DNA of 51,827 nucleotides from Candidatus Saccharimonadota bacterium. GTDB lineage: Bacteria; Patescibacteriota; Saccharimonadia; Saccharimonadales; UBA4665. This document shows, piece by piece, positions 1-51,827 of this stretch. The notes under the pieces are model-generated. The model worked only from the letters and a program-made list of their open reading frames with translations. It made no database searches and was not told where the DNA came from. The stretch covers positions 1 through 51,827 of the forward strand of contig JAICKY010000004.1 of NCBI GenBank assembly GCA_025927655.1. Direction: 5' to 3'. The number at the start of each line of letters is the position of its first letter. Positions within the stretch are counted from its first letter, which is position 1. A program made the position numbers and the translations under genes.

Positions 1-173
1 ACAACCTCTTTTCCTGAGAATACTTATTTCGCTCCGCTCCGCGTCGCTCAAACCCTTGAATCTCTTCTGCTTCTGCATACCCTCACTGTATCTGAGTTTT
101 TAGAGGGGGTGTCCTAATATATTCCGGAATTTTTGAACAGGGAAGGTAAGGAGTTCTACGTCCGGAGGGACAT

Positions 174-512
174 ATGAACCGTTTGAAAGTGCGACTGGCC
201 GTCGTCGTCACAGCAGCGCTGCTGTGTGTTGCGGGCCTGTTCACCGTACCCACCCCCGCCTCGGCGGCACAGGGTGATTCGGGTCTTGTGCTCGCACAGA
301 CCGAGATCTACAAATGCGCCTGGATCGCATGCGCGTTCGTGGGACTCACCACCATCGACCACCGCATCCCGCTGTGGTGCTGGGTGGATTCACCCTATCC
401 GCCTTACGGACGATGGTTCTACATCTACACGGTGGGGTATGTGCAGGCCGGCCGGGTGGAGGATCAGCCGTCGCTGCCCAAGTGTTCAACCTGGGCTGCG
501 CTGGGTAGCTGA
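174..512 (+). CDS. Small secreted Cys-containing protein, resembling actinobacterial SH3-like secreted proteins
   Basis: ORF with GGAGGG RBS just upstream; N-terminal signal peptide MNRLKVRLAVVVTAALLCVAGLFTVPTPASA; four Cys in the mature part; RWFYIYTVGYVQAGRVEDQPSLPKC resembles SH3-like secreted proteins. Confidence 0.6.
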   Translation: MNRLKVRLAVVVTAALLCVAGLFTVPTPASAAQGDSGLVLAQTEIYKCAWIACAFVGLTTIDHRIPLWCWVDSPYPPYGRWFYIYTVGYVQAGRVEDQPSLPKCSTWAALGS

Positions 513-560
513 CTCCACGACGACGCTGTCGCCACATGCATGACTCCCCGGAGCCGTGTC

Positions 561-607
561 GCCCGCCTGGGTGTTGCGTCCATCATGGACAACACACTCA
601 GGCGGGC
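561..607 (+). terminator. Strong GC-rich hairpin, possible terminator of the secreted-protein gene
   Basis: GCCCGCCTGGGTGTTG ... CAACACACTCAGGCGGGC inverted repeat. Confidence 0.5.
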
Positions 608-776
608 ATCTTCACATTCGGATACCTGGAACATAAACTATAATGTCAATCTACTTAACAGGGATGGTGCGCTGTTTAAAGCCACGCACGCATTCACACC
701 AGCAACAGAGGTAAAATTTTAGCACAAACAAAAAGTGAAGCCACAATAAGCAGCTTCACCTCTGTTATTTTCTCAT

Positions 777-853
777 TGGTGACCCCGGCGGGAGTCGAAC
801 CCGCGATCTTCAGGATGAGAACCTGACGTCCTGGACCACTAGACGACGGGGCC
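777..853 (-). tRNA. tRNA-Glu (anticodon CUC), CCA encoded
   Basis: Reverse complement GGCCCCGTCGTCTAGTGGTCCAGGACGTCAGGTTCTCATCCTGAAGATCGCGGGTTCGACTCCCGCCGGGGTCACCA folds as a cloverleaf; anticodon loop TTCTCAT. Confidence 0.95.
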
Positions 854-1156
854 AGAGCGGAAGAAAAATGATTTTGTGTGTATATAAAATCTTTTTCCGA
901 GCATCTGGGTCAGCGATATCGAAGGATATCGTGGGGTTGCTCTCCGATATGCTCATTCGAGCATTCGGACCAGCGATTGCGAAGCAATCGTGGGACCATG
1001 AGAATTTCAAAGCTAGGGTAAATCTCATACAAGAACGAGACTCACCGGCCATAAAATTCAACCGCTCCATCGTACCACATCTGTTAGGCATTGAACAGAG
1101 CAGGCGTTGCAAAAATTGCTCAAAAAACAGATAATAACCGTAAGCCTTTAAATAAT

Positions 1157-2758
1157 ATGCAAGATATCAGCATCATCGGTGGGGGATTAGCAGGTGCCGC
1201 AATAGTAGGCTGTGGTTCATGGTGGTTCATGATCCGGCGCGGTAAGCGCAAAAGCTCTGCCAGCACCACTAAACTCGCCAGTAGTCTGCGCGATGCAAAG
1301 GCCAAGGGTGAAATCATCCTCGGTACTATTGAAGATGGTGTGGTATTTATGGATGAGCAGGGGACTATCCAGCTTTTCAACCCCGGTGCTGCCGCCATAA
1401 CCGGCTGGGACAGCGAAGATGCCGTGGGCCTCGACTGGAAATCGGTATTTTCATTCATAAACAAAAAGGGCGAACCGGTAACAGAGGATGACACACCGTT
1501 CGCACGAGCTCTCAGAACCGGACAAACAGTGCGCGACAACGAGGCGAACATCGTCAGCAAGTCAAACATGACGATTGCCACGAACTTTAGCGTCACCCCC
1601 ATAATCACCAACGCGCAGCCGACCGGACTGGTGGGTATTTTCCGCGATGTCAGCGCCGAACGGCAAGAAGAAAGCCAGCGGGCAGAATTCATCAGCACCG
1701 CCAGCCACGAAATGCGTACCCCCGTAGCAGCCATCGAGGGCTACCTGAGCCTGGCACTCAACGACAAAGTTGCCACTATAGACAGCCGCGCCAAAGACTA
1801 CCTGGAAAAAGCCCACGCCAGCACCAAACATTTGGGCGAGCTGTTTCAGGACTTGCTTACCAGTGCCAAGGCCGAAGACGGCCGCCTCACCAATCACCCG
1901 GAAGTCGTGGAAATGGGCGCATTTATGGAGCAGCTGACGAGCGACCTGCACTTTTCGGCGCAGAAAAAGAACCTGGGGATTGATTTTGTCATCGGTAATA
2001 ACACTATCATAGATAACAATGTTATAGATGCCAGCTCCCCCGTGTCGATGAGCGGCGGCGACAAAGTAATTCGTCCCTTGTACTACACGCAGCTCGACCC
2101 CGACCGTATCCGCGAAGTTATCACCAACCTGTTTGACAATGCCTGCAAATACACCGACCAGGGAAAGATTAGCCTAGGCCTGACCGGTAACGATAGCGTG
2201 GTCCAGTTGTACGTCCGTGACACTGGCCACGGTATTCCACCCGAAGATATCGGACACTTGTTCCAGAAGTTTTACCGCGTCGATAACAGCGCCACCCGCA
2301 CCATTGGCGGTACCGGCTTGGGTCTGTTCATCTGTCGCAAGATAGTCGAGCTATACCGCGGCCGGATATGGGTAGAAAGCACGCTTGGGCAGGGCAGTAC
2401 GTTCTATATAAACCTGCCGCGGCTCACCAGCCAGCAGGCCGAACGGATGATGAGCGAAGAACACGCCGCAGCCACCCAGGATGCAACCGCCATCCCTGTA
2501 CCAGCACAGCCCGCCGCGCCGGAGCCTGCCGCGCCCGCAGTTGTCCCAGAACCAGCGCCCGCTCCTGCACCAGCAGCCGCTCCAGTCGCAGCTCCGCTAG
2601 CTCCCGCTCCCGCCGCTCCAGTTCCCGCTGCACCAGCGCCCGCCGCTGAACCTATGGCCACGGCAACTGAACCAGCAGTTGCCGCCGCACCCGCGCCAGT
2701 CCCAGTACCCACGCCAACTTCACCGGTGGAACCTGTACCCACACCTCCTGCACCGTGA
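1157..2758 (+). CDS. Membrane-anchored PAS-domain sensor histidine kinase with Pro/Ala-rich C-terminal tail
   Basis: SHEMRTPVAAIEGYL H-box, NLFDNACKYT N-box, DTGHGIPPED and GGTGLGLFI G-boxes; N-terminal TM helix; PAPAP-rich tail. Confidence 0.9.
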   Translation: MQDISIIGGGLAGAAIVGCGSWWFMIRRGKRKSSASTTKLASSLRDAKAKGEIILGTIEDGVVFMDEQGTIQLFNPGAAAITGWDSEDAVGLDWKSVFSFINKKGEPVTEDDTPFARALRTGQTVRDNEANIVSKSNMTIATNFSVTPIITNAQPTGLVGIFRDVSAERQEESQRAEFISTASHEMRTPVAAIEGYLSLALNDKVATIDSRAKDYLEKAHASTKHLGELFQDLLTSAKAEDGRLTNHPEVVEMGAFMEQLTSDLHFSAQKKNLGIDFVIGNNTIIDNNVIDASSPVSMSGGDKVIRPLYYTQLDPDRIREVITNLFDNACKYTDQGKISLGLTGNDSVVQLYVRDTGHGIPPEDIGHLFQKFYRVDNSATRTIGGTGLGLFICRKIVELYRGRIWVESTLGQGSTFYINLPRLTSQQAERMMSEEHAAATQDATAIPVPAQPAAPEPAAPAVVPEPAPAPAPAAAPVAAPLAPAPAAPVPAAPAPAAEPMATATEPAVAAAPAPVPVPTPTSPVEPVPTPPAP

Positions 2759-2803
2759 TATACTACCGGCATAAACCATAAGCATTAAAAAGAGAACACT
2801 AAC

Positions 2804-4192
2804 GTGGCAAAAGTATTACTGGTCGAAGACGACAACAACTTACGAGAAATTTATCAAGCACGTCTATTGGCCGAAGGCTACGATATTGTAGCTGCCCAGA
2901 ACGGGGAAGAGGCGCTGGTAGTCGCTAAACAGAACAAGCCGGACCTTATCATATCTGATGTCATGATGCCGCGGATTTCCGGATTCGAGATGCTCGATAT
3001 CTTGCGCAATACCGAAGGGCTCAAGCAAACCAAGGTGATCATGCTGACCGCACTTGGCCAAACAGAAGACCAAAAGCGTGCCAGCAACCTCGGCGCCGAT
3101 AAATACCTGGTAAAGTCCCAAGTAACACTGGAAGACATTGTAAACGCCGCCAAAGAATTGCTAGCCGAAGACGGTGGAATCGCTGATGTGCCGCCCCCGC
3201 CAACTCCCGCCGCGCAGTCCGTCGCTCCCGCAGCCGCGCCAGCCACTATCGAGACTTCGGTTCCTGTGGCCGCAGCACCCCCGGAACCAACACCAGCGTC
3301 CGCTTCTGCAATGGAACCCGTTGCCGCCGCAATAACACCCATGCCTGTCATTGAACCTGTCGCCGCCGTGCCGGTAGTTGCCACACCAGCGCCGGAGCCT
3401 GCCGCGCCCGCAGTTGTCCCAGAACCAGCGCCCGCTCCTGCACCAGCAGCCGCTCCGGTCGCAGCTGACCCGGCGGCCAGCAGTCCAGCGCCAGCGCCTA
3501 CCACACCCGACCCGGCATCAGCAAATGATCAAGCCGCTTCGTCCAGCGCAACCGCAGCAGTCGACGCTGCCGCTCAGACCATGGCGGCCGAAGAGAAGGC
3601 GCTGGAAGATCAGATCGCCACCTACGCCAAAGAACCTGGCGTAGACCCGCCTGTAGTCGAACCCGCACCAACTGCTGCCGAGGCCAGCAACACCGCGGCA
3701 ATTACCGCAGCTGTTAACGAACTCAACACACCCGCCGCTCCAGAACCAATCCAGCCGCCAAGCGTAGTCAATGCTCCAGCGCCTGTACCCGAGCCAGCTG
3801 CACCTGTCACGCCGGTATCACCTGAACCTCCGGCAAACGCCGTAACCGTGCCGGTAGTTGCCACACCAGCGCCGGAGCCTGCCGCGCCCGCAGTTGTCCC
3901 AGAACCAGCGCCCGCTCCTGCACCAGCAGCCGCTCCGGTCGCAGCTGACCCGGCGGCCAGCAGTCCAGCGCCAGCGCCTACCACAGACACCGCCAGCGAC
4001 AACAATGTAACCGTAGCAGGCAAAAAGGTCATCCAACCCATTAGTGATCAAACTGCCAAACCAAACCTCGATGCGCTCCTCGCTAAGGAAGAATCCAACG
4101 CCCCAGCCGCACCAGCGCCAGGAGCAGCCGCAACGCCTCCCATGCCAGCTCACACCCCGGGCCAATCATTCGACCCAAGCAAAGCGCTCTAG
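2804..4192 (+). CDS. Response regulator receiver domain with ~330 aa Pro/Ala-rich tail
   Basis: VLLVEDDNNLREIY...DLIISDVMMPRISGFEML...VIMLTA...YLVKSQ receiver; GTG start; low-complexity tail. Confidence 0.9.
   Translation: MAKVLLVEDDNNLREIYQARLLAEGYDIVAAQNGEEALVVAKQNKPDLIISDVMMPRISGFEMLDILRNTEGLKQTKVIMLTALGQTEDQKRASNLGADKYLVKSQVTLEDIVNAAKELLAEDGGIADVPPPPTPAAQSVAPAAAPATIETSVPVAAAPPEPTPASASAMEPVAAAITPMPVIEPVAAVPVVATPAPEPAAPAVVPEPAPAPAPAAAPVAADPAASSPAPAPTTPDPASANDQAASSSATAAVDAAAQTMAAEEKALEDQIATYAKEPGVDPPVVEPAPTAAEASNTAAITAAVNELNTPAAPEPIQPPSVVNAPAPVPEPAAPVTPVSPEPPANAVTVPVVATPAPEPAAPAVVPEPAPAPAPAAAPVAADPAASSPAPAPTTDTASDNNVTVAGKKVIQPISDQTAKPNLDALLAKEESNAPAAPAPGAAATPPMPAHTPGQSFDPSKAL
3366..3505 (+). 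repeat. 140-bp exact direct repeat, copy 1, within response-regulator tail
   Basis: Identical to 3846-3985, offset exactly 480 bp. Confidence 0.95.
3846..3985 (+). repeat. 140-bp exact direct repeat, copy 2
   Basis: Identical to 3366-3505; a 68-bp subset also occurs at 2516-2583 in the kinase gene. Confidence 0.95.
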
Positions 4193-4194
4193 AT

Positions 4195-4269
4195 CTTGAG
4201 ACACCCGCAAGCGGGTTTCTCAACGCGCGGAGCGGCGAAATAGATTCGCCGTCTCTGGCTGCTCTTCCC
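4195..4269 (+). ncRNA. Putative structured motif H, copy 1 (two hairpins, conserved linkers)
   Basis: CTTGAGACACCCGCAAGCGGGTTTCTCAACGCGCGGAGCGGCGAAATAGATTCGCCGTCTCTGGCTGCTCTTCCC. Confidence 0.55.
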
Positions 4270-4321
4270 AAGGCTTCAATATCATTCTCATTTCGGACAA
4301 AAGTAGGGTAATCTGTAAACC

Positions 4322-4984
4322 ATGCGATTAAATAAATACATTGCCGCTGGCACCAGTTTGTCGCGCCGCAAAGCCGACGAAGCTATTGCTGCCGGACGCG
4401 TGGGTGTAAACGGCAAAGCACCGCAGCAAGGACAGGACATCCTGGGCACCGACAAGGTAACACTTGACGGCCAGCGCATTGCACCCGTCGCCAGTCCCGT
4501 AACTATTATGATACATAAACCGCCGGGGATTGTGGTCAGCCGCGACGGGCAGGGCGCTCAGACCATCTACGATTTGCTGCCAGCCGAATACCAGCAGCTG
4601 AACCCCGTGGGGCGGTTGGATAAATATTCTTCCGGCCTGCTATTACTCACCAACGACGGCGCCCTCACGCAGGAGCTTACGCATCCCAGCTACCAGAAAA
4701 CAAAAGTCTACGAAGTACTGCTCGATAAGCCGTTACAACCATTGCACCGGCAGATGATAAGCGACCACGGCCTGATGTTGGATGACGGCCTGAGCAAATT
4801 CGAACTGGAACGGCAAAAGGAAGGCGATGACATCGCCTGGACGGTTACCATGCACGAAGGCCGCAACCGTCAGATTCGCCGCACATTCGAAGCGTTAGGC
4901 TACCGCGTAACACACCTGCACCGCACCCAATTCGGCCGTTATACACTGGGAGATTTGGCGCGTGGCTCTGTACGGGTTCTGTGA
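4322..4984 (+). CDS. RsuA/RluB-family pseudouridine synthase
   Basis: S4-like N-terminus MRLNKYIAAGTSLSRRKADEAI; VGRLDKYSSGLLLLTNDG; HEGRNRQIRR. Confidence 0.92.
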   Translation: MRLNKYIAAGTSLSRRKADEAIAAGRVGVNGKAPQQGQDILGTDKVTLDGQRIAPVASPVTIMIHKPPGIVVSRDGQGAQTIYDLLPAEYQQLNPVGRLDKYSSGLLLLTNDGALTQELTHPSYQKTKVYEVLLDKPLQPLHRQMISDHGLMLDDGLSKFELERQKEGDDIAWTVTMHEGRNRQIRRTFEALGYRVTHLHRTQFGRYTLGDLARGSVRVL

Positions 4985-5084
4985 TATACATGAGCCTGCT
5001 GGTCCCGCCTGTATGTTTGTCTGTAAAACTGCCTGGAGCCGGACGCTCAATAAAACATCGTTATCTAGTACTAAAAATATAATT

Positions 5085-5112
5085 TTGTCAATGGACGTAC
5101 CTCTGTTATAAT
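5085..5112 (+). promoter_or_regulatory. Putative sigma70-type promoter upstream of der
   Basis: TTGTCA - 16 nt - TATAAT. Confidence 0.6.
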
Positions 5113-5212
5113 TGGACTGATCAAGGACAATTATACGCAGGGACGCAAAAGCCGCCACGCTGTTAATCAGAGGTTTTCCCGGCCCGAAGCTCTATAATAG
5201 AGAACAGATACC

Positions 5213-6790
5213 ATGAGCAAGAAATTACCAATCGTCGCCATAGTCGGACGTGCCAATGTAGGCAAGTCCAGCTTGTTCAACGCAATCTTGGAACGCCGCG
5301 AAGCCATCGTAGCCAAAGAGGCAGGCACAACCCGCGACAGTATCACCGCCAAAGCCAGCTGGAACGGGCAGGATTTCTGGCTCGTCGACACCGCCGGTAT
5401 GAAAGACGCCGCCGACGACTTTGAGTTCACCATCCAGGAACAGATTACCCAGGCCGCCGACAGCGCTGATGTTATCTGGGTCGTGGTGGAAGCTGATATC
5501 CCAATCGTCGAAGAAGACCGCCGCGTCGCCAAGCTGGCGCTCCGCAGCCAAAAGCCCGTATTTCTGGTTGTAAACAAGTGCGACAAAGCTCGCGGCCAAG
5601 ACCTGAACGTATTCCAGCGCCTAGGCATCAAGCAAATCATGCACACCAGCACCACCCAGCGCACCGGCATAGTCGAACTGCTGGACACCCTGGTAGCACA
5701 GATTCCGCACGCTCAGCTGACAGATAACGAAGACCGCATCTCCATAGCACTGCTGGGACGCCCGAACGTGGGCAAAAGCGCACTGTTTAACGCCCTCGCT
5801 AAAAAACAGCAGGCCATCGTGGCCGACCGCGCAGGCACAACCCGCGACATCAACCGCGCCAGCGTCAAGTACGAAGGCCAGGAGATCGAAATCATGGACA
5901 CCGCCGGCATCCGCCGCAGCGGCAAAATCGGCACCGGCATAGAGCACTTCAGCGTCGTGCGCACCCTGAGCGCCATCGAGCAGGCAGATGTCTGCCTGAT
6001 GCTCATGGACGTCAACGAACTCAGCGTCGCGCTGGACCAGAAAATCGCCGGCATGGTCAAAGAATCGGGCAAGGGACTGATTTTGGTCGTCAGCAAATGG
6101 GACGACGAAGCAATCAGCACCGTAGAGGCCCGCACCGCCCGCAGCGAAGCTAAAATCGCCGCCAAAGTGGAAGAAATTGAAGCCACCAAAAAAATCTCCA
6201 AGTCCGAGAAAATCCGCCGCAGCCGCGCCATCAACTACAATGACCGCGGCGGCATAGAGAAAGACGCCTTCACCCGCGATGCATTGGCCGCCCGCATAAC
6301 CGCCCAGTACGATTTCGTGCCATGGGCACCGCTCATTTTCACGAGCGCTATCACCGGTCAAAATGTCACCAAAATCTACGACCTGGTGCTGGAAATCGCT
6401 CAGGCACGCAAGACCCGCATCAGCACCCGCGCACTCAACGATTGGCTTGGTATGGTTACCGCCAAACACCCGCCAGCCGGACTCAAAAACCGCGCGCCAA
6501 AGCTCAACTACATGGTGCAGGAAGACGACAACCCAACCCCGGCCTTCAAAGTCTTTGGCGCTCACACCAAGTTCCTGCACTGGAGCTACCGGCGATTTAT
6601 GGAGCGCGAGCTACGCGCCAGCTTTAACTTCGACGGCACTGCCGTGCAGCTGTGGTTTATAGAAAAACACGTCACGCACAAACACGGCAACAGCCCAACC
6701 AAAGCCGACCGCAGCGAGATACAAAAGAGCATCATCAGGAAAAAGACTCCGCGCACCACGAAATCCGGCCAGCCCAAAGACACCAAATAA
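5213..6790 (+). CDS. der: Ribosome biogenesis GTPase Der (EngA)
   Basis: Two Era-like G domains (GRANVGKSSLFNAI, GRPNVGKSALFNAL) and a KH-like C-terminus. Confidence 0.95.
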   Translation: MSKKLPIVAIVGRANVGKSSLFNAILERREAIVAKEAGTTRDSITAKASWNGQDFWLVDTAGMKDAADDFEFTIQEQITQAADSADVIWVVVEADIPIVEEDRRVAKLALRSQKPVFLVVNKCDKARGQDLNVFQRLGIKQIMHTSTTQRTGIVELLDTLVAQIPHAQLTDNEDRISIALLGRPNVGKSALFNALAKKQQAIVADRAGTTRDINRASVKYEGQEIEIMDTAGIRRSGKIGTGIEHFSVVRTLSAIEQADVCLMLMDVNELSVALDQKIAGMVKESGKGLILVVSKWDDEAISTVEARTARSEAKIAAKVEEIEATKKISKSEKIRRSRAINYNDRGGIEKDAFTRDALAARITAQYDFVPWAPLIFTSAITGQNVTKIYDLVLEIAQARKTRISTRALNDWLGMVTAKHPPAGLKNRAPKLNYMVQEDDNPTPAFKVFGAHTKFLHWSYRRFMERELRASFNFDGTAVQLWFIEKHVTHKHGNSPTKADRSEIQKSIIRKKTPRTTKSGQPKDTK

Positions 6791-6835
6791 CCGCTGCTGC
6801 TTGATACTTGCTCTGCAATACTCGATACTAGTCCC

Positions 6836-7471
6836 ATGGCTTTGTTTCAAAAACGTCCGCAAGTAAGCAACCCCGTGCAGTATGCAACCGTGGGGCTTAA
6901 TAAAACATTATTGATCGTGGGGTTAGGCAATCCCGGCGAAGAATACGCGCACAATCGCCACAACATCGGGTTTCGGTGCGTGGACGATTTTGCCCGCAAA
7001 AACAACTTTGACCCCTGGGTAAGCAAACGGGACCTCAAATGCGAGCTTGCACAGGCGACGCTTGGCGATACCCGCGTTTTCCTGTGTAAACCGCAGACAT
7101 TTATGAACCTAAGCGGGGAAGCGGTGCAGGCCGTGATGCATTTTTATAAACTCAACAACACGCAGTTAGTAGTCGTGCACGACGAGCTGGACATCAATTT
7201 TGGCCAGCTGCGCATGCGTGTCGGCGGCAGTGCAGCAGGGAACAATGGCATAAAATCGGTCAGCCAGCACGTCGGCGAAGAGTACGGCCGCGTACGCATC
7301 GGCATCGGCCCCAAAAAACCAGCCCAGATGGACACGGCCGATTTTGTGTTGCAGGATTTCAGCAAAGCAGAGCAGGCAGAGTTGCCGGCCATGCTGCGCG
7401 AGGTAAGCGCGCTGCTGAGCGAATACGCCTTCGGCAGCGCCGTTACGGCCGAAACCCGCAGCTTTTTATAA
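6836..7471 (+). CDS. pth: Peptidyl-tRNA hydrolase
   Basis: LIVGLGNPGEEYAHNRHNIGF; KPQTFMNLSGEAV; VHDELDINFGQLRMR. Confidence 0.95.
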   Translation: MALFQKRPQVSNPVQYATVGLNKTLLIVGLGNPGEEYAHNRHNIGFRCVDDFARKNNFDPWVSKRDLKCELAQATLGDTRVFLCKPQTFMNLSGEAVQAVMHFYKLNNTQLVVVHDELDINFGQLRMRVGGSAAGNNGIKSVSQHVGEEYGRVRIGIGPKKPAQMDTADFVLQDFSKAEQAELPAMLREVSALLSEYAFGSAVTAETRSFL

Positions 7472-7786
7472 TCCGTATGTCACTTCGTCGGTAGGCTCAA
7501 CCGGTATGTCTAGATCACGCTCAATTTCGTAGAATAACACTGCGGCCGCAATCGGCACGAACAGGTCCCGGCGCTTTTTGTTGCTTCTGCCCTCCCAGAT
7601 GAGCGTAGTATCAAAACAATCTGCCGCCGCATACGCGGCGTGCTCATCTGATGCCTTTTGCGCAGCAGCAAGCTCATCAAATATGGTGCCAGGATACACT
7701 TCCGCAACATGTAAGCTGCTATACGTAGTTTTGAACAAACGACGCTCATCACGAGATAAAACTAGGACGCGCTCATGTAGTTTCAT
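7466..7786 (-). CDS. Hypothetical protein (106 aa)
   Basis: Intact ORF between pth and a non-coding locus; no family recognised. Confidence 0.55.
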   Translation of the reverse strand: MKLHERVLVLSRDERRLFKTTYSSLHVAEVYPGTIFDELAAAQKASDEHAAYAAADCFDTTLIWEGRSNKKRRDLFVPIAAAVLFYEIERDLDIPVEPTDEVTYGL

Positions 7787-7815
7787 AGTTACTATATAAT
7801 TTAAACGTTTTCATA

Positions 7816-7858
7816 CATAAAAAGGCTCTCAGAGGGGGTGGGCACCGCTGAGAGCCTA
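7816..7858 (-). terminator. Intrinsic terminator of the ncRNA locus
   Basis: AGGCTCTCAG...CTGAGAGCCTTTTTATG on the minus strand. Confidence 0.8.
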
Positions 7859-8191
7859 TTTACGGAGACAATCCGAAGATTGTCTCCCTCCACCCTTCAA
7901 CCCACCACGGAAGCGAAGCATCATCATCGTTATATAAAAGATATGTGCCAGCCTGCAAGCAGGCTACCATTTAGGCTCGCTGGATACCGGGATTCCCCGG
8001 GGCAAGCCCTGGGGGTTTCTCGTTAAAGGGGTTAGTTTGCTTTAGAACGCATGTTGCAGGCAAAGCCTGCGGGCGCCGATTGAGAAAAGTGGAGGGTAAC
8101 AACTATTCTGGGGTGGCACGCTCTAAAACAATCTAACAAATGTTAGAATGGGGGATATAAGGTGCGTAAGAGGTGTCACCACGACTTACAA
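7816..8191 (-). ncRNA. Candidate ~375 nt structured non-coding RNA
   Basis: Minus-strand promoter TTGACA-17-TAGAAT upstream, several hairpins, end at GGCTCTCAG...CTGAGAGCC-TTTTTAT terminator; no convincing ORF. Confidence 0.7.
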
Positions 8192-8197
8192 GTTGCT

Positions 8198-8226
8198 ATT
8201 CTAGCAAAAACATGCCCTTATGTCAA
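8198..8226 (-). promoter_or_regulatory. Promoter of the ncRNA locus
   Basis: TTGACA (8221-8226) - 17 nt - TAGAAT (8198-8203) on the minus strand. Confidence 0.8.
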
Positions 8227-8245
8227 TACTTATGCATAAAATTGT

Positions 8246-9109
8246 ATGAATGTAAAAAAACTTACAATACAGGATAATGCTTATCCTTCACCACTACGAG
8301 ACATTGCAGGTCCGCCAAAGGAGCTGTTTTATATCGGTGCCGATCCGTCGGAATGGCTTGAGCGGCCACGTGTTGCCATCGTTGGCTCCCGCGGCGTCAG
8401 CCCGTATGGCAAGCAAGTCACGCGGCGGCTCAGTGCCGAATTGGCAGAGCGGGGAACCGTGATCGTCAGCGGCCTGGCACTCGGAGTAGATGGCATTGCC
8501 CACGAAGCCTGTCTGGATGCGCATGGCACTACCGTAGCCGTGCTGGCCAACGGCCTAGACAAAATCTATCCGGCTACCCACACGCAGCTCGGCAGACGTA
8601 TTCTGGAGCAGGGAGGCACCATCATGAGTGAGTACCCTGTGGGTATGCCCGGCTTTAAGCAAAATTTCGTAGCCCGCAACCGGATTGTCGCGGGCCTGAG
8701 CCAAGCGTTGCTCATTACCGAAGCGACAGAGAAGAGCGGCACGCTCCACACCGCCCGATTCGCCATGGAACAGGGACGCGATGTGCTGGCCGTGCCGGGT
8801 AATATAACCAGCCCTGCTAGTGTTGGCACGAATAACCTTATCAAGGTAGGAGCCACCCCTGTAACTTCGGTGGACGACATCTTGTATGTCCTGAACGCCG
8901 GCCACCTGCCAGCAGAACCCATCCGCAGGCGAGGAGACAATGCCGAGGAACAGGCGCTGCTCGATCTGTTATACCGTGGCGCATCCGACGGCCACGAGCT
9001 GCTGGTACAAAGCGGACTGCCAGCCGTGCAATTCAACCAGGTACTTACCATGCTCGAAATAAGCGGTAAAATCCGTGCCCTCGGCAACAACCACTGGTCA
9101 TTAAAATAA
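8246..9109 (+). CDS. dprA: DNA-processing protein DprA/Smf
   Basis: VAIVGSRGVSPYGKQVTRRLSAELAERGTVIVSGLALGVDGIAHEACL; SEYPVGMPGFKQNFVARNRIVAGLSQALLITEA. Confidence 0.95.
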   Translation: MNVKKLTIQDNAYPSPLRDIAGPPKELFYIGADPSEWLERPRVAIVGSRGVSPYGKQVTRRLSAELAERGTVIVSGLALGVDGIAHEACLDAHGTTVAVLANGLDKIYPATHTQLGRRILEQGGTIMSEYPVGMPGFKQNFVARNRIVAGLSQALLITEATEKSGTLHTARFAMEQGRDVLAVPGNITSPASVGTNNLIKVGATPVTSVDDILYVLNAGHLPAEPIRRRGDNAEEQALLDLLYRGASDGHELLVQSGLPAVQFNQVLTMLEISGKIRALGNNHWSLK

Positions 9110-9201
9110 TCCCAGCTCTCGGTCGTAGTTACGTTTGGCAGCAAAAGCAACGGAGCAAACCTGAAGACTTGCTAAACAAAAGAACTGTTACAATAAGCAC
9201 T

Positions 9202-9372
9202 ATGAAACTGCTAATGGCCCTCGGGATAACTATCGGCGGCACCGTAGGCGGCTGGCTTGGTGCCATGCCGGATCACGGCAACTGGCTGGGCGGCTGGAGT
9301 ATCCTGGGCAGCACCATCGGGTCATTTGCAGGCATCTGGGCCGCGTACAAAGCCGGCAAATACTATTTATAA
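9202..9372 (+). CDS. Small Gly-rich membrane protein
   Basis: MKLLMALGITIGGTVGGWLGAM...; two hydrophobic segments. Confidence 0.6.
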   Translation: MKLLMALGITIGGTVGGWLGAMPDHGNWLGGWSILGSTIGSFAGIWAAYKAGKYYL

Positions 9373-9582
9373 CTCAGTCGCTCTACTAGAGCTCATCTCC
9401 ACGAGAGCGGCAGTGACTTGCTGCCCCAACTCAGCGCCGATAGCTCCTTTAGCTGCATACCGCTGATACGCATCGAACCAATGAGCATCGTTGCGCCTCG
9501 CCATGTCAACGACACCCGGGTCGTATACCCCAGGGGAAGCTGCCTCGGCATCTGTAGCACTAAAATTTTCTGCACTCATCAT
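9367..9582 (-). CDS. Hypothetical protein (71 aa)
   Basis: Intact ORF, no recognised domain. Confidence 0.35.
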   Translation of the reverse strand: MMSAENFSATDAEAASPGVYDPGVVDMARRNDAHWFDAYQRYAAKGAIGAELGQQVTAALVEMSSSRATEL

Positions 9583-9990
9583 AATCTCCTAGAATTTAGG
9601 CAAAATACCATATAAAAAACCGCTTCCATCATATGGTAGCGGTCCGTTATGCGCGGGCGTCTTGCCAGTTATTATACATACTCTATTGTAGGGTCATACA
9701 TAGTAAAGCGCAAGTATTTTCTGTAATAATTCTTACAATACTCACTATTTACTATTCCCGTCCTTGTCCCTATGGCAGGCGATCAATGAATCTCTGTGAT
9801 ATATCGCACAATTTACCTTACACTTGCATTTGTATAGCACTATGCGCTAAGCTTACGGCTTGTATGCTCAGGAACGGTCCGGATTCTTTCTGCGGCCAGC
9901 CCATAAAAGGCTGTATACTACTAGAACAATACTTATAGTTAAAGGGAACTTACTGACGATTTCCAAATATCGCAAACAAATTCACCGCAT

Positions 9991-12291
9991 ATGGCAAAAA
10001 ATTTAGTTATCGTAGAGTCACCGGCAAAAGCCAAAACTATCGAGAAATACCTCGGTAAAGATTACACCGTTAAAAGCTCCATCGGCCACATCCGCGGCTT
10101 ACCGAGCAAGAACGGTAGTGTCGACGTGGCCAATAACTTCGCGCCAAAATTCGAAGTTGACCCCGGCAAAAAGAAGGTGATCGCAGAACTAAAAGCTGCC
10201 GCCAAAGCTGCCGACCAGGTGCTGCTCGCAAGCGATGAAGACCGCGAAGGGGAGGCTATAGCCTGGCACGTCGCCGAGGTGCTTAAACTCGATCCTAAAA
10301 CCACCAAGCGAATTGTATTCCACGAAATCACCAAAGGTGCGCTGGACGAAGCAGTAGAAAACCCCCGCACTATAGATATGAACCTGGTAGAAGCCCAGCA
10401 GGCACGCCAATCGCTTGACTATTTGGTGGGATTTGAGCTGTCACCGGTGCTGTGGCGCAAAGTCCGCGCAGGCCTAAGCGCCGGCCGTGTCCAGAGTGTG
10501 GCCGTACGCCTGATAGTGGAGCGCGAAGCCGAAATTGACGCCCACGAGCCCGAAAGCACCTTCAAACTCACTGCCGATTGTATCCTCTCCGATGGCACCG
10601 TATTGCCCGCAGCGTCCAGCAAAAAATTCAAAACCGCCGAAGAAGTTCGTGCCGTATTGGAAGCGTTTGCTACAAGTACCTTCAATGTCGCCAGCATCGC
10701 CAGAAAGCCGGGCAGCCGCAATCCGGGCGCGCCGTTTACCACCAGCACATTGCAGCAGGAAGCCAGCAGTAAGCTCGGCTACAGCCCGCGCAACACCATG
10801 AGCTTAGCCCAACGCCTGTACGAAGCAGGGCACATCACGTACATGCGTACCGATTCCGTTAACCTCAGCACCCAAGCCCTCGGCGCCATGACCGGATTTA
10901 TCAAAGAAAAATACGGCGAAAAATACCACCAGTACCGGACGTTTAAGAGCAAGAGCGCCAATGCGCAGGAGGCTCATGAAGCCATCCGTCCGACCGATGT
11001 AACCAAAGAGTTTGCAGGTGCCGACGAACAGCAGACCAAACTATACAACCTCATCTGGCGTCGCACCTTGGCCAGCCAGATGGCTCCAGCCGAACTGGAA
11101 AATACTACCGTAACCATAAAAGCCAGCGGCAGCCCTGAAACACTCGAAGCCAAAGGCCAGATAGTGCTGTTCGATGGCTTTTTGAAAGTCTACGGCCGAA
11201 GCGGGGACGACACGCTGCTGCCAGCAATGGCCGAAGGCGACGCGCTGACATTGCAGACCGCCGAGGCAACCGAGAACCTCAGCCGCGGCCCGGCCCGCTA
11301 TACCGAGGCGTCTCTGGTGAAAAAACTGGAAGAGATGGGTATTGGCCGCCCAAGCACCTACGCCAGCACCATTAACACCATCCAGACCCGCGAATATGTA
11401 GAACGGGGAGATCTGGAAGGTGTAGAGCGCGAAATTACCGTACTCAAGCTGGAAAACGGCGAAGTTACCGCCCAACCCGTAAAAATTCAATACGGCAAAG
11501 ACAGCAACAAGCTGTTCCCGACCGACACCGGTAAAGTCGTAACCGACTTTTTAGTCAAGCATTTCGCCGAGGTGATGGACTATGATTTCACAAAGAGTGT
11601 CGAAGAAGAATTAGACCAGATTGCGCTGAGCAAAAAGGACCGCATCGGCGTGCTCAAAGAGTTTTACACGCCGTTCCACAAACTGGTCGAAGGCAGCGCC
11701 GACATCAGCCGTGCGGAGGCTACACAAGCCCGCTTACTGGGTAACGACCCCAAAGGTGGCGAACCCATTTACGCTCGCTTTGGCCGTTTTGGGCCCATGC
11801 TGCAGCGCGGTGAGCAAAGCGACGACCCCAAGCCAACATTCGCACCCATGCCCACTGGCAAAAAGATCGAGACGGTCACGCTGGAAGAAGCACTCGTCAT
11901 GTTCCAGCTGCCACGACTGGTGGGTCAGACTGCGGATGGCAAGGACATAAAAGCTAACATCGGCCGTTTTGGGCCTTATATAGTAGTTGACAAGCTGTTT
12001 GTAAGCATAAAACCACTTGATCCGCACACCATTACCCTGGACGAAGCACGCGAACTGTACGCGGCCAAGCTAAAGGCAGAGGCAGAGAAAAACATCGCCG
12101 ACTTCGGTGACGGCATAAAGGTGCTGAATGGCCGCTACGGCCCCTATATAACCGACGGCACCAAAAACGCTAAGATTCCAAAGGACACCGATCCCAAGTC
12201 TGTGACCCATGAACAGGCTAAAGAACTGCTCGCCGCCGCGCCTGCCGCTGGCAAAAAGCGAAACTTCCGCCGCCGCACTATTCAGAAGTAA
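9991..12291 (+). CDS. topA: DNA topoisomerase I
   Basis: MAKNLVIVESPAKAKTIEKYLG Toprim start; ITYMRTDSVNLS active site; C-terminal GRFGPY repeats. Confidence 0.97.
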   Translation: MAKNLVIVESPAKAKTIEKYLGKDYTVKSSIGHIRGLPSKNGSVDVANNFAPKFEVDPGKKKVIAELKAAAKAADQVLLASDEDREGEAIAWHVAEVLKLDPKTTKRIVFHEITKGALDEAVENPRTIDMNLVEAQQARQSLDYLVGFELSPVLWRKVRAGLSAGRVQSVAVRLIVEREAEIDAHEPESTFKLTADCILSDGTVLPAASSKKFKTAEEVRAVLEAFATSTFNVASIARKPGSRNPGAPFTTSTLQQEASSKLGYSPRNTMSLAQRLYEAGHITYMRTDSVNLSTQALGAMTGFIKEKYGEKYHQYRTFKSKSANAQEAHEAIRPTDVTKEFAGADEQQTKLYNLIWRRTLASQMAPAELENTTVTIKASGSPETLEAKGQIVLFDGFLKVYGRSGDDTLLPAMAEGDALTLQTAEATENLSRGPARYTEASLVKKLEEMGIGRPSTYASTINTIQTREYVERGDLEGVEREITVLKLENGEVTAQPVKIQYGKDSNKLFPTDTGKVVTDFLVKHFAEVMDYDFTKSVEEELDQIALSKKDRIGVLKEFYTPFHKLVEGSADISRAEATQARLLGNDPKGGEPIYARFGRFGPMLQRGEQSDDPKPTFAPMPTGKKIETVTLEEALVMFQLPRLVGQTADGKDIKANIGRFGPYIVVDKLFVSIKPLDPHTITLDEARELYAAKLKAEAEKNIADFGDGIKVLNGRYGPYITDGTKNAKIPKDTDPKSVTHEQAKELLAAAPAAGKKRNFRRRTIQK

Positions 12292-12345
12292 GGCACAGGA
12301 AATTACTGCCGTCCCGGCAGGAGAACAGGGCTACCCCTCATCATC

Positions 12346-12407
12346 CCAAGACAAACCCTGCGGGTTTTTCTACGCGACGCCAGGCTATGCCTGGCTGCTA
12401 CTTTTCC
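12346..12407 (+). ncRNA. Putative structured motif H, copy 3
   Basis: CCAAGACAAACCCTGCGGGTTTTTCTACGCGACGCCAGGCTATGCCTGGCTGCTACTTTTCC; same two-hairpin layout as 4195-4269. Confidence 0.5.
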
Positions 12408-12607
12408 GCTACCGCTCCCAACGCTTCTCTATAGTAGGAGACTGAATAGGGTAGCTTTTTCACATTTTGTTCACTCTCCAACTTGTTATATAGTCAGTTT
12501 TTACAACACGAAGTAGACATAAGCGCTTAGTTTATGCTACTATATTTAATATCTCGATGGGGGATGTGTTGACTTTTAAGAGTAATAGTTTTATAGTAAG
12601 GGGCACT

Positions 12608-13636
12608 ATGACCGTAGAAAAGCCGGTAATAAACACAGAATCAATCGTCCAAGATATCCTGGCGAGTATTGATCGTGAGCGCGAACGGGAAATTATCGCC
12701 CGCCGTTTTGGTCTGTTCGACCGCAAAGAAACACTGGAACAAATCGGCGAACTGCTCGGTATCACGCGTGAGCGCGTCCGCCAACTCGAAAAGTCCGTTA
12801 TGACCAAGCTGCGTACTTCCAGCAGTGAATTACCCCACATCACCGAAGTGGAGGCAGCATTGCTCGCTTCTATCGAAGCAGCAGGGCAGACTGCACGCAT
12901 CACCGCTCTCGGCGCTAAACTTACCAGCGAAAACTCTCGCACCGACCAGTCACGCTTAGCCTTTCTGACCGAGCTCACCCCCGGCATCAGCGCCATTTCC
13001 GAAGACGACAACTTCTACCAGTCTGCGGGCAACGCTAAAGTACACGATACCAGCACCATCAAAACAGAGGTAGCAAAACTGGTCGAGACCATCGGCAAAG
13101 CCGGGAAACCAATGGAAACCCGCGAACTAACCAAACTAGCCGCTATGCCTAACGATGTCTACGCTACTGCGCTGGCGACCACCAGCAAGCAGCTGGCGAC
13201 TCTCAACGGCCGCTGGGGCCTCGTAAAATGGCCTACGGTCAACCCGAAGAACATCCGTGACAAAATCTACGTTATTTTGGCCGAACATGGCAAGCACATG
13301 CACTTCAACGAAATCAGCGAAGCTATCAAAGCTAGTGATTTCAAGCGAAAAGATGTTACCACGCAGGCTATCCACAACGAGCTTATCAAAGACAAGCGCT
13401 TCGTACTTATCGGCCGCGGTATTTATGCACTGCGTGAATGGGGCTACAAAAAGGGAACGGTGGCCGACATCATCAGCGAAGTTCTGCGCGAAGCAGGCGA
13501 GCCGCTGCACCGTGATGAGATCGTTAAGCGCGTGCTGAAGAGCCGTTTCGTAAAAGAAACCACCATTCTGCTAAACCTCCAGAGCAAAGCACAGTTCAAG
13601 CGCGTAGCTAAAGCCACTTACGAGCTCGCCGAATAG
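12608..13636 (+). CDS. Sigma-70 region 4-like HTH fused to HARE-HTH (RpoE/delta-like) domain
   Basis: REIIARRFGLFDRKETLEQIGELLGITRERVRQLEKSVMTKLR (sigma region 4); IRDKIYVILAEHGKHMHFNEISEAI...FVLIGRGIYALREWGY (HARE-HTH). Confidence 0.8.
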   Translation: MTVEKPVINTESIVQDILASIDREREREIIARRFGLFDRKETLEQIGELLGITRERVRQLEKSVMTKLRTSSSELPHITEVEAALLASIEAAGQTARITALGAKLTSENSRTDQSRLAFLTELTPGISAISEDDNFYQSAGNAKVHDTSTIKTEVAKLVETIGKAGKPMETRELTKLAAMPNDVYATALATTSKQLATLNGRWGLVKWPTVNPKNIRDKIYVILAEHGKHMHFNEISEAIKASDFKRKDVTTQAIHNELIKDKRFVLIGRGIYALREWGYKKGTVADIISEVLREAGEPLHRDEIVKRVLKSRFVKETTILLNLQSKAQFKRVAKATYELAE

Positions 13637-14060
13637 GGCACTGCCCATACAGGGCAAAGCACCTCAGCCTGATCGCTATCGGTCTGGTAATTTTGCGCCT
13701 GACGGCGCAGAAGGTATTGGTAGCCGCATAGCTGTACAAAATACGAACATAGCTATGTCTGTTCATATATTTGTAAACAATTTGCGAACAGACATACCAG
13801 ATACGGCAAAGGTACAGGATGCTAACGGTTAGGAATAGGCAGTCCTAAGACAGCAGCATAGCAATTGGAGGGCAAGGGATTTTAAACACAATAGGCAACG
13901 GGCAAGCTGAAAAATCCTAGGCGAACGTGCGTGAAGAGCGGCTCAAAACAAACATACACTAGATGTCGCACAATGTATATTTTGCGACTTAGATATAGGC
14001 GGACTAGTTGAGTATGGGTACCCCTCCTGTAGGGGAGTTCTGGACGGATAGCTCACTAAA
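13637..14060. other. Hairpin-dense non-coding region of unknown function
   Basis: No credible ORF; stems such as GCGCCTGACGGCGC, GGATTTT...AAAAATCC, GTCGCA...TGCGAC, CCCCTCCTGTAGGGG. Confidence 0.4.
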
Positions 14061-14395
14061 CGCATTAAAGTCGCGTGCATACAATAGTTTTTACACTATC
14101 TACACTGTGTCTATATCATACGTGCGACATGCATTACATACTGTGCCTATAGAATGCCTAGCGTTCGCGTTTTCAAGCAAACGCTATTTGACTTATCCAC
14201 AGCCTATGTCGTGAAAACATTTGCTTTTTCACGCTTTTGATATTCTATATGTATTCCCTCCCTATTCACCTGCCTGCCCTATTATTTGACATGCGTTATT
14301 AAATATATTTTTTATATGTTTTCCGTTTCGTTTCACTGATGTAAAAATGTGAACATTTTACGAACAACAGGAGGGAGAGGTAGGGGCGTAACATC

Positions 14396-15319
14396 CTATT
14401 TATAGTACACACGCTCCGGTACTCGCACATCTATATAACTAGCCGGCACTGTGCTCCCCAGCTGTTGTATGGTAGCAATAGCCGCCCCGCTCTGCGTCAA
14501 GGCATCAGCCTGTAAATTAAACCGTATAGCATATGGCTGCCCTGCCAGGTGAGCATCCAACTCATAGGGGTTGCCAGCGGGCAGTACAAAGGTGCTCACC
14601 GTCAGGTGAGCAGCTGCTAGCTGATAGGCCTGTGTCACGAGGAAGGTAACCGTACTGCTGGACAGGAACTGCTTACCCGGCTTTGGAACAGTGCTGGATT
14701 GGTCCGCTACCAACGGTACGCCAGCCGGGATACTATGCAGCTTAGCTAGCGTAACTCCTGCTTTATTCAGTGCGTAATTGCCATGGACAGTTTGCAGTAC
14801 GACTGTTGGGTTTGCAACCTGTACGTAAACAATGGGGCGGCTACCTATCAGGGGCAGCCCAAGCGAAACAGTCTGTAGCTCCGGGAATTCCTGCTCAAGC
14901 GCCTGCGCAGTGCCGTTCAGGTTCACCGTAAGTTTACTGTGACTGGTAATACTGCTGCTGAGCAGTTTATGCGCGGCGTCGGCATATACAGAGGCGGGTT
15001 GGAGATAATTAGCAGATACCGGAGTCTTTCCCACTATAATCACCTTGGGGTCGGTACCAAGCGCCAACACCTTAACCACGCATATTACAGCCAGCACTAT
15101 CAACAACCAGAACGGCATTTGAGCCATGGGATTACGGGGCGAAGGCTTATTCTTCTCTGTTTTTACCTGCTCAGGGCGACTCTGCCCACGTTCACGTCGT
15201 ACCTCCGGCCCCCGGTTGCTGTAGTACGAAAAGGCCGGGCCAGGCCCCCCGCTCCGGTTCACCTGCCGGACAGGACCTCTCCCCTGCTCTGCTTCAGTAT
15301 TATTTTTTCGTTTGAACAT
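14396..15319 (-). CDS. ftsQ: FtsQ/DivIB-like cell division protein
   Basis: Single TM after a charged N-terminus, POTRA-like part, position after murG in the dcw cluster. Confidence 0.7.
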   Translation of the reverse strand: MFKRKNNTEAEQGRGPVRQVNRSGGPGPAFSYYSNRGPEVRRERGQSRPEQVKTEKNKPSPRNPMAQMPFWLLIVLAVICVVKVLALGTDPKVIIVGKTPVSANYLQPASVYADAAHKLLSSSITSHSKLTVNLNGTAQALEQEFPELQTVSLGLPLIGSRPIVYVQVANPTVVLQTVHGNYALNKAGVTLAKLHSIPAGVPLVADQSSTVPKPGKQFLSSSTVTFLVTQAYQLAAAHLTVSTFVLPAGNPYELDAHLAGQPYAIRFNLQADALTQSGAAIATIQQLGSTVPASYIDVRVPERVYYK

Positions 15320-16481
15320 GCCCTTTTCCACCGATGCTAAGAAGCAAGTTCGCCAGATCAGACGTAGCGTGCGGCCGCGCGAACGTTGCTAGCGTCGTCC
15401 CAAGTTTCTTGCGCAGGCTCTCATCATCCAGAAGTTCCTCTACCACACGCCCTAAACGCTCTGGCTGCTCAGCCTGATCACCGTTTAACTGCACAATTGC
15501 ATGCCGGTCTGCTAGTGCCTGAGCGTTCTTAACATCCCAGCCCAGCATTTGTGCCGGCACAATAATGCACGCAGCACCTTGCGCAGCCAGACCGGCCAAG
15601 GTGGTAGCACCACCACGAGCGATCACCACATCGGCTGCACCGCTGTAGCGATACAAATCCGTAACAAAACCTTCGATTCGCAGCCTTTTTTTCGCGCTCG
15701 CCGGGAGTCCCAAACTATCGTAGTCGCGACGGGTTTCTGCCAAGTGGGCTCGGCCAGCTATGTGCAGCACCGACAAGTCCGGAAACATGCCTAACAGGTA
15801 CTTTGCATTGGCTACCAATGCTTTATTCAGTGACCGCGCGCCATTTCCGCCGCCGGTCAGCATCAACACCGGCGCTTCCGCTGGCAGCTTCAGCTCTTGG
15901 CGATAGTGCCGTCTCAGCGCAGCATCGACCGGTTTGAAGTCCGCTGCAATCGGCACGCCCACCACCTCTGTTTTGTTTGCGGGATACGGGTAGAGTTCCT
16001 TGGGAAGCGCTACCGCGTGCATAGCAGCCCAGCGTGCAATCAGGCGATTGGCAAGGCTCGGCACGCTGTCAGAGTCGTGCGTGATATACGGGATGTGGTT
16101 GAGCTGGCCGCCCAGTGCCACCGGCACGCTCACAAAGCCCCCGCGTGTAAAAATAATATCCGGCTGCAATTTACGCAGCAGCCAGTAGCTCTGCCACAAA
16201 CCTGCCAGCACGCGGAACATGTCACGAATGTTAAGCGCCTGCACGCGGATGTTGAGCAATTGGCGCCAATCTTCATCTGCATAGCGGCGCAGCTTGCCCG
16301 CCGGCACGCTGTAGACAGCATCAATGCTAGGGTCCTGCGCAGGAATATCAGAAAGATGATCGCCCTTTTGGCCGACGTATATAATTTCGATGGCAGCGTC
16401 ACGCTGCTTTAGTTCATGCGCGACTGCCAGGATCGGGGTGATATGCCCGCCTGATCCGCCGCCCGTCATCACTATCTTCAT
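15300..16481 (-). CDS. murG: UDP-N-acetylglucosamine--N-acetylmuramyl-(pentapeptide) pyrophosphoryl-undecaprenol N-acetylglucosamine transferase
   Basis: MKIVMTGGGSGGHITPILAVAHEL; ADVVIARGGATTLAGLAAQGAACIIVP. Confidence 0.95.
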   Translation of the reverse strand: MKIVMTGGGSGGHITPILAVAHELKQRDAAIEIIYVGQKGDHLSDIPAQDPSIDAVYSVPAGKLRRYADEDWRQLLNIRVQALNIRDMFRVLAGLWQSYWLLRKLQPDIIFTRGGFVSVPVALGGQLNHIPYITHDSDSVPSLANRLIARWAAMHAVALPKELYPYPANKTEVVGVPIAADFKPVDAALRRHYRQELKLPAEAPVLMLTGGGNGARSLNKALVANAKYLLGMFPDLSVLHIAGRAHLAETRRDYDSLGLPASAKKRLRIEGFVTDLYRYSGAADVVIARGGATTLAGLAAQGAACIIVPAQMLGWDVKNAQALADRHAIVQLNGDQAEQPERLGRVVEELLDDESLRKKLGTTLATFARPHATSDLANLLLSIGGKGHVQTKK

Positions 16482-17848
16482 GGCGAATCAACCTCATGCA
16501 TTCTCTCTGTTAGGCGAAGATCGTTCCGGCGGATACCAGGCGGCAACTCCTGAGAGAAGGTGTACCGGGAGTACACCGACGAGCAGGGTCGGCGTCTGGT
16601 GCCGCCGGAACGCCCTGAAGCTGGAGAGAATACATGAGGTTGATTCATAGTCCTTTGCCCGCCGCCCTTTTGGACATTACGTGCGCTAAAACTAGTATAA
16701 TGCGAAATCTGAAAAACCAAACCTAACGCAGCGCCTACAAACAATACACTGGTGCCGCCGTAACTCACAAAGGGCAAGGTTATGCCCTTTAACGGCAGAA
16801 GCCCGATCATGGCACCAACATTAATGATCATCTGCGTGCTCAACCAGGCCAATATGCCCACTACCACCAGTCTGCTAAACACATCCGATGTGCGTTCTAT
16901 AATCAGCCGCAGCCGCGCGAACAGGGCCACAAACAGTCCTAACAACACCATGACCCCAATAAATCCGAACTTTTCGGCGTAGATAGCGAAAATGGAGTCG
17001 TTTTGAGCCTCTGGCAAATAACCATACGCTTGCACGCTGCGGCCTAACCCTAAACCACTGATGCCGCCCGAGCCTACCGCAATCAGCGCCTGGCAGGCCT
17101 GATAGCCGCCGCTGGTAAGACAGTTGGGATGCGCAAACGTCGTAACGCGTTCCCGGCGATACGGGCTAATGACAATCACAAACGTTACAAGCAATGCCAA
17201 AATACTGCCTGCTAGCAAAATACGCCGCATCGGCAATCCAATTACTATCACCATAGCCCCGATCATAGCCAGTATCACTGCAAACGACCCCAGGTCACTC
17301 TGCCCATGGAGCTTGTCAGGAGCAGCCACCACAAACGTGACTGCAAGCAACATATAGGCTAACGGTTTCATCGTGCGCTGCACGTTATTCAGCTGGCCGC
17401 TGGCCGCCTGCCTGGCCAAGAAACTCGCAACCGATACAATGAGGGCGAACTTTAGGATCTCAACCGATTGGAGCGAGAGGCCGCCAAGGCGAATCCAACG
17501 GTGCTGCGGATACAGCGCGTTTACCGGCATTACCAGTGCAACCAAGGTAGCGAGTCCGGCTGCCACCAACAGCGGCATCTGCCACCGCTGCCAGGTCCGT
17601 AGCGGAACCCGGGATGTTACCGAAAACGCCGCAATACTCAGGCCAATGGCAATAAGCTGGCGAGATACGTAATGAGCACCGGACCCACCGCTGGTGGCTG
17701 CCAGCGCAGGGCTAATAGCATAGACCACTGTCAGGCCCACAACCACCAGAAACAACGCCAAAATAACCAGCCAATAGTCCGGCCTGTGCCGGCGTACCGA
17801 TTGGTTATCTACTGGTGAACCACGACGACCCAATGGTACAGCACTCAT
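16478..17848 (-). CDS. ftsW: FtsW-like lipid II polymerase/SEDS protein
   Basis: Multi-TM SEDS protein; PLKGITLPFVSYGGTSVL motif; stop overlaps murG start; C-terminal ~54 aa encoded by a palindromic element. Confidence 0.92.
   Translation of the reverse strand: MSAVPLGRRGSPVDNQSVRRHRPDYWLVILALFLVVVGLTVVYAISPALAATSGGSGAHYVSRQLIAIGLSIAAFSVTSRVPLRTWQRWQMPLLVAAGLATLVALVMPVNALYPQHRWIRLGGLSLQSVEILKFALIVSVASFLARQAASGQLNNVQRTMKPLAYMLLAVTFVVAAPDKLHGQSDLGSFAVILAMIGAMVIVIGLPMRRILLAGSILALLVTFVIVISPYRRERVTTFAHPNCLTSGGYQACQALIAVGSGGISGLGLGRSVQAYGYLPEAQNDSIFAIYAEKFGFIGVMVLLGLFVALFARLRLIIERTSDVFSRLVVVGILAWLSTQMIINVGAMIGLLPLKGITLPFVSYGGTSVLFVGAALGLVFQISHYTSFSARNVQKGGGQRTMNQPHVFSPASGRSGGTRRRPCSSVYSRYTFSQELPPGIRRNDLRLTERMHEVDSP
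16485..16646. repeat. Palindromic element G (162 bp) inside the 3' end of ftsW
   Basis: 22/23 inverted terminal match GAATCAACCTCATGCATTCTCTC / GAGAGAATACATGAGGTTGATTC; internal GTTCCGGCGG...CCGCCGGAAC and GGTGTAC...GTACACC stems. Confidence 0.85.
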
Positions 17849-18003
17849 CGACAGCCCTTCCGCACGCAAAACTCCGCTCGAAACATCCCGATCACGCGTG
17901 CCAGCCTACTACAACACGGGCAGCGCGCGTCGGTTGCGAAGCAAAGGTGGTCATATGTGTAGTTTTCATTTTAGTAATTACCCTTTCAGTATACCATTGC
18001 CGG

Positions 18004-19788
18004 TTACTTCGCCTTCGGCGTTACGCCGAAATCATTAATAAGCATGTGGGCGATGTTGGCGAATACCGGCTGACCAGTCTCCGCCCCTGCAAAGCCCTTG
18101 TATTTAGTTGGCTGCAAATTGTAGACCACAATAGCGTATTCAGGCGTATTACCACCGACAAACCCCATGTACGTACCATTAACTCTATCCGAATAATAGC
18201 CGCCTAAGGGGTTTGCTATCTCGGCCGTCCCCGTCTTGCCGCCGACTGCGTAGTTTGGTCCAAAATTAAGGTACGGGAATCCTTCTGCGATGTGGTTCGT
18301 GTTGTTCTGTTCCATCAGCGAAATTATATCGTTGCTGACCTGCGTCGAAATGACGTTCGACTTCACAACGCGCGGAGCCACTTTTGTTACTGTGCCATTC
18401 CCATCCGTAATCTGGTCAACCAGTTGCGGCTGATAGTACGTACCGCCGTTTAAAATGCTGCTCAGCGCTGACACCATTTGCAGCGCCGTGGCCGTATATG
18501 CCTGGCCGAATGAAATGTTGGCATAGGTCAGATCGATGCCAGCTCCCGTGTCAGTGGGCTTCGGCAAATAACCGCTCGCCTCTTCACCGTTTCCTTGTTC
18601 CACGCCCGTAGCCTGGCCCAGCATGAAATGGTTGGAAAAATAGTCATACAGTATGCTCCGAGCCTGCGCGTCTATCCGGCCGTCGCCCAGCTGCATCAGC
18701 ATCCATGTCGCGCCCGTGTTCAGTGATTTATCGAGCGTGGAAAGTATGGTCTGCTGGCCCGTACTGTGATCTTCCTCGACATCGCTCACCTTCGAACCGT
18801 CAATCGTCCACGAGCCCGGATCATAAAAGCTCGTTGTTGGCGTTATTACCCCCTTTTGCAGGCTGGCCGCCGTGGTAAACAGCTTAGTGATGGAGCCCGG
18901 TTCAATCGGATCGGTCACGGCAATATTCTGGAACAACGAGCCGTCGCTCACATCCTGATAGTCAGACGGGTCATAGGTAGGATAGTTTGCCATTGCTTTT
19001 ATGGCCCCTGTGCGCACATCCATCACCACGGCACTTACATCTTGGGATTTATTTTGTTCCTGCGCAGCTTTTATGATCTTCTCCAGCCCAGCCTGCATAC
19101 CTACATCAATGGTTAAATCTATACTGTCGCCTTTTACCGGCTGCGTCGATATGTTATTTGCGCTTGCTGCGAGCGGGATGCCATTGATGTCAGTAACTGC
19201 CTTCAGTTGCCCCGGTTTGCCCTGCAGCTGTTTGTTCAGAGCCTGCTCCACGCCGTATTGGCCCTGCCCGCTGTTGTCTACAAACCCGAGCAACTGGGAG
19301 GCCAGTGTCCCCTGGGGATATGTTCGATAGTCCTGCTCTTCCGTGCCAACCCCTGGGAACTTAAAAGCCAGAATTTTATCGCTCTGTGCAGGCGTCAGCT
19401 TTTTCTTGAGTATCACATAGCGCGTATCACTCGTTTTCAGTTGTTTGGTAATGGCGCCTGCATCACCCCCGATAATCGGCTGGAGTTTTGCCGCCACATG
19501 CTCTGCATTCTTCACTACCGTTGGGTCGGCATACAGCGTATACAGCTTTTCGTTCATCACAATCGGCACTGAACTGCCACCCAAAGAAGCGGTTATAATA
19601 CCCCGCTCCGCCGGCACCGTGTACTGCTTTAGCTGGTCGCTCAGTGCAGCTTTTTTATAATAATCATAGCGAATAACCTGCAAGTAAAACACCCGGACCG
19701 CAAAGATTCCGAACACCAGCAACAGCAATGCGTACCAGATACGCACCCGTTGAACCGGGTCGATGACAGAGGCGGGCTGTTGATCCAT
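18004..19788 (-). CDS. ftsI: Class B penicillin-binding protein (FtsI-like transpeptidase)
   Basis: EPGSITKLFT (SxxK), KTGTAEI (KTG); N-terminal TM; dcw context. Confidence 0.9.
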   Translation of the reverse strand: MDQQPASVIDPVQRVRIWYALLLLVFGIFAVRVFYLQVIRYDYYKKAALSDQLKQYTVPAERGIITASLGGSSVPIVMNEKLYTLYADPTVVKNAEHVAAKLQPIIGGDAGAITKQLKTSDTRYVILKKKLTPAQSDKILAFKFPGVGTEEQDYRTYPQGTLASQLLGFVDNSGQGQYGVEQALNKQLQGKPGQLKAVTDINGIPLAASANNISTQPVKGDSIDLTIDVGMQAGLEKIIKAAQEQNKSQDVSAVVMDVRTGAIKAMANYPTYDPSDYQDVSDGSLFQNIAVTDPIEPGSITKLFTTAASLQKGVITPTTSFYDPGSWTIDGSKVSDVEEDHSTGQQTILSTLDKSLNTGATWMLMQLGDGRIDAQARSILYDYFSNHFMLGQATGVEQGNGEEASGYLPKPTDTGAGIDLTYANISFGQAYTATALQMVSALSSILNGGTYYQPQLVDQITDGNGTVTKVAPRVVKSNVISTQVSNDIISLMEQNNTNHIAEGFPYLNFGPNYAVGGKTGTAEIANPLGGYYSDRVNGTYMGFVGGNTPEYAIVVYNLQPTKYKGFAGAETGQPVFANIAHMLINDFGVTPKAK

Positions 19789-19827
19789 TGATTCTATTAT
19801 ACTTGAGACACGGAGATAAGCGTAAGT

Positions 19828-20172
19828 TTAGTTAACGCTGCCGCTGGGCGCTACAGGAGTCATAGACTGCGCGGTTGCGCTGTTTGCTACGCGGTCCAGA
19901 GACTGCTCGCGGGCGGATGCCACGCTCAGGTCCTCGTGCTGCTGTTGCAGTTTTGATTGCTGCTGTTGCAGGCCGTTAATCTGGTAGCCGTAGGCGTTGG
20001 TTTTAGTAACTTGCGTCAGATAAAGCAGCCCGAGCAGGCACGCCAGTACAATCAGAACAATCGTGTTGCTGACCGGCCCGAGCCGCTTATCGGTCACGCG
20101 AAAGCTGACCGAGTTCTGCCCGCGCGATACGCCTTGCTGCCGGCCCATGGCCAGAGTACTTGAATATGTCAT
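19828..20172 (-). CDS. ftsL: FtsL-like small membrane protein
   Basis: Single TM followed by coiled coil (QINGLQQQQSKLQQQHEDLS), between ftsI and rsmH. Confidence 0.65.
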   Translation of the reverse strand: MTYSSTLAMGRQQGVSRGQNSVSFRVTDKRLGPVSNTIVLIVLACLLGLLYLTQVTKTNAYGYQINGLQQQQSKLQQQHEDLSVASAREQSLDRVANSATAQSMTPVAPSGSVN

Positions 20173-20216
20173 AAATAATTTTTGCTGTTTATTTTGGTTT
20201 TTGTTTTAAATCCTTG

Positions 20217-20251
20217 GAGCCAACCCCGGTGATTTTAACCGGGGTTGGCTC
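20217..20251. terminator. Perfect 14-bp stem hairpin within the dcw cluster
   Basis: GAGCCAACCCCGGT-GATTTTA-ACCGGGGTTGGCTC; no clear U-tract. Confidence 0.45.
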
Positions 20252-20361
20252 TGCTTGCCTATCGTTAAACGTCGAGCTCTTCGCGCCGAACGTTTATGTG
20301 GTAGGTGCGGGACTTGTTTTGAACGTCAATGATTATTGGCATTGTGTCGTCCCTTTCTTTT

Positions 20362-21243
20362 TTATTTTTTCACTACGGCCCGGAGTTTTGCACTCCTTGC
20401 ACGCGGGTTGAAAACTAATTCAGTGTCGTCGGCCGTCACTGCGCCTTTGGTGAGCGGCAGTGCCTCGGCATCGTAGCGGTCTCCGGCAACTTCGGCAAAT
20501 GCCTGTTTGACTATGCGGTCTTCCAGGCTATGGAAACTTATGACACCTAAGCGGCCGCCGGGCTTTAGCAGCTGCATCCACAGCGGCAGGCTCGCCCGCA
20601 GCAACTCCAGCTCGTCGTTGACGGCGATACGGAGTGCTTGGAACGTCCTGGTCGCAGGGTGCGTTTTGCTACCCTTTGGCATGACCGATCGAATGGTCTC
20701 TGCAAGCGCTACCGTGGAATGAAACGGCCGTCCAGCCACAATAGCCTGTGCTATCGTTTTAGCCCTGGGCTCTTCCCCATACGTTTTAATGATCCTTGCG
20801 AGATCATCCGCGCTATAGGTGTTTACCACGGTTGCAGCATCGAGTGTTTGCGTCTGGTCCATACGCATGTCCAGCGGACCGTCTTGGCCGAATGCAAATC
20901 CTCTTGCAGCGTTATCAAGGTGCGGTGACGATACGCCCAAATCTGCCAGAATGATATCAAACTGCCTGCCTGCTGCTACCAGCTGCTGGCTGACACTTAG
21001 AAAATCGCCTTGTACAAGCATGGCACCCTGTTTAGCGAAGCCCGTTAACGCCGCAATGGCGTTGGCATCTCGGTCTACCAGTGTTGCCTGTTCAGGCGCT
21101 TTCGTGCATTCCAGTACTGCGCGCGCATGTCCGCCGTATCCTGCCGTCAAGTCGAGATATGATTCTCCAGCTTGCGGGTCCAGATACTGCAACACAGGCT
21201 GCAAAAGTACCGGTATGTGCTCATTCCTTATTACGTGGCGCAT
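20362..21243 (-). CDS. rsmH: 16S rRNA (cytosine1402-N4)-methyltransferase
   Basis: EHIPVLLQPVLQYL...YLDLTAGYGGHARAVLE; LADLGVSSPHLD; RTFQALRIAVNDEL. Confidence 0.95.
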   Translation of the reverse strand: MRHVIRNEHIPVLLQPVLQYLDPQAGESYLDLTAGYGGHARAVLECTKAPEQATLVDRDANAIAALTGFAKQGAMLVQGDFLSVSQQLVAAGRQFDIILADLGVSSPHLDNAARGFAFGQDGPLDMRMDQTQTLDAATVVNTYSADDLARIIKTYGEEPRAKTIAQAIVAGRPFHSTVALAETIRSVMPKGSKTHPATRTFQALRIAVNDELELLRASLPLWMQLLKPGGRLGVISFHSLEDRIVKQAFAEVAGDRYDAEALPLTKGAVTADDTELVFNPRARSAKLRAVVKK

Positions 21244-21344
21244 ATCGCACTATTGTACCCGCTACAACGGAAAATGGAAGCTTACTTCTCTTTTCCCAGG
21301 ACTCGGGTACTGTCTTAATTTTTGTTTTGGTGTTTGTTTTTCCC

Positions 21345-21470
21345 GGATCGCCTTCTCGATTAGTGCAGTTTGGGATGGCAGCCGAGCACCGGAGCGGAGG
21401 CGTACTTAACGTACGCTGAGCACCGGAGTCGCAGAGCTGACGCCCAAAATGTGCAATCGGAAGGTGGTCC
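21345..21470. repeat. Palindromic element C (126 bp)
   Basis: GGATCGCCTTC...GAAGGTGGTCC arms; GCAGTTTGGGATGGCAG ... CTGACGCCCAAAATGTGC; core GGCGTACTTAACGTACGC. Confidence 0.75.
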
Positions 21471-21751
21471 AAATGACAAGGTCACCTATTCAGCAGCCAA
21501 CTGTTTGTTTTTTGGATGTTTTTGTTTTTGTTGGTGTCAGAAGATATCGTATGAAAGTAAAGATGTTTAAGAGTTTAAACGAGGTCTGCATGAACAGGCC
21601 TGTGATACTTTCGATGGCTCCTGACGATTTGAGAGACTTATGTGTGAGGTGGAGTTTTGGGAGGTGTTTTATGGAAAGAACGAAAGGTTTTTAAAACGTG
21701 GTGCCTTTCTCTAGTCCACGTGTTGACTGCCGAATAGGTAACATCGTCAAG

Positions 21752-21824
21752 CTTGAGACACCTGCTTTGCAGGTTTCTCAACGCGCCGGCAAAATGGAAT
21801 ACATTTTGTCGGGCTGCTCTTCCC
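21752..21824 (+). ncRNA. Putative structured motif H, copy 2
   Basis: CTTGAGACACCTGCTTTGCAGGTTTCTCAACGCGCCGGCAAAATGGAATACATTTTGTCGGGCTGCTCTTCCC; stems covary relative to 4195-4269. Confidence 0.55.
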
Positions 21825-21900
21825 GTACAGTGGACGGTTGAGTGTTTTTCTATTCGTACTAAGTGCCGGATTGTTAAGGTGCTTTGAACTTAGGAACAGA

Positions 21901-22260
21901 TTAATCTGCCATAAGCCGCCAATATTTTCCAACCCGCACGCACGAGACACTTTTGTCGATGCCCGCGTAATCCAACAGATGCTGCTCTAGGGTAATTCGT
22001 CCCTGCTTAGCATCCATGCCGCTTTCGATCTTGCCCATTCGGAATTGAACGTTCAAGTCGGCGATCTGCTCATCCAAGATGTTTCCTTTGAGACGAGTCT
22101 CAACATCATCATCCCAGACATGCTTCGGATACACGTGCAGGTACTTTTGAAAGCCCCTGGTCACTACTACCCCGCTGGCGAATTCGCTTCGAAGCTCAGT
22201 CGGTATGGTTAACCGCCGCTTGTCATCGAGTTTCCTTTGGAAATAGTCCACCTGTGCCAT
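21901..22260 (-). CDS. mraZ: Transcriptional regulator MraZ
   Basis: DDKRRLTIPTELRSEF; dcw position upstream of rsmH. Confidence 0.9.
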   Translation of the reverse strand: MAQVDYFQRKLDDKRRLTIPTELRSEFASGVVVTRGFQKYLHVYPKHVWDDDVETRLKGNILDEQIADLNVQFRMGKIESGMDAKQGRITLEQHLLDYAGIDKSVSCVRVGKYWRLMAD

Positions 22261-22344
22261 ATTGGTTGGTTTGAATTGGTTTTAAATTGCTAGTGAGCTT
22301 TTTTGTTTTTTGCGTTATAGCGGGTAGCTGGTTGTCTTTCGGGC

Positions 22345-22392
22345 TACCCACGATTACCCACTGACATCAGCATACTACCCACTAGTACCCAC
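22345..22392 (-). promoter_or_regulatory. Four MraZ-type GTGGGTA boxes upstream of mraZ
   Basis: TACCCAC (+) at 22345, 22355, 22376, 22386; spacing 10, 21, 10 bp. Confidence 0.8.
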
Positions 22393-22542
22393 ATACAAGT
22401 ACTTTGTAAAGAAAAAGTGGTGCTTTATGCACCACTTATCCACAGATATTCAGTTTTCTTCCAGCCGGCACAACATATGGTGCCGCCCTCTTGCCGTAAA
22501 CGCTAGACACAATTCCGCTGCGCGTACGGCACTGGTACGGCT

Positions 22543-22785
22543 CTATTTGCCGCTGAGGGTAGCATGACGAAAACCAGAGCCTAGGATAATCGGTGAGTGT
22601 CCCGTTTCGGCATCACGCATGTACACCGAATCCACAACCCCCGCATTCACCGGTACGGCATGTAATGCGCGCAGCATTTCACCGCTGCTTTTGAATGAAG
22701 TCAATAATATAGCCGCTATCGCAACCGCCATGCTCCCGTGCCAGTGGACGGGGTGAAGATGTCGGTGGAGCGTGTTCTTTTTCAT
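22543..22785 (-). CDS. Hypothetical protein (80 aa) with one hydrophobic segment
   Basis: Intact ORF. Confidence 0.45.
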   Translation of the reverse strand: MKKNTLHRHLHPVHWHGSMAVAIAAILLTSFKSSGEMLRALHAVPVNAGVVDSVYMRDAETGHSPIILGSGFRHATLSGK

Positions 22786-22892
22786 CGGTATGTTTGTTTT
22801 ACTATATATTTTGAGATAGTAAATAAACTATAACAAAACATAAACATTTTGTCAATATTATGCTATTGCGAGGCCTTTGCAGCTGTCCTGAT

Positions 22893-23732
22893 CTAGCGTC
22901 CGGCCAGGCCGTCAAGCTGAGCGATGTCGTCGTCGCTGAGCGTGATATCAGCGGCTCGCACGTTTTCTTCGAGGTGGTCCAGGCTGCCGGTACCAGGGAT
23001 GGGCACCATAACCGGACTATGTTGCAGCAGCCAAGCAAGACCAACCTGACGGGTGGTAGTACCGTGCTTTTGGGCGACACCGTCAAGCACCTGCTCGTTC
23101 AAGCCGCCCACATTACCACCAATCGGGAAATACGGAATAAATGCGATGCCATTTGCCGCGCAGAGTTCAAGCACCGCTTCGTGTTCACGATTGAGTACAC
23201 TGTAGTTGTTCTGGACACTCACAATTGTGCCGAGTTCCATCGCCTGTTTTAGCTGATCCGCAGTTACATTACTGAGGCCGACATGTTTAATCTTACCCTG
23301 TTGTTGGAGCTCAAAGAATGTTTTTACCGAATCGGCAAACGGTACCGCAGGGTCTGGGCGATGGAACTGGTAGAGCGCAATCTGGCCGACGCCCAGGCGT
23401 TTGAGGCTGGCATCGCAGGCTTCCCGGATGTGTTCGGGCCGCCCATCCGGGCTCCACTGCCCAGGACCGCTCCGTGTCATACCACCTTTGGTTGCGATCA
23501 GCAGCCCGTCGTACGGGTACAACGCTTCGCGGATCAGGTTTTCGGACACTTCGGGGCCATAGGCATCGGCAGTATCGATGAAGTTTACGCCAAGCTCAAC
23601 CGCTCGCTTCAGTACTGCAATAGCCGTGGCATGATCTTTCGGCGGACCCCAGATGCCTTCGCCGGTAATGCGCATAGCCCCGTAACCCAGCCGGTTGACC
23701 GTCTGATCGCCAATTTTGATTGTTTTGTCCAT
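22893..23732 (-). CDS. Aldo/keto reductase
   Basis: LGYGAMRITG...FIDTADAYGPEVSENLIREAL; VGLSNVTADQL; VMVPIPGTGSLDHLEENV. Confidence 0.93.
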   Translation of the reverse strand: MDKTIKIGDQTVNRLGYGAMRITGEGIWGPPKDHATAIAVLKRAVELGVNFIDTADAYGPEVSENLIREALYPYDGLLIATKGGMTRSGPGQWSPDGRPEHIREACDASLKRLGVGQIALYQFHRPDPAVPFADSVKTFFELQQQGKIKHVGLSNVTADQLKQAMELGTIVSVQNNYSVLNREHEAVLELCAANGIAFIPYFPIGGNVGGLNEQVLDGVAQKHGTTTRQVGLAWLLQHSPVMVPIPGTGSLDHLEENVRAADITLSDDDIAQLDGLAGR

Positions 23733-23742
23733 ATCCACCTCC

Positions 23743-24381
23743 TTAGATATCAAGAACGAATGGTTCTCCGTTGATTGCTTTTATAAACGTGATGCCGGCA
23801 TCACCGAAGGTTTTTTCAAACCGATCGTAGACACTCTGCCGAGCCTGATCGCTCCAATGCCAATCATGGATCGGGATAACGTATTTTGGTTTGAGCTCCA
23901 GTGCCAGCCGAGCAGCATCCACAGTGGAGCCCCAGGGAGCCTGCACCGGTAAAGCCAATACGGCTTTCGTCTCTTTGAAGCTATGGCTGTCGCCGGGATG
24001 GCTGAGCTTATCCAGATAGTGCACACCGATTTCCTGCGGCGGTTCAACCGGGAAGAACGGGCGGATAACTTCGTGCGGGCTATCGAAGAAACTGACACCT
24101 TCGGGGGCTTTGACATCGGCTTGTATACCCTGCTCTTGCAACTGAGCGGCAGCTTCCGGCGTAGTGGTAATGCGCACCGCCGGGAATTTGGCGACAAGCT
24201 TTTTGATGAGCTCGACATCCATGTGATCACCGTGGATGTGCGTGATGAAAATGTCGTCCAGATATTCCAGGCTACCGACATCCACCGTACTGAAGCTGCC
24301 GGGGTCGAACAAAGCGGTACGATTGACCGGCGCAGGCATCTCGACAAGCAAACAGGAGTGTGTAAATTTGGTGATTTTCAT
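23743..24381 (-). CDS. Metallo-beta-lactamase-fold hydrolase (UlaG-like)
   Basis: KFTHSCLLVE; ITHIHGDHMD (HxHxDH); PIHDWHW. Confidence 0.88.
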   Translation of the reverse strand: MKITKFTHSCLLVEMPAPVNRTALFDPGSFSTVDVGSLEYLDDIFITHIHGDHMDVELIKKLVAKFPAVRITTTPEAAAQLQEQGIQADVKAPEGVSFFDSPHEVIRPFFPVEPPQEIGVHYLDKLSHPGDSHSFKETKAVLALPVQAPWGSTVDAARLALELKPKYVIPIHDWHWSDQARQSVYDRFEKTFGDAGITFIKAINGEPFVLDI

Positions 24382-24477
24382 TCAGGTTCCCCTTTTCGAC
24401 TTTGCTATACATAGTATAGCCCAACGAGACATGGATATCCTGTGAAATTCTGTACTTTTCGCGTACAGCTCTGTACG

Positions 24478-25074
24478 TTATTTGGCGGGCTGGGGCTTGC
24501 GCACAAAGCGGCGGTCGCGGTATGCCAGATCTTTGCGGTGTTGATCGAGCGTTTCAATATGGGTATCGAACTCTTTCAGGAGCGTGGAGTACCGCTGGTT
24601 CGGCGTCAGGAGCTTGAGGAGTTTATCCTGGCTGGCCAGATATTCAACCAGACCGAAAAAATCACCGTCGCCGCTGACGATGACCGCTTTGTCGTAGTTC
24701 TGGTACTCCTTCATGGCATATAGCACCAGATCGGCGTCGATGTTGCCTTTGACGATCGGCTTCTGTTCTTCTCCGTTAGCAGCGGGTTCGTCTTCGGGTT
24801 TTGCCTTGATCTCCATAGTTGGTTTGAGCACAATCAGATAGCCGTGATCGTGCATAAGCTCGTAAAGCGATTCGTTCTCGGCCATGTAGCCGATAAACAT
24901 GAAGGCGTGCGTAACGCCGTATTCTTCTTCGAGCCAGATACGGAATTTGCGCCAGTCCATCTTCCAGCCGATTTTCTGAACGCCAAGGTTCAGGTTCTGG
25001 CTGTCGATGAATGCGTAATTATTTGCTGTTTTTGGTTTTTTGGTTGTGCGGTTAGTGCGGCCTAGTCTGTTCAT
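24478..25074 (-). CDS. NYN domain (LabA/DUF88-like) protein
   Basis: YAFIDSQNLNLG; KGNIDADLVLYAM; AVIVSGDGDFFGLVEYL. Confidence 0.85.
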   Translation of the reverse strand: MNRLGRTNRTTKKPKTANNYAFIDSQNLNLGVQKIGWKMDWRKFRIWLEEEYGVTHAFMFIGYMAENESLYELMHDHGYLIVLKPTMEIKAKPEDEPAANGEEQKPIVKGNIDADLVLYAMKEYQNYDKAVIVSGDGDFFGLVEYLASQDKLLKLLTPNQRYSTLLKEFDTHIETLDQHRKDLAYRDRRFVRKPQPAK

Positions 25075-25607
25075 CTTAGTATCATACCACTTGTGCTTTG
25101 GTTAAGCCGGTATAAACGCTTACTATAGTTCCGTTCAAACCTATAAAGTTCACTTGCGGCTATGGCGGCAGCCGGCGCATAGACGCAAACAACCAATCCT
25201 GGCCAGGATTGCAGCCAGCTGAGCACTCTTCCCATATTCGGCAGCACCGCTACAACCTGGCCCACCAGAAGCGAGTCGCGCACGGGAGGGTCTGCTGTGG
25301 ATAACCGGTCGCCTTTAGTCTGGAACCTGCCCGTTTTTGGAGATATACCGACCACGCGGTGGGTAATGAGTTCATTCGGATTCCGGGTGCTTTTGTACGA
25401 TACTACCACGCCGACACGCGGTTCCCCGCTGGCCCGATGCATAATAAGCGCGTCGCCCGGGCGGAACGTGGGGCGCATACTACCCGTCTGCACGTCCAGA
25501 AGCCGCAGGTGAAACGTCGCCTGTGCAATCAGCCAACTGATGGCGGCCAACGCAAGCGCTCCTCCGACCAGTTGTAGCCAGAGCCAGATTGCTCGAATGA
25601 CGCGCAT
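25071..25607 (-). CDS. SipW-like (ER-type) signal peptidase I
   Basis: TGSMRPTFRPGDALIM (Ser), ITHRVVGI (His), TKGDRLSTADPPV (Asp); N- and C-terminal TMs. Confidence 0.88.
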   Translation of the reverse strand: MRVIRAIWLWLQLVGGALALAAISWLIAQATFHLRLLDVQTGSMRPTFRPGDALIMHRASGEPRVGVVVSYKSTRNPNELITHRVVGISPKTGRFQTKGDRLSTADPPVRDSLLVGQVVAVLPNMGRVLSWLQSWPGLVVCVYAPAAAIAASELYRFERNYSKRLYRLNQSTSGMILR

Positions 25608-25610
25608 ACG

Positions 25611-26189
25611 TTACTGGGGTGAACCGCTGAATGACAGATTGAGGTTGCTGATAGTCGCCCCATTGCCCGATACGGCGTCGGCGGCCATAGAAACCTGCAC
25701 GTGATAGGTGGCTATGGAACCAATGGCAAGCGAACTGTTGGCAATAGGAACAGTACCGGCCAGCAAGCTGCTAAGCGTAAGCGCTTGCGTCACGCTGCCG
25801 GTGCCAGAAGGTGTCAGCAACACAGACACCTTGCTCAGATCTACCGTACCGGTAATTGATGGCGGCGCGGGCACTGTGAGTGACAGATTGAGCGCAGCGG
25901 TGCCAACATTCCTCACGTACACCACGTATGAATTGTCCGCAGGCTGGGCTGCCCCGCCAGGCACTAAACCGCTGAAGGTAAAACCGGGCATGCTATCGCT
26001 GAATGTTACTTCGTCTTTGCTGATTTGCAGCGCAGCCGTAGCTGTTTGAATGGTGTTGCCGGTGAGCGCGTTACCATTGCTTTGGATGGCGGCAAATGTC
26101 ACCAAGGTAGTGGCAATACCAACGGCACTTAAGATCCCAATGGCCCGTGCCAAGGGTAATAGCTTCCAGATTTTTCGTTTGTTTCGCAT
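25611..26189 (-). CDS. TasA/camelysin-like exported protein
   Basis: TM signal region, SMPGFTFSGLVPGGAAQPADNSYVVYVRNVGTAALNLSL; directly upstream of SipW-like gene. Confidence 0.65.
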   Translation of the reverse strand: MRNKRKIWKLLPLARAIGILSAVGIATTLVTFAAIQSNGNALTGNTIQTATAALQISKDEVTFSDSMPGFTFSGLVPGGAAQPADNSYVVYVRNVGTAALNLSLTVPAPPSITGTVDLSKVSVLLTPSGTGSVTQALTLSSLLAGTVPIANSSLAIGSIATYHVQVSMAADAVSGNGATISNLNLSFSGSPQ

Positions 26190-26292
26190 GGACGGCCTCT
26201 GTCTCCTCAAACTTAAGATTTGCTGAAATAGTGCCACAGCCAAACGAGAGAGTCAATAGTTTTTGTATAAATTTTTTATTTTGTCAAATAGC

Positions 26293-27822
26293 TTATGCTT
26301 TTGCGAGAATAATTTCGAGGAGTTCCGGACCGTATTTGTCGAGCTTGTTTTGGCCAAAGCCTTTTACACCCAGGAGTGCCTGCGCGGTTTGGGGTTTGCG
26401 ACGCGCCAGTTCTTCGAGCAAGGTGTTATGGGCAATGATAAACGCCGAAACCTTGTCCTCGCGGGCGCGGTCGATCCGCCATTGTTTCAATCGCATGAAC
26501 AGGTCTGGATCGTAAGGCGCAGGTACGTTGATTTCGCCTTTTACCGGTTCCGGCTCCGGTTCGGCATCTTCGGTAATATTGGCAAGCGCTTCGGATGCTT
26601 CGCGTATCGCCGCATCGAATTCAAAAATAGCCGGATGCAACTGCAACGCCATTTGGTTGATGCCAGTCAGGTACACCCCATCCATGCTGCGCACACGGCT
26701 CAGCGCTACATAGCCCATGCCCGGCGTAAAGCTGCGGCTCAGATCGATTTCGGCAGCGTCAAGGCTCATGCCCTGACTCTTATGGATAGTGATCGCCCAA
26801 GCCAAACGTAGTGGCAATTGCGCTACTTCGGCGCGGGTTCTGCCGTCTTCTTCCAGCTTCCAGCTGTGGCGTTCGACCTTTATCTCGCGGCCGTTTGGCA
26901 GCGCGACTATCGGCAGATTATCCGAAAAATCTATCACCCTGCCCCGCGTGCCGTTCACGTAGCCAGCCGCAAAATTGTTAGCCACGAACATCACTTCAGC
27001 CCCGGGCTTAAGCTCTAGCTGCTCGGGTGCCAGCACGCTTTTGACCAGGCTTTCGATTTTGGGCTTCTGGCCGGTGGTTTGCATTTCGTACAGTTTGCCA
27101 TCACGGTCGATTTCCTTCAGATGGCGCTGGTTGATACTATCGACATCCATGTTGTGGCTGTACAAACGCGTAACGACCAGGTCGCCGGGACGCTGTTCTT
27201 TCAGCCGTTCCTGCAGGGCGGATTCGTGCAGCTCGTTTACATCGCCGCGCCGCATGGCCTCCAGCAAATCGAGGAGCGCATCGTTGGCGCCCACCCGGTG
27301 CTGTTCAGTTATGTAGCAGATTTTGGGGTTAAGTTCTTGCCAAGCGGTGCTCAAGTGGGCAAAATCCACCGCGCTGCTGCCACGGGATATCGGCGGCAGC
27401 TGGAATAAATCACCCACCAAGATAACCTGTAAGCCGCCGAACGGCTTGTCGTTTTTGCGGAGCAATTTGGCGACGTCGTTTACCATATTCAGCCGCTGAC
27501 CGTGCAGCATACTCACCTCGTCTATTACCAGCACATCGGCCGCGTTGTAGCGTTTAATAAGCCGGTCCATGGACTGCAATCGTTCGCGGTCCCACTCGGT
27601 TAGGAAATCTTTTATGCCTAGCCCGCTCCAACTGTGGATAGTCGTACCGCCAATGTGGGTAGCAGCGATGCCGGTGCTGGCTGTAACCGCCACATTCTTC
27701 CCCGACCGCGTCGCGCGGCGGATGAATTCGTTCAGCACATACGTTTTGCCGGCACCCGGCGCGCCGGTCAAAAAAACCGGCTGCCCCTCTAACATTACCC
27801 GTAGCGCCTGCGCCTGTCTCAT
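26293..27822 (-). CDS. Pif1-like helicase with C-terminal HRDC domain
   Basis: FLTGAPGAGKTYVLNEF (Walker A), VLVIDEVSMLHG (Walker B), TIHKSQGMSLDAAEIDL; HRDC DLFMRLKQWRIDRAREDKVSAFIIAHNTLLEELAR...VKGFGQNKLDKYG. Confidence 0.9.
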   Translation of the reverse strand: MRQAQALRVMLEGQPVFLTGAPGAGKTYVLNEFIRRATRSGKNVAVTASTGIAATHIGGTTIHSWSGLGIKDFLTEWDRERLQSMDRLIKRYNAADVLVIDEVSMLHGQRLNMVNDVAKLLRKNDKPFGGLQVILVGDLFQLPPISRGSSAVDFAHLSTAWQELNPKICYITEQHRVGANDALLDLLEAMRRGDVNELHESALQERLKEQRPGDLVVTRLYSHNMDVDSINQRHLKEIDRDGKLYEMQTTGQKPKIESLVKSVLAPEQLELKPGAEVMFVANNFAAGYVNGTRGRVIDFSDNLPIVALPNGREIKVERHSWKLEEDGRTRAEVAQLPLRLAWAITIHKSQGMSLDAAEIDLSRSFTPGMGYVALSRVRSMDGVYLTGINQMALQLHPAIFEFDAAIREASEALANITEDAEPEPEPVKGEINVPAPYDPDLFMRLKQWRIDRAREDKVSAFIIAHNTLLEELARRKPQTAQALLGVKGFGQNKLDKYGPELLEIILAKA

Positions 27823-27880
27823 AATCTAGTTAGTATAGCAGCCATACGGGCGCTTCCCTGCTGTAGTTTTCAGAACAAGC

Positions 27881-29035
27881 CTACGCACCGGCGGGAATGT
27901 CAGCTAGCGAGTCGTCGTCTTTGTCGGGCTTGAGCAGGCGCTTTTTGATAATTTCGTAGCGCTCACCCGTTACCGGTGATTCCATGTAGTCATCGTTCAT
28001 CAGGTTGATGAACTTGGCGATGTCTTTGTCATCCATGATGATGATTGCGCCGCTGTCGTCGGGCATCAGGTTCAGATCCATGTCTTCGGATTGGGTCAGG
28101 ATCTGCTCCTGCGTCACTTTGCCTACCTCCAGCTTCTGCAGCTTCTTGACCAGCGCCTTTTTGTCCTTCACCAGGTTCTGTATGCCCAAACCTTCGGCAA
28201 AACTCAAGCGGTACATTTCCTCTATTTCGCGGATCTTGCTTTCGGCAATCGCCTGTTCTTTGGCGTCGTAGCCGAACAGGCTCTTAAGCTTGGATTGACT
28301 AAACACGTACAAATCCTGGTCCAGCACCAGTAGCTGCGGCTCGCTCGGCAAACGCAGTGCGGCGTCGGCATCGAACGGGATAAACTTATCGCCGCGCAGC
28401 ATCCAGCCGGTCTGGCCCTTCATGACCTGGCTCTTGGGCAGGACTTTAGCCACGTAGAATGGCTGCTTCATTTCGGGGTGCGTCACCCGCGCCAGCACGC
28501 CCTTCATGTGGTTTATATCGTGCTCACTTTCCTTGAATAGCACAATTTCGTGCTCTTGGGTTTTGAGCCAGCCCAGCGTTTCGCGCAGTTTATCTACCCG
28601 GTGCACCTGCGTACGCTGCAACACGTTTTCCTCGGCCTCGGCCGCCTCGAATCCGCGGACTATCAGGCCTTTGTCTATGCCTTCCAGGATATATTCCAAC
28701 ATTTCGTCGATAAAAATCGGCTCCAGCTGCTTTTTGAGCCCCTCTGCCAGATTAGTCTTATACAGCACGTAGTTCTTGCTTATAAAAAACAGCTCAACCT
28801 TCAGCTCGTCCTTGTACTGCACCAGGTTATTCGCCCAGGCAAATACATCGGTCTCTACATAGTCATCAGGTCTATAGCCGTCATCGGGGACGATGTCGCC
28901 GGCAGAGGCCGGGTCGGGGATCTTTGCAACGGGCGGTACCTCCGGAACGGGAGTCGCAGCCACTGCTTCCGAGGCTACAGCATCGGCAGATTCGGCCGTA
29001 ATTTCTTCGCTGTTTGTTGTAGCATCTGTATCCAT
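27881..29035 (-). CDS. DUF4868/KwaB-like protein
   Basis: QPFYVAKVL...LLVLDQDLYVFSQSKLKSLFGYDAKEQAIAESKIREIEE...FINLMNDDYMESPVTGERYEIIKKRLL resembles KwaB/DUF4868 C-terminal half. Confidence 0.6.
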   Translation of the reverse strand: MDTDATTNSEEITAESADAVASEAVAATPVPEVPPVAKIPDPASAGDIVPDDGYRPDDYVETDVFAWANNLVQYKDELKVELFFISKNYVLYKTNLAEGLKKQLEPIFIDEMLEYILEGIDKGLIVRGFEAAEAEENVLQRTQVHRVDKLRETLGWLKTQEHEIVLFKESEHDINHMKGVLARVTHPEMKQPFYVAKVLPKSQVMKGQTGWMLRGDKFIPFDADAALRLPSEPQLLVLDQDLYVFSQSKLKSLFGYDAKEQAIAESKIREIEEMYRLSFAEGLGIQNLVKDKKALVKKLQKLEVGKVTQEQILTQSEDMDLNLMPDDSGAIIIMDDKDIAKFINLMNDDYMESPVTGERYEIIKKRLLKPDKDDDSLADIPAGA

Positions 29036-29242
29036 AATTTGTTCAATTTCCAAAATTAGTTTTATAATTTGCGTCCTGGTCACATCCGTAAGTTGTGACG
29101 ATTTGTCGCTTTGGCGGCAAATGGCGAGCAAAGCTCGACTGCGCAAATTTCCAATGTTTTGGGCATATGTCTAAAGCATTGGGAACATGCTTTGCTATTT
29201 TAGCGCACCACAAGCAGCATATCTGCTGTAAAGTTTACCAAA

Positions 29243-29455
29243 CTACTCCGGTTTTGGCAGCGTAATTCCCGCCTCTTTGGCAAAAGCCTTCAGTTCGGCA
29301 TACACGGCCCGCACGCGGCCCTGCACGTATGGCCGGAAATCGGCCCGGCCCGGCTCCTGGGCAATTTTTACCAAGCCCTTGAGCTGCCAGACCTCCGCGT
29401 TCAATTTATCCAGTTTGCGCTCCAGCGCCTCCATATCCCTGTCGTCAGCAGCCAT
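29243..29455 (-). CDS. Small coiled-coil hypothetical protein
   Basis: Intact ORF, heptad-like N-terminus. Confidence 0.5.
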   Translation of the reverse strand: MAADDRDMEALERKLDKLNAEVWQLKGLVKIAQEPGRADFRPYVQGRVRAVYAELKAFAKEAGITLPKPE

Positions 29456-29456
29456 G

Positions 29457-29888
29457 TCAGGTCATCCTCACCCCGACCGTACGCGCCAGCAGCAGTACAT
29501 CGTCGTGCGTGTGGGTTACCAATTTCTCGAGCGCCAGCGGGGCAAGCTTGCCCTTGGGCTGCTTTTGCAGTTTGGCGACCATATTGTAGAGTTCCCTGAC
29601 ATCGCTCTCGACATTTTGAACGCGCCCCTGCAAATCGTGCAGGCTGATTTTAACCTGCCGCATATCCTCTTTCAGGGTGCGGACGTCTTCTTTCAGAGTG
29701 CGGACGTCTTCTTTTAAACCGCTCACATCCTCTTTCAGGGTGCGGACGTCTTCTTTCACTTCGGCCATGTCGGCTTCCAGCGCATCAAACCGCTTGTCGT
29801 GCTCGTCAAACCGCGGCAGCACCAGCGCTTCAATGGCACCGATGACGATGTCGCGGACTTCGGTAGCAGTGACTGCATTGTTAGCCAT
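29457..29888 (-). CDS. Coiled-coil protein with heptad tandem repeats
   Basis: LKEDVRTLKEDVSGLKEDVRTLKEDVRTLKEDM; 21-bp DNA repeats ~29664-29757. Confidence 0.7.
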   Translation of the reverse strand: MANNAVTATEVRDIVIGAIEALVLPRFDEHDKRFDALEADMAEVKEDVRTLKEDVSGLKEDVRTLKEDVRTLKEDMRQVKISLHDLQGRVQNVESDVRELYNMVAKLQKQPKGKLAPLALEKLVTHTHDDVLLLARTVGVRMT

Positions 29889-30008
29889 ATGCCTATTGTA
29901 GCGCCCGCAGCCAGCTTTGTCCGCTGTAAAATTCGCTACCTAGACGTGCAGGCGCCGGCCATATAAAGGAGCTGCGAAGTTCGGCTGCCACCACGATGAA
30001 GGCCGTTT

Positions 30009-30449
30009 TCATAGCCGGACGCCCTGACGGGCTTTGTTAGCCCATTCGTCGGCCAGTTCGTTACCTTTATCGCCCACGTGGCCACGCACCCATGTTAGCG
30101 TCGCCCGGCTGGATTTGTACAGCGGATAGACTGCCTGCACGATATCGAGGTTTTTTATAGGGCCACCAGATTTTTTCCAACCTTTAGCTTCCCAGCCCGG
30201 CGCCCATTTGGTAATCACATTAATCCAGAATTCACTATCGGTGTATATGGTACATGGCTCGCCGGCGGAGTGTTTGAGCGCCGCCATGATGGCGAAACCC
30301 TCCATGCGAATGTTGGTAGTATGGCGTGCGCTGACACCCGAACCTTCCGGTTCAGACCCGAGCACCACTGGTTTGTCATCGTGTATAACAGAAAACCCGC
30401 CCGGGCCGGGGTTCGGGCTGGCGCTGCCATCAGTGTAATAAATAATCAT
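30009..30449 (-). CDS. rnhA: Ribonuclease HI
   Basis: IYYTDGSASPNPGPGGF; IYTDSEFWINVITKW; WVRGHVGDKGNELAD. Confidence 0.93.
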   Translation of the reverse strand: MIIYYTDGSASPNPGPGGFSVIHDDKPVVLGSEPEGSGVSARHTTNIRMEGFAIMAALKHSAGEPCTIYTDSEFWINVITKWAPGWEAKGWKKSGGPIKNLDIVQAVYPLYKSSRATLTWVRGHVGDKGNELADEWANKARQGVRL

Positions 30450-30535
30450 CCTCCTAGTCTAGCACGTAGAATGGATACTATTTTGGATACCATGCCGGCC
30501 TGCTATTTGGCACGACCATACAACCGGGAGACCTT

Positions 30536-30742
30536 TTACCGGGCTGTGTGCGAACCAGGATTGTTTGGAACGATTATCCAGAGTATGACGTACGGTACAA
30601 GCCCAGGCAGACCCCCGGGAAGCAGCAGAATAACTGCGATGATGCGTATGATGACCGGGTCGATATTGAAATATTCCGCTATTCCGCCGCATACGCCAGC
30701 GATCATTCTGTCTTTCGTAGAACGGTACAGTCGTTTTGTCAT
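30536..30742 (-). CDS. PspC domain protein
   Basis: KRLYRSTKDRMIAGVCGGIAEYFNIDPVIIRIIAVILLL. Confidence 0.92.
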   Translation of the reverse strand: MTKRLYRSTKDRMIAGVCGGIAEYFNIDPVIIRIIAVILLLPGGLPGLVPYVILWIIVPNNPGSHTAR

Positions 30743-30746
30743 AGTT

Positions 30747-31326
30747 CTATGATACTACGGTCTTCGTCCTTGCACGGATAATAATTAGAGCTGACAGAAG
30801 CGCATTAACCACCACTAAATACACCGCATACGGCATGCTGATCCAGTTGTAATCAGTGAGTGCACCGAGCGCAAAAACACTACCCAGGCAAGACAGCCCG
30901 TACGTTAGCCATGTCTCTTCACCGGGCTCCAACCAGGCGTGACGAAACGTCGGCAATGCGCCAATAAAATCTATGGTCACGGCCGCTACTACGCCAATAG
31001 CCGGAGAATTACATATTTGCCAGAGTATTATTCCCACGACAGCCGCAAGCTGACAACCTATATCAAACCAGGTGTATTTTACATATCCATGACGCAAGCC
31101 AAGCATCACTACCGACAGCGTTTCGAGCATTGCCGATCCCGTAAAGATTGCCGTTACATATTCGTGCCCGCTAATCTCTGCGGCAGTAGCGATGCCAGTA
31201 AGTAGCGTCCACGTAATCCCACGAGACCAAATTCGGCTTTGTAGTCCCCCGCAATATATCGCGCAGATACGGTACCACTCCAACCACCGTAGTCACGGTC
31301 GCCAAAATTAGAAGTATCGTTTTCAT
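30747..31326 (-). pseudogene. Multi-TM membrane protein gene with apparent +1 frameshift
   Basis: ORF1 MKTILLILATVTTVVGVVPYLRDILRGTTKPNLVS (from 31326) continues in another frame as ITWTLLTGIATAAE...; extra base at the GGG run near 31218-31220. Confidence 0.65.
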
Positions 31327-31336
31327 GCAAAGCTAA

Positions 31337-31867
31337 TTATAGCATTTGATAGTGCCAGCCCGGCTGCCAGGCCCACGGCGCAGACACGACTTCGGCGATA
31401 GGCTTGCCCAACACCGAGTGCTCCAGGCCATACTGCGTCGCGCGGTGGCCGATTATCATCACCCGCTTCCCTGCATAGTTTTCCCGGATTTCGTCCAAAA
31501 TTGACTGCATGCGTATGCATGCTTGTTCGTAGCTTTCACCGCCAGGAAATGGATCGGTGATGCGTTTTGGCTTTTCGGCATCAACCAGTTTTTTGTCGGC
31601 CTGCGTCATGTCACCATAATCACACTCACGCAGGCGCACATCGTGGATAATGGGGAATTTGCCGCCAAACGCCAGGTGCGCCGTCAGGTACGAACGCTGC
31701 AAATCCGAACAGAAGATCGCATCGAATGTCTGGCCTTTGTAGCGCTCACCCAGTTCCCTCGCCTGCTGTTCGCCCAGTTCGGAAAGTTCTATGTCGTTCC
31801 AGCCGGATGCTAAATGCGCTTCGTTATCCAGGCTGGTTGCATGTGGTTCAAAGATTATATCTACCAT
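31337..31867 (-). CDS. Histidine phosphatase superfamily protein
   Basis: IIFEPHATSLDNEAHLASGWNDIELSELGEQQARELGERY. Confidence 0.85.
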   Translation of the reverse strand: MVDIIFEPHATSLDNEAHLASGWNDIELSELGEQQARELGERYKGQTFDAIFCSDLQRSYLTAHLAFGGKFPIIHDVRLRECDYGDMTQADKKLVDAEKPKRITDPFPGGESYEQACIRMQSILDEIRENYAGKRVMIIGHRATQYGLEHSVLGKPIAEVVSAPWAWQPGWHYQML

Positions 31868-31892
31868 ATGTTTGACCTACTCTCTAGCCTGG

Positions 31893-32318
31893 TTAATTTT
31901 GTTCGAGCAGCGCCACCACGTTTCGCTTGATAGCATCACGCGCTTCACGAGTCGCATCCAACCCGGAAAATCGTGGATCCGGCACTTCCCAGTAGACTGC
32001 ATTTTCGGCCTTTTCCAGCCAACCGGGGATGGTGTCTGGTTCCGCCATCACCACCACTTTGTCATAACCTGCCAGCTGCTCTTCCCTGATCTGCGTGCGC
32101 TTTTTGCGTGATACATCCAACCCCAAATCATCCATAGCAGTCAGTACATCCCGCGCACCTGGGGATTCTTTGGCGCGTTCGGCCAGCGTCTGGCCCTCGG
32201 CATCACCTACCTTCGTACCCGCCGAATCGGCATGGCCTTCGGCGGCCAGTGAGTTATATAGTGCGGCCGCCATTTGGCTGCGGCCCACGTTCTGCGTACA
32301 CACAAACAATATGTTCAT
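31893..32318 (-). CDS. Low-molecular-weight phosphotyrosine phosphatase/arsenate reductase-like
   Basis: MNILFVCTQNVGRSQMA (CX5R); VVMAEPDTIPG; VPDPRF. Confidence 0.82.
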   Translation of the reverse strand: MNILFVCTQNVGRSQMAAALYNSLAAEGHADSAGTKVGDAEGQTLAERAKESPGARDVLTAMDDLGLDVSRKKRTQIREEQLAGYDKVVVMAEPDTIPGWLEKAENAVYWEVPDPRFSGLDATREARDAIKRNVVALLEQN

Positions 32319-32332
32319 GGTTTTAGTATACC

Positions 32333-32890
32333 CTACAAATTTGGCTCGATGACCTTCCACACCTGCGGCAGTTCAGTAAAATGACTACCCAAATGGTGGC
32401 CGTTCGGGACTATCATCAGCGGCGCCTTTAGCTTGGTGGCTAGCGTAACTGCCTGCTCGACCGGGCAATACGGGTCATCGCTGCCATGCAGGAATGCCAG
32501 TTTATCGGCCTTGCTGCGTATGCGGCGGAATTTAAAGCCGTGCCGCGGGAACAGATGCGCAAAAGTATCCGTTTCGGTCCAACCTTTTGGCAAGCCGCCG
32601 GCCCAGGCACCCACTACTACGCCTAGTTTTATCTTCGGGCAGCGACCATCCATCAGCAGGTTCAGTACTTCCACCGCCCCGCTACTGTGGCCAATGACTA
32701 TGTTGCCGGTAAAATCATGCCCGCTGCCGAACAGGAAATCTGCATACGTGTCGCGATTGGGCTTGTCACAATCCGGCAGCTGCGGGACCCACACGTTGTA
32801 ACCGGCTGCCTCCAGCTTGACCTTTAGCCACGGGAACCAGTTGTCCTGTGGCGTCGCATCTGTTCCGTGTAAGATCACTGCTTGTTTCAT
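32333..32890 (-). CDS. RBBP9/YdeN-like alpha/beta hydrolase
   Basis: AVILHGTDATPQDNWFPWLKVKLEAAGYNVWVPQLP; VIGHSSGAVEVLNLL. Confidence 0.8.
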   Translation of the reverse strand: MKQAVILHGTDATPQDNWFPWLKVKLEAAGYNVWVPQLPDCDKPNRDTYADFLFGSGHDFTGNIVIGHSSGAVEVLNLLMDGRCPKIKLGVVVGAWAGGLPKGWTETDTFAHLFPRHGFKFRRIRSKADKLAFLHGSDDPYCPVEQAVTLATKLKAPLMIVPNGHHLGSHFTELPQVWKVIEPNL

Positions 32891-32961
32891 ATAACCATCC
32901 TACACTAAAAAGGCGGTTCATCGTCTACTGGCATTTTGAAATATTCACTAAATGCACTTGA

Positions 32962-34332
32962 TTAGCGCAACTGAGCAGAAAGGCCGGAAATCGAAACACG
33001 GATTTGTTCAGTGGTGTCGCGGTGGCGGACGGTTACCGTGTCTTTGGCGTCGCCCTCCAGGGTGTCGAAATCGATGGTTACGCAGTATGGCACACCGATT
33101 TCGTCCATTTTGCGGTAGTTTTTACCGATGTTGCCAGTATCTACCCACAGGACTGCGCCGAACTCTTTTTTGAGCATCGCGTAGACTTCGCGGGCTTTTA
33201 CCACGAGTTCCGGTTTGTTTTTTACCAGCGGCAATACGGCAACTTTTACCGGCGCTAGATGTGCAGGCAGTTTGAGGAAAATGCGCTTTTCGCCGTTCAC
33301 TTCGTCTTCGCAGTATGCGTTCGATAACACAGCCATGACATGGCGGTCCAGGCCAAATGTCGGCTCGATAACATGTGGCAAAAATGGTGCGCTACCGTCT
33401 TTCGGACGATATTCAAGGTTCTTGCCGGATTTATCCTGGTGGCTCTTCAGGTCGAAGTCGGTGCGATACGCCAAACCTGCCAGCTCCTGAAAACCAAGCG
33501 ACGGAAAATCGTAGAAACAGTCCATGGTGCGCTTGCTATAGTGGGCGCGGTCAGCTTCGGGCACTTCATGCTCTTTGATTCTGGCCGGGTCTAAGCCTAA
33601 ACGGTTGAACCACTCATGCTGCATGGTGCGCCAATCTTCAAAAATGCGCTCCCAATCGTTCGGATGGATGAAATATTCCAGTTCCATAATTTCCAGCTCG
33701 CGCAAACGGAAAATGAAATTCCCCGGGCTGATTTCGTTACGAAAACTGCGGCCAATCTGCGCCAGGCCAAACGGTAGGTCTGGGTAGAAGCTATCGACAA
33801 CATTTTTGAAGTTCGTAAACATACCCTGCGCGGTTTCCGGCCGCAGATACGCCACCGATTCGTCGTCGTCCACCGGACCGACATGCGTTTTGAACATCAT
33901 ATTGAACTGCGCTGGCGCACCCAGCTCGTTACCATCAGGGCTTTTAATGCCGCGATCTTTAATGACCTGCGCCATTTCTTCCAGTGTCATGGCGTCCACA
34001 TCTTCTACGCCCTGGTCTTCCAATAAATGATCCAGACGATACCGTTTCTTGGTCTTGACATCCTCGATAAGTGGATCGTTAAAGGTGTCGACATGGCCGC
34101 TTGCCACCCAGACCTTGGGGTTCATGATAATGGTGCTATCAATGCCGTACATGTCTTCGCGGTCATCTACAAACGTTTTCCACCACAGATTGGTGATGTT
34201 GCGCTTAAGGGCGATACCGAGCGGACCGTAATCATATGTTCCGGCCAGGCCACCGTAAATTTCTGAACCGGGGTAAATAAAACCACGGCGTTTAGCTAGC
34301 GAAACAATATCTTCCAGTTTTACGTCACTCAT
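32962..34332 (-). CDS. glyS: Glycyl-tRNA synthetase (homodimeric class II)
   Basis: AKRRGFIYPGSEIYGGLAGTYDYGPLG; RPETAQGMFTNFKNV; IGRSFRNEISPGNFIFRLREL. Confidence 0.96.
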   Translation of the reverse strand: MSDVKLEDIVSLAKRRGFIYPGSEIYGGLAGTYDYGPLGIALKRNITNLWWKTFVDDREDMYGIDSTIIMNPKVWVASGHVDTFNDPLIEDVKTKKRYRLDHLLEDQGVEDVDAMTLEEMAQVIKDRGIKSPDGNELGAPAQFNMMFKTHVGPVDDDESVAYLRPETAQGMFTNFKNVVDSFYPDLPFGLAQIGRSFRNEISPGNFIFRLRELEIMELEYFIHPNDWERIFEDWRTMQHEWFNRLGLDPARIKEHEVPEADRAHYSKRTMDCFYDFPSLGFQELAGLAYRTDFDLKSHQDKSGKNLEYRPKDGSAPFLPHVIEPTFGLDRHVMAVLSNAYCEDEVNGEKRIFLKLPAHLAPVKVAVLPLVKNKPELVVKAREVYAMLKKEFGAVLWVDTGNIGKNYRKMDEIGVPYCVTIDFDTLEGDAKDTVTVRHRDTTEQIRVSISGLSAQLR

Positions 34333-34492
34333 AATTACCGGCTATTATATCAGAAGAACGGAGGAAAACTGAGCTTGCTCAGGCTTTCCGAGTACTGAAA
34401 GATATATCCGAAGGATATAGCGGAGGTACGGAGGAGAACTGAGCTTGCCTAGCTGGATTATAGGTATAAAACAAGGCCAGCGTTTGCCGGGT

Positions 34493-34555
34493 TTAGTCTT
34501 CGTCCGCCTCGACGTACGTCAGAACGCCGTCCTCGTCTATCTCGATTTCAACCAT
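34493..34555 (-). CDS. Putative 20-aa acidic microprotein MVEIEIDEDGVLTYVEADED
   Basis: ATG at 34555, TAA at 34493-34495; below ORF-track length cutoff. Confidence 0.35.
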   Translation of the reverse strand: MVEIEIDEDGVLTYVEADED

Positions 34556-34651
34556 CTTGACAACTACTATATCAGATTTGTGACTTTATTACCATTTTAT
34601 ACTAAACTGTCAAATATGTATGGCTCCCGCCTGGGTCAATCATACCGCCAC

Positions 34652-35344
34652 TTAGTGGCTACTTTGCTGCGCCAAAAACGCAACAAGCTGTTTGCTTTGC
34701 CCTACCAGCTCGGCCAACCCGCCAACCTTACCCAGCACCGCCGGCAGATTACCGTTGAACACCAACCGCAAGAATTTGATGTCATCCACGCCAAATGCGC
34801 CCTCCGGACGAGCCATGAACGCACTGTCGTCAAAGCTGAATTCATACATTTTATCTGCCACAAGCTTCGTGCCATCGGGTTCGGTCTGCAGGTTGGGAGT
34901 GTGGCCACCTAGCCGCAGCAGCTGGGCGCTAAACCATAGACGAATCAGATCCAGCAAAATAGTGCTGTCGTTTAGCGCCGCGAATGCTTGCTCCAGCAAG
35001 TGGAAGTAATCCGGCTCCGGCTCGTCCTCGGTAGCTTTATTGAGCTGTTTTATTAGATCATACCCCAGCATGGTCCGGTCCAAATCCTGCACGATATGGC
35101 CGTAATGCGTCACCAACCGGCTGGAAACCAGTGTGCCGATATCTCCTCTGCCACGTATATACGTAAGATTCGTAACGCTAAACAGTTCTATACCGCCAGC
35201 CAGTTTACTTTTTACCCGGCGCACGCCTTTGGCGATGAGCCGGAGCTTACCGGTATCTGGCGTGATGAGCGTGATGATGCGATCGGCCTCGCCATAATCA
35301 ACCCGGGTCAGTACTATGCCGGTTGTAACATGTTGCGGCTTCAT
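34652..35344 (-). CDS. recO: DNA repair protein RecO
   Basis: TTGIVLTRVDYGEADRIITLITPDTGKLRLIAKGVRRVKSKLAG. Confidence 0.93.
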   Translation of the reverse strand: MKPQHVTTGIVLTRVDYGEADRIITLITPDTGKLRLIAKGVRRVKSKLAGGIELFSVTNLTYIRGRGDIGTLVSSRLVTHYGHIVQDLDRTMLGYDLIKQLNKATEDEPEPDYFHLLEQAFAALNDSTILLDLIRLWFSAQLLRLGGHTPNLQTEPDGTKLVADKMYEFSFDDSAFMARPEGAFGVDDIKFLRLVFNGNLPAVLGKVGGLAELVGQSKQLVAFLAQQSSH

Positions 35345-35721
35345 GATGCCGCCGGCTTAGCCGCAGCTACGACTGCGCATAGGTTTTGCAGGCTCGTTTC
35401 TGGTTTGTAGAGTGTGCAAACGACACCCAGTTCTTTGGTAAGCGTAACTGCCCGGGCCAGCTCGTATGGCGGCACAAAACTATGTACCATTACCGGCACT
35501 TCAAGCCATTCATGGTAACTCCGGAATTCGTATAAAAACTCCACGCCGTTGTGCCCGGGCAATTGTAGTTCCAGCACTACCACATCGGGCGTTTGTTCGT
35601 CGGCCAAGTGCACCGCACCCTGCGCAGACACCGCATGTGCCACCGTGTGACCGTTACGCTGCAAGGCCTGCACGTATACATCAGCCTGCAGTTTATCTGG
35701 TTCTATAAGTAACACGTGCAT
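35341..35721 (-). CDS. Degenerate receiver-domain protein (phospho-Asp replaced by Glu)
   Basis: MHVLLIEPDKLQADVY...DVVVLELQLPGHNGVEFL...VMVHSF...LYKPE. Confidence 0.8.
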   Translation of the reverse strand: MHVLLIEPDKLQADVYVQALQRNGHTVAHAVSAQGAVHLADEQTPDVVVLELQLPGHNGVEFLYEFRSYHEWLEVPVMVHSFVPPYELARAVTLTKELGVVCTLYKPETSLQNLCAVVAAAKPAAS

Positions 35722-35736
35722 AACAAATCCTAGGAC

Positions 35737-36459
35737 CTATATAAGCTGTAGTTGCTGGCTCGGCTGCAATGTCGTCGCTAGCCCCGTTAAACTTCGGTAC
35801 CGCGCCACGTGCAAACGGGCCGCCAGCGTGTGCAGCAAACTATCCGCCACAAACACACCGGCTGCCGGGCCGCTCACCAGCCGCTGCAATGGCTGCCTGG
35901 CTCGCCCCTGCAAAGCATACGCTCGCCGCAAATTGTCCTTCCCCAGCAGTGCAGAACCCCCGTATAAACCTGCTACCACACCGTACCGGCCACGGTGCGC
36001 ATTCAGATGTACTGGCGAAGGTTCATCGGACTGAGACTGAGCCAGCACAAAGACCTGTCCCAAACTAACCATTGCGGATTGCAACACCATACGGTCAGCC
36101 ATAATCGGCTGCATACGCAGCGCTGGGTCAAGCTCCAAACTGACACCATATTGTTTCGCAAAAGGTTCCAGCGCTCCAGCCGTGTCGTACAGCAGCGACG
36201 AAACCGTTACCGGTTCCATCTCCAGCGGCGTAATCTTGCCGCTCACCCGCAAGCTCAAAGCATAGCTTTCGACCAGATGAAGCGAGGACTGGGCGATGAT
36301 TTGGACTAACCGCCAACGTTCTGCGGCAGTTTCAGGATCATCGGCCGCAAGTTCGGCCAATTGCGCAACTTGTAACAGAGGTCTGGACAACTGCTCGGAC
36401 AGGCTCAAGAACAACCGTTCCTGACTGTTTAACTGTGCCCTGTCCCCAAACTGTTGCAT
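35737..36459 (-). CDS. Degenerate histidine-kinase-like protein
   Basis: LSEQLSRPLLQVAQLAELA aligns to SHELRTPL-type H-box without His; no clear N/G boxes. Confidence 0.6.
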   Translation of the reverse strand: MQQFGDRAQLNSQERLFLSLSEQLSRPLLQVAQLAELAADDPETAAERWRLVQIIAQSSLHLVESYALSLRVSGKITPLEMEPVTVSSLLYDTAGALEPFAKQYGVSLELDPALRMQPIMADRMVLQSAMVSLGQVFVLAQSQSDEPSPVHLNAHRGRYGVVAGLYGGSALLGKDNLRRAYALQGRARQPLQRLVSGPAAGVFVADSLLHTLAARLHVARYRSLTGLATTLQPSQQLQLI

Positions 36460-36524
36460 GTATCCGCCCGTTGTTACCCCACTCGTTTACTAATGTTTAG
36501 TATACCGAGCAACAGACCGCTTGG

Positions 36525-37196
36525 CTATGGTGAAAATGACATGTTCGGCAACACGTACGTGTTGAAATCTGCCAGATAGTCGTTTGATTCAGTCCAGATT
36601 TCCAGCGTCTTGTCCCGGATCGGTAGGAGTACAATCGTGCCTGATTGTGTCTGGCTACCCTGGAAGATCGCACCGCTTAGTTTCGTACCTACTACACTCG
36701 GGACCTTCGGCAAACTATACGGCGTAGCAGTCACGGTGCCTTTGGTAACCTGCGGGCTGTATTGATTTAGCTGGCTATTGTACGAGGAAGAAGACACTTG
36801 CACCCGCAAATTGTACGTTTGTCCCGAACCGGTAGACGGTACGTAATCCGGGTGGAAATATGCATCGAGCGGCGTACTTTGGCTGCTCGTATCTATATAT
36901 GCGCTCCAGGTCTTTGGATACACTATGTGGACACTGCCGTATGCATCCGGCCCCACATATGTCTTGAGCGGATTTTTCGCCGCTTCCGCGTATTGCTTCG
37001 CATCATCCGCTTGGACGGCTTTCGTGTTGGCTTCTACTGCAACAGCTGACTTAGCATCGCTGTTATTTTTATAATCCTGCCGGCCCATAAATGCCCACAC
37101 CGCAAACCCCGCAGCGCCCAAGAACAGCACCGCTAGTACGATAACCGGCACAAGCAGCGCGTCAATGCTCCCCCGCTCCCCCATCGTTTTCTTCAT
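36525..37196 (-). CDS. Membrane-anchored hypothetical protein
   Basis: N-terminal TM DALLVPVIVLAVLFLGAAGFAVWAFMG. Confidence 0.6.
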   Translation of the reverse strand: MKKTMGERGSIDALLVPVIVLAVLFLGAAGFAVWAFMGRQDYKNNSDAKSAVAVEANTKAVQADDAKQYAEAAKNPLKTYVGPDAYGSVHIVYPKTWSAYIDTSSQSTPLDAYFHPDYVPSTGSGQTYNLRVQVSSSSYNSQLNQYSPQVTKGTVTATPYSLPKVPSVVGTKLSGAIFQGSQTQSGTIVLLPIRDKTLEIWTESNDYLADFNTYVLPNMSFSP

Positions 37197-37257
37197 ACTG
37201 GTAATGGTAACCGAACCCGGCTTTTTTTTCAATCAGCGTATACGTATACTGAACCAC

Positions 37258-37746
37258 ATGAAGAAATTTACCCACGATGACGCCGCCAAGCTGGTAGACT
37301 GTGCTGTCGAACTAGCAAAAACAACCGCAACCGACGATAAAGGTCCCCAGCCTATGGCGATTTGCTGCATGAAAGCAGGCCAAGGTGTGATGGGCGTACC
37401 CACCGCGTATCGCTGCATGGACACGGTTAAAGCCACTAGCGCAACCTACGCCATACACAAGGCTTTTACTGTCCTGCTCTACGATGCAGATACAAAAAAG
37501 CACGCCGACCGTATCAAAAATGGTACCTGGAGCGAAGTCGATATGCTCTTGATGCAAAATACTATTCCCCAATTCACCCCATGGGACGGCGGTATCCAGG
37601 TAAAGGACGATGCCGGCAACGTAGTGTGTTCGCTTGGCGGCGCGGGACGCACCAGCGAGGGTGATCGGCGTTTAGTAGTGCTCGCGGCCCACAAAATGGG
37701 TTATAAAACTAATTTTGACAAAGACGGTAATTCGCCGGAAGCGTAA
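37258..37746 (+). CDS. GlcG/HbpS-like (DUF336-type) protein
   Basis: AIHKAFTVLLYDADT...GGIQVKDDAGNVVCSLGGAGRTSEGDRRLVVLAAHKMGY. Confidence 0.5.
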   Translation: MKKFTHDDAAKLVDCAVELAKTTATDDKGPQPMAICCMKAGQGVMGVPTAYRCMDTVKATSATYAIHKAFTVLLYDADTKKHADRIKNGTWSEVDMLLMQNTIPQFTPWDGGIQVKDDAGNVVCSLGGAGRTSEGDRRLVVLAAHKMGYKTNFDKDGNSPEA

Positions 37747-38223
37747 TTAGTATTTGTAGTAGTACACGCCCATCTTTTGAGCGTCGGGTTTGCGGCCCGG
37801 TACTTTAAACGCAAAGCTGACCAGCGGCTTCTTTACTTGCTGCATCCGGGCGTCAAGTTTGCCCATAAACCGGTCCAGCAAAAACGTGAACACACCGTCA
37901 CACTCCGGCCAGTCAACCCGCCAAAAATCACCCCAGATAACACGCACCTGCTTCCGGTATCGCCGTGTCCGCAGCCAGCTCACCACCACCAAAAACGGGT
38001 TCAGCTCCACACCCACCACGTTCAAACCAACCCGTGCAGCTAGCACCAACACCTTGCCATCACCACTACCTAGTTCTAGCAATGTCTGCCCCGGCTTCAA
38101 ATCCAGTAGCTCTAGCGCGGCCAGTGCCTGCTTTTCCAGTGTCGGCACATACGGCGCACCGCGCAGCAGCACACCGCCAAACGCCAGCAGCAGAACAAAA
38201 ATCGTTATAAACGAATAAATCAT
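37747..38223 (-). CDS. Class I SAM-dependent methyltransferase, membrane-anchored
   Basis: LLELGSGDGKVLVLAARVGLNVVGVELNP; N-terminal TM. Confidence 0.85.
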   Translation of the reverse strand: MIYSFITIFVLLLAFGGVLLRGAPYVPTLEKQALAALELLDLKPGQTLLELGSGDGKVLVLAARVGLNVVGVELNPFLVVVSWLRTRRYRKQVRVIWGDFWRVDWPECDGVFTFLLDRFMGKLDARMQQVKKPLVSFAFKVPGRKPDAQKMGVYYYKY

Positions 38224-38236
38224 GCGCCGGTTTTCT

Positions 38237-38428
38237 TTAGGCCGTGTGCTTTTTTACCGTGATTTCGGCCTGTTTTAAATAATCTTCCAGCTCACTAACC
38301 AGCTTTAGCCCGGCCGCATGGAGCTTTGTCGCATCGGCGATGTCGATATCGGGGTTTTGCAAGTCGGCCACAATCCGTTCCAGCTCTACAGCCTTCGCGT
38401 TATAATCAAACGTTATATTTTTTACCAT
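38237..38428 (-). CDS. xseB: Exodeoxyribonuclease VII small subunit
   Basis: FDYNAKAVELERIVADLQNPDIDIADATKLHAAGLKLVSELEDYL; overlaps xseA. Confidence 0.88.
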   Translation of the reverse strand: MVKNITFDYNAKAVELERIVADLQNPDIDIADATKLHAAGLKLVSELEDYLKQAEITVKKHTA

Positions 38429-39546
38429 TACCCCTGTTCCTTCCCTGTTATAGTAGCAGTCGCCGAACCATCGCTCAATGTCACTGTTACCGTGTCTCCC
38501 ACCTTCATCTGCGCCACTTGCCGTACCAGCGTGCCGCCGCTATGTACCAGCGCGTAGCCACGTTGCAGCGCAGCCGTCGGATTGTACGCTTCCAGCAACT
38601 GCCTCAGGGCCTGCACACGAAATTGTGCCGCCTGATATGCCAGCCGCAAACCGCGGTTCAGCTCGCTCCGCTGCTGATCCAGCCAATCTTTCCGGTGCGC
38701 CACGATCCGTACCAGCGCTTCGTTCAAATCTGTCCGGGTCAATTCCAGCTGCTGTAGCACCACGGTTCTATCGGGGGTGAGCAGCTCCGCTGCGTTGCTC
38801 GGCGTGCTTGCTCGCTGGTCAGCGGCCAGCTCGCTCAAACTAATGTCTATTTCGTGGCCAATCGCCACGAGCGTCGGCACACGGCTGGTAGCCACCGCTC
38901 GCGTCACCTGCTCGGTACTGAACACTGCCAGGTCATCCACACTGCCGCCGCCACGCGTCAATACCAGCACATCGGGCACCTCCGCCTGGGCATTTGCAGC
39001 CGCAATGGCTGCCACAATCTGCGGAACCGCCGGTTCACCCTGCACTTGCACATCGTAATGGTCCACCGCCACGCCGCGCCAACGCGCATTCAGAATCTTC
39101 ATAAAATCAGCATAGGCTGCCGATTCGCCAGCGGTGATTAGCGCAATCCGCGCCGGTGGATACGGTAAAAATCGTTTGCGTTCCGGGGCGAACAACCCCT
39201 CGGCCTGCAACTTTGCAGCCAGCAAATCCGCCGCACGGCGCAGCGCACCCTCGCCCACCGGCGTAATCGTCTGCACATTCACGCTAAACCCGTACAAATT
39301 ATGCAGCCGTGGGTTGCCGCTAACCCGCACCACCATGCCATCTTCCAGCGGCCCCGGCAACGAATACACCGTACCGAAGAACTTCACGCTGCTGTTTTCG
39401 TCCTTCAGATCAAAATACACCCAGCGATTTTTGCTCACCCGAAGGTTGCTCAGTTCGCCCTCAATCGTTATATATGGATACGCGGTCTCCAACGTCTGGT
39501 TCAGATACGCCACGAAATCGCTGACACCAAAAATCAGCTGCTCCAT
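38428..39546 (-). CDS. xseA: Exodeoxyribonuclease VII large subunit
   Basis: ITIEGELSNLRVSKNRWVYFDLKDENSSV; VLTRGGGSVDDLAVFSTEQVTRAVATSRVPTLVAIGHEID. Confidence 0.95.
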   Translation of the reverse strand: MEQLIFGVSDFVAYLNQTLETAYPYITIEGELSNLRVSKNRWVYFDLKDENSSVKFFGTVYSLPGPLEDGMVVRVSGNPRLHNLYGFSVNVQTITPVGEGALRRAADLLAAKLQAEGLFAPERKRFLPYPPARIALITAGESAAYADFMKILNARWRGVAVDHYDVQVQGEPAVPQIVAAIAAANAQAEVPDVLVLTRGGGSVDDLAVFSTEQVTRAVATSRVPTLVAIGHEIDISLSELAADQRASTPSNAAELLTPDRTVVLQQLELTRTDLNEALVRIVAHRKDWLDQQRSELNRGLRLAYQAAQFRVQALRQLLEAYNPTAALQRGYALVHSGGTLVRQVAQMKVGDTVTVTLSDGSATATITGKEQG

Positions 39547-39551
39547 ACGCC

Positions 39552-40625
39552 CTACCCTTCCGTCTGAAGGTTAGGCGGTTCTTTCGGCATATGCAGCGCT
39601 ACGTGGTACAAATAATACCCCGGCGGCAACTGTACCAGCATGTTCACGATCCGGTACATCACCGTCACCGGCAGGCCTACGGCCGATGGTATACCGCTGG
39701 CCGCCAGCACTAGCGTCATCAAACCTTCATAGACCCCAATTCCACCCGGCAATATAGAAACCAGCCCCGCAAAGTTCGCCACCGCATACGCGATGATAAC
39801 TGCACCGAAGTTCACCAAGTGCCCAAACGCTATATACACTATATACACCGCCACCACTTCCCAGAAATTCGCCAGAAACGCCTGCACAAACGGCCATTTC
39901 AGCGCCCGCCAATCTTTGCGTACCAGCATGTAGTTATCGTGCAGATCATCGAAAATCGCCCGCGCCCGCTCGATGTTAATTGTCTCGTGATGCTGCGGAC
40001 GCACCAAGTGGATCAGCTTATTCAGCTGTACGGTGCACCAGGTAAAAAAGCTGGAAATTCGCTGCCGGCTGCCAATGATGAACGCAAACCCGGCTGTGCC
40101 TACCACCAGCAGCGTCGTCAAACTCCCCGCCACCAGCAAAATGATGCTGTTCATATGCCCTTCCACTGCCAGGAAAAATATTCCCAGTACGATCAAAACC
40201 TCAAAACTCAGGAATAACAGCGCCAGCTTCAGCAGCTGTACCACCGTGGCCTTGGCCCCTGTAATATCCGCACCGCGCATTCTCATGCCAAAATAGCTGA
40301 TCCCCGTCACGCCGCCGCTCGGAAACACGCTATTCACAAAATTCAGCTCCAGCGACGATTTAAACAGCGGCCAATATTCTAGCTTATTGCCTGTAATTTC
40401 AAACAATCCCTTGTACAGACGTGCCTGCGCGTCGTAGTTCAGGTACTCCACCGGAATAATCAGTAGCAGCGCCCACGCATGTACGCGGAAAAGATTGTGA
40501 AATGTCTGCGCCAACTGGTTCCAGCTGAACACCACCAGCAGTACCAGCGCGGCCAATGTCAGCACATTCACTGCTACTTTCCAGTTTCGCGCCAGATACG
40601 AAGAGAATTTTGACATAGTTTTCAT
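39552..40625 (-). CDS. Lysylphosphatidylglycerol synthase TM-like (UPF0104/AglD-type) membrane protein
   Basis: Multi-TM; VNSVFPSGGVTGISYFGMRMRG; LVSILPGGIGVYEGLMTLVL. Confidence 0.85.
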   Translation of the reverse strand: MKTMSKFSSYLARNWKVAVNVLTLAALVLLVVFSWNQLAQTFHNLFRVHAWALLLIIPVEYLNYDAQARLYKGLFEITGNKLEYWPLFKSSLELNFVNSVFPSGGVTGISYFGMRMRGADITGAKATVVQLLKLALLFLSFEVLIVLGIFFLAVEGHMNSIILLVAGSLTTLLVVGTAGFAFIIGSRQRISSFFTWCTVQLNKLIHLVRPQHHETINIERARAIFDDLHDNYMLVRKDWRALKWPFVQAFLANFWEVVAVYIVYIAFGHLVNFGAVIIAYAVANFAGLVSILPGGIGVYEGLMTLVLAASGIPSAVGLPVTVMYRIVNMLVQLPPGYYLYHVALHMPKEPPNLQTEG

Positions 40626-40726
40626 TTTACCGTTTACGCAGCATATTGCATACGATTTTTGCTGAAAAACCCTACTGCTTGTAAAAATTACTATGAAATA
40701 TCAGGTAAAAATTGTAAAATAGAGCT

Positions 40727-42029
40727 AATGAGCGCACTGCAAACTATCGTCATCCTTGGCCGCCAGCCGGCACTCGGTCTTGCCGAGCTGGAAAGCTTGT
40801 ACGGCAGCGCAAATGTCGTGCCCGTTTCAGAGCATGTCGCTGGCCTGGCCATACCTACCGATCAGATCGATTTAAATCGTCTCGGCGGCAGCACCCGTTT
40901 AGCTACCATTGTCGCCACCGTCCCCAGCAAACTCTGGAAAGACGCCGAAAAACAGCTCGCCAAAAGCATCGTCGAAATCGCCCGCGAACTGCCCGAGGGC
41001 AAGCTCCAACTAGGTTTAAGCACCTTCGGTATCCCCGTCACCCCGGCAAAACTAAACGCCAGCGGCCTAACACTCAAAAAAATCATCCGGAGCAAAACCG
41101 GCCGTTCCGTCCGGCTCACCCCTAACCCGGAGCTGGAGCTCAACACCGCTCAGGTGCTTCACAACCACCTTACCGGTCAGACCGGCATCGAAATGCTCAT
41201 TATCACCACCGCAGACGGCCAGACCATCATCGCCCGCACCACTGCCGTTCAGGACATAGACAGCTACACGCTCCGAGACCGCGGCCGTCCCAAGCGCGAC
41301 GCCCGCGTCGGTATGCTCCCGCCCAAACTCGCCCAGATCCTCATCAACCTCGCCACCGGCCAGAAACGCAGCGGTATGGTGCTCGACCCCTTCTGTGGCA
41401 CCGGCGTTGCCCTGCAAGAAGCGCTGTTGATGGGTTACGACGCCTACGGTACCGACATAGAACCGCGCATGATTGATTTCACCGGCGAAAACCTGGACTG
41501 GCTTGATAGCCAATTTGGACTTGGCGACGTGCAGATGCGCATCGAACCCGGAGACGCCACCAGCCACCAGTGGGAACCCAAGCCCGACTTTATTGCCGCC
41601 GAAACCTACCTGGGCCGCGCTTTTACCGAAAAACCCGCTCCCGCAGTCATAGCACAGACCTCCACCGAAGTTAACCTCATCATCAAAAAGTTTCTAAAAA
41701 ACATCCACGATCAGCTCGCCCCTGGCACACCGCTCTGCCTAGCCGTCCCAGCCTGGATCATAGCAGGCGGTGGACAAATTTCCTCGAGTACAGTCCGGGA
41801 TGCTGGACGAGCACCGCAGCGGAGCGTACACGAAGCGTACGTGAGCCGCGGAGCGCAGGCCAGCGCCCGAAATGTGCCGAGGAAATTTGTCCACCTACCC
41901 CTTATTGACCAGCTGAGCGAACTGGGGTATAATCGTGTAAGATTTGAGCACGTTCGGGATGAACAGCTTCTCTACTACCGGGAAGACCAGATCGTAGCCC
42001 GTGAGCTGCTCGTATTAACAAGAAAATAA
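40727..42029 (+). CDS. TRM11-like RNA methyltransferase, interrupted in frame by palindromic element A
   Basis: MVLDPFCGTGVALQEALLMGYDAYGTDIEPRMI; preceding PKRDARVGMLPPKLAQILINLA. Confidence 0.85.
41769..41895. repeat. Palindromic element A (127 bp) inside a CDS
   Basis: Perfect 18-bp inverted ends GGTGGACAAATTTCCTCG / CGAGGAAATTTGTCCACC; core GCGTACACGAAGCGTACGTGAGC. Confidence 0.9.
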
Positions 42030-42049
42030 TGTCGACCTGACACTGTAAA

Positions 42050-42168
42050 GGCCTTTCGAGGGCGGATGCAGTGCAAGGCGGCAGGCTAGCGCGGAGCGAT
42101 CCGTACTTCGGTACGGTGAGCGAGCACTAGGACTGCCAACGAAGCAATGCGCCGCTCTTCGACAGGCC
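42050..42168. repeat. Palindromic element D (119 bp) directly upstream of rpmA
   Basis: GGCCTTTCGAGGGCGG...CCGCTCTTCGACAGGCC arms; core CGGAGCGATCCGTACTTCGGTACGGTGAGCGAGC. Confidence 0.7.
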
Positions 42169-42187
42169 GCGCTTAAGGAGATCCTAG

Positions 42188-42460
42188 ATGTCACACGTCA
42201 AAGCTGGCGGTACCGCCAAAAATACTCGAGATTCACCCGGCCAGCGCCTTGGTGTTAAGCTATTTGGTGGCCAGGCTGTTACCGTCGGCCAGATCATCGT
42301 CCGCCAGGTTGGTATGACCAAGCGCCCTGGCGTCGGCACTACTATGAGCCGCAACTTCACTATCCACGCAGCTCGCGACGGCGTCGTTAAAATGACCAGC
42401 CGCAAAGTTCGCACCTTCAGCGGCCGTTCTGTCCGCCGTACCGAAGTCACCGTCGAATAG
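42188..42460 (+). CDS. rpmA: 50S ribosomal protein L27
   Basis: AHVKAGG-like start SHVKAGGTAKNTRDSPGQRLGVKLFGGQAVTVGQIIVRQ. Confidence 0.95.
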   Translation: MSHVKAGGTAKNTRDSPGQRLGVKLFGGQAVTVGQIIVRQVGMTKRPGVGTTMSRNFTIHAARDGVVKMTSRKVRTFSGRSVRRTEVTVE

Positions 42461-42474
42461 ACAATTAGATACGC

Positions 42475-42508
42475 AAAAACGCGCATCCATTGATGCGCGT
42501 TTTTTATT
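42475..42508 (+). terminator. Intrinsic terminator after rpmA
   Basis: AAAAACGCGCATCCATTGATGCGCGTTTTTTATTT. Confidence 0.9.
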
Positions 42509-42520
42509 TAGAACCAGAAC

Positions 42521-43252
42521 CTACTGGTTTTGATCGTCGTGTGGTGGAACGTGCTGCCGATCCTGATCAAACTGCTCGTTCATATCTCGAGCAATTGAAT
42601 GCAACCCAGCCATAGTTTGTCCTGCAGTGCGAGGTTGATAAGGGCTGCCAAGACCATAGTCTCTCTCCCCGGCGTTATCAACGGTGCCTTGCATATGTAG
42701 TAACGCGGTCTCCTGTGCCTCAGCTGCAAATCCGTTGTACTTATCAGCTGCTTTAAAGTCACCAGCTGCCTCAGCCGCCTTGGCATCTCCGCGGAGCAAT
42801 TTAGCTCGCCTCAAGTTAGAACCGTGGGGAGAAGAGCGGCTTAGTAACTGCTCGGCCGCCTCACGGTTTTTATCATCTTCCCTTCTAGGAGTCACCTTTG
42901 CCAGATATTCGGGGTCGGCTTCCAATGCTGCACGTTCAGCAGCCTGTATTTTAGCCCGGGCAGCTTCTTCCTTTGCACGCTTTTTATCTTGCGCCTGCGA
43001 ATAAGTTCCCGCGATTCCCAGGGTACCTATTCGTTTCAGCGTGTGGACCGCACGTCCTTGGCGTTTTTTTTCCATACTCTTGCGATATCCCTCATTGGCA
43101 GAGGCAATGGCATCTTTCGGATCCCGTGCCTTAGCAGCTGCTAGTACAGCAGAAAACTCAGCTGCTCGCTCTGCTGGAGTTTTCAGTGCTTCTGCCCTCA
43201 GCTCGGCCAATCTTTTCGGGGTTACTACGTGGGGTTTATTGTGGTTTCTCAT
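42521..43252 (-). CDS. Ala/Lys/Glu-rich hypothetical protein
   Basis: Intact ORF preceded by consensus promoter. Confidence 0.7.
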   Translation of the reverse strand: MRNHNKPHVVTPKRLAELRAEALKTPAERAAEFSAVLAAAKARDPKDAIASANEGYRKSMEKKRQGRAVHTLKRIGTLGIAGTYSQAQDKKRAKEEAARAKIQAAERAALEADPEYLAKVTPRREDDKNREAAEQLLSRSSPHGSNLRRAKLLRGDAKAAEAAGDFKAADKYNGFAAEAQETALLHMQGTVDNAGERDYGLGSPYQPRTAGQTMAGLHSIARDMNEQFDQDRQHVPPHDDQNQ

Positions 43253-43300
43253 TTTTAGGTAAGTCCTTTTTGCATTATTTAGGTATGTAATAATTTAAAT

Positions 43301-43329
43301 ATATTAGCATGATAATGCTTTTTAGTCAA
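43301..43329 (-). promoter_or_regulatory. Promoter of the 42521-43252 gene
   Basis: TTGACT - 17 nt - TAATAT on the minus strand. Confidence 0.7.
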
Positions 43330-43333
43330 TAAA

Positions 43334-43366
43334 GAATGTCCACGTTTAGTGGACATTCTTTCGAGG
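43334..43366 (-). terminator. Terminator hairpin downstream of the receiver gene
   Basis: GAATGTCCAC..GTGGACATTC followed by TTTATT on the minus strand. Confidence 0.7.
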
Positions 43367-43377
43367 CTAGGCGTGTA

Positions 43378-43767
43378 TTACGACAGTCCGAGGTGGAACT
43401 TTATGCGATCGACTACGTCGGATATGACAACTTGGGATTTCACGAGATAATCGTCCACGCCGAGACCCTGAGCACGTTCTTTGTCAGTTTCCTGGCTGAG
43501 CGCGGTAAGCATGATAATCTTGAGATTGGCGGTTTCAGGGGTGTTTCGTAAGATATCGAGCACGTCGAAGCCACTCACTTTAGGCATCATGGCGTCGAGC
43601 AATATGAGGTCTGGTTTGTGCTCTTTGGCAGCGGCAAGGGCATCTTCACCATTCGCGACACGCTTTACTTCAAAGCCTTCGCCCTTCAGGCGCATTATGT
43701 AAACATTAGCAAGGGCATCGTCATCTTCGACGAGGAGAATTTTTTTACCGTGTGGGTCGTCGCTCAT
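43378..43767 (-). CDS. Stand-alone response regulator receiver protein
   Basis: ILLVEDDDALANVYIMRL...DLILLDAMMPKVSGFDVLD...IIMLTA...YLVKSQV. Confidence 0.93.
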   Translation of the reverse strand: MSDDPHGKKILLVEDDDALANVYIMRLKGEGFEVKRVANGEDALAAAKEHKPDLILLDAMMPKVSGFDVLDILRNTPETANLKIIMLTALSQETDKERAQGLGVDDYLVKSQVVISDVVDRIKFHLGLS

Positions 43768-43837
43768 ACTGCTTATACTACCCTAGCCCTATTCATTACG
43801 CAACCAACAGGTTGGCTGCGCTGAGATACTGTGTTCG

Positions 43838-45460
43838 TTATCGGGCCAAGATGGCTGCAATCAGCCCGTCGAACATTGGGTGGGCACGGTTTGGCCGGCT
43901 TTTGAATTCGGGGTGGTACTGGCTGGCTATCAGGAATGGATGATCAACACCTTCGATAACTTCCACGAGGCCGTTGTCCGGGTTAATACCGGTAGCGCGA
44001 ATACCCCAACTTTCATAGTCGGGTACATATTTAGCCATGGCTTCGTAGCGGTGACGGTGGCGTTCAATAATGTCTTGCGTACCATACAAACGGGCGGCTA
44101 GACTGCCTTCGGTAAAGTGGCAAGCATAGTTACCTAAGCGCAGAGTACCGCCGGTGCTTTCCTTGCCCTTTTGGCCTTCCAGGATGTCTATAACTGCGTG
44201 TTCGGTATCAGGGTTAACTTCGGTAGTATTGGCGTCGGTAAGACCACTCAAACGGGCGGCGGCAATGACCATCATGTGCAAACCATAGCACAAGCCCAAA
44301 TACGGTTTTTTGTGCTGCAAAGCGTACTGAGCAGCAATAATTTTGCCTTCCACGCCTCGGGCGCCGAAGCCGCCAGGGACTACCAGGCCATCGACTGCTT
44401 CGAGTGTACCGGAGACTTCTTGCGCCGGCATGCCGGACAACTTTTCGGCATCGATCCATTCGATGTTTACTTGCGCGTCGTTAGCCCAACCGGCCGAACG
44501 AAGGGCTTCAAAGACTGACATATAGGTATCGGCATTATCGAGGTATTTAGCAACCACGCCAACAGTTACGGTGTGCGGCTGTTTGGTAGTAGCTTTTTGT
44601 ACTACGGCACGCCACTCTCTGAGGTGCGGTTTGTCGTGTTTGAGACCTAGGCGGTTACAGATAACATCGGCGATGCCGGTGTCTTCGAGCGTAAGTGGAA
44701 CCTCGTAAATGCTGGCAGCGTTCGGCAAAAGCGCCACAGCTTCCTCGGGGAGGCCCGAGAACATACTAAGTTTGCGCACCACATCGCCCGGCGCAGCAGA
44801 CTCGCTGCGTGCCACCAGCACATCCGGCATTATGCCAAAACCGCGCAGTTCACGAACAGCATTCTGCGCCGGCTTGGTTTTTACCTCATGGCTAGCACCA
44901 AGATACGGCATATATACCACGTGTGCAAACAGACTGTTTTCACGGCCCACGCTGTTCCCCAGCTCGCGGATGGCCTCTATAAGCGCCAGGCTCTCGTAAT
45001 CCCCTACGGTGCCGCCAATTTCTACGATATGTACGTCGAACCCATCGGCTGCTTCGATAATTGCTTCCTGAAACGCTTTGGTAACGTGGGGGATATATTG
45101 GACAGTTTGGCCGGCATACTTGCCCGAGCGCTCATCTGCAATCACCTTGCTAATGATGCGTCCCGCCATCACGCTGCTGTTCTGGGTCAGTTCCTGATCG
45201 ATAAAGCGCTCATAGTGGCCGAGGTCAAGATCTGTTTCGGCACCATCGCGGGTTACGAAACATTCACCGTGCTCCCGGGGGTTCAACATGCCAGCATCAA
45301 CATTCAGGTACGGATCACACTTTTGGAGGTTAACACTGAGTCCACGGGCTTTTAAGAGATTTCCGATTGAGGCGGCCGTTATACCCTTTCCTAGTCCGGA
45401 AAGCACACCACCCGTTACAAATACAAACTTGGTGTGTTTGTTCGCCACAATCTGTTTCAC
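43838..45460 (-). CDS. pyrG: CTP synthase
   Basis: TKFVFVTGGVLSGLGKGITAASIGNLLKARG; YLGLCYGLHMMVI glutaminase; QYHPEFKSRP. Confidence 0.97.
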   Translation of the reverse strand: MKQIVANKHTKFVFVTGGVLSGLGKGITAASIGNLLKARGLSVNLQKCDPYLNVDAGMLNPREHGECFVTRDGAETDLDLGHYERFIDQELTQNSSVMAGRIISKVIADERSGKYAGQTVQYIPHVTKAFQEAIIEAADGFDVHIVEIGGTVGDYESLALIEAIRELGNSVGRENSLFAHVVYMPYLGASHEVKTKPAQNAVRELRGFGIMPDVLVARSESAAPGDVVRKLSMFSGLPEEAVALLPNAASIYEVPLTLEDTGIADVICNRLGLKHDKPHLREWRAVVQKATTKQPHTVTVGVVAKYLDNADTYMSVFEALRSAGWANDAQVNIEWIDAEKLSGMPAQEVSGTLEAVDGLVVPGGFGARGVEGKIIAAQYALQHKKPYLGLCYGLHMMVIAAARLSGLTDANTTEVNPDTEHAVIDILEGQKGKESTGGTLRLGNYACHFTEGSLAARLYGTQDIIERHRHRYEAMAKYVPDYESWGIRATGINPDNGLVEVIEGVDHPFLIASQYHPEFKSRPNRAHPMFDGLIAAILAR

Positions 45461-45550
45461 CTCTTTTTAATTCCCTTAGATAGTATCGTACACAGGGCAA
45501 ACATTCAACTAAAAAGGCTGATCGTAACGTTAATCACAACGAGCTTAGGT

Positions 45551-46774
45551 TTATTTACTCTGGAGATAGGCTTCGGCAGCTTGCAGCTGCGTATCGTTGC
45601 CTGCTTTGGCGTCTGCGTCGCTCAGCGCAACTGTTTGGTCCGGCGTGATGCCTTTGTGGTTGATGTTCGTGCCGTTAGGGCTGTACCATTTGGCAATCGT
45701 GACCTTTAACTCGCTTCCGTCGCTGAATGGAATCACCTGCTGCACCACGCCCTTGCCATAGCTTTTTTCGCCCATGATCGTGGCGGCATGGTTATCGTGG
45801 AGTGCCAGCGCGGTAATTTCGGCAGCAGATGCCGAACCGGCGTTCACCAACACCACAGTAGGCATACCCTGCAATGGATCGGTACCAGTCGCAGCATAGC
45901 TGGCAACAACCTCGTTGCCACGTTTCTCCTGCTCTACCGTAGACCCTTTGGGCAGCCACAGGCTTGAGATAGCTTGTGCCGAGTCCACTTCCCCGCCCGG
46001 GTTATCGCGCAGATCCAGTACTACTTTCTTGACGCCAGCCTGTTGGAAACTGGTTACCGCTTGCTTAACCAGATCAAACGTATCACTACTAAATTGGCTG
46101 ATTTGCAGATAGCCAATATTGCCGGCTAGGATTTTTGATGTTGCCGTCGGCACGGTGATGATGTCGCGAGTGATGGTGAAATTGAGCTGCTGCGAGCCGC
46201 CCCGCAACACTTGTAACGTGACTTTGCTGCCCTTGGGGCCACGGATTTTATCGACCGCGTCATTTATCGACATACCCGCCGTGCTCTGACCGTTTATAGA
46301 CACAATGACGTCCTTTGCCAGCAACCCGGCCGCTGCCGCCGGAGAACCATTCAGCGGCGACATGACGACAACATTGCCAGCGGTATCCTGGTCCAGCTGA
46401 GCGCCGATACCCGTCAGGCTTATACCTTCGAGCTCGCCGTTGAACGCCTTGGCTTCGGAGGCGGTGAAATATTCGGTGTACGGGTCGTTGGCGGCTTGGG
46501 CGAGGCCATGCTTCAAACCGTCCAGGATCTGACTTTGGGTGAGCTTACCATCGTAATTCTGACGCAGTGCATTGTAAATCTGATTCACGCTAGCGTAATC
46601 GAGCGTCCGTGGCAGTCCGGTCTGATCGCTAAAATCATTTCGCGGCGTAATGCGCAGACGGCCATCGCCCACCAGCACACCGGCGCCAAACACCACCAGC
46701 ACACTGGCTACGATGCCGAGCCTATGCAATGTACGTTTTTCGCGCACCTTATCCCACAGCTGTTTTACCCTCAT
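45551..46774 (-). CDS. S41-family C-terminal processing peptidase
   Basis: PDZ region; KVVLDLRDNPGGEVDSAQAI; VLVNAGSASAAEITALAL; MGEKSYGKGVVQ. Confidence 0.94.
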   Translation of the reverse strand: MRVKQLWDKVREKRTLHRLGIVASVLVVFGAGVLVGDGRLRITPRNDFSDQTGLPRTLDYASVNQIYNALRQNYDGKLTQSQILDGLKHGLAQAANDPYTEYFTASEAKAFNGELEGISLTGIGAQLDQDTAGNVVVMSPLNGSPAAAAGLLAKDVIVSINGQSTAGMSINDAVDKIRGPKGSKVTLQVLRGGSQQLNFTITRDIITVPTATSKILAGNIGYLQISQFSSDTFDLVKQAVTSFQQAGVKKVVLDLRDNPGGEVDSAQAISSLWLPKGSTVEQEKRGNEVVASYAATGTDPLQGMPTVVLVNAGSASAAEITALALHDNHAATIMGEKSYGKGVVQQVIPFSDGSELKVTIAKWYSPNGTNINHKGITPDQTVALSDADAKAGNDTQLQAAEAYLQSK

Positions 46775-46826
46775 TGCCTACCAGTATACCTCATACTATG
46801 GCAGTTTGTGCGCTACAATGTAGATA

Positions 46827-47843
46827 ATGAAGAATAGCCCAAGCGTGCACGAATGTACGGCGAATGAATACGCCGCGGCACTCGCGCAGCTGTCGCACCG
46901 CGGTCCGGCCGTATCCTTTTTGCAGGCACCATTTTACGGCGAATGGCAGCTGCGGGATGGGAAAAAAGTGGTGTTTTTTACCGCCACTGACGATAGTAAA
47001 ACGATCGCCGCAGGCCTGGCAGTAAAATACGACGCGCCGGGCGGCATCAGCTTTTTCTACTGCCCGTACGGGCCAGTGGTACGAGCCTGGACGCCTGAGC
47101 TGCTTGCTGCCCTGCGGGACTTTTTCGAACCGATTGCCGAACGAACCGGCGCCACATTTGTACGATTCGATGACGCCGGGCTGTCCAAACAGGTCCCCAG
47201 TGCCAAACCAGTAGCCAATCGGCTGGCAGTTACCGCCAGCTTGCAGCCGCGTGCCGAATGGCTGCTCGGCATCACCGAAAGCAAAGATACGTTGTGGATG
47301 GCCCTGCACAAACACGCCCGCTACAACGTGCGGCTGGCCGAACGCGCCAGTGCCAAACTTGATTTTTATGAACCCGCAAAAGCCCCGCTGGATGTGTTTT
47401 TCGGCCTGATGCAAACCACCGCTGGGCGCGACAGCTTCAGCATCCAAAGCCGCAGTTACTACGAAGCGGTGCTGCAATCAATTCCAGCAGATAGTGGTTT
47501 TGTAGCCATTTGCACCATAGACGGCAAACCGGCCGCTGCCGCTTTGTTCGCAACCTACAACAGCATGATGCACTACGTATTTGCTGGTTCCAGCGACAAT
47601 TTTCGCAAAATCGCTCCGCCCTACTTCGTCATCTGGAACGCCATACTGGAGGCCAAAAAACGTGGTTGGAACATTCTGAACTTCGGTGGCATAAACCACG
47701 AGGTAAAAGGCCAGCATCTGGCCGGTGTAACCGGGTTCAAAAAACGCTTTGGCGGCTACGAAGTGACTCACCCGAACCCGGTTGACCTGATTTACAGGCC
47801 GTTTAAATACACGCTTTTCAGCCTCTACAAACGCCTCCGTTAG
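46827..47843 (+). CDS. FemABX-like peptidoglycan bridge aminoacyltransferase
   Basis: HKHARYNVRLAERAS; HYVFAGSSDNFRKIAPPYFVIWNAILEAKKRGWNILNFGGIN. Confidence 0.87.
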   Translation: MKNSPSVHECTANEYAAALAQLSHRGPAVSFLQAPFYGEWQLRDGKKVVFFTATDDSKTIAAGLAVKYDAPGGISFFYCPYGPVVRAWTPELLAALRDFFEPIAERTGATFVRFDDAGLSKQVPSAKPVANRLAVTASLQPRAEWLLGITESKDTLWMALHKHARYNVRLAERASAKLDFYEPAKAPLDVFFGLMQTTAGRDSFSIQSRSYYEAVLQSIPADSGFVAICTIDGKPAAAALFATYNSMMHYVFAGSSDNFRKIAPPYFVIWNAILEAKKRGWNILNFGGINHEVKGQHLAGVTGFKKRFGGYEVTHPNPVDLIYRPFKYTLFSLYKRLR

Positions 47844-47884
47844 CATGGGTTTGAATTAGCACGCTCCACTGTTATGCTGGGAGC

Positions 47885-48355
47885 ATGTTTAATCATGAAC
47901 CCCCCGACTATATCTGTCCATTTTGCAAAACCATCGCTGGCTATGAAGACGAATACGCAGCCAAACAGGATATCGTATATCAAAATGATCACGTAACAGC
48001 CATGATTGCGCCCAAATGGTGGATTAATAACCCTGGCAATGTATTGATCGTGCCTAACAAGCATTACGAAAACATCTATGACATTCCAGACGACATACTT
48101 GGCGAAGTATATAAAGCCGCCAAGAAGATCGCTATCGCCATCCGCAGTACCTATGAAGGCTGTGAAGCAACGTCTACTCGACAGCACAACGAACCCGCTG
48201 GCAACCAGGCAGTATGGCATTTGCATGTGCACGTATTCCCTCGTTACGATAACGACGAATTGTACCAAAACCACGACAACAAAAGATTCATAAGCGCAGC
48301 CGAGCGCCTCCCTTACGCCGAAAAACTCCGTGCGTTTTTCGCTAACCAAGTGTAG
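47885..48355 (+). CDS. HIT family protein
   Basis: CPFCKTIAG; VLIVPNKHYENIYDIPDD; QAVWHLHVHVFPRY. Confidence 0.9.
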   Translation: MFNHEPPDYICPFCKTIAGYEDEYAAKQDIVYQNDHVTAMIAPKWWINNPGNVLIVPNKHYENIYDIPDDILGEVYKAAKKIAIAIRSTYEGCEATSTRQHNEPAGNQAVWHLHVHVFPRYDNDELYQNHDNKRFISAAERLPYAEKLRAFFANQV

Positions 48356-48379
48356 ATTACCGTAGGCAGAATCTGGAGT

Positions 48380-48502
48380 AGGAACTTCAGGTTTGAGCAC
48401 AGTTTGGGATGAAAAGTGAGTACCGCAATGCAGGCGTACTAGAAGTACGGCGGAATGAGGAACGGAGCTTTTCGCCCAAAATGTGCCAAAGATGAAGTTC
48501 CT
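48380..48502. repeat. Palindromic element B (123 bp) between convergent genes
   Basis: AGGAACTTCA...TGAAGTTCCT arms; GCACAGTTTGGGATG...CGCCCAAAATGTGC; core GGCGTACTAGAAGTACGGC. Confidence 0.8.
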
Positions 48503-49647
48503 TAGTTGAAGTATATGTAGGTCAGAGAGCGAGCCATACTCGCCGAAACAGCCATCTCGCTATAGTGACCCTGGTAGTCGTAGTTGTACTGGCTAACCCA
48601 TAGTGAACCGTCGGGGTTGACGGCTTCGACCCACATAGCGTGGCCGAAGGCACCGACGTTCCAGATAGCGACAGAATCCGCCTTCGGTGTAGAACCAGTT
48701 GCAATGCCGGCAGCACGGGCATCTCCCGGCCACTGGATAGCATTACCGCTGCCGCCCCAGTATGGCATGTAGCCATAGGTGCTATAGACTTTCCAGGCGG
48801 TGTAGCTGACACATTCGCGGTTGTACATACCCCAGTTGTCGACCATAGTGTCCTGTGCGGCATTATCCCATCTGGCAGGATAACCACCGTGGCCCGGGTC
48901 GCCGGCGATCACACCGCCGCCTAGGGCTTTGTTAGCAGCAGCCTGAGCAGCTCGCAACTGCACTATTTGCGCACTGGTAGCTTTAATTTGCGCGTTGTAA
49001 GCAGCCTGTTGACTTTCATTGTAATTAAGCAGGCTGGCCTGCTTGGCTTGTGCGCTAGCCAACTGGTTCTGCTGATCGGTCTCTTCGCCCAGCAGCTGGT
49101 CAACCTTTGCTTTTTCGGTTTGCAGCTGAGCCTGCAAAGCAGCAATTTTCTTGAGCGTATCCTGGAGTTTGTTCTGCACCGTCGTGCGGTATTCCTGTTT
49201 GTCTACGAAATCGCTCAGGCTTTTACTGGTTGCCAGCACTTCGAGCGTGGTCGGTGTGCCATCAACATACATAGACTTCACATCGCTGGCCAGAAAAGCT
49301 TTTTCCTGGTCAATTTGATTCTGCGCGTCGGTAATCTGCTGCTGTATACTCGCCTGCTGCGCTTTGTTAGCATCGATGGAACCCTGCAAACCATTTATCT
49401 GAGATTGCAGCTGATTGATTGCATCCTGGTAGCTTGCAGCGGTGGCCTGTAAACCGCTAACTACCGAACGGGCACCGGCATTTTGCTGATTGAGTGCGTT
49501 GATCTGGCTGTCAAAACTATCGGCCAAAGCCATCTGGCGTAAGCTTGGCAAAAATGTACCGCTTACTAGCACTGCGCTGGATACCGCGAGCAGACCGACG
49601 TTAAACTTCGTAGTGATAATTTGAGAGACTTTTGAGCTTTTTTTCAT
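48502..49647 (-). CDS. PcsB-like secreted CHAP-domain hydrolase with coiled-coil N-terminus
   Basis: Signal sequence, long coiled coil, YNRECVSYTAWKVY...GHAMWVEAVNPDGSLWVSQYNYDY (CHAP). Confidence 0.88.
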   Translation of the reverse strand: MKKSSKVSQIITTKFNVGLLAVSSAVLVSGTFLPSLRQMALADSFDSQINALNQQNAGARSVVSGLQATAASYQDAINQLQSQINGLQGSIDANKAQQASIQQQITDAQNQIDQEKAFLASDVKSMYVDGTPTTLEVLATSKSLSDFVDKQEYRTTVQNKLQDTLKKIAALQAQLQTEKAKVDQLLGEETDQQNQLASAQAKQASLLNYNESQQAAYNAQIKATSAQIVQLRAAQAAANKALGGGVIAGDPGHGGYPARWDNAAQDTMVDNWGMYNRECVSYTAWKVYSTYGYMPYWGGSGNAIQWPGDARAAGIATGSTPKADSVAIWNVGAFGHAMWVEAVNPDGSLWVSQYNYDYQGHYSEMAVSASMARSLTYIYFN

Positions 49648-49815
49648 AGTTTTGATTTTGTAAACTACCGAGCTTAGTTTATCACGCTTATGCAATTGTT
49701 TCAATCCTTATGTCCCCTCGCCTACCCCTGTTGATTGATACCGTCCCGATACGGTAAAGATGCTGAATAGGTACCCTAGCTTCTCTGTATCCGGGTGGTT
49801 TTGTGTTGTAGAAAA

Positions 49816-50766
49816 TTATTTCTTTGACGTTTTGAATTTCAGGTATCGCCGCGTGGCAATTACGGATGATGCAGCGCCTATAAGTATACCAAGTGCAAGC
49901 TGCAAGCTCAATAATACCCAATAGTGACTCTCGAAGAATGATTGGCTATAGCTAATATCCAGCAGCCCGAAACTAGTTGCTTGTAAACTGCTGCTGGCCG
50001 TTACAAACAAGGCATTTATAAGCAGCACGGAGACCACCGCCGATAATACGCCGTAGATAATGCTCTCGACCACAAACGGACCGCGGATGAAGCTGGTGCT
50101 TGCGCCAAGCAAGCGCATAATTTGTAGTTCGTCGCGGCGGTTAAAGATAGCCATCTGAATAGTGTTGAATATGATCAACACCGAAATAAAGGCAAACACC
50201 ACAACCGCGCCAATGCCAGCCCGGCGCAGGATGTTAGTTGCGTGGGTAATGTTATCGATCGCCTTTTTGCGGTCGCCGTTATATGACGGTGAGCCGCTAG
50301 TTTGCAGGCTTTGGTATTTAGCTTTTGTCAGAAACTTGCTGATAGTGCTCACGTCGTTCAGATTGCGAGGAAACACGTGAATGGTCGCAGGAATAGGGTT
50401 GCCTGTTTCAAAAACCGCAGATTGTAGCGCAGCGTTATTGCCGTTCTGGCTAATGAAGCTGGCTTGGGCCTGCTGCTTATTCAGGTATTCGACTCGTTTT
50501 ACATCAGCCTGCTTGCGAATATCAGACACAAAGCTTTGAGCTTGCGCATCGGTAACATTGTCATTCAGGAACACCGAGACATCTACCTGGGAGGCAATCT
50601 GATCCACCGTGTGTCCAAACGTAGCATTGGCTATGACCGAAAACAAAATGATAGTAAGCGTAACAATCATAATGGCCATGGCGGCGATTGCCAGCCACGC
50701 GTTGCGCATAAAGTTCACCATGCCGGTGCGTACAATGCGTCCAAAAGTGGTAAGTCTGCGTCCCAT
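49816..50766 (-). CDS. ftsX: Cell division protein FtsX
   Basis: 4-TM layout, periplasmic VDVSVFLNDNVTDAQAQSF, next to ftsE. Confidence 0.92.
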   Translation of the reverse strand: MGRRLTTFGRIVRTGMVNFMRNAWLAIAAMAIMIVTLTIILFSVIANATFGHTVDQIASQVDVSVFLNDNVTDAQAQSFVSDIRKQADVKRVEYLNKQQAQASFISQNGNNAALQSAVFETGNPIPATIHVFPRNLNDVSTISKFLTKAKYQSLQTSGSPSYNGDRKKAIDNITHATNILRRAGIGAVVVFAFISVLIIFNTIQMAIFNRRDELQIMRLLGASTSFIRGPFVVESIIYGVLSAVVSVLLINALFVTASSSLQATSFGLLDISYSQSFFESHYWVLLSLQLALGILIGAASSVIATRRYLKFKTSKK

Positions 50767-50774
50767 GTCTAAAA

Positions 50775-51461
50775 TTATTTTACGTTATATTCGGCGTTGG
50801 CGCGGTCACTGGCAATTTGACCATGTTTTATAGTGACCACACGACGCTTCAGCTTGTTCACGATCTCCTGATTGTGCGTGGTAAGCAGCACCGTAGTACC
50901 ATACCGGTTGATTTTCTCGAGTACTTTTATGACGTCCCATGCGTGTTTTGGGTCTAAGTTGCCCGTAGGCTCGTCGGCAATCAAGATTTTTGGCTGGCGC
51001 ACGATGGCACGAGCTATAGCCACGCGCTGGCGCTCGCCACCGCTCAGTTCCTGCGGCATACGGTCGGCTTTGTCTTTCAGGTTCACGATATCAAGCACTT
51101 TCGGCACGGTGTTTTTGATTTCCTTGGTACTCACACCCACAATTTCGAGCGCAAAGGCTACGTTTTCAAATACGGTGCGGTTTGGCAGTAGTTTAAAATC
51201 CTGGAATACGGTGCCGATTTTGCGCCGCAAAAGCGGGATATCGCGGTCATGTAGTTTGTCGTAATCTATACCGCCAACGATAATCTTGCCGCTGGTCGGA
51301 CGCTCTTCACGCGTGAGCAGTTTGAGCAGCGTGGATTTGCCAGCACCACTCTGCCCCACCACAATCACAAACTCCTTGGGCTCTACGTGCAAACTAATGC
51401 GATCCAGAGCGGGCCCCAAGTTTTTATTGTAGGTCTTCGTTACCCTGTCCAAAAGAATCAT
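50775..51461 (-). CDS. ftsE: Cell division ATP-binding protein FtsE
   Basis: ILLDRVTKTYNKN...VGQSGAGKSTLLKLLTREE; LSGGERQRVAIARAIV; ADEPTGNLDP. Confidence 0.95.
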   Translation of the reverse strand: MILLDRVTKTYNKNLGPALDRISLHVEPKEFVIVVGQSGAGKSTLLKLLTREERPTSGKIIVGGIDYDKLHDRDIPLLRRKIGTVFQDFKLLPNRTVFENVAFALEIVGVSTKEIKNTVPKVLDIVNLKDKADRMPQELSGGERQRVAIARAIVRQPKILIADEPTGNLDPKHAWDVIKVLEKINRYGTTVLLTTHNQEIVNKLKRRVVTIKHGQIASDRANAEYNVK

Positions 51462-51540
51462 TGCTGGTAGTATACCATGCTTATGGCTACTCAAACACCC
51501 CGTTTCGCCCCAAGTGGCGCGGTCAACTATGACATTTTGC

Positions 51541-51827
51541 TTACTTTTCTCCTAGCGTGTATTCCAGGTATGCAACCACGAATGGCTCCAGGTTACCATC
51601 CAGGACACTGTCCGGGTCGCTGGATTCGTGGCGGGTTCGGAGGTCTTTGACCTGCTTGTACGGATGCAGCACATAGCTGCGGATTTGGTTGCCCCAGGCG
51701 GCCTGCTCGTTCGGGCCTTTCAAATCGCTGACTTGTTCGGCGTGCTGCTCCAGCTGCAGTTGGGCCAAGCGCGAACGAAGGATCGTCATGGCCGTTTCTT
51801 TGTTCTGCAGTTGTGATCGTTCGTTCT
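51541..51827 (-). CDS. prfB: Peptide chain release factor 2, C-terminal part (truncated by window)
   Basis: ILRSRLAQLQLEQ...WGNQIRSYVLHPYKQVKDLRTRHESSDPDSVLDGNLEPFV. Confidence 0.92.
   Translation of the reverse strand, partial: NERSQLQNKETAMTILRSRLAQLQLEQHAEQVSDLKGPNEQAAWGNQIRSYVLHPYKQVKDLRTRHESSDPDSVLDGNLEPFVVAYLEYTLGEK

What the first reader, a model, noticed from the sequence alone, without database searches (positions are those of the whole stretch)
4195..4269. New candidate structured RNA/DNA motif 'H' with covarying stems (copy 1)
Three intergenic copies (4195, 21752, 12346) share the layout stem1 / ACGCG linker / stem2 / GGCTGCTNYTTCC tail. Stem sequences change compensatorily: CACCCGC-GCGGG, CACCTGC-GCAGG, AAACCC-GGGTTT; stem2 GGCGAA-TTCGCC, CAAAATG-CATTTTG, GCCAGGC-GCCTGGC. 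The linkers (GACA, TTTCT, ACGCG, GCTGCT) stay constant. This indicates selection on structure. There is no U-tract and no ORF, and I recognise no known riboswitch or ribozyme.
Basis: seen in the sequence. Interest (0 to 1): 0.82.

Follow-up and report, generated by a model that had tools for sequence, protein, structure and literature searches.

The report
Jumping two-hairpin DNA repeat in Saccharibacteria
The three "motif H" copies belong to an apparently undescribed family of roughly 80-base folded repeats (about 45 in this genome, scattered unevenly through one order of tiny Saccharibacteria) that behave like small mobile DNA elements sitting exactly at the edges of genes, rather than like a riboswitch or ribozyme.

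Summary
A covariance model from 16 own-genome copies finds about 45 copies in this genome; I collected 204 distinct copies. Pairing covaries strongly in sequences not used for the model, and no Rfam family matches. In the genomes sampled the family occurs only in one order (Saccharimonadales), patchily.

The RNA reading (riboswitch/ribozyme) is not supported; a small mobile DNA repeat fits better. Some 23 copies are flanked by 15-54-nt direct repeats; at alaS seven relatives show the empty site with a single gene end. Other sites are empty or decayed in relatives. The stem-A end abuts gene boundaries: tRNA 5' ends (antisense), stop codons (sense), or just upstream of Shine-Dalgarno sites (antisense), so either strand may be the transcribed one.

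New: the pyrimidine tail changes together with the purine arm of stem A (A-run equals T-run in 124 of 136 copies; best of 10,000 permutations 72), in parallel orientation, as in an intrastrand DNA triplex.

No mobilising enzyme was found: reverse transcriptase is absent here and the RAYT-like transposases carry other palindromes. Confidence in mobility is moderate; the triplex and the mechanism of movement are inferred.

The parts
4194..4274 (+). Motif H copy 1 (whole model match), 1 nt after the stop codon (TAG 4190-4192) of a receiver-domain protein CDS
   Evidence: cmsearch 84.5 bits, E 5.7e-21; context
4196..4223 (+). Copy 1 stem A: TTGAGA-C-ACCCGC / GCGGGT-T-TCTCAA, loop AA, C.T mismatch 4202/4217
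   Evidence: sequence, covariation
4224..4227 (+). Copy 1 linker CGCG
   Evidence: invariant in alignment
4228..4257 (+). Copy 1 stem B: CGG-AG-CGGCGAA / TTCGCCG-T-CT-CTG with unpaired T4252
   Evidence: sequence, covariation
4262..4269 (+). Copy 1 pyrimidine tail CTCTTCCC, one T for the single A of arm GAGAC-A-CC; candidate third strand
   Evidence: tail/arm coupling
21751..21829 (+). Motif H copy 2; stem A 21753-21781, linker 21782-21785, stem B 21786-21812, tail 21817-21824; stem-A end abuts the 5' end of a conserved leader (minus strand)
   Evidence: cmsearch 69.5 bits; leader alignment
12344..12410 (+). Motif H copy 3, type B subtype; stem A AAACCC/GGGTTT 12353-12367, stem B GCCAGGC/GCCTGGC 12379-12395, tail CTACTTTTCC
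   Evidence: cmsearch 33.1 bits, E 1.7e-6; type B alignment

Best explanation
Motif H is a family of short (core about 80 nt) non-autonomous mobile DNA repeats, MITE/REP-like, of the order Saccharimonadales. Each copy has hairpin A, a CGCG linker, hairpin B and a pyrimidine tail. Most likely working: the folded single strand (or an extruded form) is what is recognised, with the tail lying along the purine arm of hairpin A as a pyrimidine-type intrastrand triplex; an enzyme supplied in trans moves or copies it; insertion can duplicate 15-54 nt of target, which keeps genes whole when it falls in their ends. Copies persist where they harm neither coding nor processing, i.e. at gene edges, and old copies decay. 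Shown: structure, tail/arm coupling, copy number, patchiness, direct repeats, filled/empty sites, one decayed orthologous copy. Inferred: the triplex itself, single-strand recognition, the enzyme (not found), and selection as the cause of the placement.
For: About 45 copies in the own genome, none in about half of the relatives. 25 of 199 flank pairs score above the best of 199 mismatched pairs (two of the 25 are mere tRNA similarity), with direct repeats of 15-54 nt close to the element. alaS: own genome has gene end - element - perfect 48-nt copy of the gene end; seven relatives have one gene end and no element. Copy-1 site: no element in nine relatives, decayed copy in a congener. rplJ leader: element here, none in six relatives. 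Same tRNA-Thr/Tyr spacer occupied in opposite orientations in different genomes. Another hairpin element is nested inside some copies. Tail/arm coupling 124/136 against permutation maximum 72, and in three separate sets.
Against: No mobilising enzyme identified. Most copies, including the three in the window, show no direct repeats. The stem-A end lies within 10 nt of a gene boundary in 100 copies against 27 for the tail end, tighter than simple purging predicts. The same gene families carry it in different genera. In a few repeat pairs the differences are nearly all synonymous, which plain transposition does not explain. The last two C's of the tail do not fit a canonical triplex.
Confidence: 0.6

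Rival explanations
1. A cis-acting RNA element (leader or 3'-UTR structure) that tunes tRNA, ribosomal-protein and other growth genes, and spreads between species by transformation.
For: Strict placement next to tRNA 5' ends, start regions and stop codons; recurrent at rplJ, atpG, rplD, trmD, tsf, ssb, groEL and recA across genera; strong covariation.
Against: Opposite strands are transcribed in the two main contexts; the tail/arm rule is written in the + strand in both; copies absent at the same genes in close relatives and one decayed; direct repeats around copies; wobble pairs do not follow transcription direction (weak test).
Confidence: 0.17
2. An intrastrand-triplex repeat of the PIT/TM kind: not itself mobile, but a structure that stalls replication and so causes the duplications seen around it.
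For: Hairpin plus coupled third strand; such repeats are multi-copy, intergenic and linked to rearranged loci (PMC4666352).
Against: Multiplication to about 45 copies and entry at empty sites needs an insertion process; a direct repeat on both sides of a single element is most simply a target duplication; hairpin B and linker conservation are not needed for a triplex.
Confidence: 0.14
3. A transcription terminator or insulator acting in one direction (+ strand).
For: Between co-directional genes with at most 150 nt spare sequence the motif is antisense 68 times and sense 18 times, as if the sense orientation blocked transcription; T-rich stretch after hairpin A.
Against: Several sense copies are followed by an ordinary terminator hairpin with a T-run (sequences); termination does not need hairpin B, linker or coupled tail. 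May be a side effect that filters orientation.
Confidence: 0.09

Closest known systems
Small bacterial mobile repeats / MITEs (Correia/NEMIS, ERIC, RUP, CIR, RPE; PMC2229807, PMC10969869)
   Same: Under 200 bp, no protein, intergenic, many copies, strong folding, target duplications, nesting of elements; CIR also has two stem-loop arms joined by a linker.
   Different: No terminal inverted repeats spanning the whole element, not A+T-rich, duplications of 15-54 nt instead of a few (QMITE2 7-9 bp in PMC10969869), placement abutting tRNA 5' ends and stop codons, tail coupled to a hairpin arm.
Intrastrand triplex repeats TM/PIT (PMC4666352)
   Same: Multi-copy intergenic hairpin plus a third strand on the same DNA strand; linked to rearranged loci.
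   Different: Pyrimidine third strand, parallel, with a second hairpin in the connecting loop and variable arm length (the E. coli TM is G-rich class II with a fixed consensus); here the contact is supported by covariation; evidence of insertion.
REP/REPIN with RAYT (TnpA-REP) transposase
   Same: Short dispersed palindromic elements of single-strand type, near gene ends; RAYT-like genes exist in this genome.
   Different: RAYT genes here are flanked by unrelated palindromes and not by motif H; 19 of 31 motif-bearing genomes lack a RAYT-like hit; direct repeats are not expected for Y1 transposition (own knowledge).
Integron attC sites
   Same: Folded single-strand sites with conserved unpaired bases, often directly after a stop codon.
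   Different: Two separate hairpins, scattered single copies rather than cassette arrays, half of copies antisense at gene starts. Compared from memory only; attC boxes were not searched.

Membership tests
Small non-autonomous mobile repeat (MITE-like) | Short, multi-copy, non-coding, dispersed between genes | tested here: met
   about 80 nt, about 45 copies, intergenic
Small non-autonomous mobile repeat (MITE-like) | Filled versus empty sites in relatives | tested here: met
   alaS, copy-1 site, rplJ
Small non-autonomous mobile repeat (MITE-like) | Target-site duplication | tested here: inconclusive
   direct repeats at about 23 of 199 copies, variable length, absent at most
Small non-autonomous mobile repeat (MITE-like) | Terminal inverted repeats shared with an autonomous transposon | tested here: not met
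   element ends are GAGAC... and ...CTCTTTTCC, not inverted repeats; no parent transposon found. So it is filed only as MITE-like.
REP/RAYT system | Repeats flank the RAYT gene | tested here: not met
   nine RAYT loci carry other palindromes; model finds no copy at E<=0.1
Intrastrand triplex repeat | Third strand matches hairpin purine arm in triplex register | tested here: met
   run-length coupling 124/136; G-rich arms with C-rich tails; final CC does not fit
Intrastrand triplex repeat | Triplex forms physically | not testable with these tools
   needs CD/NMR/footprinting
Riboswitch / leader RNA | Fixed orientation in the transcript of the controlled gene | tested here: not met
   sense after stop codons, antisense before tRNAs and start codons
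Any Rfam family | Covariance-model match above gathering score | tested here: not met
Self-cleaving ribozyme | Cleavage activity | not testable with these tools
   no known ribozyme model matches

The most novel reading that the evidence does not exclude
A mobile element moved as folded single-stranded DNA, in which the third strand of an intrastrand triplex is part of the recognised site and changes only together with the hairpin arm, which is aimed at the edges of transcribed units (above all tRNA 5' ends) and duplicates 15-54 nt on entry: a transposition system unlike IS200/605, integrons or DDE elements.
Probability: 0.22. Interest if true: 0.85.

Novelty: new variant of a known kind. Interest (0 to 1): 0.62.

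Why it matters
Six full-text searches found no description of such a repeat in these reduced, mostly uncultivated bacteria. The family supplies natural covariation for a contact of the intrastrand-triplex kind, whose formation in vivo has been hard to show (PMC4666352). Its placement at tRNA, ribosomal-protein and alaS edges, with gene ends duplicated, shows how very compact genomes tolerate insertions, and gives a marker for recent insertion and exchange among Saccharibacteria.

Tried and rejected
Rfam at gathering and permissive thresholds: nothing. ORF through the element: frame not conserved. Phage origin: exact-pattern scan of IMG/VR finds none. RAYT/Y1 as mobiliser: other palindromes at those genes; co-occurrence only suggestive (12 of 16 RAYT-like genomes have the motif, 19 motif genomes lack it). 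Reverse transcriptase as mobiliser: absent from the genome with most copies. G.U versus A.C wobble asymmetry to decide RNA against DNA: result depended on how pairs were picked, so nothing firm is drawn. boxA antitermination: the tail contains TGCTCTTT, but its length follows stem A and it points away from the tRNAs. Two pattern matches in other phyla (L189, L207) are not supported by the model; two more (L204 'Doudnabacteria', L226 'Parcubacteria') are real copies, possibly mis-binned contigs. Direct repeats around tRNA-associated copies: none beyond tRNA-tRNA similarity, except a tRNA-Pro remnant in L194.

Full report
Observation. A scan of the window's own assembly (871 kb, 34 contigs) with the linker TTTCTNNACGCG showed that they belong to a larger set. 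Sixteen copies were aligned and modelled with a hand-set two-helix structure; already here 13 of 21 pairs change on both sides. The model gives 78 matches at E up to 5 in the own genome, about 45 of them credible separate copies; the window copies score 84.5, 69.5 and 33.1 bits. The third window copy belongs to a subtype (type B: AAGACAAACCC...GGGTTTTTCT, tail CTACTTTTCCGG, with conserved flanks of its own). Rfam gives nothing.

Structure. Stem A is GAGA-C-A(n)CC / GGT(n)-T-TCTC with a conserved C.T mismatch in most copies; a sub-class found mostly after stop codons has a fully paired stem A. Stem B has a CNG/CNG foot, an unpaired T and a freely varying upper stem. On copies from other genomes pairing and covariation are far above shuffled and slid controls. 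Those alignments were fitted to the model, which favours the structure somewhat, but an effect of 0.39-0.47 against 0.10-0.13 is not explained by that.

A third contact. The pyrimidine tail follows the purine arm of stem A in the same direction. Arms with 1, 2, 3 or 4 A's after GAGAC have tails with 1, 2, 3 or 4 T's after CTCT in 124 of 136 copies; permutations give 54 on average and 72 at most. The rule holds separately in the own genome (18/20), in relatives (53/61) and in GTDB copies (52/54). G-rich arms have C-rich tails (GAGAGGGG with CTCTCCCC or CTCACCCC; GAGAGGAGG with CTCTCCTCC). Antiparallel Watson-Crick pairing cannot produce this; a pyrimidine third strand parallel to the purine arm (T.A-T, C+.G-C) can. 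That is the layout of a pyrimidine-type intrastrand triplex with hairpin B in the connecting loop. The final CC of the tail faces C-G pairs and does not fit, so the triplex is inferred, not shown.

Distribution. 31 of 60 genomes (own included) have matches at E up to 0.1: 53 here, 23 at most elsewhere, 2 and 9 in the two congeners. Across the phylum 9 of 295 genomes have it, all in the same order. A pattern scan of GTDB genomes stopped at its limit with 112 stretches, nearly all labelled Saccharibacteria, among them the complete genome CP025011; none in IMG/VR.

Placement. Among 204 distinct copies the stem-A end lies within 10 nt of a gene boundary in 100, the tail end in 27. 53 copies lie within 10 nt upstream of a tRNA 5' end, antisense to it (mode 4 nt); 32 within 10 nt of the stop codon of a co-directional CDS; 46 within 40 nt of a start codon, antisense, often at 16-20 nt, just upstream of the Shine-Dalgarno sequence. 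Only three sit at a tRNA 3' end. In this genome 14 of 42 tRNA genes carry it. Between co-directional genes with at most 150 nt of spare sequence it is antisense 68 times, sense 18 times. The same gene families carry it in different genera (rplJ, atpG, rplD, trmD, tsf, ssb, groEL 3', recA 3'; gene names by my reading of the N- and C-termini). Copy 2 in the window abuts the 5' end of a leader conserved in four genera.

Mobility. Left and right flanks were compared by local alignment: 25 of 199 copies score above the best of 199 mismatched flank pairs; two of these are tRNA-tRNA similarity; the rest are nearly identical direct repeats of 15-54 nt close to the element. The repeats contain gene ends: the alaS 3' end in three genomes, msrA and tpiA 5' ends, Shine-Dalgarno/start regions. 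In the own genome alaS ends ...KAVLQ*, then comes the element, then a perfect 48-nt copy of the gene end running into ...KAVLV*; seven relatives have one alaS end and no element. At the copy-1 site nine relatives have no element and congener G002 has a decayed one directly after the same stop codon. At rplJ the element is present here and absent in six relatives. The spacer between tRNA-Thr and tRNA-Tyr is occupied in opposite orientations in different genomes. Some copies have another hairpin element nested in stem A. These are marks of insertion rather than of an inherited regulatory RNA. Odd points remain: most copies lack repeats, and in a few repeat pairs (L131, L209) the differences are nearly all synonymous, which suggests that exchange with a homologue from another strain took part.

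Enzyme. RAYT-like Y1 transposases occur in 16 of 60 genomes including this one, 12 of them with the motif, but their flanks hold other palindromes. Reverse transcriptases are absent here. The mobiliser is unknown.

Literature. Six full-text searches found no description of this family. The closest kinds are small mobile repeats of bacteria (PMC2229807, PMC10969869) and intrastrand triplex repeats (PMC4666352). The library holds open-licence papers only, so absence is not proof.

Verdict. A real, apparently new structured repeat family; the riboswitch/ribozyme interpretation is unlikely; a mobile DNA repeat with a coupled third strand is the best account, at moderate confidence.

Noticed in passing
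window 21540-21750, minus strand: Conserved non-coding leader next to motif copy 2, upstream of an rsmH-like gene: about 39 nt (CACCTCCCAAAACTCCACCTCACACATAAGTCTCTCAAA on the minus strand) identical in four genera, with repeated GTTGACTGCYGGWTAG units; no Rfam match.
   Followed up: partly
L283 (own genome C17:2500-6500), L284-L291: RAYT-like Y1 transposase genes of about 200 aa, each flanked by its own palindromes (e.g. ggtcggacc, ggtccgtcc): a separate REP/RAYT system in Saccharibacteria.
   Followed up: partly
own genome C1:32933, C7:854, C26:8188; L085, L134, L107: A second palindromic element, about CCCCACAAAACAAGTTTTGTGGGGACCCC, nested inside stem A of several motif copies; in L085 the stem arm seems duplicated around it.
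   Followed up: no
L131, L183, L209: Flanking direct repeats (msrA 5' end, alaS 3' end) whose two copies differ almost only at synonymous positions, hinting at replacement by a homologue from another strain.
   Followed up: no
window 2516-2593 and about 3389-3466: A 78-bp repeat, 99% identical, in proline/alanine-rich coding regions of two neighbouring ORFs.
   Followed up: no
own genome C10:1627, C33:35316, C17:16486, C22:536: A possible third hairpin directly after the tail (e.g. CCCTTGGGAACAAGGG, GTCTGTGGAAGAC), sometimes followed by a second CTGCTCTTTTCC tail; the element may be longer than modelled.
   Followed up: partly
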